64,000 bases of DNA from Owenia fusiformis (taxonomy: Eukaryota > Annelida > Polychaeta > Sabellida > Oweniidae). The notes under the pieces are model-generated. The model had not been told where the DNA came from and did no database searches. It saw nothing but the letters and a program-made list of their open reading frames with translations. This document shows, one piece after another, positions 1 to 64,000 of the stretch (positions within the stretch are counted from its first letter, which is position 1; the number at the start of each line of letters is the position of its first letter). A program made the translations under genes and the position numbers. The stretch lies in NCBI GenBank assembly GCA_903813345.2, contig CAIIXF020000011.1, forward strand, positions 26,714,166-26,778,165. The letters are read 5' to 3'.

Positions 1-404
1 AACAAAACATCGATGTTTTTGAAAAAAATTTATTTGCTAAAAATCACCCTTTCTTATCTTATTTTGACGCAAATCGCTTACCTTTCTGATGTCTTATTTC
101 ATTTTCCAATGTTTTCTGATATTCTTTCGCTTTAACACTGTTTTAGCTAGTCGCAATGAACCATTAATCTAAAAAAAATTTACTTTACTTTCATTTCACC
201 GTTACTAGAAGTTCCCGGATGTACCAGCGACAGCATATTCTTATTAATTTGTTCTGTTTGGTATTTTAGTGCATTAGCATTCAGGATTTCAGTGCACTTT
301 TCTCGGACTTTTTCTCGATGTACATCGTGATGTGCATCGATGTTTACTAACTGAAAATTGCCGATGCATCGATGTACGATAAACGCACATCGTGACAACA
401 CTAC
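1..404 (-). mobile_element. Fragment of a hAT-like DNA transposon (tentative)
   Basis: Read on the minus strand, the stretch begins near 404 with TAGTGTTGTCACGATG and is followed by many ATCGATG/CATCGATG palindromic motifs, continuing to the left window edge. A terminus of the type (C/T)AGTGTTGTCA is common in hAT elements. Only one end is inside the window, so neither the second terminal repeat nor a target duplication can be checked. No transposase reading frame is visible. This is a weak call from terminal sequence resemblance alone. Confidence 0.3.
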
Positions 405-408
405 TTGG

Positions 409-880
409 TCCAAATTTCGACGGGGGAGACAAAAAATTTAAAACAAATGCATGACATGCAATTTGCATAAAAAATCTGAATGAAATGTGCACGATTTTTT
501 CGGCACTCCTCTTTTGATGTTTTGCCTTTCATTTCAAGTTGGATGTTCTTCTATTGAACCATTGATCACGTTTGCTCCTGTAATTATTCACTTCTTCACC
601 TCTTTAAATTGTGATTCAAATTGGTTGATCAAATTTTCGGACTTTGACCTCAAATTCGAATATAAATATTTTTTTAGAAAAATACTGACTCATTATTATA
701 TTTTTAAAGGTGTTTCAAATAAAGTGAAATGAACCCAAAATCAGCTAAAATTATGCGATGTCGTAAAATGGCGTGACTGGAATATGATGCAATCAGCTGT
801 GTCATGTCATGACACATCTGTCATGTCAAAAAAAACGGCTTGACTTCAGTAAATGCATGACAAATACGCATATAGTATTA
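409..880. repeat. Dispersed repeat, diverged copy 1 (related copy at 24545-24835)
   Basis: This stretch shares ordered motifs with 24545-24835. Both have an AAATGC(A/G)TGACAT block, then a TGAATGAAATG/CGAACGAAATG block followed by a T-run and CGGC. Both end with a conserved AAATGC(A/G)TGACAAATACGCA segment (near 850 here, near 24793 in the other copy). Short palindromes such as GTCATGTCATGACAC lie between. No coding capacity is visible. It looks like an old non-autonomous transposon family; the boundaries are approximate. Confidence 0.45.
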
Positions 881-956
881 AATAGTAAGATCAACGCGAT
901 GCAAGCATTTATTACCTATTCAAAGGCACGACTGATCTGATTATTCACGATGAAAC

Positions 957-1353
957 AGAAATACTGAATTCAACTGCTTCCTTTATTTTTACCAAATATT
1001 CAGCTGCCTCTATACCGATTAATGGTGGTTTTAATGGAAAGTAACGAATAAATAAGATGAAATATGAAAAATGTGTACACCTGGAAATCAGCCATTTGTT
1101 CACCTTCATTGGGAAATCTCCGGGTACTTTAAGGAATAAAGAATCATGTATCATTCTATATTGTAAATATAAAAGCATGAGTGTATGTACTAACCCGTAC
1201 ACATAATGCACAAAGGCGAAGCCTGATTGCATTATCAGAATGGGTTAGTACATACACTCATGCTTTTATATTTACAATATAAGCATGGCCACTGATGATA
1301 GGAACATTTGGAGAAATATTAGCCTAAAGTAAGCAGCTGAATTCAGTATTTTA
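957..1353. mobile_element. Foldback/MITE-like element with nested inverted repeats
   Basis: The outer arms AAATACTGAATTCA.CTGCT (from about 958) and its reverse complement AGCAG.TGAATTCAGTATTT (to about 1352) differ at one base. Inside lies a perfect 40-bp inverted repeat, 1157-1196 against 1242-1281. Its 45-bp loop can itself pair (ATAATGCA with TGCATTAT, AGGC with GCCT). No open reading frame fits a transposase. The nested inverted-repeat design suggests a foldback or miniature inverted-repeat element. The perfect inner arms suggest recent origin or gene-conversion homogenisation. Confidence 0.6.
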
Positions 1354-2269
1354 ATTTAAGCTGTTACGATTACCAAGTGATGTATATTATGCAAATAAAG
1401 GCTTTCTAAAAATCAGACACAGACTTTGAAATGGGTAATGCAAGCATACAAACATGTACTCACATACCTTATGAATAAAAACACATCATCCCATATACCC
1501 CTGAGTGTGATTCATTTGAAGATGGCTTTGGAAAAGTCGGTTCCTGGGGTCTGTTCAGACTGCGGTAACATTGAAATTGTAAATCGTGTCAAAACCACCG
1601 TTGACACACTGAACAAAATGCCAATGCACATGTTTTTCCCTGTTTAATATTCCTGGGAATATTTCACAAACTTTTTGTCTATTCTGCAATAAAAACTCTA
1701 GGCTGAGACCAGCTCTAGGTACAAAAGAAAAGAAATATGTTGTTTATTTGATTCTAGTTAACATCCTAGGCCCCTGTGAATTTTTAGATCACATGGCATT
1801 TCAAAAAAATTCCCAATTTGAAAGGCTTATTGCTTTTTACAAACACCTGGCATTCGAAGAACATTTGGTTTAAAAAATTTGTTTCAAAAGTCATATTTCA
1901 GTGTTTCAAAAGTCAAATTCGATGGTTTATAATTCAAATCTTATTACGTCTGTCCGTCCGTCTGGGCAATAACTCAAATACCGTTGGCCCGATTTTGTTC
2001 ATATTTTGTACACATATACCCTATGGGGGTAGAATTCTGCTTAAAAGTCGATTTTCAAAATGGCTGCTCATTTAAAAATGGTGGCCATTTTAGTGCCAAT
2101 TTTACAGTAATCTAGGTGCAATATGTAAAACTGTAATAGCAATATGTTTCAAATGTAAAAAATATATATAGGACATTAATAAAGCTAGAATGTAGATATG
2201 AAAGAAGCAAATGACAGCCATCTTGAAAAATGGCGGCCTTTACTCGTTATTTTACGATTTTTGCTGTAA
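1354..2269. other. Non-coding stretch with diverged satellite-related sequence
   Basis: No convincing exon was found on either strand. From about 1945 on, the text (a GTCCGTCCGTC run, then GATTTTGTTCATATTTTGTAC, then AAAATGGTGGCCATTTTAG) resembles the satellite monomers that follow. It may be the ancestral unit or a diverged flank of the array. The short frames here lack splice sites in usable phase and are not called as genes. Confidence 0.5.
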
Positions 2270-4896
2270 CTTGAAACGTAGCGGAGCGATTTTGTTCATA
2301 TTTGGTATGCAGGGTTCGAACTTAACTTTTTAGACTGGTAGTGTATGTGGATACTATAAGCATTGCACACTGTCTAATGACACTTTTGGTAGAAGGCTGC
2401 CATTTTGAAAAATGGCGACCATTTTTACTTTTATAACTATTTATTGAAAAGGAGTGGAGCGATTTTGTTCATATTTGGTATGTGAATACTATAAGCATGG
2501 CACACTGTCTAATGACACTTTGGGTAGTAGGCGACCATTTTGAAAAATGGCTACCATTTTTACTTTTATAACTGTAAATTGAAAAGTAGTGGAGCGATTT
2601 TGTTCATATTTGGTATGTGAATACTATAAGCATGGCACACTGTCTAATGACACTTTGGGTAGAAGGCGACCATTTTGAAAAATGGCGACCATTTTTACAT
2701 TTTTTACTATTACTCAAAAAGTAGTAGAGCGATTTTGTTCATATTTTATATGTGAATACTATAAGCATGGCACACTGACTAATGACACTTTGGGTAGTAG
2801 GCGACCATTTTGAAAAATGGCGACCATTTTTACTTTTATAACTATAAATTGAAAAGGAGTGGAGCGATTTTGTTCATATTTGGTATGTGAATACTATAAG
2901 CATGGCACACTGTCTAATGACACTTTGGGTAGTAGGCGACCATTTTGAAAAATGGCTACCATTTTTACTTTTATAACTGTAAATTGAAAAGTAGTGGAGC
3001 GATTTTGTTCATATTTGGTATGTGAATACTATAAGCATGGCACACTGTCTAATGACACTTTGGGTAGAAGGCGACCATTTTGAAAAATGGCGACCATTTT
3101 TACATTTTTTACTATAACTCAAAAAGTAGTAGAGCGATTTTGTTCATATTTTATATGTGAATACTATAAGCATGGCACACTGACTAATGACACTTTGGGT
3201 AGTAGGCGACCATTTTGAAAAATGGCGACCATTTTTACTTTTATAACTATAAATTGAAAAGGAGTGGAGCGATTTTGTTCATATTTGGTATGTGAATACT
3301 ATAAGCATGGCACACTGTCTAATAACACTTTTGGTGGAGGAGACCATTTTGAAAAATGGCGACCATTTTTACATTTTTTACTATAACTCAAAAAGTAGTA
3401 GAGCGATTTTGTTCATATTTTTATATGTGAATACTATAAGCATGGCACACTGTCTAATGACACTTTGGGTAGTAGGCGACCATTTTGAAAAATGGCGACC
3501 ATTTTTACTTTTATAACTATAAATTGAAAAGTAGTGGAGCGATTTTGTTCATATTTGGTATGTGAATACTATAAGCATGGCACACTGTCTAATGACACTT
3601 TGGGTAGTAGGCGACCATTTTGAAAAATGGCGACCATTTTTACATTTTTTACTATAACTCAAAAAGTAGTAGAGCGATTTTGTTCATATTTTATATGTGA
3701 ATACTATAAGCATGGCACACTGTCTAATGACACTTTGGGTAGTAGGCGACCATTTTTACTTTTATAACTATTAATTGAAAAGGAGTGGAGCGATTTTGTT
3801 CATATTTGGTATGTGAATACTATAAGCATGGCACACTGTCTAATAACACTTTTGGTGGAGGAGACCATTTTGAAAAATGGCGACCATTTTTACATTTTTT
3901 ACTATAACTCAAAAAGTAGTAGAGCGATTTTGTTCATATTTTTATATGTGAATACTATAAGCATGGCACACTGTCTAATGACACTTTGGGTAGTAGGCGA
4001 CCATTTTGAAAAATGGCGACCATTTTTACTTTTATAACTATAAATTGAAAAGTAGTGGAGCGATTTTGTTCATATTTGGTATGTGAATACTATAAGCATG
4101 GCACACTGTCTAATGACACTTTGGGTAGTAGGCGACCATTTTGAAAAATGGCGACCATTTTTACATTTTTTACTATAACTCAAAAAGTAGTAGAGCGATT
4201 TTGTTCATATTTTATATGTGAATACTATAAGCATGGCACACTGTCTAATGACACTTTGGGTAGTAGGCGACCATTTTGAAAAATGGCGACCATTTTTACT
4301 TTTATAACTATAAATTGAAAAGTAGTGGAGCGATTTTGTTCATATTTGGTATGTGAATACTATAAGCATGGCACACTGTCTAATAACACTTTTGGTGGAG
4401 GAGACCATTTTGAAAAATGGCGACCATTTTTACATTTTTTACTATAACTCAAAAAGTAGTAGAGCGATTTTGTTCATATTTTTATATGTGAATACTATAA
4501 GCATGGCACACTGTCTAATGACACTTTGGGTAGTAGGCGACCATTTTGAAAAATGGCTACCATTTTTACTTTTATAACTGTAAATTGAAAAGTAGTGGAG
4601 CGATTTTGTTCATATTTGGTATGTGAGTGAATACTATAAGCATGGCACACTGTCTAATGACACTTTGGGTAGTAGGCGACCATTTTGAAAAATGGCGACC
4701 ATTTTTACATTTTTTACTATAACTCAAAAAGTAGTAGAGCGATTTTGTTCATATTTTTATATGTGAATACTTTAAGCATGGCACACTGTCTAATGACACT
4801 TTGGGTAGTAGACGACCATTTTGAAAAATGGCGACCATTTTTACTTTTTTAACTATAAATTGAAAAGTAGTGGAGCGATTTTGTTCATATTTGGTA
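2270..4896 (+). repeat. Tandem satellite array, ~134-bp monomers with higher-order dimers
   Basis: About 20 monomers each begin near GAGCGATTTTGTTCATATTTGGTA. Each carries CTATAAGCATGGCACACTGT, TAATGACACTTTGGGTAG and a short palindrome CCATTTTGAAAAATGG. Two monomer types alternate: one has ACTATAAATTGAAAAG(T/G)AGTG before the next start, the other ACTATAACTCAAAAAGTAGTA. The second type recurs every ~270 bp, and one larger unit repeats at 521 and 540 bp. Copies are very similar, which implies recent homogenisation. The array lies in what would be a downstream intron of the lipid kinase gene if that gene continues to the left. Confidence 0.93.
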
Positions 4897-6021
4897 AATA
4901 AATCTTATTTGCTTATTTCAGGATGTATGGCATGGGTAATCAGCATGTCAAAAACATATAGATAGAATATGGTGGAATAACAGCAGGGAATAGATGGAAA
5001 AACAGATTGCATGTGGAATTGCCGCAATACTTCACCTGTATTTATCGTAAAAAACAACTTTTATTTAATTCACTGGAAGGAGCTGTTGACAGATGAACAA
5101 TTAGGATGATAAATGATATGAGATGGCTTGAGAAATGACAACATTACATCACCAGGATTTATATACATATATATTAGCTGATTAAAAAATAAAAAGACAT
5201 ATACAACAATAGGCATAATATATGATACAAGATGGCGCACAAGGATTTATGTACATACTACAAATCATATTCATAGATACTTAAATGATACCAGATGGAA
5301 TGATGATGTGTGACAGTTGTGATTCTTATAGACCATGATATGAGTCAAGTGTGGAGATGCCCCCTCCCCCCACACAAACAATAGCATTATGAATCAAGTG
5401 TGTACATGCCACCCCTCCCAATAGACTTTAGCAACATTTCAAAGATTAAAGACTGATGTTGATATAATTCAGTACAATGATGAAAAATGGAAATTATTTG
5501 CAAGGGTAATATAGTATGGTAATTACATAGAGATGTGTGATGGCTTGATAGCATATACTTTGATCAGCATTAGTCAAGTTCTGAAATCACTTTATCCCGC
5601 AGCAAATTTTTTTACCCAGCGCCGGGATATGTCAGGTCTCAATTAATTATATCCCGTCGTTTGCAAAAAAAAAATTACGGGACAGTGAGTTTGAGAAACT
5701 GACTGTCCCGAGGCTCAGTGCTACAAAGTGCTCATACGGGATAAAGGTGTTTGCAATTGCGACTATCCCGCGAGCCCTATAAAATTACGTGACAGTGTAA
5801 CTGTGATTTATTATATCCCGCTCTGTGAAAAACATTTGTCGGGCTCGGGACTAATAATCAGATCTCCTTACTGGCCCTGATTGTGTAATAAGATAGTAAG
5901 AGAAAGATGTCACGATATAAATCAATGGAGAGTATAATGACCATAAATTAATAGGACCTCCTACCCTTTTACACCTGGCGCTCATTAGCAGTAAAAATGC
6001 CGAAGTATCCTTGACACTTAC
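4897..6021. other. Non-coding stretch with clustered TATCCCG/CGGGATA motifs
   Basis: I searched the minus strand here for the next lipid kinase exon and found none with usable splice sites and phase. Between 5590 and 5850 there are about ten TATCCCG, CGGGATA or GGGACAG motifs in both orientations. They can pair locally and resemble TCACGC/GCGTGAC-type repeat ends seen elsewhere in the window. I regard this as decayed mobile-element sequence. Confidence 0.4.
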
Positions 6022-8948
6022 CCCTTATAATTGTAAGCACTGCTGCGGTGACATCATAACTTCCCGAAAATCCATTAACCATTCCATTCCCTGTACCTAT
6101 ATAACGAGAAAAAAAAATTATTTCATAATCATGCAGTTTTTCACCATTCTAAGCACTTTTCAAGTGATTTTGACCATTTCTCACGATTTGAAAAAATTAA
6201 ATCCGATCTCTCAGGAAGAATATTTACTGAAAAAAATCACTTCTTGGCTCAATGTATAATTAGCATGCATGAAAGGAAATCCAGTTCGAAAATCGTCTTG
6301 TTTCGTATTTATAAACTTATATGAGCCTGGCCATAGAAAAACCGGTCTTATCACAAAAATTAAGATTTTGCTACAGAGCCAAAAATGTGCTAAATTGAAA
6401 TCCAAATTTTTGGTCTATATATGCAAGGAAAAATCGTTAAGACATAAGTCATGGCTCATTTGAAAGGTCTTTTTGTGCTTGTTAAGATAAACAAAAAATC
6501 ATAATATTGAAAAATCTGTGATAAAACCCCTTTTCCTGTGGCCTGGCTCATATAATGATATTCTCTAACCTGCGGGAATGATTCCTATTGGGAGAATCGG
6601 AGCGCCATCTTTGAGGTTTCTTTCTATAAGACCATTACACACCTCTGTGAACGTCCCATCACCGCCAACTGTCACTACTCTAAAATATAGATCTAATATC
6701 TGTAAAACGTTTGGCATTACATATTTGGAGAGAATACAGGGTGTCTATGAAAGTATGTTTACAATTACAATACAAAGTATCTAACCCTTGTAAAGAGACT
6801 TTATTCACCCTGTATATCATTGAACTATTGTGCCACTTGTGTTCTGACCAAAACGTTTACTTTGCATTCTGACTCTCAAATTTCTTCATGATACTCACCC
6901 ATCAAAATCTTTCAGATCTGTTTCCCTTGCAAGTTCTATCGCATGTTTAGGTCTCTCAGACACTGAAATATGATTGCTTCTATATATAATAAGAAATCAT
7001 TTTATCATCATTAATTGAAAGAGCCATTACTAAACCGTATATATATCTATATTTTGACACTTTTCGAGTGACCGTGAGTAAAGTGGGCCTAATTTTTGGT
7101 TTCAGGTGGGCAAAATATTTTGGGGAAATATTTTTTCTGACTTGAAATGTCGCCGCTTGTTTGATTTCATATCCGCCCCTGGTCTCAGATTGCAAACGAC
7201 AGTTATCAATGAGTTTTAATATAAAGCATTCAACTGAAATGCACCAAAGAAACGTGATGATTTAAATTATTTAAAATGGATCTGGGTGCATTGAAGTGAA
7301 AATTCTTTTTTAAGGTATATCAAGATAAAAAAGGCATTAACATGACGCATGTCACCACCAAGTTGCTCACAATATTATGAAATAAAACCTTAAGTCAGAA
7401 TTGAATTTATGGCTGATCTTGAAACAACCTTGAGATGGTCATTTGAGGTCAAATGTCAAATCTAGAATCAGATTTAAACTTCTGAGACCTTGCAGATAAT
7501 TTTGAAAAAATGGTCAATTTGAAGAAAGTTTTAAAAATATATTTTTGACTTTTTTACCTTTAGAATGTGATTGGAGGTCAAATCCCAAATTTTCAGTCAG
7601 ATTTGAACTTCTTAGAACTTGTAGGTCAATTTGAAAAAATTGAAGTCAGTCTTAAAAGTATTTGTTAAGTTATTGCAGAGACATATAAAACATGTCTCTG
7701 GTTATTGGAAGTTGTAAGAACTTACAGACGCCGACCACCCGACACCAACCTCCGGACACTTCGACCAACGGGAGCCGAGTAAAGACGAGGATGTTGTGGA
7801 CTTACGTTTCATTAATATCTCTATTCCTGCCAGGGCAAATAATGGCGCTGCTTTGGTTGTGTAGATCTTCTCCCCAATCTGACCTCCTCCTATAGGATTT
7901 ACTATCGCCAACAATTTTCTTGGCCGGACACCTTCTACGGATATAATTAGAGACAACAATGCATATATTTTTAGTAGCGTTGACTTCACATCCTTCACGA
8001 TCTCAGAGAAAGTCGTGGAAATAGGCATACCATAGAAAACAGGGAAATACTACTATTTAAGTTTAATCTCTTGAGTGTTGATGGTAGTGGCCGTAAGGGG
8101 GGGGGGGGGGGTAATTTGGCCATTCCATCTCAGGGCATCGGTGATCATAGGGATTGACATAAGGAAAGTACCTGTGATTGCTTTGATAGCATCGTTTGTT
8201 TTCTTCATGAGGGTGTCCACCTGTGCAGTATCATTTAGGGACAGCTTTACTTGTTTCAGTGTGAGTTTCTTGTCTTTGCTTGTGCCTTGTATCACATGAA
8301 CGGTCACCTCAGAATGACCAGTTACTTTAGCACAAAGTACATCACTCAGGATGATGCTGGAATTATCACATGGTAACTTGTGTTGTACAATAAAATTCAT
8401 GATTCATAAAATAGAGGTTGCTATATCAATCCCACGATACTGCTTTGTATCATTTTTTACATTCACCTGCAGATCATGAAGCTAAGCTATACAGTCTGAA
8501 GAGAAGAGGAACGACGATATAAAACAGGGGGCCATTAACAGACATTTCGTAATGAGGTTCATTGTTATCTAATTACTATGACATCATCATATCCATGGTT
8601 ACAACAAGGAAGCTTTACTTTAAGTTTCTGCTAATGGTCCAGCTTACTAATTTACTCGCCTGCGCTAGCCCTTGTGACACAGTTGTTAAAGTAGATAGTC
8701 AAGGGGCTTGAAGCAAGACTACCCGAGATTCAATGAGAATATTTTAGGTTCATAATATACCCAGATACCGTGCATACTCACTGATCAGATTTTGCTACCT
8801 TTGCAGGCTTCTTAACATCAGCACACTCCACAATATCGATTTTCTCCCTTCCAACTGAAACTGTACTCTGTCTGCCTGCGAAGTTACAAGTAAATGCGTG
8901 TTCCTCGAATGACCTCTCTGATGCTCCTGGTCTCTCTGACTCGGTCAT
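6022..8948 (-). CDS. Sphingosine-kinase-type lipid kinase (DAGK catalytic domain), 5' exons only
   Basis: Six exons read in phase on the minus strand: 8948-8782 (ATG), 8356-8172, 7934-7806, 6962-6899, 6679-6570 and 6096-6022, about 243 residues. The N-terminal ~115 residues have no recognised domain. The catalytic domain follows: RPRKLLAIVNPIGGG near residue 120, then VVTVGGDGTFTEVCNGLIE (nucleotide-binding GGDGT), then IIPAGTGNGM. GTGNGM matches plant and protist long-chain-base kinases and the GSGN motif of animal sphingosine kinases better than ceramide kinase, which has another motif there. The family phosphorylates sphingoid bases (or related lipids) with ATP at membranes. The last exon ends with a good donor (GTAAGTG), and the rest of the catalytic domain and C-terminal domain are not found between 1 and 6021. 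The gene is therefore partial here: either an intron of more than 6 kb containing the satellite, or a 3' truncation. Confidence 0.82.
8098..8112 (+). repeat. Poly-G tract in intron 2 of the lipid kinase
   Basis: A run of about 15 G residues (C on the coding strand) lies about 60 bp past the end of coding exon 2, inside the intron. It is a simple repeat with G-quadruplex or slippage potential. No function is implied. Confidence 0.8.
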
Positions 8949-8959
8949 GGTTTTCTGTT

Positions 8960-11900
8960 CCAGTTTCCGTTTAGTTTCTGTAGAAAACTATTATTGTCTT
9001 ATAAACAACAACCATGGGCATGAAGACATGTAAAGTCTCTGCTCAAATATACCACAGCACTAATATATGTAGACCATATATCATGTATGAAGAGGCACGT
9101 GAACCTGAAAAAAACCAGTGGACTCCAACATGTCCTATTATGATATTTCTATATGTTTTGAAATTTCATGATCATGCACCTATTTTCAACTCTGGCACAT
9201 GGTCTACAGCAGTGGTGTACCGACTTAGATTATTAATTTATGGTTGATAATTCTGTTGAGATTGGAGGAACACCTAGAATGTTAAGTGGTCTACTATTCA
9301 GAATTGCAAAAAAATCTAAACGTAATTACATTAAACCATTAAAAATCGGACAATTCAAACTACCTTGATACATAAAAAATGATTTGTATCGTTTTTAGTG
9401 GTTTAGTAAAAAGCAAATAAATACAATAGTAATTTTTTTTCTGTATACCTAATGTAAAAGTTACTCTGCCCTATATCTTATATATCTAACTAGTTAGTAA
9501 GTATTTACTTATCCACCTCTTAATACTACATAGTCGTGACACTGTGCTGTATGCTCTCTGTATTTACAAGTGGTTTGGTAAATCAGCAGGTCAATGGTTC
9601 ATAAATCTATAAGGTATTTAAACAACATCCAGATACAATTGCGAGAGACATCTATAAATCAAATAAAATATATATTACAGAAGTAATTAAATCTGTTATT
9701 ACAACCGAGTAATATCTTCGCGATCGTTTGGACCGTTCTTGCATAACTCTCCTGATCCTAAATATGTATATTAATTATTGATCATTTATTTCTGAGAATT
9801 CCAGTCCTTAGAAATCAAGCTTGAAACACTCTACGAATTTCTTGTAATATTAACACATATACTTATTTCAGAATCCGGATTTAGAACAAAGGTACAACGT
9901 TAATGAACTTGCATTACCTCTCGGGAAATTAAGCATCTGTCAGAGAATGCACGAGGACGCTCACACACCCTGCACATACACGTACATACTTAAATAACAG
10001 AAATATAATTTTTATGGGAAATTTTATTTCAGAACATATTACAATGTTTCACCATGAATTTCAGCAATGATTCTGCAAGATTGACAAACAGTAGCTGCAC
10101 AATGCCTAGATCGTAACATTTATGATAATAGTAAATATCCAGCAGGTAACATAATATCAATAATAACAATCCGATTTAAACCAAACATTTTTGGCAAATA
10201 AGCAATATAATATATATATAAATATAATGTGTATCGGATGAGGGGTGGGATACTTATCTCAGATATAAGTAATTAATATCCACCAGTCTACTCTAATTCT
10301 AATCTGTTTCATCTATAAGTTGCTGAAATGACTAAAGAAGGTTTTGATATCCCAATGAATTGTGTTTTGACAAAAGAAAGAAGACAACGATCGAATCAAC
10401 ATTGGTGGGCCAAATTTGAAAATTTTATACATAATCAATGAAATCATTGAAGCAGATTAGTTGTGATGCTACTGACATCTTACATCAAAAAGAGATCATC
10501 CCACCCCTCTATGAGATTGCAGTGTGCCTACCTACCACGTTATAAGCTTTGTTACTTAGATACATGAAGCTAAAAACTGTGTTACTTTGATATGAGCTTG
10601 ATTTCTTTCTTTGCTATTCAGGTATAAGCTATGATAGTAAGCCATTGGCATTGTTACTTTGCTATAAGCTATGTTATCAAGCAATAAGCTTTGTTAATTT
10701 GCTATAAGATATTTAAAAGTGATGTACACCCAGGGTTTATACAATTTTTTGTTAGTATGTGAATGTGTATACTGACAGCTGAGCATGCAGAGTTAATAAA
10801 TTATAGTAAATTCAAGGATAATATATATATAATATATATAATATAAACTAATATATACCTGTGAAAAATTATAATAATTTCTAGTATTGATATACATGAA
10901 CATACTTATATGTTAAAGTTACAGTACAGTTACACCATAAGTTGATGTCTGCATCAATATTTGTGTAAATTGTACAATATTGTTCCATGTAATATTCATA
11001 ATGTTTTAACTGTTGTTATACTATACATGCAAATGAAGGCTTTTCCACTCAACCAATATTAAATGATTTCATTCATTCAAATGTTATTTCATTAAAGCAC
11101 CAATGAAGCAGTCTTTACAAAAAAATAAATTTTCTACAATTCTAGTAGAATATTGCCTAAAACAGGCATTGGCATGAACACATATCGCAGGTTTACACAG
11201 CACTTTAGTACCCCTGAGGCCTATCAAACATGAGTTACTCAGTTACCAATAGGACGACTGTGTGTAAAAGTCCTTTAATATCACACTATGAAAAAAGGCC
11301 AAAGAAAAGCAACTACTACACAATTGCAGTATTGCGTTCTCCAAACAAATGGCTCCAGAAATCCACTCAATAACAACTCTGTAGATGATGTTTGGAACCC
11401 TGCATTTGGAGGATGCCCTGCATTTGAAGGATGCAGAATTGCTACCTTGACAGAAAACAATAGAAAATGAGTCTTAAATAATAAGAATAACAAATGTACA
11501 AAAAAGTAAATTGAAAGTCATTAAACAAGAGGTTTTAACTTTTTACATAGTCATACACTAAGATGTTCTCACTCGGGATTCAATTTGAAAAAATCATTTC
11601 ATTTTACATGATTAATTGGCAATTAAATACAGATTAGGCACTTTTGATGGAGTGAATGGTATTAAATCTAAGCAGATATGATCCCCTCTTCATTGATATA
11701 CATGTGACCTAATTACAAGTATTTGTTATTATACTCAATCAGGGCCATGTTAAGTGAGGACTATAATCCCCGGAGAAACATAAATGTAGATTCTCTTAGC
11801 ATCAATGTCAGTTGTCTTTATGTCAATGGTCAGAATATACTGAAGTTGTAAAGGGACGTGGCCCACTACTGTCAAACACACAATTTTCATGTGTTCTGAA

Positions 11901-13125
11901 TTTCTTAGCTTATGTAACAAATATAGCCAAAATACTGACTAAAACCAAAGGTTCTGTCCCTCTAAGACTCCTTATTGCCCTGATGCAAGCACTATAAATA
12001 AACATCAATATCAATTTCAAAAGTTTCATTTGCCAGAAAGTTTTCTGAGATTATTAAGTGGTATAAGTAGTTTAAATGTTTAATTCTATCCTTTTTTGTT
12101 CACTTTGGATTACAGATTATTGGTACTAATACTATAGGCCTGTCTTTTAATCTCAAACTATGAGCAAAAATAGTTCAGAAGGGGAGCTATAAGGAGTCTT
12201 GAATTGGCTTAACCTTTACAAATACAAACCTCAGGACTAAGAACAGTAAGTTTTACAAAAATGTGACAATTAATCACAACATTTAAAGCATTCAACTTTT
12301 CCGAACTCTTAAACGAATTCATAATTGTATTAATTATTGTTTCACATTTTGCCAATGCAAACCAATTGCAATGACTAGAGTTGGTGCAGTGGAATATGAC
12401 TTACTAAAATCACTCTGTGCAGACTGTGCAATACAAAAACAATCGTTGAAGATTTATGTGCATGCAGTGTGGACTATAACAATCATTTTTGAATTTGTAT
12501 TTGTGATATTTCATAAACTAAGGCACTGCACACACATAAATCCACACCGATTCTTTTTGTATAGCAGAGTCTGTGTGTAGGGTAAAAATATCAAAAAATT
12601 ATCATTTTGTATTGTACCCATTTCCATTGCACCCATTTTCTACTATTCAATTCCATTAACTGCTAACTTCCCTTGCATCACAGAGTTGATATTTCTCATA
12701 TAGATACCCCTGGTTATATAATGTTATACATCTATAGAGTAAATACTGTAAATAAAGTGCAATATACAAAAATGTGCTATTGATACCTGACAATTCAGTT
12801 CAGGCTCATAAAATATTCGTATAATTCTTTAATCAGAGGATCCACATCTAAGTACAGTGTACGTACTTGAAAGAGCATTCATAATCTGGCTTTTTTGTTA
12901 ATCAATTGTTTCCAAATACAAGAAAAATATGTTGGTATATTTGCCACTAAATAATCCAAATTTTGTTGAAGGTTAATTCATTCCTAATAAGCTCATTAGA
13001 AGGCCTCTGTGTATTTGTAAGTTGGTATAAAATGAATCAGATCATCAATGACAACATACACGAGATCCATGAGACACCAGCTTTGGCAATCTAAATATGT
13101 TCCCTGAAAAACCACGAGACACCAA
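8960..13125. other. Intergenic region, AT-rich, no gene recognised
   Basis: This is the gap between the lipid kinase start (8948, minus) and the adaptor stop codon (13126, minus). It should hold the kinase promoter and the adaptor 3' UTR. Between about 10540 and 10710 there is a degenerate repetition of TTGCTATAAGCTATGTTA-like units. Short frames at 9014-9247, 11281-11493, 11812-11997 and 12371-12580 have no domain, no splice context and low-complexity composition, and are not called. Confidence 0.5.
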
Positions 13126-16100
13126 CTATTGCAGACCTAACATATTCCCTGATGGGAGCTCAACTGGTTTATTTTGTCCATCTGTTGCAGGATTAAATTT
13201 TTGTGGTTCTAAGATAGCCCAGGGGTCTTTAGACTTGTGCACTATAAATGGGTCCGATTTACTGGTTGAGAAGGGGTCTGCTTGAGTTGATGTAACAAAG
13301 GGGTCTGCTTGAAAGGTGGAAGATTGTTCAGGTTGTGATGGATTAGTGCTACGAGTTACAGCAAGTCTGAAATAATAAATCATGATTTCATTTGATGTTA
13401 CATAAAATGGATTGAATGTTACACCATTTGTATATTACTTGTTCTGATTAGATTAGTAATCTTACTGACAGTATTAAATCATAGAGTGCAGTTTTGCTTA
13501 AATATGTATACAACAATATGTATGACATCAGGTGACACAAGGCTTATGATATTACAAACTTACTGTGAAAAATGGTCATCTAAATCTAAGTCAAAGTCCT
13601 CCTGAAAGAGAATAATAAATGTGATTACTGATTACCCTCAATAATACTCTGAACAATATGAGTATGGTGCATCTTATTCTAAAGGAATTTGGCTGTTTTA
13701 GGCAGGGAATTTTTCCTTCAAAGTTTTCATCATCGTTGGCACTGTCCAGAGGAATACAATTAGTTTACAATACACTTAAAGTCGATATTTGGATTTTTTT
13801 GTTTTTGTCTCCAAACTTTTTTGTGGACTGTGTTGAATGTTCATCGTTTGGAATCTGTAACAAATGTCAGGTGGTGACATTTTTCATGTTAATGCCTTAT
13901 GATCAACTTGAATTGCTAACACATACCCATTTGACATCTGCTGTGTAATCTTTACTGCTGGTGCTACTGCTTGGGGATCTACTACCAACAGAGCCAAGAG
14001 TTGGACTTGAACTTGGATTGCCTTTCACTGCAAACATATTGACATATAGTACTATAAACATTGTTATCCCACCCTAAGTGCTTTATATGATTGTATAATA
14101 GCATCATGATAAACCATGACATCTCATTTCTTCTCAGCCCGGAGATGTTTCAGGTGAAACAGAAAGATGCTATGAGTATCAGAATGGTATAATAGCATTG
14201 TATAACTACAATATAAAACCAACACTCATCGTATATAACTCTTGAGAATGATATACAACTCCTGAGCAGCCTATACAACTCCTGGGTGTATACAACTCTT
14301 CGACTTGATATACAACTGCTGAATTTAGATTAACCTTTCATTGATTAAAGATTAGGATGGGATATTAAGATCATATAATGGTTGATTCTGTATTTCGTTA
14401 TACTCTCATGAGTATATGATATATTCACTCGTTTCCTTCAGTCAGTTGTGAATATATCATATACTCACTTGAGTATAAACACGATATACGGAATCAACCT
14501 TTACATAACCTCATATTATCTAATAATATAATGTTCTGCTCAATGAAGGGTTCTCGAAGAATCATGTTGAAAATGCTAAATATCACTTGTTTCAGGCAAA
14601 ACATCATTCATGGGGTCAATGTTTTTAGGATATTTTAAGTTCTAAACACGTGAAGATCCCTTGTTTCAAAATATTTTACTGGAGGTTCAGTTCTGCATTA
14701 TAATACAAACTTTTACTTTTTTCCACAATATGGAAGAGAAGATTTCCATTAGGTATGCTTGCAGTGATTTTAAATATAACTTACAATTGTTTGTGATTGC
14801 ACTTGGATCAGATGTTGAATTTGAGTGTTTAAGCACATCTGTCCATGGATCAGACATTTCAAGATGGCAGGATTTCATCTCTGATGCTGGATTAAAATTC
14901 TTATCTTTCTGGTTTGAGTCAATACTGTTGTCTTGGGCTTCTGACACCTAAGATGAAAAAATTCAAATAATTTAAAAATTTCATTAACAACTCATGTATT
15001 TTCATTATTAATTTTTTTGTTTTGTAAGTATTTCAAAGTTTCCATGGTCCTTAGACATCATTATGCACTTAAATTATACATTATTATATGATGTGGAATT
15101 TACAAGGATAAAGCAAATGTAAAAAAGTTGCTTTTATCATAATTATGCTGAAAAAATATCAACAATTTTGAGAATTTTTCATGAATACACAGATGGAAAT
15201 GTTAGAAAAACAAACCTACACAATACAATATACACTTACCTTGATTGTATTCTGTAAACTTTGTTCTTCTTTAATTCTTGTTTCATGTTCATATGCAATA
15301 TTAAATGTTTGTGCCACTGTTAAGGTTATAGCCTCTGCCTGCAAAGTATAAGGTAAATCACATTAATACTTACAGCAACCGTTACTTTTTATTTGTTATT
15401 TGATAATTTGATGAATGAACTCAAGAATGTGGAAATATGTTTTCATGTGTTAATTTCCCACAGAGCTCTAAAAGTCTCTTAGGGAAAGTTCAACATTAGA
15501 ATCGCAAAGTTTCCTCAAATTATTTATAACTTTGAGGTGTCATAGATTCACGAACAAGGTATTCACATGCAAAATGTCACCACCTGACATTTGTTACAAA
15601 TGCCAACCACTGAATGTCAAACCCAACACTAACCATCATCCATAAAAAAGAATAACAATATGTCACAACCTGTTGTGGTGACAAAATTATTAGTGGTGTC
15701 AATTAACCGCTTGAGCATTAACCGGTTAACCGGGGGGTTTTACCGGTTAAAGTCGGTTAACCGGCGGGAAATTTGAACTGATAATTTCAAATGAAATCTT
15801 CATCTTCGATCTTGAAAGTTTAAAAAAATTGGAAAAATGATATCTCGGCGTTTATTTTTTACGTTCGTCAAGCTTTACGCTATTCTATGTAAGTAAGCGC
15901 GGGAAAGCAATGTGGCAGGGATTAAAGTTGCTGATTAGATGTTTGTAAGGAATTATCGGACCTATCACATGTATGAGTAGCTCACGTGAAACTGACGCTT
16001 GAAAAACAAACAGATTAAAATGCAAAGTAAGCGCGGGAAAGCAATGTGGCAGGGATTAAAGTTGCTGATTGGATGTTTGTAAGGAGTTACGGGACTTATG

Positions 16101-19100
16101 ACATGTATGAGTAGCTTACGTGAAACTGACACCATAAAACCAAACGGATTAGCATGCAAAATAAGCGCTGGAAATAACAGAATTATACACGGTCAACTAA
16201 CCGCCCATAAAAACTCAGACCGGTCAAGGCATTATCGGCGGTTAACCGGTTAACCGGTTAATACTTGACACCTCTAAAAATTATATTTGACCATTATTCA
16301 ATCATTTACTTGACACGTTTTTGATTACAGTTTACAGTGATCTCCCCAGCATTAAAGCAAGTGGGAGCAGCACCCACCTGAGAATTTGGAAATAGGCTTG
16401 CACCCACCTGAAAATCCAGTTGCTCCCACTTGAAAATGAGAAAAATCATGAAAAATTGGCATGTTTTGACCCATTTTGGTCTAAATTGTAAAAATGAGAA
16501 TTTTGCACCCACGCAAGAAAAAATACTTGGGAGATTACTGGCTTAGAACCTGAGATAACTGACTCTAAAGTACTTACTATTTTTCGCTTAGCACAGAGAA
16601 AAGCTTTGCACTCCATTGTTTCATTGTCTGAATTCCTCGCAATGTAAGCACAGATTTTTTCCTGATTGCTGTCTGCAGTACAGAATGATATCCTACAATA
16701 CAATTGTATAATACTTATAATCATATAACATAACTGATCTACAAGGCAGTTGGTGAAAAGTTGGTTTATAATATACTCTTTGGGATCTTTTCAAAATTTG
16801 TTTTCTTCATCTTCAATCTTCATTTGTTTCATTTCTAGAAAGTGGTTTATGAAACTCAAACATGTTACATAGTTTTATTTTATATAAACAGTGTCTCGCA
16901 TGATTCTTTAATCACCTTGATGCAAATGAGTTTTTTCATCTTTTTTGATTTCATTTAATTTCAAACACATACATAATATATATTTTAGCATACATTTATC
17001 ATATAGTGACATTTCTTAATCTTAATTCAAACTCAAATAGTGTTAGCAAATTGGTATATTCAGAGTAAATGAGTTCATCAGGGGAGCGTTAGCCTGCTTG
17101 CAAAATCTCAATTGATTGCAGTGGCCATTTACTACAATGCTGGAGACACCGATACAAACAAAATCTCATGAGTCCATGAGTTTGCTTAGCAATATCATAT
17201 AGCTAAGGCATGTGTTAAATATTTGGCAGTATGATCAGCTCAGCCTAAAATGCTCATATGTTGAGGTCTGGTAAGTACAAATGTAGAGAGATCACTGAGA
17301 AGTCATATATAGTTAACTTACCTGTAAATAGATGTCTCAAACTTGACCTCCTTAGTGTCAAGGTCAGAGACTTGAATACCCTCAGGGAACACTTTGAGCA
17401 CCATTCTGGGCAATTTAGACACATTGACCCCAGCTGCCTTGGCCTAGAATGTAACAATATGTATGTAGAAATTCTGTTTTTTTTCATTTCACTAATATTC
17501 TACTACAATCCAGTCCATGACGGATGATCATTTCTTTTATGAACCGAACACATCAAAAAGTAATCAAGTTATTGCCAAGAACATCAGATATTTTTGCCTA
17601 TAATGGTGGCTATTCTGAATTTGAATGCCAAATAGGAGAATATTTATTGTATTTGAGTAAATATACATAATGAGTTAATGAACATGTAAAGCACAATCAC
17701 TCCAAATACAAAATTGGTCAAGGGTAAATATATGAAGTCATTTTTAATTCTTTTAATAAAGTAGAGATTCTCAAACCACTCTACGAACTACAGACATTAC
17801 AATTACTGCCAAGCCATATTACCATTTCAACAATTGTTTTCACAGCCTTTGCACTGATTGCATCCCCATAACTCTGCCCTGCACCAAGCTCCTCTACAAG
17901 TGTGCTACCTAAGTATTTCACATAGAACACTACGCCTTCCTTAACCTTGTCATTGTTAGCACCCCAGTCATCTGCCAGCTCTGGAACAAATGCAAGATCC
18001 AAAATTAATGAAATACGTTCCAACAGGGGACCCCCTATTATTAGATACAGAAGGGGATGCACAAATTAATATTGAGACAACATATCTATTGAGAAAACTC
18101 TTGTGGTCATTGGTTCATGCACTTAACAACTAAAGTGACATTCTTAGGCTTTACTGTATGATAAATCATTTTTGAAGTTTGACAACTTGACCTGCTCAAG
18201 GATATTGAGGTTTTATGAGAGTGATTTGCAATGATTTCATGATTTTTCACTTGACACTTTTAATGATTTTGGTGACAGTCTGACTTGAACATGTTTTATT
18301 GTAGTATGTACAGTAAAACCTGTGTATATTGAACATTTTTTTGCTAAGAAAAAACGTTAAGTGTTGGTAGGTCGTGATCACAACAGAGAGGGTAATTTAT
18401 ACTGAAGTTAGCAGAATATGTGTGGAGGAGGGTGTCCACTAGAGACAGGTGTTCACTAGTAAGAGGTGTTCACTAAGGACAGACTTTACTGTACATGCCC
18501 CAACTCCAACTTTAATTATGTTGTACCCACCACTACCAGAAAATGTGGTTTGCATATCAGTCTATTAATTGAAAACGGCAGTGTGTTTTATCTCAACTGC
18601 TGCAGTTGTTTACTCAACAAGTGCCACTTCCTAATTGCTATTTCTGAATTTACACTTTTAATAAGTGCTAACAACAATAACAACTTTGCTTGCTTAGTAT
18701 TTATATGGAATGTATTCTACTTCGTTATTTTATTTACAACATGTATTCATAAATTGAACTTTGTCATTTGTTAAATGTATATTTATGTTTGTAACTTTAA
18801 GTATTTTTATTCATTGTTTGCATTTTTTGTTCATTTTGTTATAACGTGTACATGTTTTATACTGAAATACATTTAAAAGTCCTTAAAAGCATTTGTTAGT
18901 GACACATTGTGTATTTGTATATACAAAAAATTGAGTTCCTTTTGTACCCACATATATCCTTGTTTCTGGAAATATAGTAGTCAAATTTAACAATGAATAA
19001 GTACTAGCCTTGGCATTTAATTTTTTAATTGTTGAATTTATTTTCGTAATAAAGTAATATGCTTCCGTAAAAGTGCACATTTATTTTTTCGTAGTATTGT

Positions 19101-20783
19101 CTTTTGTAATTGTAAGTTGCACTTATATTGCAATTTTTTTGTGCAGTATCAAATTCTGCATCTATTTTGCTTAAATTAAGATATCAGCAAATTAGTATGA
19201 GACCCAGTTTGAAGTTGGAAACATTGCCAATATCTCCCTTTTCATTTATTGGCTCGCCAAAAAAGTCAGTGATGACTGAGCTGCATTGTGATGATACAAT
19301 GTTTTAATGATGCATCTACGTTTTTTATATGATATTTAGTAGTATATAAGATGATGCTATAGGGAAAGCATCTAATAAATAGTACACATGGTGTTGTGAT
19401 TTCAGTCTAATGTGCTGCCATGTTTACTTAAAACATATTACAAAGTGAATTTTCCGCAACAAAATTGATGGCCCTTTTGAAAACAGGTGAGCTTTTGAAC
19501 AAGGAATTACAGTTTTTTTTCTTTTTTCTTTATTGAAAATGAACAAAAATAACTCAAAGCAGACAACCTATTGACCAGGGTTTTAATAAAATGTACCACT
19601 ACCACAGAAAGATGGACAGACATATGGACAGACAGGCAGACAAGTGAGTGATTGAAATAGGTGGCCATGTAATTTTTAAAGAAACACCCCCTTCCCCCAA
19701 AAATAAAACATTTATTTACTCAAACATTAGGTTTAGGCTAGAGCTACAATGTAGGCCTATTTGTAGCACTAGTTTAAACCCGATTTCCCGGCCTGACTTC
19801 GTTGGTAGAACTTGAAATATAAGAGTTACCTGAAGATTAGGAGCCTTACTTACTCTCAAGAGTTTAGAACCCACATTTCAATGAAACCATATCAGCTAAA
19901 TGTCTTGTTCATGATGAAGCATATAAGCACACGGTACTTGATTGAAATTTTATGTAAATGCTTTTTGGACTTTTCCATTTTCCTTGTGTTTACTTCCGGG
20001 AAGGTGTTGCATCACGAAATAATGTATTGACCTTGAACTTTAATTTTGTGACATGTCATCCAACCATGTCTGATGTGAACATCATTAGAAAATTAATAAA
20101 AATAATGTTTTGCAGTCGTTTGCAGACGAGTTTTGGACAGGGCAGAGGAGGATGGCCTGTTCTAAGATAGCAGAAACTACATGATCTACAGTTGAACTAT
20201 TGGTCTGAATGAAATGCTGCGCAGAAAGTACGAATCAGAATAGATCGTCTGCTGTATTAGTCTATTAATACAGTAGGATCTGTTCTTGATACTTTATAAT
20301 TTAGACCAAAGTATAGAAGAATAAACATACATGTAAATTATAAAATCAACGAATTAACATTCAATTTTCACAAATGTTTGATAATTTATTGTAATGAAAC
20401 TTCCGGAACTTAGGCCTAGGCTACAAGGAAATCATTCATTTTCACGGTCCATATTTTACCTCTTTGATATTGTGCTAAATGCTCTAAGGTTAACGCTACA
20501 AAGGTGATGGGGTTTCATAAAATGTGTGTTCTAACCTCTAGCCCTAGAGGGTAAGTAAGACTCCTGGCCTAGTCTTCAGGTAACTCTTATATTTCAAGTT
20601 CTACCGACGAAGTCACGAAATCGGGTGTAGTTTTCATCATCATCATAATACACGATTCAATCATTTACTGATTTCTACTGTACATCGCGGGTATTTTGAT
20701 ATAAAATATTACTCACTTTCATGCTTTGCTGGTTCTTTTTTAGCAGCCTTTTGTTTTTTGGGGCTCTTCTTCGCCCGAAACAT
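13126..20783 (-). CDS. ARH/LDLRAP1-like PTB-domain endocytic adaptor
   Basis: Nine exons join in phase to 367 codons plus stop: 20783-20717, 17980-17823, 17443-17322, 16692-16578, 15338-15240, 14947-14785, 14027-13927, 13601-13564 and 13366-13126. After a lysine-rich start (MFRAKKSPKKQK) comes a phosphotyrosine-binding domain at about residues 30-185: EGVVFYVKYLGSTLVEE, LKVFPEGIQVSD, SIYRISFCTAD, YIARNSDNETMECKAFLC and ITLTVAQTFNIAYE. This order is closest to LDLRAP1 (ARH), with GULP and Numb more distant. The C-terminal half is disordered and carries SDPW, three DPF motifs and KDPW, typical AP-2 alpha-ear ligands, and an acidic DFDLDLDDHF. The expected role is linking FDNPxY-tailed receptors to AP-2/clathrin at the plasma membrane. 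I see no clathrin box. All splice sites are canonical. Introns carry several MITEs. Confidence 0.9.
13790..13905 (+). repeat. Short dispersed repeat, copy 1 (others at 15570-15640 and 28385-28490)
   Basis: The segment CTTTTTTGTGGACTGTGTT followed by GTAACAAATGTCAGGTGGTGACATTTT and TGTTAATGCCTTAT recurs on the plus strand at 28385-28490 and partly inverted at 15570-15640. All three copies are intronic. The pattern indicates a small mobile-element family of about 110 bp or more; the ends are not defined. Confidence 0.6.
14235..14335 (+). repeat. Degenerate minisatellite (ATATACAACTCCTGA-like units)
   Basis: About five copies of a 20-28 bp unit built on ATACAACTCCTGA/TATACAACTCTTGA lie in tandem in an intron of the PTB adaptor gene. 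The copies vary in length and are imperfect. No function is suggested. Confidence 0.6.
14380..14499. mobile_element. 120-bp hairpin MITE in the adaptor gene intron
   Basis: The left arm begins GGTTGATTC and ends GAGTATATGATATATTCAC. The right arm is its near reverse complement, beginning GTGAATATATCATATACTC and ending GAATCAACC. Arms of about 50 bp flank a loop of about 18 bp, with few mismatches. It has the size and structure of a miniature foldback element. No target duplication is obvious. Confidence 0.65.
15570..15640 (-). repeat. Short dispersed repeat, inverted copy 2
   Basis: It contains AAAATGTCACCACCTGACATTTGTTAC, the reverse complement of the core of the copies at 13790-13905 and 28385-28490. 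It lies in an intron of the PTB adaptor, just outside the hAT-like MITE. Confidence 0.55.
15691..16276. mobile_element. Non-autonomous hAT-like element with 8-bp target duplication
   Basis: The termini TAGTGGTGTCAA (15691) and TTGACACCTCTA (ending 16276) are inverted repeats with one mismatch. Both continue into TTAACCGGTTAACCGG-type subterminal repeats. The element is flanked by a perfect 8-bp direct duplication AAAATTAT (15683-15690 and 16277-16284), the target-site length typical of hAT transposons. Internally, a ~130-bp segment starting GCGCGGGAAAGCAATGTGGC is tandemly duplicated (about 15897-16025 and 16029-16160). No transposase frame is present. It sits in an intron of the PTB adaptor gene in a spot free of exon signals. 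Confidence 0.88.
18309..18493. mobile_element. Tc1/mariner-type MITE with TA target duplication
   Basis: CAGTAAAACCTG (18311) and CAGACTTTACTG (to 18491) form ~12-bp terminal inverted repeats flanked by TA on both sides. Internally there are repeated GGTGTTCACTA-type motifs. A related but diverged element starts near 29222 (ACAGTTAAACCTTACC) in a kinesin intron. It is in the first intron of the PTB adaptor. Confidence 0.6.
19778..20626. mobile_element. Foldback element with ~95-bp inverted arms
   Basis: The left arm 19778-19870 (ACCCGATTTC, then GGTAGAACTTGAAATATAAG, GTTACCTGAAGA, TTACTTAC, to GAAC) is repeated as its reverse complement at 20528-20626, with a few substitutions and one short indel. 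About 660 bp of non-coding sequence separates the arms. It lies in intron 1 of the PTB adaptor, ending about 90 bp before exon 1. It may therefore lie close to that gene's regulatory region. Confidence 0.75.
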
Positions 20784-21419
20784 GATGCATGGAATCAATT
20801 TTCTACTTTCTCTTGAAGATCGAAAATGAATCACGTCGACGTCCGTGTCCGATTTTTTAAAAAATAATTCTGATCGCCTAAGGCCTTGTATTCTGTCGTT
20901 AGCTCAAATTCAACTTATTCAAACTTTTCGCTGGATTATACTTTGTGTACGTTGATATTATTGATAGTGTTTTCAAACAGTTTTACAGCATGGATGACTG
21001 AAATTATCATAATAACTGTCTCATTTTTAATAAATTTCATGTAACAGTAAACTGCCATCTATAGTTCGCAGCAGAAATGCGAACACTTCATTTTTGAATC
21101 GAGGAATTCAATTCGATTTTACATGCGTCTGCTCAGATTATATTGCATAACAATTACATTCTAATTTAATCCCTAGGTTAGGTGAAATACTAAGTATGTT
21201 GAACTACAGCAACGATGTACAGTATTATTACCGATTCCCTCTAATAAAACGAACAAGGAACGAGATATTCTTGCGAGAAAACACTGTAACGAGATTTGAT
21301 GTGAGATCACTAAAATAAACAAAATATTCAAAATCAGTTTTCATGTTTTCTTGCTTTATCGCAAGTTTTTAATACATATCCTGTACTTGCACTACAAGGC
21401 GTAACTTTGGAAAATAAAC
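20784..21419. promoter_or_regulatory. Shared head-to-head upstream region (adaptor minus / kinesin plus)
   Basis: Only 636 bp separate the adaptor start codon (20783, minus) from the putative kinesin start codon (21420, plus). The stretch must contain both 5' UTRs and probably both promoters. I see no clear TATA box in either orientation. The role is inferred from arrangement only, and depends on 21420-21488 being the true kinesin first exon. Confidence 0.4.
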
Positions 21420-24400
21420 ATGCCAATTGGAATGGATCAAAGTCATTTTCTGATGGAGAAACTCAAGAAATATGACAGCCAAATTCAGGTGAATATTTTT
21501 TTCGATTGGGCCATTCCATTTAAAAAATGTACGGGGGGTATGGATGCACAGGCTGAGACACCCCCCCCCCAGAATTTTTTTTCTTGCTACCCCCCCCCCC
21601 CCCCCCCCCCCCAGAAAATTGCATCCATACCACCCCCCCCCCGGAAATTTGCATCCATACCCCCCCCCCCCCCAGAAATTTGCATCCATACCCCTCTCCC
21701 CTGGAAAATTGCATCCATACCCCCCCCCCGAAACACGCAAAATCCCCCCTTGAGAAACAATATAAAGGTTTTAAGTTGCTCCTACCATTGAAATAGGCAA
21801 TCAGTTTGCAGAATTTACAAATTAGTGTTAAAGGCACATGTTCATGGAAATACCCACGTTATCGGTGTGTATACAATAGAACCACATGTTATATTTCACA
21901 AGTCCAAAAATATCTGCACCAGCTATGCACATATTTCTTACCTCATTATTGATTAGTATCCAACAGACTGAGTGTGAACTCAGTTTGTTATCCTTATTTT
22001 CTGTCGTGTGGTTATTGCGGTGAATTGTATTGCACAAAATTATCAATTCATTAGAGGAAGCATTACTTCAATAAAATAAACATTATGAAAATTCAATTAG
22101 GTAGTAAGGTACAATTAAATGACATAAAAAGTAACACAGCATATTGTCTAGTCTAAGAGATAAAGCTACATGTAGTGGAACTTAAAAATAATTTAAATAT
22201 GCAAATTAATTTACTACATCAGTCACTTTGAATTATAATTTACATTAAAAAGATATGTTTGAACAAGAACATTTAACATAGGCCGTTTACAGTCTGAGTA
22301 TTTCCAACTAAATTTCAAAAAATACCGTCTAGAGGATGTAGTCTACTCAATTGATTCTATACACTAGCTTGAACATTCTCTTAAAGCTACAGCTGTCTTT
22401 TGAAATACTGGTCGATTTAAAAAGTCTGCGATTTGAGACAGCCGCAACTTTTGGGCTTTGAGAGAACACTTAGGCTGGTTTTTAGATTAAATTGAAGTAA
22501 GAAATATGTACATAGCTAGCACCGACTTTTATGTCTTTTGATAAATAACATAATGTTCTTTGGATTCGGTCTGCATAACCTGAGATTTTCTTGGCACAAG
22601 ATAATTACCAGGCTTACTCAGTTACTTAAAGAAAGCAATGCAAAGATAATTTCCTTAAAAAAACAAAGAAATAAAACACATGCCTTCATACTATATTTTG
22701 TACCAGAAATTTTCAAAATATTTCCATATACACGTGCCTTTAACAGAATGTCAGTAAGTCATACGCTCAGAATGAATTATTGCTTATATTACTGTAACAG
22801 GATATTTCTAGGTCAACTTTTTTTGCCTTAGCTATGGTGGTTTTGATGACATCTAGTCTCAACAGTATATTGTCACGTACTAGTTAGCACAAAAAGTGTA
22901 TGTATATAGTATTAAAGATACAATCTGATTGAATTAGTCTGAAAATATTGCTGGTAGTTTGAAATAACCTTCCTCAATAATGTAGACAAAATGAGTGATG
23001 TAATTTTGACTACCAGAAATTAGTGTACCTATTAACGGTTCACAATTCTTTAGAATGTATGAATAACTAGAATATTCAGTGGTTTACTTTTCAAACTACT
23101 GTCCTATATTTTCAAAAACACATGAAAAGTTCAATATGTGAAGCAAGTGACCACATAGTTTATGACTGAAATTAGATGCCCAAAATGTGGAACAGACATG
23201 ACAGAAAATAATACTATGAACTTATAACAAAAGTGTTCTAGATACTCTCATCTACTTGAATAAAGTTATATTTGAAGGCTACACATGTTGCATAATTTGA
23301 CCAAATTGTCTAAAAGTCTAAAGAACAAGGAAGTAATTGCCAGATTGGAACCTATATATTGGTTCCAACATTGCAGTTTACATGTAGGTCACTGTCACAT
23401 ACACTGTTTTTTGTTTGGATCTAGTGTACTATATACTCCTTGTAGCTCTCAATTCAGAGTAAGGTCATGTGCCTACTAGTGTAATGTATCCTGATCTCTA
23501 GACAAGTTCACTAATTTGTTATATTGAGGTTGTAATAGTTTTATCCTGATATATTCAGATGACCTGTGTACTTTCTCAACAGACTAAATGATTATGAAAA
23601 GCAAAAATAAAAACTGAATATTTCATAATTAGTTAGTTGAACTCGCTACCATTGTTCACTTCACACAATCAAAATTAAAATGTAATGTTTCCATTGGTAA
23701 CTACAATATTTTTTCATTATTTATTATTTCTTCAACATAAATTACACAATTCCGGGCTCAACGATGACGTCAGAAGAAATGACCATATATAGAACATCGG
23801 TCAAATTTGGCCAACGAACACTGATTGGCGCGGTGAGTTCACAGGTTGATTTTAGTTTGAAAGAGTGAAGACGAAGCTCTCTTTTAAGAAGTGAAGTCAA
23901 ACAAATGCAAAGGGTAACGATTCTGTTGTCCTCTGAGCTATTTTTTCGCAAACATGTACATTTTCAAAAACATATGATACTGATACATGTTTGTGAGAAA
24001 GAATGTAAAAATCGTACCTTCGACGTTCCGACAAACCTTTTCGCTAACCAGTGTAATCAAGTGGATCCCCAGTATATAGGATGTATGATATAAATTAGAA
24101 AATGTACTGATCTCACTTGAGAATGAAGATATTCTAATTCTCATTGTCTGAATTTAAAAATGTTTAAATAATATGCAGTAACTGTTTCAGAGAAAAATGT
24201 CATATTTGTTAATTTTAATGATTCTTCATGTTTTTGGGGAAATCATGTTTTACTGTTCCAGAAATGAAGAGGAGTTCTATGAAAGCCATGACACTGTAGA
24301 GAAAGTTATACCCTTAACAAGAGCATACCAAAGTTTTCCTTATCTTAGCATTAAGCATTATATAGGATCACAAATACATTGCAAATATGAAAGTCAGAAA

Positions 24401-27400
24401 AACCTGTATACAGCTAGCTGTAGCATACTTTGTTCTGTTGGCTGGGATTAAATTTTGAAATAATAAACATGACTGAGATTTGGTGTCAGACAAGTCCATA
24501 CACAAAATACTCAAGAAATACATGTACATTAACTGACTTATTACCGCCTTTTAAAAGGGGGGTAGGTACGAAAAGTTTCGAACTAAATGCGTGACATATA
24601 TGTAATCCGCGTGAAAAGTCCGAACGAAATGCGTACATTTTTTTCCGGCGTTCGTACTTTTGCTGTGTAGACAATCTTTTTTAGAATTTTTTCTACAGAA
24701 ATATTTTTGCTTGACAATTACCAGGTAAAATGCGTATTTGCGTGACATTTTCTGTCACGCAAAAATAACTGGCGTGACTTCAAATTCATCAGCAAATGCG
24801 TGACAAATACGCAAATTGCGGGACAGTTGACAGGCCTGCTTATACCCCTATAGAATACTCCCCCACAGACTACCACCACCACCCCCCTATTATTAACCCC
24901 CCCCCTTCATAATGCCTTTGCAAATACCCCCCCCCAGAATATTCCATGGTCAATACCCCCCTCCAGAATTTTTTCGGTCTCCTACCCCCCCCCCAGAATT
25001 TTTAGGTCAACACCCCCCCCCCCAAAAATTTTTTGGTCTCCTACCCCCCCCAGAATTTTTCGGTCAACACCCCCCCCCCCCCAGAATTTTGCATCCATAC
25101 CCCACGTACATTTTTTAAATGGAATGGCCCATTTTATTTTTCAATCCATATGAGGCTGAGCATATCAGACATATAATTCACGATTCAGGCAGAATTTCAT
25201 ATGAAGTTTAAGCTAAGCACATGTTTCCAAGCTTCATTTGCACATTTTCCACAATTTCTAGATGTATGTGGATCAGCTTACCAAGGAGACGAGAGGCTGG
25301 AGCGGGGGCTGGAGGCCGTGCAATCTGCCCTAGGTGGAGGGCATGCCATGGGGGACACCCCATTTTAGTGCTAATTTTACTTTTCTGTAGATTTTGTTGG
25401 TGATTGTGAAGAAAAGGAGACTCAGAGGAAAGAAGAACTATGTACTGTTTTAGAGATACATAGATACACCCCCCCTTTCGAAAATTTTGGATACGCCCCT
25501 GATATGTACTTCTGTTAATGCTGAAATATTTTGAATAAACAACACTGTATCAGCTATGTAAACATGTTCATTATGTAGTGACTGAAGGGCACACTCTGGG
25601 AATGACCAACGTCAGGGATGTGTCCAACATTTTCTCTCAATCACTACCCTAAATTCTGCACATAGATCCAAGCTCCATAGATATTATTAAATTGATACTA
25701 GAAGCTGCAATCATATTATCATTTGTAAAGTAATGATTAATATTTCATGGTAATCATCATGCAGGAGGTCTTATTAATCCTCTTGCCAATAACAGAACTA
25801 ATATGCAGTTAGTATACACTACAGGAAGTTCATGATCGTAAAGTATTATCTTCTTTTTCTGTATTGCAGCATTTACACATCTTTGTTCAATCAGTGAAGA
25901 CCAAGCATGTGAAGATGGCAATTAGAACATGGAATGAAATCTAAAAGATATTTCCAATGTTGCTCATAATCAGTATTTCAAATTGTAACAATTTTTTAGT
26001 GTTTCAGGCTCATTTAGTCCATGGTTGTATGTTTTCTTTTTTTACTATATACTGAAACAGAGCCGAAGAAATGTAAATTGTCTCCATGTATTTTAGGGTA
26101 AAGATGAACGAATTGTCCAACTCGAAACTGAAAATGCCATGCTGTATCTACGCCTGGCTAAACTCCAGGGTCAGTTCAGAGCCAACCAAGAAGACACAAC
26201 ACATTGGAAACGCATGTGCTCATTTGAACAAAATCAGAGGAGACAAATAGTACCAGGATTCTCTGATGTATCAAAACATGTGCAGGTACATATGATTACA
26301 GTGGTTCTTTAGAGTGTGTGTGTGTGGGGGGGGGGTAATACACTTGCATTAAACTTGAGTTGTCCCCAATTTTATAGTAGCCTAAATGCTCTGTCATGAC
26401 CTCCTATTATGGGAAAAGGCATATACCTTACCCCACTGGCAAGAATACATCAGATTAAAGGGTAAAGCATTCTCAGTGGTTCAATCAGACCATCTAGCAA
26501 TTTATTGTTTCATAAGTTTACTTTAACATGCGATTTCATTGCATATATGTTTGCAGAGTTTAAGGCAGGAGTTAGAAGAGCTCAAGTTGAATGTGTCTTC
26601 CATGCCAACTAATCTAGGGGGTCTATGTAACAATGTAGTGGAGAAGGTAGATGAACATAGCAGGAAATACAAACTACATAGCTCAAGTTTAACAGGTAAT
26701 GTCAACACATCTGCACCCTGCAGTTCTAATTCAAAAATATGTACATGCCAAACATTTTCACTGTTTGGGAATACATGTTCAATGGAAAATAAAATCTGTT
26801 ACATTACTACTGGACTACATTAGTGCTATAGAGTAATATTCAGAGGGACTTTTCTATGGACATTAAACCATTGACTGCTCACTCTTTATGGTAAATGACT
26901 GTAAATTAATTGGAAATAAATCATCCATAATCCATAATTGTCCATGGACACAAAGATACAGTATGTACAACCAAGTGGTTGAATTGCAACTCCTAACTCA
27001 AGAAAACCAAAGAATTAATCATATTTTATTGGGCCCTTTTGACAGGACCAAAACTGTGTAAAGTTTGTTAAGCATTAATGTCAATGTTGCAGATGTCCAG
27101 CAGAAACTTGTAGAGACTGAGTCTCAGCTACATGATGCCTTAGAAAGACATGCCAAAGAGAAGAAAAGACGCAGGGAGCTGCACAACACTCTCATGGTAT
27201 CCCATCATTTTGATTTAACACCATACCAAATCAGGTCGAAATGATAAGACTTACTTTTAAAAATATTTTAGAAGACTTATCTAAAATAATTTTTTTCTGA
27301 GTTTCATATTTAACATTTGTTTACAAAGATATTATTTAACTTCAGTTTCACTCAGTGCAACACAACTGCTTAGTGACATCACATAACAGTTTTTCTCTCC

Positions 27401-30400
27401 ATTTTTCATCTGAAACACAACTGCTTTAGTTATTATCTAATGCCTATATACAGTAAAGCCTATATTGAGAAACTGTCATTATATGTCATTCTCTTTATTA
27501 TTTGTTGTATGCATTGCAGGAATTACGTGGCAACATCAGGGTACATTGCAGAGTGCGCCCTCTATTGGATTTTGACCGGGGCTCACAAGACGTCAAAACT
27601 CTGGGAAGGTTTGTACAACTCTACTATAATAATAAATTTTGGCTGACATATTTAGAACTTAAGTTTTAATTTTGTTTGTGTTCCATATCCCAATTATTAT
27701 TTGATTATCAGTTGTTAATATTTACAGGGTATTTCATTTAAATGATTAAGTTAAAATAAATATTATAAGAAGAAACAAACATCAATAAATGTACAGTTTC
27801 TGCATTTTTTGATGGAATCACTGAATTTCTGCATATATTTTCAGAGTTGGCTCACAGTCAGAGGTTGTGGTTCATGTTTTAGATGATGTAAGTTCAACAT
27901 TAAACCATGATCACTATGAAATAAGTTGCATGAAGTATTTTATTTCCATGTTAAATATGTCATCCCCCTGAGGTAAATGATAAATATCAATATCCTCTTT
28001 CTGAATAAACCCAACGTACAATCCCTCCCTAGATAAAACCTTTATACAAGTTGTATATTCAGTGGTCTTCAAATCTTAAGACCCTAGGGACCAAACTAGA
28101 TATGAAAACCTTTTGAATATATATATTTTTGTGGTAAAACTACCTGAACTTCATAATTGTCTTACAGGAGAATGTTTGCATTAAGACAAGCAAGCAGACA
28201 AAGGCATTTGAATTTGAGAGAGTGTACTCCCCTTTAGAGAATCAGGACACAGTGTTTGAAGAGGTTCAGCCCATGTTGACTTCGCTTCTAGATGGGTATG
28301 TGGAGATGATGTGAAAATCATAGAGTGTATTGGGTTTTTATACCATTATCTTTTTGGCTGATATGTCACCACAACAAGTGCTATAGTCTCCAACCTTTTT
28401 TGTGGACTGTGTTTGGCGGATGGTGGTCAGTGTTCGGACTCTGTAACAAATGACAGGTGGTGACATTTTGCATGTTAATGCCTTATAATATTTCTGGTCT
28501 TGACTATTTTCTGAAAATTAAACCAGATCAATCTTTAGATCCAGTGAAATTCATTGAATCAACCCCATAATAAAGTTAATGTTTGATTACATGTACTTAT
28601 ACTTGACCCTTGACCTATATTTCAGGTACAATGTGTGCATCATGACTTACGGTCAAACAGGAAGTGGTAAAACACATACAATGTTAGGTAGCCATAGCAA
28701 CGATGAATACCATCCATCCAAAGAGCCTCATAAACAGGAAGGAATTATACCCCGGGCTGCAAGAGAATTATTTAGGTAATAAATTACCAGAGTAGTTAAT
28801 ATTCAAGCGATACAATTCTTTTGTACAGATTCAAAAGACTATAAAATAAACAACATTATTCACTAATGAAGCTTAATTCACTGTTCAAATGTTTTGATTT
28901 TTTTCTTTAAAAGAGAGGTTCATTTGAAAAATACATCTTTTGATCTAGCCATACCCAATCGAATTAAATATATATGTTAAATAGTGTTATATAAAAACTT
29001 AATGCAAATTCAAATTAAATCCATCCAATCCAAATCCATTAAGTCCATCTTTTCAATCAGAACTGCAGTCAACAAATGTAATGCCTTTATAAGTGGCTGT
29101 CATCTGTTTCATATTATCATAGGAAAATCTCATGGAAAACCATCCAAATTTGAACGCATTTACTATAAATTACATGAATGGGATAAACCACTTCATTGAT
29201 TTACATTGAGATTTTTGCATGTACAGTTAAACCTTACCAAGTGGAACAGCTTTGGTACCTCTAAAAATTGTTCCACTGACAGAGGTATTCCACTTGAAGA
29301 GGTTTTCCACTAAACGACTCCATTGTATCTATTTTCAACATTTTCCAGCTTGATATCAGAGAAGCCCCCAGATACTCATTCAGTTGAGGTTTCTGTTGTT
29401 GAGATCTACAATAATGACATCCGTGACCTTCTTAGTGGGGACCCTAATGCCAAACATGATGTAGTGACAGCCAGTGATGGATCTCTCTATGTCCCAACAG
29501 TCTCTTGCAAGTAGGTCAACTTCTGTCTCAGTTTTCTCTTTAACTTTTTTGTTTTTCAACATTTCATGTACTTTGGTATTATCATACCATTATGTTTTTC
29601 TGGAGACAAAACTTTTCAGACATGACGTGTTCAACTTTACAGTCTAGTTGAAACATTCTATTCTGTCATATGTACAAATGACCAGTTCACTTGAAACATT
29701 ATGTGATGTTCACATTAATAGTCCACTTCAAATAGTCTATGTCATTTGTTCATATTTACAGGCCATTGGAGACGGTCTATGATGTCATGTGTTCATATTT
29801 ACAGGCCATTAGAGACGGTCTATGATGTCAGGTGTTCATATTTACAGGTCATTTGAGACAGTCTATGATGACACGTGTTCATACTTACAGGCCATTGGAC
29901 ACAGTCTGTGATGTCATGTGTTCATATTTACAGGCCATTGGAGACAGTCTATGATGTCATGTGTTCATATTTACTGGCCATTTGAGACGGTCTATGATGT
30001 CACGTGTTCATATTTACAGTTACAGGTCATTTGAGACAGTCTATGATGTCATGTGTTCATATTTATTTACAGACCATTTGAGACAGTCTATGATGTCATG
30101 TGTTCATATTTACAGGTCATTTGAGACAGTATGATGTCATGTGTTCATATTAACAGGCAATTAGAGACAGTCTATGATGTCAGGTGTACATGTTCATATT
30201 TACGGGCCATGTGAGACAGTAGTCCATGATGTCATGTGTTGAACTTTACAGGCCAATGTGTCTTGTGTTCCTATTAAGACTTGAAACAGTGTGTGATGTC
30301 TATTGTGTTCAACTTTACAAGCCAGTTGAGACAGTCTATGATGTCATGTGTTCATATTTACAGGTCAATTGAGACAGTCTATGATGTCACATGTTCATAT

Positions 30401-30889
30401 TTACAGGTCATTTGAGACAGTCTACGGTGTCATGTGTTTATACTTTCTCCAAAATTTTTGAAAAGGTACTCCATGCTAGAATCTTGAAACACCTTATGGA
30501 TAATGACCTCTTATACAAGTTTCAGTCAGGTTTTCTCCCTTGCCACAACACAGAACTTCAACTTTTACCAATTACTGACTATATTTATCATCAAATGGAA
30601 CAAGGAAACTGTATTAACTCGGTATATCTCGACATTTCGGCTGCGTTTGATACCGTCCCGCATTTGCTCTTAATACACAAAATGAAATCCTATGGAATTA
30701 ACGGCAAGACAATTGATCTTTGTGATTCTTACCTGAGGAATAGAAAAGTTTGTGTATCAATCAATGACCAAGATTCTAAATTCTCAGACAACAACTTCAT
30801 AAACTCTGGTGTTCCTCAAGGCTCAGTAATAGGCCCCCTCATGTTCCTCATCTATATAAATGACCTCCCAGACAACTTAGACTCTGAAG

Positions 30890-30920
<31 letters not shown>

Positions 30921-33900
30921 GCTGATGATACATCTCTATATTCATTTTTTCATCCATCAAATGCTCAAACAGATCAGATTCAAAATGATCTTAATAAAAT
31001 TAATCTGTGGTCAAAGAAATGGTTCCTTAAATTCAAACCTTCCAAAAGTGCCCAAGTCATATTCCACTCAAACCGGATCAAAAACTTCCAAAAAACGCCA
31101 CTTTATTTTGACGGAGAAGTCATTCCATGTAAAACTTCACACAAACATCTTGGATTTATCCTTGATGAAAATTTGACTTATGAAGACCATATAAACTATC
31201 TTTCACGGAAAGTTCAAAAACTGCTTAATCCACTCAAGTATCTGTCAAATAGTGTAAGATCCAAACACCTTGAAACAATGTATTGCTCCTATGTAGCATC
31301 AAATTTTGACTACTGCAGTGCCTTGCATGGGTCTGCCTCATTAGCCCTATTAGCAAAACTTGACAAATTGCACTATCAAGCAGGTGTAATATGTGCAGGT
31401 GTTCTTCATGGCTCAGATACCTCCAAAGTTTTTCAATGTCTTAACTGGAAAACCCTTAGTCAAAGGAGAAATGAAAAAAATGTTCGGATAATGTTCAAAA
31501 TAAACAAAAGAAATGTAGCACAATATATATGCGACATATTTGACAAATATAAAAACCCAGCCACCAGACTACTGAGACATTCTATGCCTTACAATATTCC
31601 AACTAATGTTTCTATCAGACTCCTTAAAGCCCCTGTCTTAAATATTATAAAACAATGGAACAACCTTAGCCAACTTATAAGAGAATTACCAACCATCTCT
31701 AGTTTTAAAAATGCTGTTCGGTCAACAATTCTCCCAAACATAAATTTCATTCCAACAACCAAGCTAAACTTAACAAGGTCAAATGAGAAGATTTTAAACA
31801 GACTTCGTGTTGATTTCTTTTTAAAAGAACACTTTTTCTCTCATAATTTTATTGGTGTAACCGACAACAAGTGTCCATGTGGATCCCCTGAAAATACTAA
31901 GCACTTTCTCCTTTTTTGCCCCCGCCATACTGATGATAGGACAAACATGATTACTGCACTTAGACAAAACAACCTTCTCTATGATGAGAACATCTATACC
32001 AACCGAAATGATCAAGTCAAATATCTCCTTTATGAAAATACCCTTAGCCGTGATTCACAAAACTTACTTCTTAGCATTGTGCTCAACTTTGTTAGATCAT
32101 GTTACATTCACCCATTGAGAATCTAAAACTTGCCCAAACCTCCTGGACCAAAATATCCCCAACAACTAAGCAAATAAGCAATTAACAACAAAACTTTTCA
32201 ATAGTTTTATGCATTTTTTTGTTTTATTATTACTTGCTTCTAAACTATATTTATGTTAAAGCGACCTGTAATGCCAAATGGCGATTGGTCTTGCTTACTT
32301 GTACTTTGTAAATTACTATGATTTAAGAATAATAAAAACATTAATAATAATAATAAATGTGTTTATATTTACAGCCCATTTGAGACAGTAGTCCATGATG
32401 TCATGTGTTGAACTTTACAGGCCAATGTGTCTTGTGTTCCTATTAAGAGTCCACTTGAAACAGTGTGTGATGTCTATTGTTTTCAACTTTACAGGCCAGT
32501 TGAGACAGTCTATGACGTCATGTGTTCAGTTCAACATGGACTCCAGATGCGTAGCGAATCACCCACCCTTGTACATGAGCACTCTAGTAGATCGCATCTC
32601 ATCGTCACGTTGACCTTGACAACTCAGGCCAATTACTTAAACCCAGTAGGATCATCAGGGGCAGAATCTCCAGCGCCATCTTCTGCCAGATCACCTATTG
32701 ATCCAACATTCGCAGGTAGGCTTAGAGTTTTTTTGTTTTATTTAAAAGTATTCTTCCAACTCAATAGGATTGGAATAAGCAAAGCTTTATTGAAAATCAC
32801 TTGATGGTCACATTATCAAAAAATGCATATGATTTATTTTCAAAGAAACTGAGATATATTTTTTTGTTTTTAACTTACTGCTTCAATTATATTTACGAAC
32901 ACAGAAAATAGTACATGTATACTGTTTGTCCTTTACATGTATGATTATACTGCATTGCAGCTTTGTCTGGGTACTTAAGTGCATAGATGAGTTTCTTTTA
33001 TATTCGTTTTTTCTCATTTTTCAATTGAAGGTGTGCTGAACTCTCACACTTCTCTCAGCAGACTGGCAAGAAGGGGCAGCGCTCCTGGGAAATTACCAGC
33101 TGGTAAAGACAAATCATGCGATCTATTGTGGCCTTCTAGCTTGCAGCATTGTGTTTGATATTACAAACAAAAGTAAAAGGGACCTGGCCAAAGCAACGAT
33201 GGCATCACAATAGTAGATGTATCTGCTAAATGATGTCAGTGTTATTAATGTCATTGTAGGATGATGGCACATGCTATTATTTGTGCATTGCTGCATGGAT
33301 AGCTTGGCATATTACTTGGATTTTTCTATTGCAGTAATAACTATAGTGTGCAGTCTTCGTAGGTGCATGTTCCAGTTCTTTAAATGTCTATGCTATGTCA
33401 AAGCTGTGTGCATCTATGCTTAATAATAATCGCTATTTCATACAGTTTACGAGAGGAGACTATTGATGCAAACCAAAAACCAGCAACTTAAAAGTCATCT
33501 TTATAATGTTAATCAAAGAGGTGGCTGTTGGAATTAGTATTTCAAATGTCTATTTTAGCATGTATTAAGCATGTTCTTAAATTAAGCCTTGCACTGGCTG
33601 CATGGTCTTTGTCAGGAGCTTAGACTGCATGGGTGAATGTTATGGTGAGAAATATGCAGTGATCATAAGTCTCCTGTACAATGAATGTATATTTAGTCGT
33701 ACAATGAATGTATATTTAGTCAAATACCTTCCAAAGTACATGCATATAAAATTAAATGGTAAAATGACCAGTTCCAAAGTTAAAGCCAGGAATTCATGAG
33801 GAAGTATATGTTTTCTGTCATTTGTGTTTAATATATTTAGCATTGACTTCATCCTCAACTCAATCCTTACCCACAAGGCTAAAACTCCCTGGAGTGGATG

Positions 33901-36260
33901 TGAGACGTCGAAGTACACCTGCTCTGTTTGACAGTAACCCCAGTTTTATTCCAGGTATTCTGGGTGATATACTGTGTGGAATCATTTGTGACATCACTGA
34001 CCTCTATGACATCACATCACATTTTGTTAGTACCCCAATCAAAATACCCTAATTTGATTGCTCAATAAGAGTTTTTTAGTCTACTTCTGTAGAATCAACG
34101 GACTAGCAACAAACAGATTGTAAACTTTCGGTAGATTTTATATATATTGTATACTTAGTGTATTAGTTCATTGTTGACTGAGAAGCCATTTTACCTCACC
34201 AGGTGTCAGCAACTGTCATTTTACACATAGTGTATAGAGTTGTCCCCACTATCTAATTGTCTATCACATACAGTAGTTCAATATACAATACAGTGTTCAT
34301 TTAAAAATATGTTTAATATCTTTATGGGTAAGGTGTGTACCCTTATGTAAATATCATTGTTGTTTAACCAGCTCGTTATTTGCATGATTTCTTTTTTAAT
34401 TTCTCAAAAGACCATGGTTGCACTTAAGCATCCTTGTATTAGTCCTTTTCTAATGTATAGATGGCATTGCCAATTGTTGTCTTGTATTTACCTGCCATCT
34501 TTACAATGTGAAGTATTGTACTAAGAGAGGACCCTGTGCATGACCAATTTTTACTTTTAACATCCTCCGAATGCAGGGTTCTAGACGTCATCCACTAAGT
34601 TCCTTCCTTCTTTTAGAAGAAGGAGGTACAAGGCCTGTGTTCGGAGGATGACTTTTAATGACCATCTTCAATTTGTTCATAATGATCAAGTTTCTTTCAA
34701 GTTTGATATTCACATTATTTTCTATTTTCAATTGGAAAATATTCATTTGATATAATTGTTACGTACATGGCAAAGGTTTCCTGTTCTCAACTTCCCAATA
34801 TTGTATGATAAAATGTATAGTATGATTTAATTTATTGTTTATTTAATAAATCCTTAAATCAAACCAATAATATGAGATATAATTACAATTTATTTAATAT
34901 GTTTTGTAGTTCCAAGTACTCCCACTAAAGACAAGCAGCGTAGACAATTGCCGCCCCAGCCTCCTCCGCCATCTTTCTCTATAAGGTCACGTTCTCCATC
35001 CCCAATAAGATCGATGACCCCCACACTTTCTGGAGCCATAAAAACTAAGCTCCAATTGGTTGATCTGGCAGGAAGTGAATGTGTTGGTAAGAAAATTGCT
35101 TCTGATAGAAACTACTATGATATTTATTTGCTTATTTTAGATACTCACAGAAAAGCGATTTATTGTGGACACACTTAAGCAAAAGGATTAGACCTCTTGT
35201 TCACTTCTTCATTTATTGACATAAGTTTTCAAGTTGCTCCTGAATGTATTTACTTATCCTATCAAAATAACACACTTTTGTTTAGGTACACAAAAGTATG
35301 AGTCGCATGGGCTTCTTAAAACTAAGAGATAATTGTCTTCAGGTACTTGTTTTGAGGTCCCAAAGATGCTCTTAAATAATAGACATGTGAATGTATGAAA
35401 AGATTCTGGAAGCATAAAAAGCAATGTAATGAGACATTCCAGGAAGTGTTTACAATATGAGGTGTTTACATTGAGAGGCGTTTACAATAAGAGGTGTTTA
35501 CATTGAGAGGTGTTTACAATAAGAGGTGTTTACATTGAGAGGTGTTTACATTCATTTTGTATGATTATAGGTATGTCCGGCGCTACAGGGGACAGACTAC
35601 GTGAGACTTCAAACATCAATAAAAGTCTCTCAGCCCTAGCTGATGTTTTAGGAGCCCTGGCTGAGCACAGATCACATGTCCCATATAGAAACAGCAGAGT
35701 GACACATCTCTTACAGGACTCCATAGGTAAAATTGAGTCTCATATAATTTGCTCACAGGGTCATGGATACCCTCATGTATAACAGCTCCTTAAAGAGTCA
35801 TGGATACCCTCATGTATAACAGCTCCTTAAAAGGTCATGGATACCCTCATATGTAACAGCTCTTTTAAAAGTCATATAACTCATAGCCTTTGTAACAACT
35901 CGTTAGTTTTTTGTACATTTTGAAAATTTGTGTTCATGTGGGCACATCTTTGTCTTTGAATTTAATTGTCATTGTTTTTAATTTTTTTCATTGTATTCAG
36001 TAATGTGTATTTCATTAACATTGCTATTGTTCATACCAGGAGGTGATGCAAAGTTGTTAGTGGTGGCCTGCGTGTCTCCAGCAAAACGCTACCTCACCGA
36101 GTCATTACAGTGTCTTGGATTCAGTCAGCGGGCACGCCAAGTCCAGCGTGGACCAATCAAACGCAAGCTTCCACCAGCTGTAGAGAAGATCGGCCCAGGA
36201 GATTCAACCAATCGCAGCGCATCACCCAGACCAAGATCTGCAGGGCCCTTGAGACAATGA
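21420..36260 (+). CDS. Kinesin-14 (C-terminal motor), KIF25-like
   Basis: Exons: 21420-21488 (ATG, tentative), 25262-25333 and 25391-25441 (tentative), then in strict phase 26097-26285, 26557-26695, 27093-27196, 27520-27608, 27845-27887, 28168-28295, 28626-28775, 29349-29510, 32495-32715, 33031-33102, 33841-33954, 34910-35086, 35571-35726 and 36040-36260. The last 14 exons give 654 residues plus stop. N-terminal coiled coil ([20 protein letters not shown]) leads into the kinesin-14 neck [15 protein letters not shown]. Then come the P-loop [11 protein letters not shown], switch I SSRSH, switch [10 protein letters not shown] and [16 protein letters not shown] short basic tail follows the motor. 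C-terminal motors of this class move toward microtubule minus ends or organise spindles and centrosomes. About 115 extra residues separate switch I from switch II. The KIF25 assignment is less certain than the class. Confidence 0.88.
21560..21735 (+). repeat. Poly-C minisatellite, left
   Basis: There are five units of the form poly-C followed by AGAAATTTGCATCCATA. C-runs reach about 22 bases. The long open frames in several phases on both strands come from the low-complexity unit and are not genes. Long C-runs are prone to slippage and assembly error. Confidence 0.85.
23747..23917 (+). promoter_or_regulatory. Mobile CRE/TATA promoter-like module, copy A
   Basis: This 171-bp segment is matched without gaps by 44828-44998, with about five substitutions. 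It contains a consensus cAMP-response element TGACGTCA at 23765-23772 and a TATATA box at 23786-23791. About 115 bp further on is ATGCAAAGG directly followed by GTAA, which looks like a short first coding exon with a splice donor. Similarity stops at that donor. The spacing CRE, TATA, start codon, donor fits a Pol II promoter with its first exon that has been duplicated or mobilised. Activity is inference. Confidence 0.5.
23905..24451 (+). CDS. Candidate two-exon small secreted protein
   Basis: Exon 1 is 23905-23913 (ATGCAAAGG, donor GTAACG) and exon 2 is 24191-24451 (after TGTTTCAG). They join in phase to 88 codons plus 0 internal stops. The start [19 protein letters not shown] looks like a signal peptide. 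The remainder is acidic then neutral ([15 protein letters not shown]) with four cysteines, two near the end (SCSILC). I recognise no family. Support: a CRE/TATA module in the right place upstream, an in-phase junction and a hydrophobic N-terminus. Against: short length, location inside a transposon-like element, and AT-rich composition that can produce such frames by chance. Confidence 0.3.
24545..24835. repeat. Dispersed repeat, copy 2 (related to 409-880)
   Basis: It carries the same ordered blocks as the copy near the left end of the window: AAATGCGTGACAT, CGAACGAAATGCG, T-run CCGGCG, and AAATGCGTGACAAATACGCA. An inverted pair GCGTGACATTTTCTGTCACGC lies in the middle. Non-coding. Confidence 0.5.
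24895..25105 (+). repeat. Poly-C minisatellite, right
   Basis: Seven poly-C tracts alternate with AGAATTTTT and GGTCAACA/GGTCTCCTA spacers. It is related to, but distinct from, the left minisatellite of the same TIR element. Predicted proline-rich frames here are artefacts of base composition. Confidence 0.8.
25262..25441 (+). CDS. Kinesin coiled-coil exons 2-3, with apparent frame break
   Basis: After TTTCTAG the frame in phase with exon 1 reads [12 protein letters not shown], then hits a stop. From about 25289 a second frame reads [14 protein letters not shown]. Both halves look like coiled coil, so one base appears lost or gained at 25289-25296. The second frame continues across a 57-nt intron (25334-25390, branch-like TGCTAAT and TTTTCTGTAG) into [16 protein letters not shown], ending at a GT near 25442. 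Phase then fits the next exon if its acceptor is 26104 rather than 26097. The model is plausible but unproven. Confidence 0.4.
28385..28490 (+). repeat. Short dispersed repeat, copy 3
   Basis: This is the best-preserved match to 13790-13905: CTTTTTTGTGGACTGTGTT, GTAACAAATG.CAGGTGGTGACATTTT and TGTTAATGCCTTAT. A GTCACCACAACA motif just upstream mirrors TGTTGTGGTGAC near copy 2 and may be a terminal repeat. It lies in a kinesin intron. Confidence 0.6.
29640..30431 (+). repeat. Tandem array of duplicated splice acceptor plus exon start (left block)
   Basis: About 15 imperfect copies of a ~43-bp unit, TTCATATTTACAG followed by GCCATTTGAGACAGTCTATG and ATGTCATGTG, precede the LINE. The unit is the polypyrimidine/AG and the first ~33 nt of the real kinesin exon at 32495, which starts GCCAGTTGAGACAGTCTATG. 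A longer block including an atypical copy (GCCAATGTGTCTTGTG) occurs both here (about 30203-30345) and immediately before the true exon. The boundary region has therefore been duplicated as a unit. Most copies keep a TTTACAG acceptor. Confidence 0.88.
30432..32367 (+). mobile_element. 5'-truncated non-LTR retrotransposon (LINE) with 11-bp target duplication
   Basis: The insert 30443-32356 is flanked by ATGTGTTTATA at 30432-30442 and 32357-32367. It begins inside the reverse transcriptase domain ([13 protein letters not shown]), so the 5' part is missing. It continues through [32 protein letters not shown], a YADD catalytic motif and a C-terminal [17 protein letters not shown] cysteine motif, and ends in TAA repeats. 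A (CATA)n microsatellite at 30892-30917, directly before YADD, splits the frame: 30443 to ~30890 is in one frame, ~30918-32126 in another. The copy cannot encode an uninterrupted enzyme. It resembles the CR1/Jockey-like group; the clade is uncertain. Confidence 0.9.
32357..32494 (+). repeat. Splice-acceptor/exon-start tandem array (right block)
   Basis: Two further units lie between the LINE and the true exon: CCCATTTGAGACAGTAGTCC and the atypical GCCAATGTGTCTTGTG unit. Both are preceded by TTTACAG and followed by the real acceptor at 32491-32494. Removing the LINE and one copy of its target duplication makes this block continuous with the left array. Confidence 0.85.
34561..34655. mobile_element. 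Small hairpin element in kinesin intron
   Basis: CATCCTCCGAA at the left and TTCGGAGGATG at the right are perfect inverted repeats about 90 bp apart. Partial pairing continues inward (GCAGG/CCTGTG, TTCTTTTAGAAGAAGGA). It is a short foldback element or MITE remnant; non-coding. Confidence 0.45.
35448..35550 (+). repeat. 17-bp tandem repeat, six copies, in kinesin intron
   Basis: Units of GAGGTGTTTACAATAA / GAGGTGTTTACATTGA alternate for about 100 bp, ending roughly 25 bp before the exon acceptor at 35570. Units resemble the GGTGTTCACTA motifs of the small mariner-type MITE at 18.3 kb. Confidence 0.7.
35754..35870 (+). repeat. ~39-bp tandem repeat, three copies, in last kinesin intron
   Basis: GTCATGGATACCCTCATGTATAACAGCTCCTTAAA is repeated three times with small changes, shortly after the donor at 35727. 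Non-coding minisatellite. Confidence 0.75.
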
Positions 36261-36934
36261 ATTGATTTATCTTAGGATTACCTGATGTATTAAGCATTAA
36301 CATTACATTCAGTTCAATAATCCTTCCACTTTTATTATTTTTTAATTTATATAGGACTATGTGTTCTCACAATATCAGGTTTAGTGTCACTAAGACATGT
36401 AAATAGGTATTCATTGTATTACGAAAGATGTTTGAACAAGATTTTTAGTTTTGTCTCTTTATGTAAAGAATCATGTATTAAATTGGTTAATGTGGCGTTA
36501 CCATGTCACAGATCAAACAAGTACGTTTATGTTACTCATGTCAATTTAACACTGGTCCGGTAGGGCAATTATTGGAGCTGTTGTCAAATATAGTTTTGCA
36601 AGAGTAAGAGGTCCTATACAGTGTTTCATCTAAAGTACTTCAACTGTCAGTTTTGTGACTTGATTAAAGCAGCGTCTGTATAATATGATTCATGAAAACT
36701 CATAAAGTGAATGCAGGTCTATGCGAGGATCCAAGGGTTAAATGTGGACATTCGTGTTAAACAAGATATCACAGTTGACTCATTCAATACTTGGGCAAAA
36801 AGCACTATAATACTGACAAATTTTTGAAAATTGCCATATATGGTACCTCTGAGATTATGTATATAGTATATACATTTATCCCATACTTGGACGTGTTACG
36901 GGTACATAAAGCCGGTTTGTAAAAACTAATATTT

Positions 36935-37590
36935 TCATCAGCGGGCAGATATAGCTTTATTTCCCGCTCCGAGCGGGCAGATATAGTATATCTGCCCGCT
37001 ACGTCATAATCGCTGTTCCCGTATTGGTTCTTTTTTGTAACGTTCGCATACTGTAAACGACAATGGAGAAAAACGCAGACAATCGCGATCTGTTTGATGC
37101 TCTAAAGGGAAGGAGCAGTATGCCCCGTTAATAATCAAAGATTTGAAAAGGAATACCCGGCTACAGACAATTCAGCAATTGCAAGAATACAAAACTGGAC
37201 ATGAATATTTTAAATAATTCCACAGTTGGTTGAACAATTGAACAATGTGATTGGTATGGGATAAACAGATCATCCTATAGTCGGTTCAGGATATTTGGAT
37301 TATCCCTTGGCCAATATAATATATCTACCCTCGGGACCTACGGCCCTCGGGCAGATATATTGTATTGGCCTCGGGATGATCCCAATATCCTGAACCTCAT
37401 ATAGGATAATCTCTATATATGTTATTTACTGGGAGGGATTGAATATAGGTTTTATTCCGAGGGACAATATAATATTGACCAAAGGGTAATATGATATTGA
37501 CCGAGGGAGCACAGCGACAGAGTGTCAATATCATATTGCTCAAGGTCAATATCATATTTTCGGAGGAATAAAACCCATATTCAATCCCGA
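36935..37590. repeat. Cluster of three large hairpins
   Basis: Hairpin 1: 36972-37000, an almost perfect 29-bp palindrome (AGCGGGCAGATATA, one spacer base, then its complement), with another AGCGGGCAGATATAG just upstream. Hairpin 2: 37272-37407, arms of ~64 bp around ACCTACGG. Hairpin 3: 37435-37589, arms of ~50 bp (GGGATTGAATATAGGTTTTA against its complement) with internal GATATTGACC repeats. All three reuse CGGGCAGATATA or CGAGGGCAATAT words, so they look like one family of foldback elements. No coding. Confidence 0.7.
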
Positions 37591-37689
37591 CCAGAAATAA
37601 CTTATTTATTCCATAATACATTCCTCTAAAATGTTACATTTGGATAATGATTTTATCAATTAGCCAAGGTTAAAAAATAACGGGGAAAC

Positions 37690-37800
37690 CAAAAATAGGT
37701 TAATACGTTCCAATACGATTTTTCCCAGGGACAATACGATTTTTTAATGTAATACGCTCCAATACGATTTTTTCACGGGGACAATACGATTTTTTCATGT
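37690..37800 (+). repeat. Tandem repeat CCAATACGATTTTTTC...GGACAATACGATTTTTT
   Basis: Two copies of a ~56-bp unit, each holding two CAATACGATTTTTT half-units separated by CCAGGGA or ACGGGGA. It sits between the hairpin cluster and the mariner-like fragment. No function is evident. Confidence 0.6.
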
Positions 37801-37807
37801 TATACAT

Positions 37808-38450
37808 GTTAGTTGCAAAGTTATTGTGATCCAAAGAAATGGTCTAAGTTTCAAAAGACAAAAACATCTTAGAACTAGTGAAATCGCAACATACCCTTAT
37901 ATGGTCTTAAAATGTCAATATCTTCATTAATCATGAACCAATACTAATTAAATATGGCTCAAAACACTAAGTATTAGATTAACTTTTGATTTTTGTTAGA
38001 CCTTTATATGAAGGGCTTCTCATATTTTGGGTCACAGGGGTTAACTTTGCCCCCCTCTAACCGTTTGTGTAGGTAACATGTCCCTTGACTGTTGAATCGT
38101 TAAAACTGCTTCAAAATGGTCAATAAAAGTGTGAAATGTGTTTTCTGCCCAAATAGTGTCCCATTTGTCATATGATATGGTTTAAACTTATACCTATCAC
38201 TGTAAGGTTTTTTTAATATCATCCATTGTGTTCCAACAATTTCCGTGAATCACATTGGTAAAATTTTGCCTAATTTTAGGCATGTTTGTTTAAGTCTTGT
38301 AATTTCTTCAAAATTCAAGACTGAGAATAAATTATGCTATCAACAAAAATTTTAGACCTTTTACAAGATGTGATAATATGAGCCAATTCATGCATGTATT
38401 AAGGAAAATATAGCCCGTTGCAGGGATTCACTTTTTTGGACCACTCTGTA
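37808..38450 (-). mobile_element. Mariner-like non-autonomous element, truncated inverted copy
   Basis: It reads on the opposite strand as a homologue of the first ~640 bp of the element at 43555-44525. It ends at TTTTTTGGACCACTCTG followed by TA (38449-38450), matching the terminal repeat of that element, while the other end stops inside it (at AGTTGCAAAGTTATTG). Many substitutions separate the two copies. No transposase is encoded. Confidence 0.75.
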
Positions 38451-38455
38451 CATGG

Positions 38456-40144
38456 AATATATTTTGTTAATAAATACTTGTTTAGTTTTTTATACATAAA
38501 TAAACATAACACTAAAATATTAATATCTTCTTGATTTTTATTGTATGTAGTGTATGACTCCCTATTATTCTTGTCCCAAAGTGAAGCAACACATTAAACA
38601 TTAGATTAAAGATATGTTCGGAAAACCCGAATCTCTCGCCACAAACTTGTTTTGGAAACCTCCAGTATTGAATCTTTAGAAAGTACTTGCACCTATAAAT
38701 TCAACGGTTCTCATCTGATAATCCCATTGGTATTAAGCTATTGTTGAATTGTGTGTTTACAAATCTACAGTACTAGTGGAGCTGAGCCAAAATTCTTTGT
38801 CCTGCTCTTCGATTTCCTGGTCAAACATTTTATTTGCTCAAGACTCTGGGTTATGTTACAGTTCTTATTGATTTTAATTCGTATACCCCATAGAAACTGC
38901 CCGTCGAAGAATTGTACGGCTTTGGATAATAACTTTGTGTTTTGTCATTTTTGAGAGGGCTGCTAAAGTTTCTCGAATAACATCATTTTGTTGTAAAACA
39001 TGTATGTACCAGTAGAAATAACTTCCAATGTAACGCGTGCGTTTATGGACGTTAATTCCGTTTGTTTTAGTCCCATTTTTCAACTCTATGGACCATGAAA
39101 CCCTTATCTACTGAGAATTGGAGCATCAGCTAGCCTAAGAAACGGGCAAGATAAAAAAACACAAAAATCACAAAACTATTATTTGTCTTAAAAATGTTCA
39201 ATACGTCAGTGATTTCAAAAGAAACTCGAAAATATTAGATTCGTGAAAATGCAACTTGGGGCTGGCCTGTTGGCCTCCGTTCAAGTTCTCCTTATATTAA
39301 GTCACATCACAGACTTAAGGAGGACAGGAGGTTATATTTGGGAGAATGTATTTCAATTTGATATCTCAGAAATGAGCTATTTAACCTTCACATGATCCAT
39401 TTTTAAAGATAATTTTTATCACATTTCTAAGATTAATTTAGTGGACATATTCCTGTTAATTGAACGTCTCCATTTTTCAATTTTGTCGAATTTTGATATT
39501 TCTGAAACTTAAATCTTCAATCAATAACTCCTATAATCGAACTCAGATATTAAAATTGTTGTTGTTTAAATTGCTTGTTCATATCATTAGAATATTAATT
39601 TTGTCAGAGAGTAGTTGTAAAAGAAGGTAAAAATCAGGTCAGAGAGTGATCAAGGCAGTTCCGCAGTTATGACATTTTCTTGGGCATTGAAAGAAAACGT
39701 TGTTAAAGATTTCCAAAGCTTGGAACACTGGACCCTCTCACATCAAAACGAAAGCTGGTACTTCATTCGTGTTAATTAAAAATCGACGCATATTTATGGC
39801 CCATTAAACTGCATCTCTTACTTACTTACTATATATGTATATAAGTGTAACCAGCTATATTCCTTAACGACTTAAGTCTTTAAACCTATATCTCCCTGGC
39901 TGCCTGGAGACCATTGTTATAAGCGACTAAACCCATAAAAACACTGGGTCGAGATTGGTTGAATTTAGAAAAGTACAAATCGATAGTTATATAACTTCCG
40001 AAGAACTGAATGGACTATTAATCTCCGCGATCCATAGAAATATTTACCACATAACAACAGTGAAGTTGCAACAGCAGTTTTTAAGACGAATTTTAAGTCG
40101 AAGGACATTTTCGTAACTGTAGCGGGAATATAAAAAACAGCAAT
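38456..40144. other. Non-coding stretch before the PLAC8 gene
   Basis: No exon or repeat of note was recognised. The short open frames at 38751-38954, 38874-39083 and 39965-40195 have no domains. The last overlaps the PLAC8 upstream region in antisense. An AATATAAAAAA box at about 40128-40138 is too close to the start codon to be a standard TATA box. Confidence 0.4.
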
Positions 40145-40516
40145 ATGGGCCGACCAATGCCAGGAGCAAAGGAGATAATGGAACCAGCTTTCCAACAGGG
40201 GATACTTGGCTGTTTCGGGAATATGGGCGTATGCGTCATCTCATTCTTCCTTCCCTGTATCCAGGCAGGGAGGAACGCAGAGGCGGTTGGGGACAATTTC
40301 ATCCTAACTTGCGTCGGGATTTTCATTCCACTCGTAAATTTGTACTTTCTCTCTGAGAACAGAGCTAAGATTCGACATATGCAAAGCATCCGAGGAGACA
40401 CTGCTTCAGACTGTGCTTATATTATTGTATGCGGACCCTGTTCGTTATCCCAGCTTGCTGCTGAATGTGACTATATAAGGAATAACCCAAAACCAATCGC
40501 GGTCGAAAGGGAATAG
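40145..40516 (+). CDS. PLAC8 (cornifelin-like) cysteine-rich protein, single exon
   Basis: This is an uninterrupted 123-residue frame. The PLAC8 domain spans most of the protein: QQGILGCFGNMGVCVISFFLPCIQAGRNAEAVG at about residues 17-50, a central hydrophobic stretch, then KIRHMQSIRGDTASDCAYII and CGPCSLSQLAAECDYIR. Cysteines fall at the family positions (CF...C...PC, later DC...CGPC). PLAC8 proteins are small membrane-associated proteins linked variously to metal handling, cell-size control and immune cells; the role here is not known. No introns are present, unlike every other complete gene in the window, which may mean a retrocopy or simply a short gene. The start at 40145 is the first ATG in frame. 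Confidence 0.85.
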   Translation: MGRPMPGAKEIMEPAFQQGILGCFGNMGVCVISFFLPCIQAGRNAEAVGDNFILTCVGIFIPLVNLYFLSENRAKIRHMQSIRGDTASDCAYIIVCGPCSLSQLAAECDYIRNNPKPIAVERE

Positions 40517-41996
40517 ATCTAAAGACATCTTTGCACAATCCGAACAAACTATTAACGCAACCGTTGAGGATTCGGACACAAAGGTTATGGCTAATGGACA
40601 GACAGGGACTGCTTAGCTCTTCAGGATGTTTCACGTGATAATTCCCAATATAACCTAGATCTGCAAATAGAACCGTCTGGGACGTAAACTCACAAAAATG
40701 GATATGAATGACTTTGAAATTGTTGCGGAAACTCACGAACAATTGTCTAATTCACCAGGAAAATCGTAGAATACTGTTGATAGTATCGGTAACAAAAGAT
40801 CATTCCGAAAATCAATACTGTTAATTTCAAAATGTCTTCAAAATGTAAATATATTCATAATATACAGATAGAAGTCTAAAATATAATTCTAAATCATAAA
40901 ACTGTAAATAGCTTGTTCACATTTCGACTCGGAGATGATGTTTTTATACAACGTATACGTAGGCATGATAAATTTTATTGGTAAACTTGTTCAACATTTT
41001 AACAAAGATTTTTATACTCGGCCATCTAAACGTTTAGATTTTTTAACATGGATGTACATATAACTGACTGTAGATTCATCAGTGTACCGCTGATATAAAG
41101 GCATAATATATAAACACAACAATTTGCACGTGTCTGCCTAATGAAAGGAATGCCGACTTGATTTATCCTTCATCTAAAACTGTATATTATAATCAAGGCC
41201 CATAGCCAACCAAGGGGTGGGGTGGTCACTATTCCAAAAAATTCCAGGGGGTTCGCATTTGACAGCATTTGAAAAATGCTCAGAATGGTGAAAACTGATT
41301 TTGAAAGAATTTTGGCCAAGGTGGGGTGGGGGCTACCCCCGAGGGGCTACTGGCTATATAATCAGACTCAAAGTCCATATCTACGCGACAGAGGCTCCTT
41401 ACTTGGAATTTAAGAGTGTCCGCCTTACCATGGTGATCTCAAGATATAAAATGATTCAAAATTTTCAAAACAAAAGCCCACAATTGAAAATAGTGTTATG
41501 ATAATTTATTTGCAACCGAGATAAAGTAACAGATCAGGTCAGCATAACATAGGTCAGGTGGCCACATCAACTACATGATCTTAAATCATATCTTAACTTC
41601 TTACATGTATTGGCAGACGTCAGACATCAAACTGTCAAGCAGGCGGCAATTGGATCGCCATAATTTACAGAAAATACTAGGCTTAATAGAAATCGTAGAC
41701 ATTTTTCACTCACAATAATCCATGACTTTTATATGCTCTTTCGAAAAATATTGAAATGGCGGCAAAGAGTACGTTTGTACACCTTGACATCATATTCTAA
41801 ATGTAAAAGGGGTTATAAGTCATATGTTTGTAAATTCTTGATCGCCACTTGTCTTCCTTTGAATTATCTATTTTTGATTATCCAGTTCTCATTTTATTTT
41901 TGGTAGAAGTGAGAGAAGTTAAAGGAGTTCATTGATTTTTATATATTTCAAGATTAGCTACTATATCCCGAGTCCTGGCACGTAACCGGATGATAG
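40517..41996. other. Intergenic stretch after PLAC8
   Basis: No gene or structured repeat was recognised. A G-rich patch near 41200-41350 (GGGGTGGGGTGG, GGCTACCCCCGAGGGGC) is low complexity. On the minus strand an AATAAA-like signal lies at about 41892-41898, 100 bp after the stop codon of the terminal exon at 41997. Confidence 0.4.
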
Positions 41997-42109
41997 CTAC
42001 TTTCTTGTCCATGATGTTGTACCGCAGCGACACCTATCAAGCATAGGATTTGGTATCACTTCCCTCTCGCCAACATAACATTTGTTACCATCTTTATTTG
42101 AGACTGGAC
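41997..42109 (-). CDS. Candidate terminal coding exon, cysteine-containing
   Basis: After GAATTTCAG on the minus strand, a frame entered in phase 1 encodes 36 residues (PVSNKDGNKCYVGEREVIPN, then PMLDRCRCGTTSWTRK) to a TAG, followed by a polyadenylation-like signal. The cysteine-rich text looks like an extracellular protein end. It may be the last exon of the LDLa peptide gene upstream, but exon 45215-45055 ends in phase 0, so another exon of 3n+1 length would be needed. I did not find one. It could belong to a separate gene. Confidence 0.4.
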
Positions 42110-43554
42110 CTGAAATTCAGAATGATTGCAAATTGTTATATTGCCAAAATACAGTTTAATTCATTTTCACAAACGTTTCCAAAACTGAACTCGATGCCGG
42201 AATAAAATAGATTTGAGGATCGTCATTTTAACATAAGAATCAAGCTTAATTATACCCCTCTTGTACACCATCCAGGTAGACGGTTGGATACGTTAATCGA
42301 CTAATTTCAAGTATACAACATGGTCCCAATCGGCTTACCGGAACTGAGAAAGGTGCATTGTCCTAAAATTATGCATCTAAAATAGAATCAACCGAGATGA
42401 CTTTCTATATCTATTTGTGATACTCCCTAGATCTGCTTGTTGTGAATCAATAGACAAATAACAACTTAAAACAAATAGGTACTTAACAATCAGGTCATAA
42501 TCATGCAATCAGCCACCCATTCAATTGAATTAATACAAATGAAAATTCATCACGTTAGACGTGTGACTGCATGTAAGTAATACGCGTAACACATCCAAGG
42601 AGGACATGCATTTAGGTCCAAGAATAAATGAGACACTGAGGTATACTTGGGATCTATTTCAGATTTGGGCGTGGGGTCGTGCCATCAAAACCACCCACTC
42701 GCAATTGGGATATGAAACTTAAGTTGCGAGACGTACTTGCTATTTGAAATATAATATTGGGAGTTTCGATGTTTAATTCACATCCACACAGCTTGTTTTA
42801 CTAATACTGCTGTCAAATTAGAAAGCAATAAAGCTATTTTCTATTATACAACATAAACATTTTAATAAGGGAAACGTTGACGAATAATTTGTGTATTTCA
42901 AAATTATATATGACCAAGTAAGTTCAGCTTGCATAAAGGTTTCAGGTAGTTCGTTTTAATTCTCATAATGATATTCCTTAAAATCTTTCATTTTGCTTTA
43001 TGTGAAAAGAATTTGGCAGTATTGATAAAAAGCTAACATATAAGAACTCGTTTCTTAAATCTAACAACTACCCATTAAACTTTAAATCTATTGATTGAAA
43101 GTTTTCTGAATTAATTCTCTGAAGTATCCAATTACGAATAAGAAGTAGGATCCTGTTTTAGGACTTTGAGAAATTATCCATTCCCATTCCCCGGGAATTA
43201 TTTGTCCCTTTTTAAGCAACTTGATTGTTTTATGAAGAAGTCAGATTGCCTTGTTATCCCTAATCACGACCGTTAAACCGGAAATTAGTCGAATACCTAA
43301 ATTGTTCTTTCATTATTTAATTTGTTATTCTCATTATTTAATTTAATTTTGTGATAAAGTTTATGATTTATGATAATCTTTTAAGAAGTGATTATTTTAC
43401 TGTATTACGTGACAATTTAAACCGATTTCTTTATTTTAGTTGTATAACTTTTCAATTCTTCCATATTAGAATAATCAGGCTTATTATCGATATAAAATCG
43501 AACAATTTTACAATTGCTTTACTTTTAAAACTCCGTCCCGCGCTCAGTTAAATA

Positions 43555-44525
43555 CAGGGTGGTCCAAAAAAGTGAATCCTTGCAACAGGCTATATGTTCC
43601 TTAATACATGCATAAATTTGCTCATATTATCACATCTTGTAGAGAAAGGTCTAAAATCTTTGTTGACACCATAAGTTATTCTCAGTTTTGAATTTCGAAG
43701 AAATTACAAGACTTAAACAAACATGCCTCAAATTAGATCTATTTTGTGCAAAATTTTACCAATGTGATCGACGGAAATTGTAATGTTGATACACATAGGA
43801 TGATCTTAAAAAAGCTTTCAGTGAGAGATTATAAGTTTAAACCCTACCATGTGACAAATGGGACACTATTGAAGCAGAAAACACATTTCACACTTTTATT
43901 GACCATTTTGAAGCTGTTTTAACCATTCAACAGTTTAGAGGCAGAGGGGGGCAAAGTTAACCCTTGTGACCCGAAATCTGAGAAGCCCTTTATTTAAAAT
44001 CTTACAAAAATCAAAAGGAAATCTAATATTCAGTGTTTTGAGCCATATTTCATTAGAATTGGTCCATGATTAATGAATATATTGACATTTTAAGACCATA
44101 TAGGGTTATGTTGCGATTTCACTAGAAGATGTTCTCGTCTTTGGAAACATTGAACATTTCTTTTGATCACAATAACTTTGCAACTAACAGAGGTAGGATG
44201 CTAATTTTTACATCATATTGTGTGGGATTCAAAACCAAACAAAGTCAGAAAACATTAGGTGACCCAGACTCCGGCTTAAAAGATTTCCATGGGAAGATTG
44301 TTGAAGTGTTGAAGAATCGCAGATATTGAAGTTCACATTTTACCCATTTTCAGTGATGTTTCGTTAGGGCTTATAATTTCTGCAAATTTCAATACTAAGA
44401 AAAATGTATAGTACCAACAAAAATTTTAGACCTTCCTCTACGACATGTGAAACTACGAAAGGATTCCTGCAGGTAATAAGGGAAATATAGCCGGTTGCAA
44501 GGGTTCACTTTTTTGGACCATCCTG
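43555..44525. mobile_element. Non-autonomous Tc1/mariner-like element, 971 bp
   Basis: CAGGGTGGTCCAAAAAAGTG at the left and CACTTTTTTGGACCATCCTG at the right begin terminal inverted repeats of ~54 bp. TA lies directly outside on both sides (43553-43554, 44526-44527), the Tc1/mariner target signature. The interior has no transposase frame. The short frame at 44129-44329 is not domain-bearing. A truncated inverted relative lies at 37808-38450. Confidence 0.85.
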
Positions 44526-44827
44526 TAATTGTGTGTAAGGCAGATTTTGTGCTCTACAAAACATTTATCCTCGAGTTGATTATAATCAGTGTAAGCTATA
44601 AGTAGATTTTGGGATACCCTGCGTGCAGAGTCTAGTTAAACTACACTCTGCCTAGTAGAGACCATATTACAGTTTAGTAGCCCCGCCCCCACGACGGGTA
44701 CCGGTGACAGTTTGGGTAATAATATAAATCACTTCTGACCTATGCGCTGACCTTTCTTCCACCATTCAGCGAGCCTGAACAAACATACGCCAAATGCGTT
44801 CTAATTAAATATGCGCATGTCATTGGT

Positions 44828-44998
44828 CAATTCCGGGCTCAACGATGACGTCAGAAGGAATGACCATATATAGAACGTCGGTCAAATTTGGCCGACGAAC
44901 ACTGATTGGCGCGGTGAGTTCACAGGTTTATTTTAGTTTGAAAGAGTGAAGACGAAGCTCTCTTTTAAGAAGTGAAGTCAAACGAATGCAAAGGGTAA
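44828..44998 (+). promoter_or_regulatory. Mobile CRE/TATA promoter-like module, copy B
   Basis: This is a 171-bp ungapped match to 23747-23917 with about five substitutions. TGACGTCA is at 44846-44853 and TATATA at 44867-44872. ATGCAAAGG at 44986 is followed by GTAATT. No signal-peptide exon like that after copy A was recognised downstream on this strand. It lies in antisense inside an intron of the LDLa peptide gene, ending about 55 bp from its second exon. Confidence 0.5.
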
Positions 44999-45054
44999 TT
45001 TTGGGAGATTTTGAAGATTTTTCCACTCACGCCTATTGGGAAGTAAGAACTTAC

Positions 45055-46490
45055 CACTTGGTAGAAAAGGCACATTGTTGGATTCTCGTCTTCATGATTT
45101 GGGCAGTCTCTCCTACCGTTACATATTTGGTGGTCGTCTACACAACGAGTTGTGCCAGAATGGCGTGAAGATGGACAGATAAACTGAAAACGTCCGTCTT
45201 CCGATTGTGGACATACTGAAACAACGAGAGAAAGAACTCATGACACGGAAATAAAGCTAAAATGCTTATATCATGAATTTTAGTACTGAAATATTTTTGT
45301 GCTCTTTATATATAGGTCATGCACTGCTTCTGTAACCGAGTTCATATATTTTCATTTAGTTTACAATCATTCGTGGTTGAGGTTTAGGCCATGCCTGAAC
45401 TAGGGCCGATTGGGGCGTGTCATTTTGATTTTGAGATTCCAGAGTAGTCTTCACAACAACATCCCTATCTAATATTGCATGTTTCATCCCCCAACTCATT
45501 TTCCCATTTACGGCATAGAGACATAGAACCGTCCCTTATTCACACTTCGTTCTCGAAAACGGGCTTTAACTGTGTACGAACGAATTGGACCTGGACACAC
45601 TTAGAACCGTTTGGGGTATATTTATAAATTTCATGGACGTACTCGAACGGGTAAGTCCTCAAGAACTCAAGCACTGATCAAGGACTTATAAAGACTGCTT
45701 ATGAACGACTGTGGGCGAACGGAATGAACGTAGCTGCAACTTTCTATGGTCTACTTACGAACTTCATGGACGTGCTCGGACGGAAAGGTGATTTAGGATT
45801 TTGAATTATTTAAAATTCGATAGCGACCATACCGTTCTGTAATAAGAACGAGGAACGCCTTAAAACATTGTGCAATCGGATATGTGTCTACGTATACACA
45901 CCGACATGATGCGACCTGAACGAACTGCGAATGAGATGCACGTGTTAAAGACTGTGAACGAAGAAACTAATCATTTTAGACAGATTTCCCGACCACAGCT
46001 AGATTTAGCCCGCGTTACGTTTTTAGGACTGGTAAGAACGTTGAGAACAAGTTTGGTGTGATATGGGGTAAGGGCTGATCTGAAAAAGTAAGCCCTCTCC
46101 AGAGGGAATTGAACCCGCAACCCCTCACTATGCGGATGAGTGCGCTACTTGCAAGCTAAAGGAACTACTGAACTTTCCACGTGTATATTGCAAAAGTGAT
46201 TCTTAAACTAGACAAGACAAGTTATTTGGAAGACTTCTGAAATCTTTCTGACTCTGGCACATGACAAAACAACAAAACTTACCTGAACTTTGTCTAGAAA
46301 CTACTAAAATATCTGAGCTATAAGTTCTTTTTTGGTTAACTTTATTTTTGTCTTCTAATATTAAATGATCCATGTCGTCCAGATTGTCACTTTCGTCTCT
46401 TATCAAATCATTGTCCAGTAAGGATCCCAATAGATATGTCTGAACTGTGTTGAAGTACGCGAGTATAAGTGTCAGTTTTAGTATGTTCAT
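45055..46490 (-). CDS. Secreted precursor with dibasic site and LDLa module (Jeb/HEN-1/prohormone-4 type), partial
   Basis: Exon 46490-46283 starts ATG with a signal peptide (MNILKLTLILAYFNTVQTYL). An acidic spacer (DLIRDESDNLDDMDHLILED) and a KR dibasic site (NQKRTYSSD) follow. It ends in phase 1 with donor GTAAGT. Exon 45215-45055 continues in phase with an LDL-receptor class A module: six cysteines with RFQFIC, RCVDDHQICNGRRDC and NHEDENPTMC, then LFYQV and donor GTAAGT. Secreted precursors with one LDLa module include Drosophila Jelly belly, C. elegans HEN-1 and insect prohormone-4, all in nervous-system signalling; assignment to one of these is inference. The 3' end is unresolved. A TATAAAAG box stands 88-95 bp upstream of the ATG. 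GTG at 46523 is not taken as start. Confidence 0.65.
45380..46080. other. Intron of the LDLa gene, no other gene seen
   Basis: It contains a short direct repeat TTCATGGACGT(A/G)CTCG(A/G)ACGG at about 45632 and 45763. Otherwise it is non-repetitive. The plus-strand frame at 45870-46061 has no domain or splice context. Confidence 0.35.
46086..46150 (-). repeat. tRNA-like sequence, probably a SINE head or tRNA pseudogene
   Basis: On the minus strand, TTTAGCTTGCAAGTAGCGCACT resembles an A box. CTCATCCGCATAGTGAG can form an anticodon stem-loop, and GGTTGCGGGTTCAATTCCC is a near-consensus B box/T arm. A proper acceptor stem is not visible, so a functional tRNA is unlikely. It lies in the intron of the LDLa peptide gene. 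Confidence 0.5.
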
Positions 46491-46577
46491 GATATTGTGT
46501 GATGCTGCGTTGTTCTCCAACACGCGAGGTATCCTGTCTTTCAGAAGACAATGTCTAGCTTTGTAGAATACGCTGCG

Positions 46578-46585
46578 CTTTTATA
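46578..46585 (-). promoter_or_regulatory. TATA box of the LDLa peptide gene
   Basis: TATAAAAG reads on the minus strand 88-95 bp upstream of the start codon at 46490. That would place initiation near 46550 and leave a 5' UTR of about 60 nt. It is the clearest TATA box paired with a coding start in the window. Confidence 0.55.
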
Positions 46586-46599
46586 TCCACGACAATTGT

Positions 46600-47355
46600 C
46601 ATGTTTAATCAGATTGGGGAATGATAGCCTACGACACGATTCGAGCGTCACGAAACAAAGCAATGCGGTAACAACAAGCTACATAAAACCTACATTATAG
46701 TTATTGTTTCAAATCAGTTAATAGTGACACAGTACATCTAGTGTACGGCGGTATATTTTGTCAGTGTACGTTGTCGATGGTTAGGTGTGAACACTAGTCC
46801 CATTTGTGTTAAAAGGCGAACTTATGATGTGCGTACAGTTGAAAAATTATTCTTAAAAACGCGTGACTTGACCTTCTGTTGAAAACATTAAATTATGCAT
46901 ACGACGCACATGAAGTTTTCAATTTAAAAGAAACTACGTCATTTTGAAATAACGCTTTGTTCCATTTTAGAGGTGACGTCGACGAAATTCTTTTCTATTG
47001 GATATATTGTTGAAACATTATAACCTCGTTGTTCCATAAAGAGACAGATATTTTAAAGATAAGTACAATATTTATTAGGAATTGTGTTGAGGTATCCAAT
47101 GCAGTGCGGTGACATACTATACTAGTTTTATCACTTTCACAGATAATTTCATTTAAAAGTGCATTGCTATCATTTTTAGAAATGAAGCTATACCATTATC
47201 AAATACAGGTTTAGCATACACACTGAGACAGCTTTTATCTGATTAAACTTTGATGATCTATCTAATGGGAAAGTTAGTACAAAACATGCTGGCCGAATGA
47301 AGTAGTAATTGCAATGATAGCAGGTTATGGTCTGATACAATGTTGCGGTTCAACC
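46600..47355. other. Intergenic stretch, nothing recognised
   Basis: This lies between the LDLa gene promoter and the 42-bp minisatellite. No exon, hairpin or repeat is evident on either strand. Confidence 0.35.
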
Positions 47356-47359
47356 CATC

Positions 47360-48235
47360 ACGTTACTTTCAGGTAAATCCCAGTGACTTCCAAGGCCGCA
47401 ATGACCAATCAGGCTGACTCCAAAGGTCGCATTAACCAATCGACAGTTAATAATGGTGACTTCAAAGGTCGCATTTACCAATAGATAGTTAATAATGGTG
47501 ACTTCAAATTCAAAGGTCGCATTTACCTATCGAGAGTTAATCATGGTGACTTCAAAGGTCGCATTTACCAATAGACAGTTAATCATGGTGACTTCAGAAG
47601 TCACATTTTCCAATCGACAATTAATCAAGGTGAGTTCAAAGGTCGCATTTACCAATCAGGGTGACTTTTAAGGTCGCATTAACCAATCGACAGTTAATAA
47701 TAGTGACTTCAAAGGTCGCATTTACCTATCGAGAGTTAATCATGGTGACTTCAAAGGTAGCGTTTGCCAATCGACAGTTAATCGTGGTGACTTCAAAGGC
47801 CGCATTTACCAATCGACAATTAATCAAGGTGACTTCAAAGGTAGCGTTTGCCAATCGACAGTTAATCAAGGCGACTCCAAAGGTCGCATTTACCAATAGA
47901 CAGTTAATCAAGGTGACTCCAAAGGTCGTATTTACCAATAGACAGTTAATCAAGGCGACTCCAAAGGTCGTATTTACCAATCGACACTTAATGAGGATGA
48001 ATCCAAAGGTCTTATTATTTACGATCGGAAATTGACTTCAAAGGTTTCAATTATCAATCGACAGTTAATCATGGTGACTTTAAAAGTCGCATTTACCGAT
48101 CGACAGTTAATAATTTAACGATCGAGAATTCATCAGGGTGACTTCAAATGTCACAATTACCGATCAACCGTTAATCAGGGTGGCTTCAAAGTCTCAATAT
48201 ATATTACCGATCGAGAATTAATCAGGGTGTAATAA
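47360..48235 (+). repeat. 42-bp minisatellite, about 20 copies
   Basis: The unit is GGTGACTTCAAAGGTCGCAT then TTACCAATCGACAGTTAATCA. Copies are most regular between 47500 and 48000 and decay toward both ends. Because 42 is a multiple of three, open frames persist on both strands (plus 47661-48035 as VTSKVAFTNRQLIK-type repeats, minus 47726-47980). I treat these as by-products: no start context, signal peptide or splice sites support them. Spacers are not unique, so it is not CRISPR-like. Confidence 0.9.
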
Positions 48236-48249
48236 TTAATCCAGGTGAT

Positions 48250-49323
48250 TTCAGAGTTGCTCGACTGCTTTGATTATTACCTTTCATTAATAGGCTTACA
48301 CAAGTAATCGTTTTAGCTATCCCAGAAGCGATCCCTTCATCACTTTAAACTTGACATGACCCCTGTGTGTTTCCGATAGAACTTTCTGCAACAAACTGTA
48401 TTTCACAACTTTTTATGAATTAACTGAAAACGCCATGAAAGCCTAAAGTTCAAACTGCAATTAAAGAATTAGTTAAAATTTGATTCGTTTAGGACTTTTC
48501 TCTATAAAAATATATTTTACAATTGTTAGCTGTCAAGGTGCATCATACTTGCAGTTGCTATAAATTTTTGACGAAAGCAAAATTTTAAGATACTCCGATC
48601 CCTTACTCGGTTTGACCATGTTGTGAGCTCATCTGATCGACACTTTACAACTGCCAATATACATTCTGTAGAGTATCTTGAATTGGGTAAAGGGAAATGA
48701 CGGTTACTATGTTATGTTACTGTAGATGCGTAAGTTTATTTTCACATAAAGAATAGCTACCCACATATATTTACTAGCCCAACTATCTATCTATGGGGTG
48801 GATGATCAGTTTATCTAGCCCGATCACATGATAATGTTATCTCTTTATCAATTAGTACAACATGTGTTTGTTTTTTAGTGAAGGGCCCTTGTATTATCTA
48901 TTGTTCTATTATTAAAGATTCAAGGTTGATGACTGTTAAAGAAGGACCATTTGAAGTGTACGTTTTAAGTAATCCACATTCACAATGCTTTTTAAGCATT
49001 GGTACTTGACGGATTTGGCCAGCAGGTTATATATTTTCCACTGGACGCAACTCCTTCATTCGTAAGCTTGATTGGAATTTTAACTTAAATTATTCATCTG
49101 TTATCCCATAACAAGGTAATGGCTTAAAAGATTCAATAATGCTACAACAATGGTCCGTCCTTTTTGCATCAACACACCTCCCGAATTTGAACATCAGATG
49201 GGCAGTCGAAATAAGGGCAAGAGAAACACTGGTATAGGCGTCGAGAGACTGCAGTTTACTAGTAGAATTCTGCCAATACGCCATCTAGATCCTGCGACAA
49301 AGACGGAATACTGAATATTCAAA
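48250..49323. other. Intergenic/upstream region of the beta-lactamase homologue
   Basis: No exon was recognised. A GGTTATATATTTTCC box near 49025 is a weak TATA candidate about 300 bp upstream of the start codon. The antisense frames at 49090-49439 overlap the first exon and have no domains. Confidence 0.35.
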
Positions 49324-52300
49324 ATGAAGATTATTTTGGAAGTACTCTCAATGGTCTTCTTGGTTTTCCATGGAACGATAGCCCAACCGTTCACGCCTGA
49401 TGAGATAGATCGTATTGACAACTTCATGTTGGAGGCCATGGACTGCTTCGGCTACACTGGCCTCATGGTCAGCATGGTCAGAGGGGGTCAGACTGTATTT
49501 GCTAGAGGTAACAACTATAGTCTACTGCTTTATATTATCTATATCCTTGCGTTGTGCCCTCCATCTTTGATGACTTCACGGTCATTCAATTAATTAACAG
49601 AAAATTCAGATATCATATTTATTGTTTCATGTGTCTTATTAAGTATATGTCACGGAGAATTGTTTGTGTAAAGTATGAAACGGAAATTTTGTGCACATAT
49701 GTTAATGTCGCTTGATTTATTTTACAAAGTCCCGTATTTGATAATCATCGGATTAAAAATGTAAAATCTACACTGCATTCAACGTATAGGTTATGGTAAA
49801 GCTGAGGATTACGGTGAAGATCTTTTAGACATAGATGCTACTCCACAAACCATCTTCCCCATTGCATCTTGCAGCAAACACTTCACTGGAACAATACTTG
49901 GTCACGTAATAGAAAATACAAAGTAAGATGATGTCAGTTTTAATCTGGTCAACTACGACCCGTACTGAAAATACGTAGTTCAGCTCTCGTTGACCTCGAA
50001 GTTGACCTCGTGGGCATTTATAGCTGAAGGAAATTACTGACAAAAAGTATTACAAGGATCGGGCATCTATGACAACATGTATTTTTAGTTATCGATAACC
50101 CTGATTAGATATAAACTTAAAAGAAAGCGGTTTAAATAACCACTTTACAACTTGATGTTAATTTCGGGAAAGACGAGAAAACAAATTATCATTTTGGACA
50201 AAATGTTTTCCTATACCTTACTGTCTTGTTATATTGAAATATGTGATGTTTTCACAACCAATCACATCGAGAAATGCAAAAAATGAAACACTGAAATAAA
50301 AAGCAATTAAAGTGTTCATCTTTGTGTTTTAGTTACACTTGGGACACGCCCATCTACAACATCCTCAAGGACTATGGCGAAGACGTGCACTTCAATGATA
50401 TCCACAGGACCAGAGAGATGACTCTGCGAGACATGTTGGCACATAGACATGGTATCCCTGGGCACGATATTATCCTTGCTGCAGACACATTCAGTAGAGA
50501 AGAGATGGTGCAGTGAGTACATTTAGCGAAATAAGTCATAGGAAGAGTTTACTCAGTCCCTATTATTTACATTATTGTGAGCGAGAGGAAGCCGAAATCG
50601 TTGACTTTGGTCCAGCCACTTGCTTTTGGACATTTGACTTAACTTTTATTCCATTTCTGATGTTTTTTTTGGTGGTTGTTATCCAATCGTTGTTATGTTT
50701 ACCTTTTTTATATCATATTTTAAGCTTGTAATGCAGTTTTCGAATCTTAGATATTGAAAACGCGTTTGATTGAATTTCAGGCGAATACGGTTTTTCCGCC
50801 CAACGTCACCTATAAGGAACAACTGGGACTACAACAATATATTGTACGGACTTGCGGCCTACGTGGGTGAGAAGATAACCGGGAAAACATGGGACGATCT
50901 CCTGAAGGAGGAATTTTGGGATAAATTAGGGATGACCTCTACGTCTACGCTTCTTCTAGGGAACAGAACCAATTATGAAGGATTTGCCAGGGCCCATGTT
51001 AACCTGCTAGGAGATACCATTCTAGGTCCTCTTGATATGGGGACATTTAGGTGAGTATACTCAAGGACATCGCCTGTACATGTATTCTGTTCAAAAACGT
51101 TTTAATATTTTAGTATTTGTAAGTTGTTGTCATAAATATGCACTGAGGTGTGTTATTTAAATAATTTGTTTTAAATATATCTGAAAATTATGGTTTTCAA
51201 GTCGTTGTACTCTCCTCTTTAATTGCATCATCAACTTATTGCTTAACGCCCTTGGTTCTGCTTAGAAATGTTCCACCTTCGAAGTGTTCCATTTAGGCAT
51301 TTACATAGATTATGGTCTGACGGGGAATTATAGAAAGACAAATACGTGATTTATATAAATTTATTTGTCAAAAGACACCCCAAATGAGGTTACTAGAGAG
51401 CGTTGACATTTTCCAGCCTGTGCTTCCTTGATCAACTGGTAGCGCTGATCGAGTCAAGTTTATTTTTGATTTTGAAAACATGTGTATAACTTTTGTCTTG
51501 GTTATCAGTTGAAGTGTGATTCTCCTACCATTGAAGACACAATTTGTACCCACTAATTATCTTCTTGTTTTAGGAAGCATTCGCAAATTCGACTGCTGGC
51601 TGACGGATTAACCTATACTATGCTATGGCAAACTCATATAAATATGAATAATACCTAAATGTGTTATATTCATTTGTGGTGATTTTGTGCAATTCCTAAA
51701 TTCTCCATCCAGCGGGTTATGTTAAAGCAGAAGATATAATATTAGCATTGGGGGTTTGTTTTCATTACATTTATATGAAATTGCTTTTATCAATGATTCA
51801 GTTTGATTTAAAAATTAGGGAAATGGATTCTGAATTGCTGGGAAATTTTGTTTTAATCGATACTTCCTGCATTTGGGTGATGCTTTTACTTAGCGTCAAT
51901 TAAAACTAGAAATTCACACTGGGATGCTATCATTAGATTAAGTGAAACTTACAGTATAATTGTTACATTATAACCCGCATTGATACTTGAGATTTTCAGA
52001 GCAATACACGGGCGTTTCGCTGCGCATTAGTAGTGATAAAGGAATTTTCGCGTCAAGGAAGCGTTAATTAAGCAGTTTCCTCCTGTTGATCCTCCAATCA
52101 TTTTGATGAGTTTAAATGATAAAGCATATATTCCTGTATACATTTTTACCTGTTGAGGACCTGTTAATATTACTGTTTACTTATTATTGAGGGGTTTAAC
52201 AGGGGTCCACAATAAAATAAAAAATGTTAGATTTTGATAATTTTGAAGTTTACAACGGATTATCTACTTATGAATCGGTTTTTGGGAAGATTATTAGCAT

Positions 52301-55300
52301 GACATATTGATTTTATCTGTTTAATTGGAAATAAGATCATCTGTATGACTATATTTTGCACTCAAAATGATTAAAAATAATTGTTCCATTTAGTTCACTT
52401 TCTTTTAACATCATCTTGTTTTTCGTTGATCCGCCAATTGTTTTGATATGATAAAATGATAAAACATATATTCCTACATACGTTTCCTTCTGTTGAGCAC
52501 CTGTCAACATTACCGTTTACTCATTAATGTAGAGTCTAGCAGGGGTCCACAAAGATTTGAAAATATAAAATCTTGATATTTTTTGAAGTTCACAACTGAT
52601 GACCGACTAATAAATTGTTTGTTTGAAAGGTAATTAGCGTGATATATCGTTTTTATTTGTTAAATTGAAAATGAGACTATTTGTTTTTACAATTATTTCA
52701 CCTTCATTATACATCTATGTTGTTCTTCGGGATTTGACAAGTAAAAGAATACTATTTATTTGATGTGTAAGCCATGTTTTTAATCACCTTTATCACCGGT
52801 GTTCTACATGATTGCACTTATTGCCACCCCTATTTTGATTCATGATCTTGTTATATTTTGATTTATGATCTTATTGGCAATACAGGCTTCTTGAAATGAC
52901 GGTGATATGTTGGGTGGGACTGCACTCCCTATGGTACCCCCTCACTAAAACTGGAAAGGGAGCTTTTTATTATTTTTTCTAATTGATTCAAACACTTTGG
53001 AAGTGTATGAAAATCACTGAATAGCATTGTACCCCGTGCACCCCCCTACCAGAAAACGGTAGAACTAATTAGTTTTTTTTAGTTTTTTTATTATCGCAAA
53101 CACAAAAAGTCGAGAAATCATCAAATAGAACCCCTCCCAAAACAATTGAATAAAATCAATTCTGAATTTTATTCTATTGTTTCTAACACTTTCTACACTA
53201 AGAATTGGTGTAAAATGTCTTATTGGGACGGGATAGAGCACAGCATTAATAACGATTTCTGTAAAAATTCTCACCACAGCAATATACAATACACATGACA
53301 TTTTATAATTATCAGCTAAATGTTATAAATATTTGGAGGGATGTCAATAATAAGATGAATGTTTTTATAATAACTATATACCGGGCGTTTCTTAATGGAG
53401 ATATTGTAATGATAAAACACCAACGTAGGACATGACCGACTAGAATTTAACGATGTTAGATTGTTTTTTTAGAAACATAAATTTTTAAATCAGAGAATAG
53501 AAACTGATAAAGTCCCGTCAGAAATCTCAACAACTTGCATTTAAGGTTTACGAAGTGATTTTCCCCACTTCTCCACATGCCACATTTCGTCCAACTGATA
53601 ATGAAAATCTGTTATATCGATATCAAATTGTCTTTTATTTTTATAAGTGAATGTTGTTTTTATTTCTTACTTAGTAAAGATGATGTTAATAGTCATAATC
53701 AAATCGTATACGATGTTTTATTTTAGCGGTGTAGCACGTGGTGCAGCCGGGGCCGGAGGGGTGGCTATCAGCGCAGAGGACATGGGCAAGTGGATGAATT
53801 TTCAAATGGGAGCAAACGACTTCGATGACATCATTAATCCTCTGATTTTTGACGATGTTAGGTAGGATTTCTATAGACAACCTTATATTTATACGTGATG
53901 CAATAAAATATAGCACTGCAATGTGATATGTTATGATATGATACATCCCCATCTGCATCATTACTTAACAACGTTAGTGCAATTCTTATGGGGGCATCGC
54001 ATACTATCTACAGGGCAAAATGATCGTGGGATTTTACACTGCTAGACTTACTAGAGTATATCAATACAAACAATTTGCCTGTGGACAATGCTTTCTTTAC
54101 AAAGGGGACAGTGGCCACTAATTCAGATTGTCATGTTTTTACAATGTTTCCCATTTTTTCCAAACAGGGGGTCGTCAAGTTTAACCAGAAGGTTCATTGG
54201 CCCCGGAAGTGTAGTTCCCAGACGAGAGTTCTACTCCGGGAGCGACAGGTACAGTCTGGGCTTCCACAGTGGCTGGTGGAGAGGTGATGCATAGCTTCTC
54301 ATTTGGTTAAAATAAAAACAATTAATGGATTTATAAGACGTTAAAATGCAACCGTTATTTAATATGGAAGTTTAGGAACAACCGCTATCCACTCTATAGC
54401 TAATTAAAAATGTTGGTCACCTTTACATTTGCTTGAGTTAAATCTTTGGGGTTGGAAAGAGCACTCAGCAAACACGTTGTACCTACTTTTTCAGGACACC
54501 CGTCATTTACCCACAGTGGGAGTCTTGTCATGTACACCTCCCACATGGGACTACTTCCCTACGCCAACATAGGTGTCGCGTCTGCCATCAACAACCCCGG
54601 AAGTGGAATGAGTCAGATTCGGCAATTTGGTTACGACATGCTCCTTGGCCTTGAACCGGTCATGAATATCACCCGAGCCTGTGGTGATATGCGAAGACAG
54701 GCCCTTGAGGACGAACAAGAGGAGGACGACTATGAAGATTACGGACTTAAAATGGGCTTACAAACCGTGATTAAATCACTCGGTAATCTGAACCTCCAGA
54801 AAATGCAGAAGAAGATCAAAGAAAAGAGCAAACTCGGAGTTCCATTGACAAGTGATGGTGATCTTAATAAATTATTTGAGGCTATTGGCAATATGAAACC
54901 GGGAGCAAAGAAGATTGCGAGATCGAAGAAACATCGTGTTCGAAGACAAGGAGAACGTCCACTAGAAGACTATACTGGGACATTTGGCAACTTCGCCTAT
55001 GGTAATGTCACCATTGCGTTATACCCAGACGATCCCGATGACGCGTTTGATGGTGACCTTCTTCTGATCTACAGTTGGATTGAACTCACTTTAGATCGTA
55101 GCGAGGAGAATCCTGATCACTTTGACTTGAGTCTGCTAGGTCTCATTGAGCCTTTTGAATTCCCTGTTAGTTTCTCTGCAAGGGGTCCTTCTGGGGCAAT
55201 TGACACTGCTGAAATCCCGCTTGACCCCAGGGATGGACCATACACATATACAAGGGATCTTAAGTTTGCAGATGCCCCACCACCCGACAGCGTCGAGTGT

Positions 55301-55333
55301 CCCACCCCGGCACCTTGTGGACCAGGGAACTAG
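49324..55333 (+). CDS. Secreted serine beta-lactamase-fold protein, gigasin-6-like
   Basis: Seven exons join in phase to 618 codons plus stop: 49324-49507, 49790-49922, 50333-50512, 50781-51050, 53727-53861, 54168-54283 and 54495-55333. The start MKIILEVLSMVFLVFHGTIA is a signal peptide. Class C beta-lactamase/penicillin-binding signatures are present: SCSK at residues 88-91 (SxxK nucleophile), TLRDMLAHRHGIPGHD, Y183-N-N185 (YxN) and H346-S-G348 (K/H-T/S-G). All three motifs are intact, so an active hydrolase is possible, though the substrate is unknown. A lysine/acid-rich insert (EDEQEEDDYEDYG, later KKIKEKSK) ends in a furin-type RVRR near residue 490. It is followed by a DUF3471-like C-terminal domain (PLEDYTGTFGNFAYGNVTIAL). 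Gigasin-6 of oyster shell matrix is the nearest family I can name; the shell role here is inference. Confidence 0.88.
52085..52690 (+). repeat. Diverged ~270-bp direct duplication in intron 4 of the beta-lactamase homologue
   Basis: 52085-52370 and 52428-52685 share ordered words: GTTGATCC.CCAAT, AAATGATAAA.CATATATTCCT, GTTGAG.ACCTGT, AGGGGTCCACAA, TTTTGAAGTT.ACAAC, and ATTAGC.TGA.ATAT. Similarity is roughly three-quarters by eye. It is a non-coding old tandem duplication or two copies of a repeat. Confidence 0.65.
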
Positions 55334-55481
55334 ATAACCGCGTTTCCTTAATTAGTTTTAATTTTGATGTTAAATATATTCTTATATAAAAAAGAGATAT
55401 ATACAGTATAATATGGATTTTAAATTCATGATGTATTCTATACATTTACGTCGTACAAATATAAATGAATAGAAAATGAGG
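55334..55481. other. 148-bp tail-to-tail gap between two genes
   Basis: The stop codons of the beta-lactamase homologue (plus) and the lectin receptor (minus) are only 148 bp apart. Their 3' UTRs must be very short or overlap in antisense. The stretch is AT-rich, with no perfect AATAAA in the plus orientation. Confidence 0.5.
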
Positions 55482-58400
55482 TTATAACATTGTTAAAGCT
55501 TGGCTATTCAGGATTCTCTTAGAGTCATTTATGTCACGTGCAAGATTAATTAGTTCTGTATTTCTCTCTGGATAAACTTCATCAGTAATATGAACATTTT
55601 TATGAACTTTTTTGTCCTGACTGTTTCTTGATCTTTTTATTTTTGAATTGTTTTTTACTCCTTTACTCCGACATTGTTTTTCCAAACTCTCTGATGATCC
55701 GTAAATGTTGACGACAAACCTTGGTTCTTGTGTGGACATTAGATTATGTGATTGTGGCACTTTTGAATAGTGTGCTTCATCACCAACATTAGATGGTGCA
55801 TACCCATCAATAACATGTTCATTTCTGTCTTTTTTATTAGATTTTAAACATGACTTCACCTTTTTGCTTCTTTTAGAGTCTAATATATCTTTCAATGCAC
55901 CGTTTGCAGTCGAGGTCGGATCAGAATCTTTGAACTTGACGTTCTGGGTTTGTTTACTTGGAATTATGTGTTTGTCACATGTTTCCCCCAGAATCTTAAC
56001 ACGTCCGTTTTCAATAACAGTGTTGATATAAGGAGGCTCGTCAACTTTATCAAATAGCTTGTTCACTATATTTTCAAACTGTTCTCGGGTTGTATCTAGT
56101 TCTTCAAAACTTTTATGAATGGTTTTGTGTGTCTTGTCATCGTAAAACAGTTCATCATTATCAATGTCGTTATCCAAGTAGGATTTTGATTCTACGTTGC
56201 CTTGGCGTGAAGATCGATTACTATTGGGAGCAGAATGTTGTCTTGATCGTGGAGGTTTTCGAATCCTTTGTTTTTCCGTTTTGGAATCATTATTTGGTAT
56301 TTTCGGCGGTCCCCTTATACCAAACTGGTGTCTATGGTTGGATCTTACCACGTATTCATCTTTGAGTGGAATTGTTTGAAGTAGTTCCATCATCACATTG
56401 TTGAACCGTCCCTTGCTTTGACCTGTTTGATTAGCTTCCTCTTCTATCTCATCAATCCCAATGGGCTCTTCATGATCTGTTGTAACACCGCTGTCAGCCC
56501 CACTGTTCTCATCAGATACTGTTAGAATGGACTTATCAATCTCATGTGATGTTGTTCTTCTGGGAGGTTTTGGAGCTTTGGGTTTTGTTCTAGTAGGTTT
56601 CGAAACTGGTTGTGCTTCGCTAGTACTGCACTTGATAACTGCTTCACAGGCTCTTTCTTCAGGGGGATCATTCTCAACCCAGTCAGGTTCAAATCTGAAG
56701 ATGGTGTCATTATACGCTGGTCTAACCGAGGCTAGGTGTTTCTTAATTGGAGGGCAATCGTCAAGAACTGTACATCCATTCTCTGGATCGAATCTATCTT
56801 CGAATGGTTTAGTAGGGCGTATCAGCGCTCCAAAGCTGAAGCCCCTTTTATTCTTCTCTGCCCACTGTACAGACTTGGCAAGATACCGCCTGAAAACGGC
56901 ATTTGGGAAATTTGAATAACAAAATAGGTAATGAATAGGTGCATTTCAAATTCATTATCTTATATTTTTCATCATTCATTCAAATTGTTTTGGATTTAAC
57001 TTTAGATTTTGAAGTTAAACTCAATGAAATTATTGGTACATGTATGTTAAAAAGCTGTATGCATTATATGAAATCCAATAAGTAAACTTCAAACTTTGTT
57101 CGATGAACACGCTATATACTAACCTGCGTAGGTAGAGCATAAGGACCAACATCAATGCGAGGAACACCAATGCCTCTGCGCAAGCGATACCAATCAATGT
57201 GTCTGGAATGAAAAGTAAATGAAGGTATAAAATATCAACATACGCAGATCATCATTCTGATACTCATCACGTCTTTTCTTTTAATATGAAATATTTTCGA
57301 GAAAGGAACTAATAGAAGCCATGATTTCTCATGATGGGGCAGATGATTAATTATAAATAACTGAACTATTTTCGTCTCTATCCAAATTGTTTCAAAATAT
57401 TATGCCCTCAGTTTAATGTTATAATTAATTGTATTCTTAAACCGTCTTTGGAGCTCATTATACTATCACCCCGGGCACTATTCTAGGTCAGTTTTCATTT
57501 GACCAAATCATGATCATTTCCAACAATTTCTGAAGGCATGATGCATTACTTAGAAGGCGTGTCACCCATCATGTTTATGTCATGTATAGCTTTATGTGAT
57601 GATGTTCTGTCACAAATAGCATCTCGCATATCGTATTTCTCAAATAATTGATTAAATATAAGAACCTACATGTACCTACATGTACCTATATCATGACATG
57701 ATTCATTGTCGTCATGTAAAACAATTTAACGGCCGTTGCCAGAACACGTCAAGTGTTCCCTCGAGCGAACTAAGCCCTCCCTTATTGAATATATTAATAC
57801 TCTATTATATGTCCAATAAAAATTACAGTCAGTAAGTGCATCAACTGAAGAGACGATTATCTTTTGCGACATGTATTATATAGTACTAAGTATTTACTTA
57901 CTTTGAGAATAGGAAGTAGATTCCCCATGTTCAGGATTGTAGCATTCTGCAGGGGCCTCTGGATGATCTGGTGGTTTCTTCAACCGCCCCTCGTCATCGT
58001 CTGCAATCTGACCACATGGATTTGGTATGTTCTTGACACTCGTACCAAAGTCATCAGCATCACTTGCTAAATCTGAATCGGCAAATTCGAAATCGTCGGA
58101 ATTGTTCTCTTCTAGTAAATCATTAGAAGTTTCGAAATAAACGTCGTCATATGAGTCCGTCGTGACACCTAAGGCAAGATCTGCGCTAGGGGTAATGCCG
58201 ACCCCATTGTTTCCAATTACATCGGCTATTTGCTTTTCTGTTGTGTATTCTTCAGAACTGGTTTTAGGAGTTTGTGAAGATGTATTGTCCACTATTTCTG
58301 GACCTTTTTCTACTCGGACAACAATGGTATTCAAACTATCTGAGATGTTTGAGACATTCATTGAAAGATGCACTCTGTTCTGTGTTTGGTTAGGTTGTGT

Positions 58401-60555
58401 TGATGCAGTTATTGGACTTTCTGTGTATGAGTCGTTCATTTCCTCTGACATAGAGGATGATGGATCACTTACACGAGGAGATATAATGGAGGACGTTTCT
58501 TCTGTTATTGGTGTTGATGATGATGGTGATAATGTAATTGTGGGTGTTTCTGTTCTTAATGTTAGTGTACTTATAGATGGAGCTCGAGGAGATAAAGAAA
58601 TATAAGAGGGTGATGTTAAAGATGCTTTTGCCGATGAGACGGTGGTTGCGATATGTGTAGTTGTAGGTTTGACAGGAATGGTAGTTAAACCATTCGTTGC
58701 TATGTCTTTCACTTTTGAAACATCGATTGGGTCTGGGGTGTTAGTGACAACCAAATTGTAGAGAATTACTGATGTGGTAGACATGTCTATTGTCGTATCC
58801 TCATTTCCACCGGCTAATTCCGAATATAGACCACTGGTACTTTCTCTTGTAGGTTGGGTTGAATCAGATATATCGTATTGAGAAGATATTTCTTTTTGGA
58901 CAGCCTGAGTTGAAGTGGTTTCAAAAGTATTGACACTGGGCGAAGTGAATATTTGCTCTTCGGTATTTTTAACATGAACTTGCGTGAGCTTATCTATCTC
59001 TGCTGGCGAGGTTGTTGTAATTGTCGCCGTTGTTGTTACTGTTGTTGTTTTACTTGACAGTAAGCTCCTCCAGAAGTCTAACAAAGACATATCCCTTGTT
59101 TTTGTTCCAGGTTCAGTTGAACCATATACCAGAGGTTGTCCTGATAGAGTAACTTGTTCACTTTTCATTTCACTTTCTGTATCAAATGACTGTGTGTCGG
59201 GGATTTCAGTGGCATTAGACCAGTGTGTCGGAGCAAACTCAATTGATGGTGTGGTAGTTTTAATGGGGTAAGCGGTGTATACAGTCCTTCCAAGCGTTCG
59301 GAAAGTGTGGTCATCAGGTGGGGTCACAGTTGTTTTAAGAAATGTATTCCAAAATGGCGGCACATTGGTTACTCTTACAGGTGGCGCTGGTGTCGTGGTC
59401 AGATTTGACAAAATAGTGCTTTGCCCTGTAGCCTGGGTGGAATTTCTATTGACAATATTGCTCAGAAATTCTATGATCTTGGCAATACTTGTCCGATGGC
59501 GTGGTGTATTTGAAACGTTTGAGATGGTCACACGTACAGTTGATCGGTTAGTGTGTAGGAATTTGTTAAATGGGTGGGGTGTTGTAGTAGGCCAACGTCG
59601 AGTAGGAACTGAGGTTGTAGGTGGCAACGAAATTGTTGAAACTGTCGTTGTCCGGCATCCTGCATCTTGGATATCTGGAAAGTGGATGTTAAAGTCTAGC
59701 TTTCAAATCTAATACTAGTAGTTTTTTATGATGTCTAAATCTCGTTCATTGTATGATAACAGTATAAGTTGTATCTTGCATAACGAGCAACTCTAAACAT
59801 TTATAGCCACAGGAGTACGCTATCACTATCACTGTCACTTGAATTATGGCAATTTTTGATTTCTTTGACTCTCGTGAGTTACTTTATTGATCGAAATTCC
59901 ACGAGCTCACGTTGGCAATCCCCATTTCGATAGTACTTTGAGAGAGTAATTTTACTTTATCTAGTTCGTATGAGAGACCAAAATACTTACAATCAACACA
60001 TTCATAAAGGACTTGATAGTACGAGCTGCTCCCTCCACATGTCTGTAAATATCTTCTATTCACCGTAAATTGGCAACTCTGTTGACCGCAGCATCCTTCC
60101 AAGGACGACCCTTCCTCCACACAGTCGTGCACGATACGGAAACAAAGGCGGAAGCGGCTTAAACCAAACTTGGATGAAACGATCCTTAGGAACTGGCCCT
60201 CTGGACAGAAAAGTGCCAAAGTCGGAGATTCCTCCTCCGCGAAGCATCCAAGTCTCTGATTACGAACCTGACCTATAAAAGAATGCGCAAATACTGTATT
60301 TTGTTGAAAATCTTCTTCATCATCTTTATATGATTATTTAGTATTGACTTTATAAGAAAATCCCAGTTTGAATACTATATCTAGTATTTAGTTTGATGTA
60401 TAGAACAAAGGGCAATCTGAGGAGTATAAGAATATGAAAAATATGAAACTGGAGCATAAGCACTTACCACACATTGCATTCGACATGAGAAATGAGAGAA
60501 GTATCAAAATCCAGCTTTGTTCCAATGTCAAAGTGCATTTTAATTTTAAATCCAT
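55482..60555 (-). CDS. Type I membrane protein: SUEL-lectin domain, mucin-like stalk, long cytoplasmic tail
   Basis: Five exons join in phase to 1209 codons plus stop: 60555-60468, 60272-59991, 59674-57902, 57202-57124 and 56889-55482. Exon 1 encodes a signal peptide (SWILILLSFLMSNAMC). Exon 2 encodes a SUEL/rhamnose-binding-lectin-like domain (LALFCPEGQFLRIVSSKFGL, then CVEEGSSLEGCCGQQSCQF, ending YYQVLYECVD). Exon 3, a single 1.77-kb exon, is a Ser/Thr/Pro-rich stalk of ~590 residues with many TTT/TTTP runs, a probable O-glycosylated mucin region, acidic near the membrane. Exon 4 is the membrane helix (LVFLALMLVLMLYLRR). The last exon is a ~470-residue basic/polar tail with a proline-rich KPKAPKPPRR (SH3-ligand-like). 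EVA-1-type receptors also pair SUEL domains with one membrane pass, but the long stalk and tail differ; no orthologue is claimed. Confidence 0.87.
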
Positions 60556-60910
60556 CTTATAATTTGTATGAACTATTTTTCCCTATCATATTTCGGTGGT
60601 CCTTTATGTTGTCGCCAGTGTATAAAAGCTAAGTGTAATTGGCAAAAGAACCTTTGCTGGTTTCAGCTTGATCAAAACAACTTCATTCCAGTTCCCATCG
60701 ATTAAAAGCAGTTAACAAAATTATTCAAACTGACAAAATTAGTATATGTAGTACAATCAAATGGTCGTCATTACAATGTAATGAGAGACATTATTAATTT
60801 GGAGCTCAATAACTGTAATTAAACGGTATTATGATGGAGGGTCATATTATGTTTTTATTGTTTTACCTACGGCGATATACCCCTCGAACTATGTTCCATG
60901 GACCTGGAAG

Positions 60911-61195
60911 ATGGTTCTAGACTTATTTGATATGAAAATTTTTCAAGGGACAAAGAGAAGGGTTAATGCTACTAAATCTACAAAACAAACCAAAAGTTTA
61001 ATTGTCAAATACTTTCCAATGACAATTGTCATGACGTATAACAACTTTGCAACTTTGAAAGATATACTGGATTACAAGAATGGCATAAGATGGAGCAGAT
61101 CGATGAATACACATGACAGAGACAAACAAGGCCCGAACGCCAAGGCTGAAAAACAAGACCTAGACGATGATGTGAGCAAACAAGGGCCCAAATGA
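60911..61195 (+). CDS. Uncertain small open reading frame
   Basis: It is a 94-residue frame with a hydrophobic-basic first half and a charged end (DRDKQGPNAKAEKQDLDDDV). No family, signal peptide or clear splice sites. A TATAAAAG at about 60620 is nearly 300 bp away. The composition of the last third is less AT-driven than random frames here, which is the only reason to list it. It is probably not a gene. Confidence 0.15.
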   Translation: MVLDLFDMKIFQGTKRRVNATKSTKQTKSLIVKYFPMTIVMTYNNFATLKDILDYKNGIRWSRSMNTHDRDKQGPNAKAEKQDLDDDVSKQGPK

Positions 61196-61269
61196 ACACA
61201 TTGATGCGTGAATAGATGCAGGTCTTGATTATGCAATAGCAGGCATTACAAATCGTTTCTTTTTGTACA

Positions 61270-61611
61270 TTATGATCTCACATTGAGAACCTCTCTGGGA
61301 TTTCGCATTGTGCTTTTCAGCAACAACAAATTGAAAGGAATATCACGATACTCCATTAAATAACTTGCACATTTGAAATTCCAATAGTGATAGTAAATTT
61401 TATAATTATGAAAGTTCCCGACTCGTGAGTCAAATGGTATTTTCATGAGACATACTTTCGTGAATAATTCAGACAAGGAATTTTGATCGGCAGATAAATT
61501 TTCAAGGCATAGATTAAGTTTTGACATTGATCTACCGCCGAACGCGAATCGGTGTATCCGCCCTCGGACTCTGTCATCATGCTTTTTTCTGAAGGACAGA
61601 CAATTACCCAT
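61270..61611 (-). CDS. Candidate N-myristoylated protein (MGNC start), possibly first exon
   Basis: The frame starts MGNCLSFRKKHDDRVRGRIH, a textbook N-myristoylation plus palmitoylation start (MGxC) with a polybasic patch. It would anchor a protein to the inner plasma membrane. The frame runs 113 residues to a stop at 61270, but a donor AAA/GTATGT at 61456 suggests coding exon 1 ends after 52 residues (NSLSELFTK). No continuing exon was recognised before the neighbouring gene starts at 60555, so either it is a single exon or the rest is missed. A TTTATAAA lies about 115 bp upstream. No family recognised. Confidence 0.35.
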   Translation of the reverse strand: MGNCLSFRKKHDDRVRGRIHRFAFGGRSMSKLNLCLENLSADQNSLSELFTKVCLMKIPFDSRVGNFHNYKIYYHYWNFKCASYLMEYRDIPFNLLLLKSTMRNPREVLNVRS

Positions 61612-64000
61612 ACCTTCTATTTACGAATGACACGCCCGGTACACGATCACCTCCATGAATGCTTTTAATCCAATAAAGAATGATACAGGGTTCTTATTGC
61701 AATTCAAATATCATTTCCATTCTTTATAAAAATGACATTGCTCAGTTCTTTATGAAACCACAATGAACTGTAGTATAGTCACTATTTTTTTAACTAATGG
61801 CACTACTCAGTTCATTATGAGACCATAATGCACGGTTCATAAAATAATCGTTTTGCTCAGTTGACCATATACCTCGTATTTATTCACTGAAATATTCTGA
61901 ATTGACTGAGACACACTTGGCATATTCGAATTAGAAAAGTCTACTACGGTATCATATTCATCATACTACATAGAATTGTGTTTAAAAGTCGCTATCTCTC
62001 ATGCGGATGCTTCAAGATCGGGTATTCACTGTCCTAGCTCATGATTATGCAATGAAGTGATTTACATGTACCCTTGAATCTAGGATGCATATGCAGAGAT
62101 TTCACATATTTCATTCCTTACTTTGCTTTGGAAGAATTAAGATCGTCACACTTAGTCAGTTTACGGATAGTTTTGTGAGAACTTGCTCGTGATCGAGCTT
62201 CGTGATTTAATTACAGTTATAGATATTAATTGTTTGTTCACAAATATGAGACAATTACAGAAATGGTATCGTTCTTCGGGCTATGTGTCATGTTGGAGAG
62301 TAATAAACTTGAAATCATGAAATATGGACAATCTACAATATCTACAATTTATATCCAATATAGCCAAAGTACCCAATAAATGACACCAGGGAAAATCTAT
62401 GATATTGTCACACAATGATCAAAATATCACATTTCTCATACGAAGATCGTATTCACCTAACAGGGGTATACGCAAAATCGTTTTGGATCACTATTTCAAA
62501 TCAGTATGACTATTTCGATCCATACCCAGCTAATATTTTACGCAGGATAGACTTTTATCAATACATCTACAAACATACGAATAGTATTTGGAAAAGATCA
62601 TCCAAAGATCCAATATCTACCATGCGCGCAGAGTCTAATTCTAAATTACTGAAGACGAAGCTCTTGATTGAATAGAGTTTTGTTCCTCTAGAAATATGGA
62701 TTTATATTATAGTATAGAATAAATCCCATATCCATTCCTCCCAGAATTATTCTTAAAAGCTATACATATTCATTTCAAGGTTCAATATCTTCGGAAAGCA
62801 AAGGCTGCTTTTTATAATCTTTCGAAAATATAACGCCATGTCTTCTTTTCTCCTGATGACTCAAACACTACACGCATCATATTCCTTTACAATTTTCACA
62901 AATCAATAATAACAACAATAATTTTTTACTACAAACTGCATTAATTTTATTATTGAAAATATATTTTGTAGAAATTATACACCATTCGTTTTCATAATAA
63001 GAATACGATTTTGGACTACCCATCATTTACAAATTAATAAAATACCTTTTCCATGCACGGAATTAAGAGTGGATTGAATTTAAAGGTAGAATCAGAAAAT
63101 GTACTCAGCAATCTTCCAAACGATTGTTTCAAATTAGGCGACCCACTTTTATTTTAAATTGGAAGAATTGACATATTTCACACACGTTTGATTAATATTA
63201 GATAATGTATCTGAGATAAACATAAGTGGGTCACTTTTTGCAATTTTGTCACCCTCTATGTCTGATTCTGTTTTTAAATATGTAGTCTCGAGTTCCAACA
63301 TGGAAAATTATACTTTGTGACTCTATAAATAATCTTGAACTCCCATTCTTCGAGCTCATTGAATTATTCACTTGGTTTTCGGCTTATTACGATCTTCAAA
63401 ATAAATCATTTTCCGAATGCCATACTGAAAAACAATTTACATTAACCTTTGTAGATTACAATAATCCTTAAATGCTCCTGTTAGAACATGAAATGTTAAA
63501 TTTTTACACATGTAACTAGGCATGATATATCACATTTCGACCAATCAAAACATAGTATAGCCATTTTATATGGTTGAATTCTTATTTTGGTCATGACTTA
63601 TATATCCAATGAAATTAACCACCCTCATTAATTTCATTATTTCCAGTTGACCTCTCTGTTCTCTGCCCCAGAGCAGCACTGTTACAGTTTTTTGCATACA
63701 GTTTAGACAATCAATGTTTTATTTAATTATAGGCGGTAACCGATATATTGGCGATGATTATGAGGAAATAAAATACTTTGTTTTTTAATCGAATCGTGAC
63801 AATCATACCAGGATTCTTTCAGATCACACACGTGTGGCGAGGATAAAATGGATTGGAATTGTACACTGAATCAATGGCGTCGCCTAATTTATAACAATTT
63901 TCAATTTCCAGTAGCAAAATCTCAATTATCATTTATTCCATCACCTTGCGTAAGATTCTTTTTTTCAATTTTCATTTCTCATCGTCACAATGTCAATCCA
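61612..64000. other. Right-end intergenic region, no gene recognised
   Basis: It is AT-rich. A weak direct repeat, GCTCAGTTCTTTATGAAACCA and ACTCAGTTCATTATGAGACCA, lies near 61740-61835. The frame at 62415-62675 has no domain or splice context. I found no exon with conserved text on either strand. Confidence 0.4.

Follow-up and report, generated by a model that had tools for sequence, protein, structure and literature searches.

The 64-kb window analysed here, a stretch of 64,000 nucleotides of the Owenia fusiformis genome, contains a kinesin gene in which one intron (29511-32494) is composed mainly of acceptor repeats together with a single LINE. The exons on either side join at a junction (29510/32495) that was colinear with kinesin motors and gap-free at the junction itself (KIFC3, E 1.7e-10), and the kinesin frame ran unbroken through the last repeat copy, so that the authentic gene structure is intact despite the copies. 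The following features were recognised, with the supporting evidence in brackets.

29349..29510, plus strand: upstream kinesin motor exon, ending ...SLYVPTVSC + AA, with donor GTAGGT (reading frame, kinesin alignment)
29627..29754, plus strand: degenerate copies forming the 5' margin of the array, probably its oldest (72% to the array, E 3.4e-10; single copies against the unit profile, E 0.017, 6.4 and 0.12)
29755..30442, plus strand: main array of units of about 43 bp, each a TTTACAG-like acceptor with about 33 nt of exon start, 16 copies by eye or 15 profile rows (TRF, nhmmer, alignment)
30191..30354, plus strand: array copy of the block common to the array and the true boundary, with partial and atypical units (93% to 32360-32528)
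30443..32356, plus strand: broken LINE with an RVT_1 domain, inside the array (Pfam RVT_1, E 2.4e-19)
32368..32487, plus strand: three copies 3' of the LINE, one typical, one partial and one atypical (unit profile, alignment, AG frame test)
32488..32528, plus strand: true boundary, the final copy of the unit, with the TTTACAG acceptor at 32488-32494 and 34 nt of exon (block match, unit profile, alignment)
32495..32715, plus strand: true kinesin exon with switch I (SSRSH) and donor GTAGGC (reading frame, kinesin alignment)

Two further arrays in the same kinesin gene (35446-35552 and 35760-35875) appeared purely intronic by eye, and a 42-bp array at 47407-48229 had no evident exon in the surrounding 1,150 bases read.

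Structure of the acceptor array

The original prediction held that a splice acceptor and the start of its exon had been amplified in tandem inside the kinesin intron, and on this TRF, the unit profile and the alignment agreed. TRF reported a 43-bp unit repeated 16.4 times at 29739-30442 with 76% matches between units; as had been proposed, the unit is not a multiple of three. The nhmmer unit profile returned 15 rows across 29755-30442 and three more in the stretch from the LINE to the exon, and it also matched the true boundary (32488-32528); clear units had E <= 1.2e-11 and partial units were weaker. Outside the kinesin intron it found nothing below E 0.7. Splitting the row at 30245-30300 by eye into a partial and an atypical copy gave 16 copies upstream of the LINE, which with the three downstream makes a total of about 19 in the intron, a slight upward revision of the approximately 15 and 2 first counted on the two sides, with the true boundary as the last copy. 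When the array was used as a query against the 498-Mb genome, the three matches listed all fell in the kinesin intron, in a search that may miss copies.

The repeat unit spans the splice site, taking in the acceptor and 32 aligned exonic nt, and its copies form a tandem, minisatellite-like series that adjoins the authentic boundary. An AG at the acceptor position was retained in 12 of the 15 typical copies, nine of which had an exact TTTACAG at the aligned place. That the true boundary was itself duplicated, also part of the original prediction, was borne out by a block of 164-169 bp, atypical unit included, which is common to the array (30191-30354) and the true boundary (32360-32528) at 93% identity and reaches 34 nt into the true exon. 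The LINE is flanked by an 11-bp target-site duplication, ATGTGTTTATA, at 30432-30442 and 32357-32367, indicating that it entered an array already in place.

Exon-edge arrays elsewhere in the genome

The array had been presented as a curiosity of one gene, a view that did not survive the finding of similar architecture at other sampled exon edges of the same genome. Exon-edge repeats were detected in 10 of 143 kinesin and myosin exon pieces, and the addition of five arrays beside unlisted exons, the array in the window and one in a KIF4-like gene brought the total to 17 cases (10 acceptor-side and 7 donor-side), all of which repeat between 17 and 139 exonic nt. A weak match at L056 (65% identity) was left out of this count, while L017/L042 (a family match spanning the intron) and L046 were recognised outside the first self-BLAST filter. 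Among the 17 cases, the copies seen lie on the intron side of the exon edge; the tally inspected the intron side only, and several sequence stretches read directly also place them there.

The KIF4-like gene (C2:23266293-23269174) carries 17 decoys with a period of 159 and the true exon last, all 18 acceptor AGs being intact and the whole unit being about 97% identical. Over 24 nt at the acceptor, two of the decoys agree with the true copy and the others are closely similar. Of three copies translated (the first, ninth and last), both decoys continued in frame until they met a stop codon, and the true one read on. Another gene, L039, holds three exon-edge arrays.

Eight of 21 TRF arrays straddled a Pfam-listed exon edge, where about 2.1 would be expected (two runs, P 0.00025 and 0.0004), although one of the eight, L058, shares only 4 exonic nt. 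The excess shrinks to 5 of 17 (1.7 expected, P 0.018) without L039, and to 4 of 16 (1.5 expected, P 0.05) when L058 is dropped as well by requiring an overlap of >=10 nt. Of the 21 arrays, no fewer than five appeared purely intronic.

A probable mirage in the kinesin intron

Intron-exon boundaries duplicated in tandem, in the manner of minisatellites, have been described in amphioxus under the name "mirages", in Adh3, the globins BflGb6 and BflGb9, PGBD5 and troponin C (PMC3087553, PMC3902484). According to the accessible text of these reports, mirages occur on either side of an exon and in many copies that carry splice signals, and transcripts suggest normal splicing (PMC3087553, PMC3902484). 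The anatomy of the Owenia arrays is alike as far as those descriptions go, and we consider it very likely that the kinesin array is a mirage, that is, a boundary-spanning tandem duplication that grew by slippage or unequal exchange and is spliced out with the intron, its copies probably near neutral. This reading is supported by the one unit and the one 164-169-bp block that the array and the true boundary have in common, as well as by the same architecture in the KIF4-like gene. Also in line with it are the early stops at 135 of the 137 AGs tested (see below), the average rate at which the AG columns decay, the exonic stretches repeated in all 17 cases and the excess of TRF arrays at exon edges; the weakening of that excess without L039, the purely intronic arrays and the open site at 32450 count against it.

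Such a mirage would go back to an initial tandem duplication across the intron-exon boundary, after which slippage or unequal exchange expanded the minisatellite. Copies on the intron side would leave with the intron provided that the spliceosome takes the last acceptor. Which acceptor is actually used we infer from the sequence: the exon body follows only the last one, and elsewhere the frame stays open only at the poor site 32450. No other acceptor lies as close to the donor of the exon, which may favour the last one through exon definition, and most mis-spliced transcripts would carry an early stop and be exposed to nonsense-mediated decay. The uniform decay rate of the copies and their interruption by the LINE suggest that they are probably close to neutral, and the further cases suggest that exon-edge arrays arise or persist repeatedly in this genome, on acceptor and donor sides.

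Alternative explanations

All 137 AGs between 29531 and 32494, the true acceptor included, were tested for the reading frame that they would produce. Splicing to 135 of these leads to a premature stop before the end of the exon, which in 20 of 22 aligned rows (the true site and the p3 row left out) lies 102 to 3021 nt ahead of the next junction. The frame stays open at the true acceptor and at one poor site, 32450, which lies 45 nt upstream and would insert 15 codons in frame; judging from the reading frame, an isoform with 15 extra residues may arise there.

Recursive or dual-specific splicing, in which AG/GT copies would act as both acceptor and donor and the intron would be removed stepwise as in polyubiquitin, strikes us as improbable. 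Sites of this kind are documented in polyubiquitin UBC, where a tandem array of dual-specific splice sites resembles the Owenia array in that the splice sites repeat with the tandem unit (PMC10809524, as far as its accessible text shows). AG/GT is present at 5 acceptor sites of the window array, and the true acceptors of L037 (AG/GTGAGC) and L046b (AG/GTATGC) are donor-like. However, measured against the donor consensus, the GTCATT found in the window copies makes a poor donor, and the true site lacks AG/GT in 8 of the 10 acceptor-side cases. The same text describes UBC as repeating whole coding monomers with stochastic splicing, whereas the Owenia array consists of exon fragments within an intron.

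That the array serves as a source of poison or alternative exons was one option of the original prediction. Decoys would then be spliced in so that nonsense-mediated decay lowers kinesin levels, or so that the protein gains residues ahead of switch I; this is conceivable, but nothing was seen that positively favours it, and we judge it similarly improbable. The early stops at 135 AGs, the 15 in-frame residues at 32450 and the several 57-bp donor units that come first in L039 and read through in frame are what such a device could exploit. Against it, no convincing donor was apparent by eye in the units, and unit lengths vary by gene, only some being divisible by three.

The other option was a field of decoy acceptors under selection not to be used. 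Taken more broadly, the decoys would titrate or delay splicing, and selection would keep them or silence them, so that each either remains acceptor-like or gives up its AG; this we hold to be very unlikely. Retention of the AG in most typical window copies and in all 18 sites of the KIF4-like gene could be read in its favour, but in the window the two AG columns (0.87 and 0.93) decay like the others (mean over all columns 0.92; 15 copies, hence low power), so that the decoy AGs look neither protected nor removed and no selection on them is visible. The intact AGs of the KIF4-like gene are uninformative because its whole unit is so nearly identical.

That the array is an artefact of mis-assembled long reads is highly implausible: arrays are where assemblers fail, a single assembly lies behind our data and the exact copy number may be wrong, but the units are mutually diverged, the array contains a LINE with its own target-site duplication, and the same architecture recurs in 16 further cases, three of them in one gene.

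Discussion

A minisatellite in the human gene IFI6/G1P3 (6-16) reportedly supplies multiple splice donor sites, its copies being used as donors; this is one donor array in one human gene. Tandem exon copies within one gene are also familiar from the mutually exclusive duplicated exons of muscle myosin heavy chain; these are whole exons with both splice sites and are used alternatively, whereas mirage copies lack one splice site. Internal tandem repeats of human duplicated genes show that minisatellite expansion can alter gene structure; situated in introns as well as exons, these repeats alter proteins, and the accessible text describes no copies of splice boundaries (PMC2812944). Intron repeats are reported for earthworm metallothionein, the accessible part of the source not stating whether they span a splice site (PMC12783039).

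No report of mirages outside cephalochordates was found in the open-access literature, and since coverage was partial and confined to that literature, this is weak evidence of their absence. The amphioxus accounts, in their accessible text, concern a cephalochordate and name a handful of genes, whereas 10 of the 143 exon pieces sampled in Owenia carry such repeats; unlike the amphioxus cases described there, the KIF4-like gene has 17 decoys with their acceptors intact. Sequence searches tended to point away from an amphioxus host as well: an amphioxus-derived fluorescent protein had a single stray match (E 0.87) and Pfam GFP had none, its controls being silent too, while COX1, used as a marker of the mitochondrial code, did not match. 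On balance, we lean towards the view that mirages are no amphioxus oddity and that, in Owenia, where roughly 1 in 14 of the exon pieces sampled is touched, they represent a pervasive mode of intron growth. On this view genic minisatellites would originate at splice junctions, or survive there, more readily than elsewhere, and would leave as many as 17 near-identical splice sites in competition, with the exon's own needed for protein. Why minisatellites in genes lie on splice junctions more often, in this sample, than random placement predicts is the question that this raises. Perhaps the coding copy at the edge of an array serves as a master copy under constraint, or the junction is prone to tandem duplication.

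Rows of near-identical acceptors or donors amount to a natural experiment on how the spliceosome chooses among many equals, and of the cases seen none is cleaner than the KIF4-like gene, whose decoys are all intact. If mirages are widespread beyond cephalochordates, they would constitute a source of gene-annotation error and an overlooked route of intron lengthening, as well as a possible origin of new introns and exons.

A duplicated acceptor in a kinesin intron

The intron at 29511-32494 belongs to a kinesin motor gene, which we take to be KIF25-like. The junction of its flanking exons is colinear with solved kinesins, where the best match, to KIFC3 (E 1.7e-10), suggests a kinesin-14 label, and the join of five motor exon pieces matched the Pfam Kinesin profile with E 1.7e-50. 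The intron is mostly repeat, with each unit of its array comprising the acceptor and ~33 nt of exon.

Features of the intron and its flanks (window coordinates)
29349-29510 and 32495-32715, flanking exons
29627-29754, degenerate copies (72%, E 3.4e-10)
29739-30442, 43-bp unit, 16.4 copies (TRF)
30191-30354 and 32360-32528, shared block of 93% identity
32488-32528, true boundary

A profile of the clear units recovered 15 rows in the 29739-30442 array, three downstream of the LINE, and also the true boundary, with no match below E 0.7 outside the intron. Counted by eye, 16 copies precede the LINE and three follow it, one profile row being two copies by eye. The tandem array of acceptor and exon start described in the original prediction is thus real, and its copies do lie on both sides of the LINE, in numbers that replace the ~15 and 2 first given. 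Since the shared block extends 34 nt into the true exon, the true boundary was itself duplicated, as had been proposed, and is the last copy of a unit common to it and the array. The LINE carries an 11-bp target-site duplication and was therefore inserted into an already existing array.

Further tandem arrays were observed in the window.

Other arrays (window coordinates)
2343-4896, 135/270-bp array, about 9.5 copies of 270 bp, close to the window start
35446-35552 and 35760-35875, two short arrays in introns on either side of a further exon of this kinesin gene, with no exonic sequence seen in them
47407-48229, 42-bp array, about 17 copies plus 2.6; donor-like GTAAATG in many units on the minus strand, no exon evident in the surrounding bases read

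Splicing consequences and selection

When the 137 AGs tested from 29531 to 32494, among them the true acceptor, were each joined to the upstream exon, the frame remained open to the exon end for two, 32495 and 32450. The latter, which adds 15 residues, lies in the atypical unit and in poor context (GAG, with AAG two bases before). Stops fell 102 to 3021 nt upstream of the next junction in 20 of the 22 tabulated acceptor rows, a distance sufficient to expect nonsense-mediated decay; the remaining rows were the true site and the p3 row, set one base off. Pyrimidines at -20 to -5 numbered 12 at the true acceptor and 9-12 at other sites (some site coordinates being off by 1-2), so the tracts showed no marked difference in strength.

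The copies had been read either as decoy acceptors under selection not to be used or as a source of alternative or poison exons. Across 15 typical copies, the acceptor columns were conserved at 0.87 and 0.93 vs a mean of 0.92 over all columns, the uniform decay that neutrality gives, albeit with the small power of 15 related copies. Column conservation does not support a decoy field maintained or purged by selection, and the alternative or poison-exon reading likewise lacks support.

Exon-edge arrays across the genome

The genome searched comprised 498,259,871 bases in 525 contigs, of which the large contigs C1-C12 (31.9-62.2 Mb) sum to about 477 Mb; the published Owenia fusiformis assembly has 505.8 Mb and 12 chromosome-scale scaffolds (PMC9977687). 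An engineered fluorescent protein derived from amphioxus found only one stray match in this genome (E 0.87), whereas 33 matches were obtained by the same tool with a kinesin query of 60 residues. The Pfam kinesin search revealed 18 equal matches at 159-bp spacing on C2, within a KIF4-like gene, whose best match was KIF4 (E 9e-42). Upstream of one exon there, its acceptor and first ~127 nt recur in 17 copies. The AG is kept in 18 of 18 acceptors, and two decoys among the 17 are identical to the true acceptor over 24 nt. Of the copies translated, two decoys stay in frame until a stop and the true copy reads on.

Exon pieces were then sampled by score or match clustering, irrespective of repeats: 87 kinesin pieces (136 kb) from 126 Pfam kinesin matches outside the C2 array, and 56 of 92 myosin matches (62 kb), excluding a cluster of duplicated exons. 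At least 17 exonic nt were repeated in the adjacent intron for 10 of these 143 pieces, a count that excludes the C2 array and the window.

Sampled loci with arrays at exon edges
Kinesin: L036, L037, L039 (three times), L042, L046a, L048
Myosin: L059, L069
Exons unlisted by the family search, identified solely from their frame and splice signals: L020, L029, L046b, L052, L065b

Repeats at L037, L042 and L059 were degenerate or of few copies, and L058, in addition to the 10, repeats a donor with 4 exonic nt. L029, the one unlisted exon given a family test, had no convincing match. The 10, the five unlisted-exon cases, the window and C2 together make 17 cases (10 acceptor-side, 7 donor-side), with repeated exon stretches of 17-139 nt. 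Copies were intron-side of the working boundary in all 17, as protein-level selection would require, the systematic repeat comparison having covered the intron side only.

At L039 (C6:40703300-40711300), four exon edges in one kinesin gene region each have a tandem array at or beside them (units of 39, 57, 76 and 154 bp). In the donor array with the 57-bp unit, the first several units read through in frame. The true acceptors of L037 (AG followed by GTGAGC) and L046b (AG followed by GTATGC) could serve as dual-specific splice sites.

Excess at exon edges

We compared 21 TRF arrays from the sampled loci (period at least 26, copies at least 2.5) with random placement of one unit per array outside exon interiors. 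Eight straddled a listed exon edge by at least 5 nt vs about 2.1 expected (P 0.00025 and 0.0004 in two runs). Without L039, which supplied three of the eight, the count was 5 of 17 vs 1.7 (P 0.018), and without L039 and L058, at an overlap of at least 10 nt, 4 of 16 vs 1.5 (P 0.05). The excess within this one genome is suggestive, not settled.

The other 13 arrays
Unlisted-exon cases: L020, L029, L046b, L052, L065b
Donor sequence with little or no recognized exon: L039d, L033, one L065 array
Apparently purely intronic: L019, L032, L053, L054, L059 1-309

Mechanism and relation to mirages

Such arrays may grow by slippage or unequal exchange, with the last acceptor chosen through its closeness to the exon's donor, splicing errors cleared by nonsense-mediated decay and the copies near neutral. 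Their position at exon edges might reflect a coding copy that serves as a constrained master and holds the units similar, or a mechanism of duplication linked to the junction.

The window array is of a known kind, the mirage, a minisatellite-like tandem duplication of an intron-exon boundary. Amphioxus mirages occur on either exon side with differing unit lengths and splice signals in many copies, and RT-PCR suggested normal splicing (PMC3087553); lancelet PGBD5 also has one, with troponin C cited as well (PMC3902484). The window array shares their defining structure. In contrast, twelve successive matches to the same myosin head stretch (profile about 18-84) at C9:37986009-37994334 probably mark a set of mutually exclusive exons in a myosin gene of the muscle type. 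Among the matches listed from the open-access literature, we found no report of mirages outside cephalochordates. The finding gains weight from how frequent mirages are here, this genome probably lying outside the group in which they were described.
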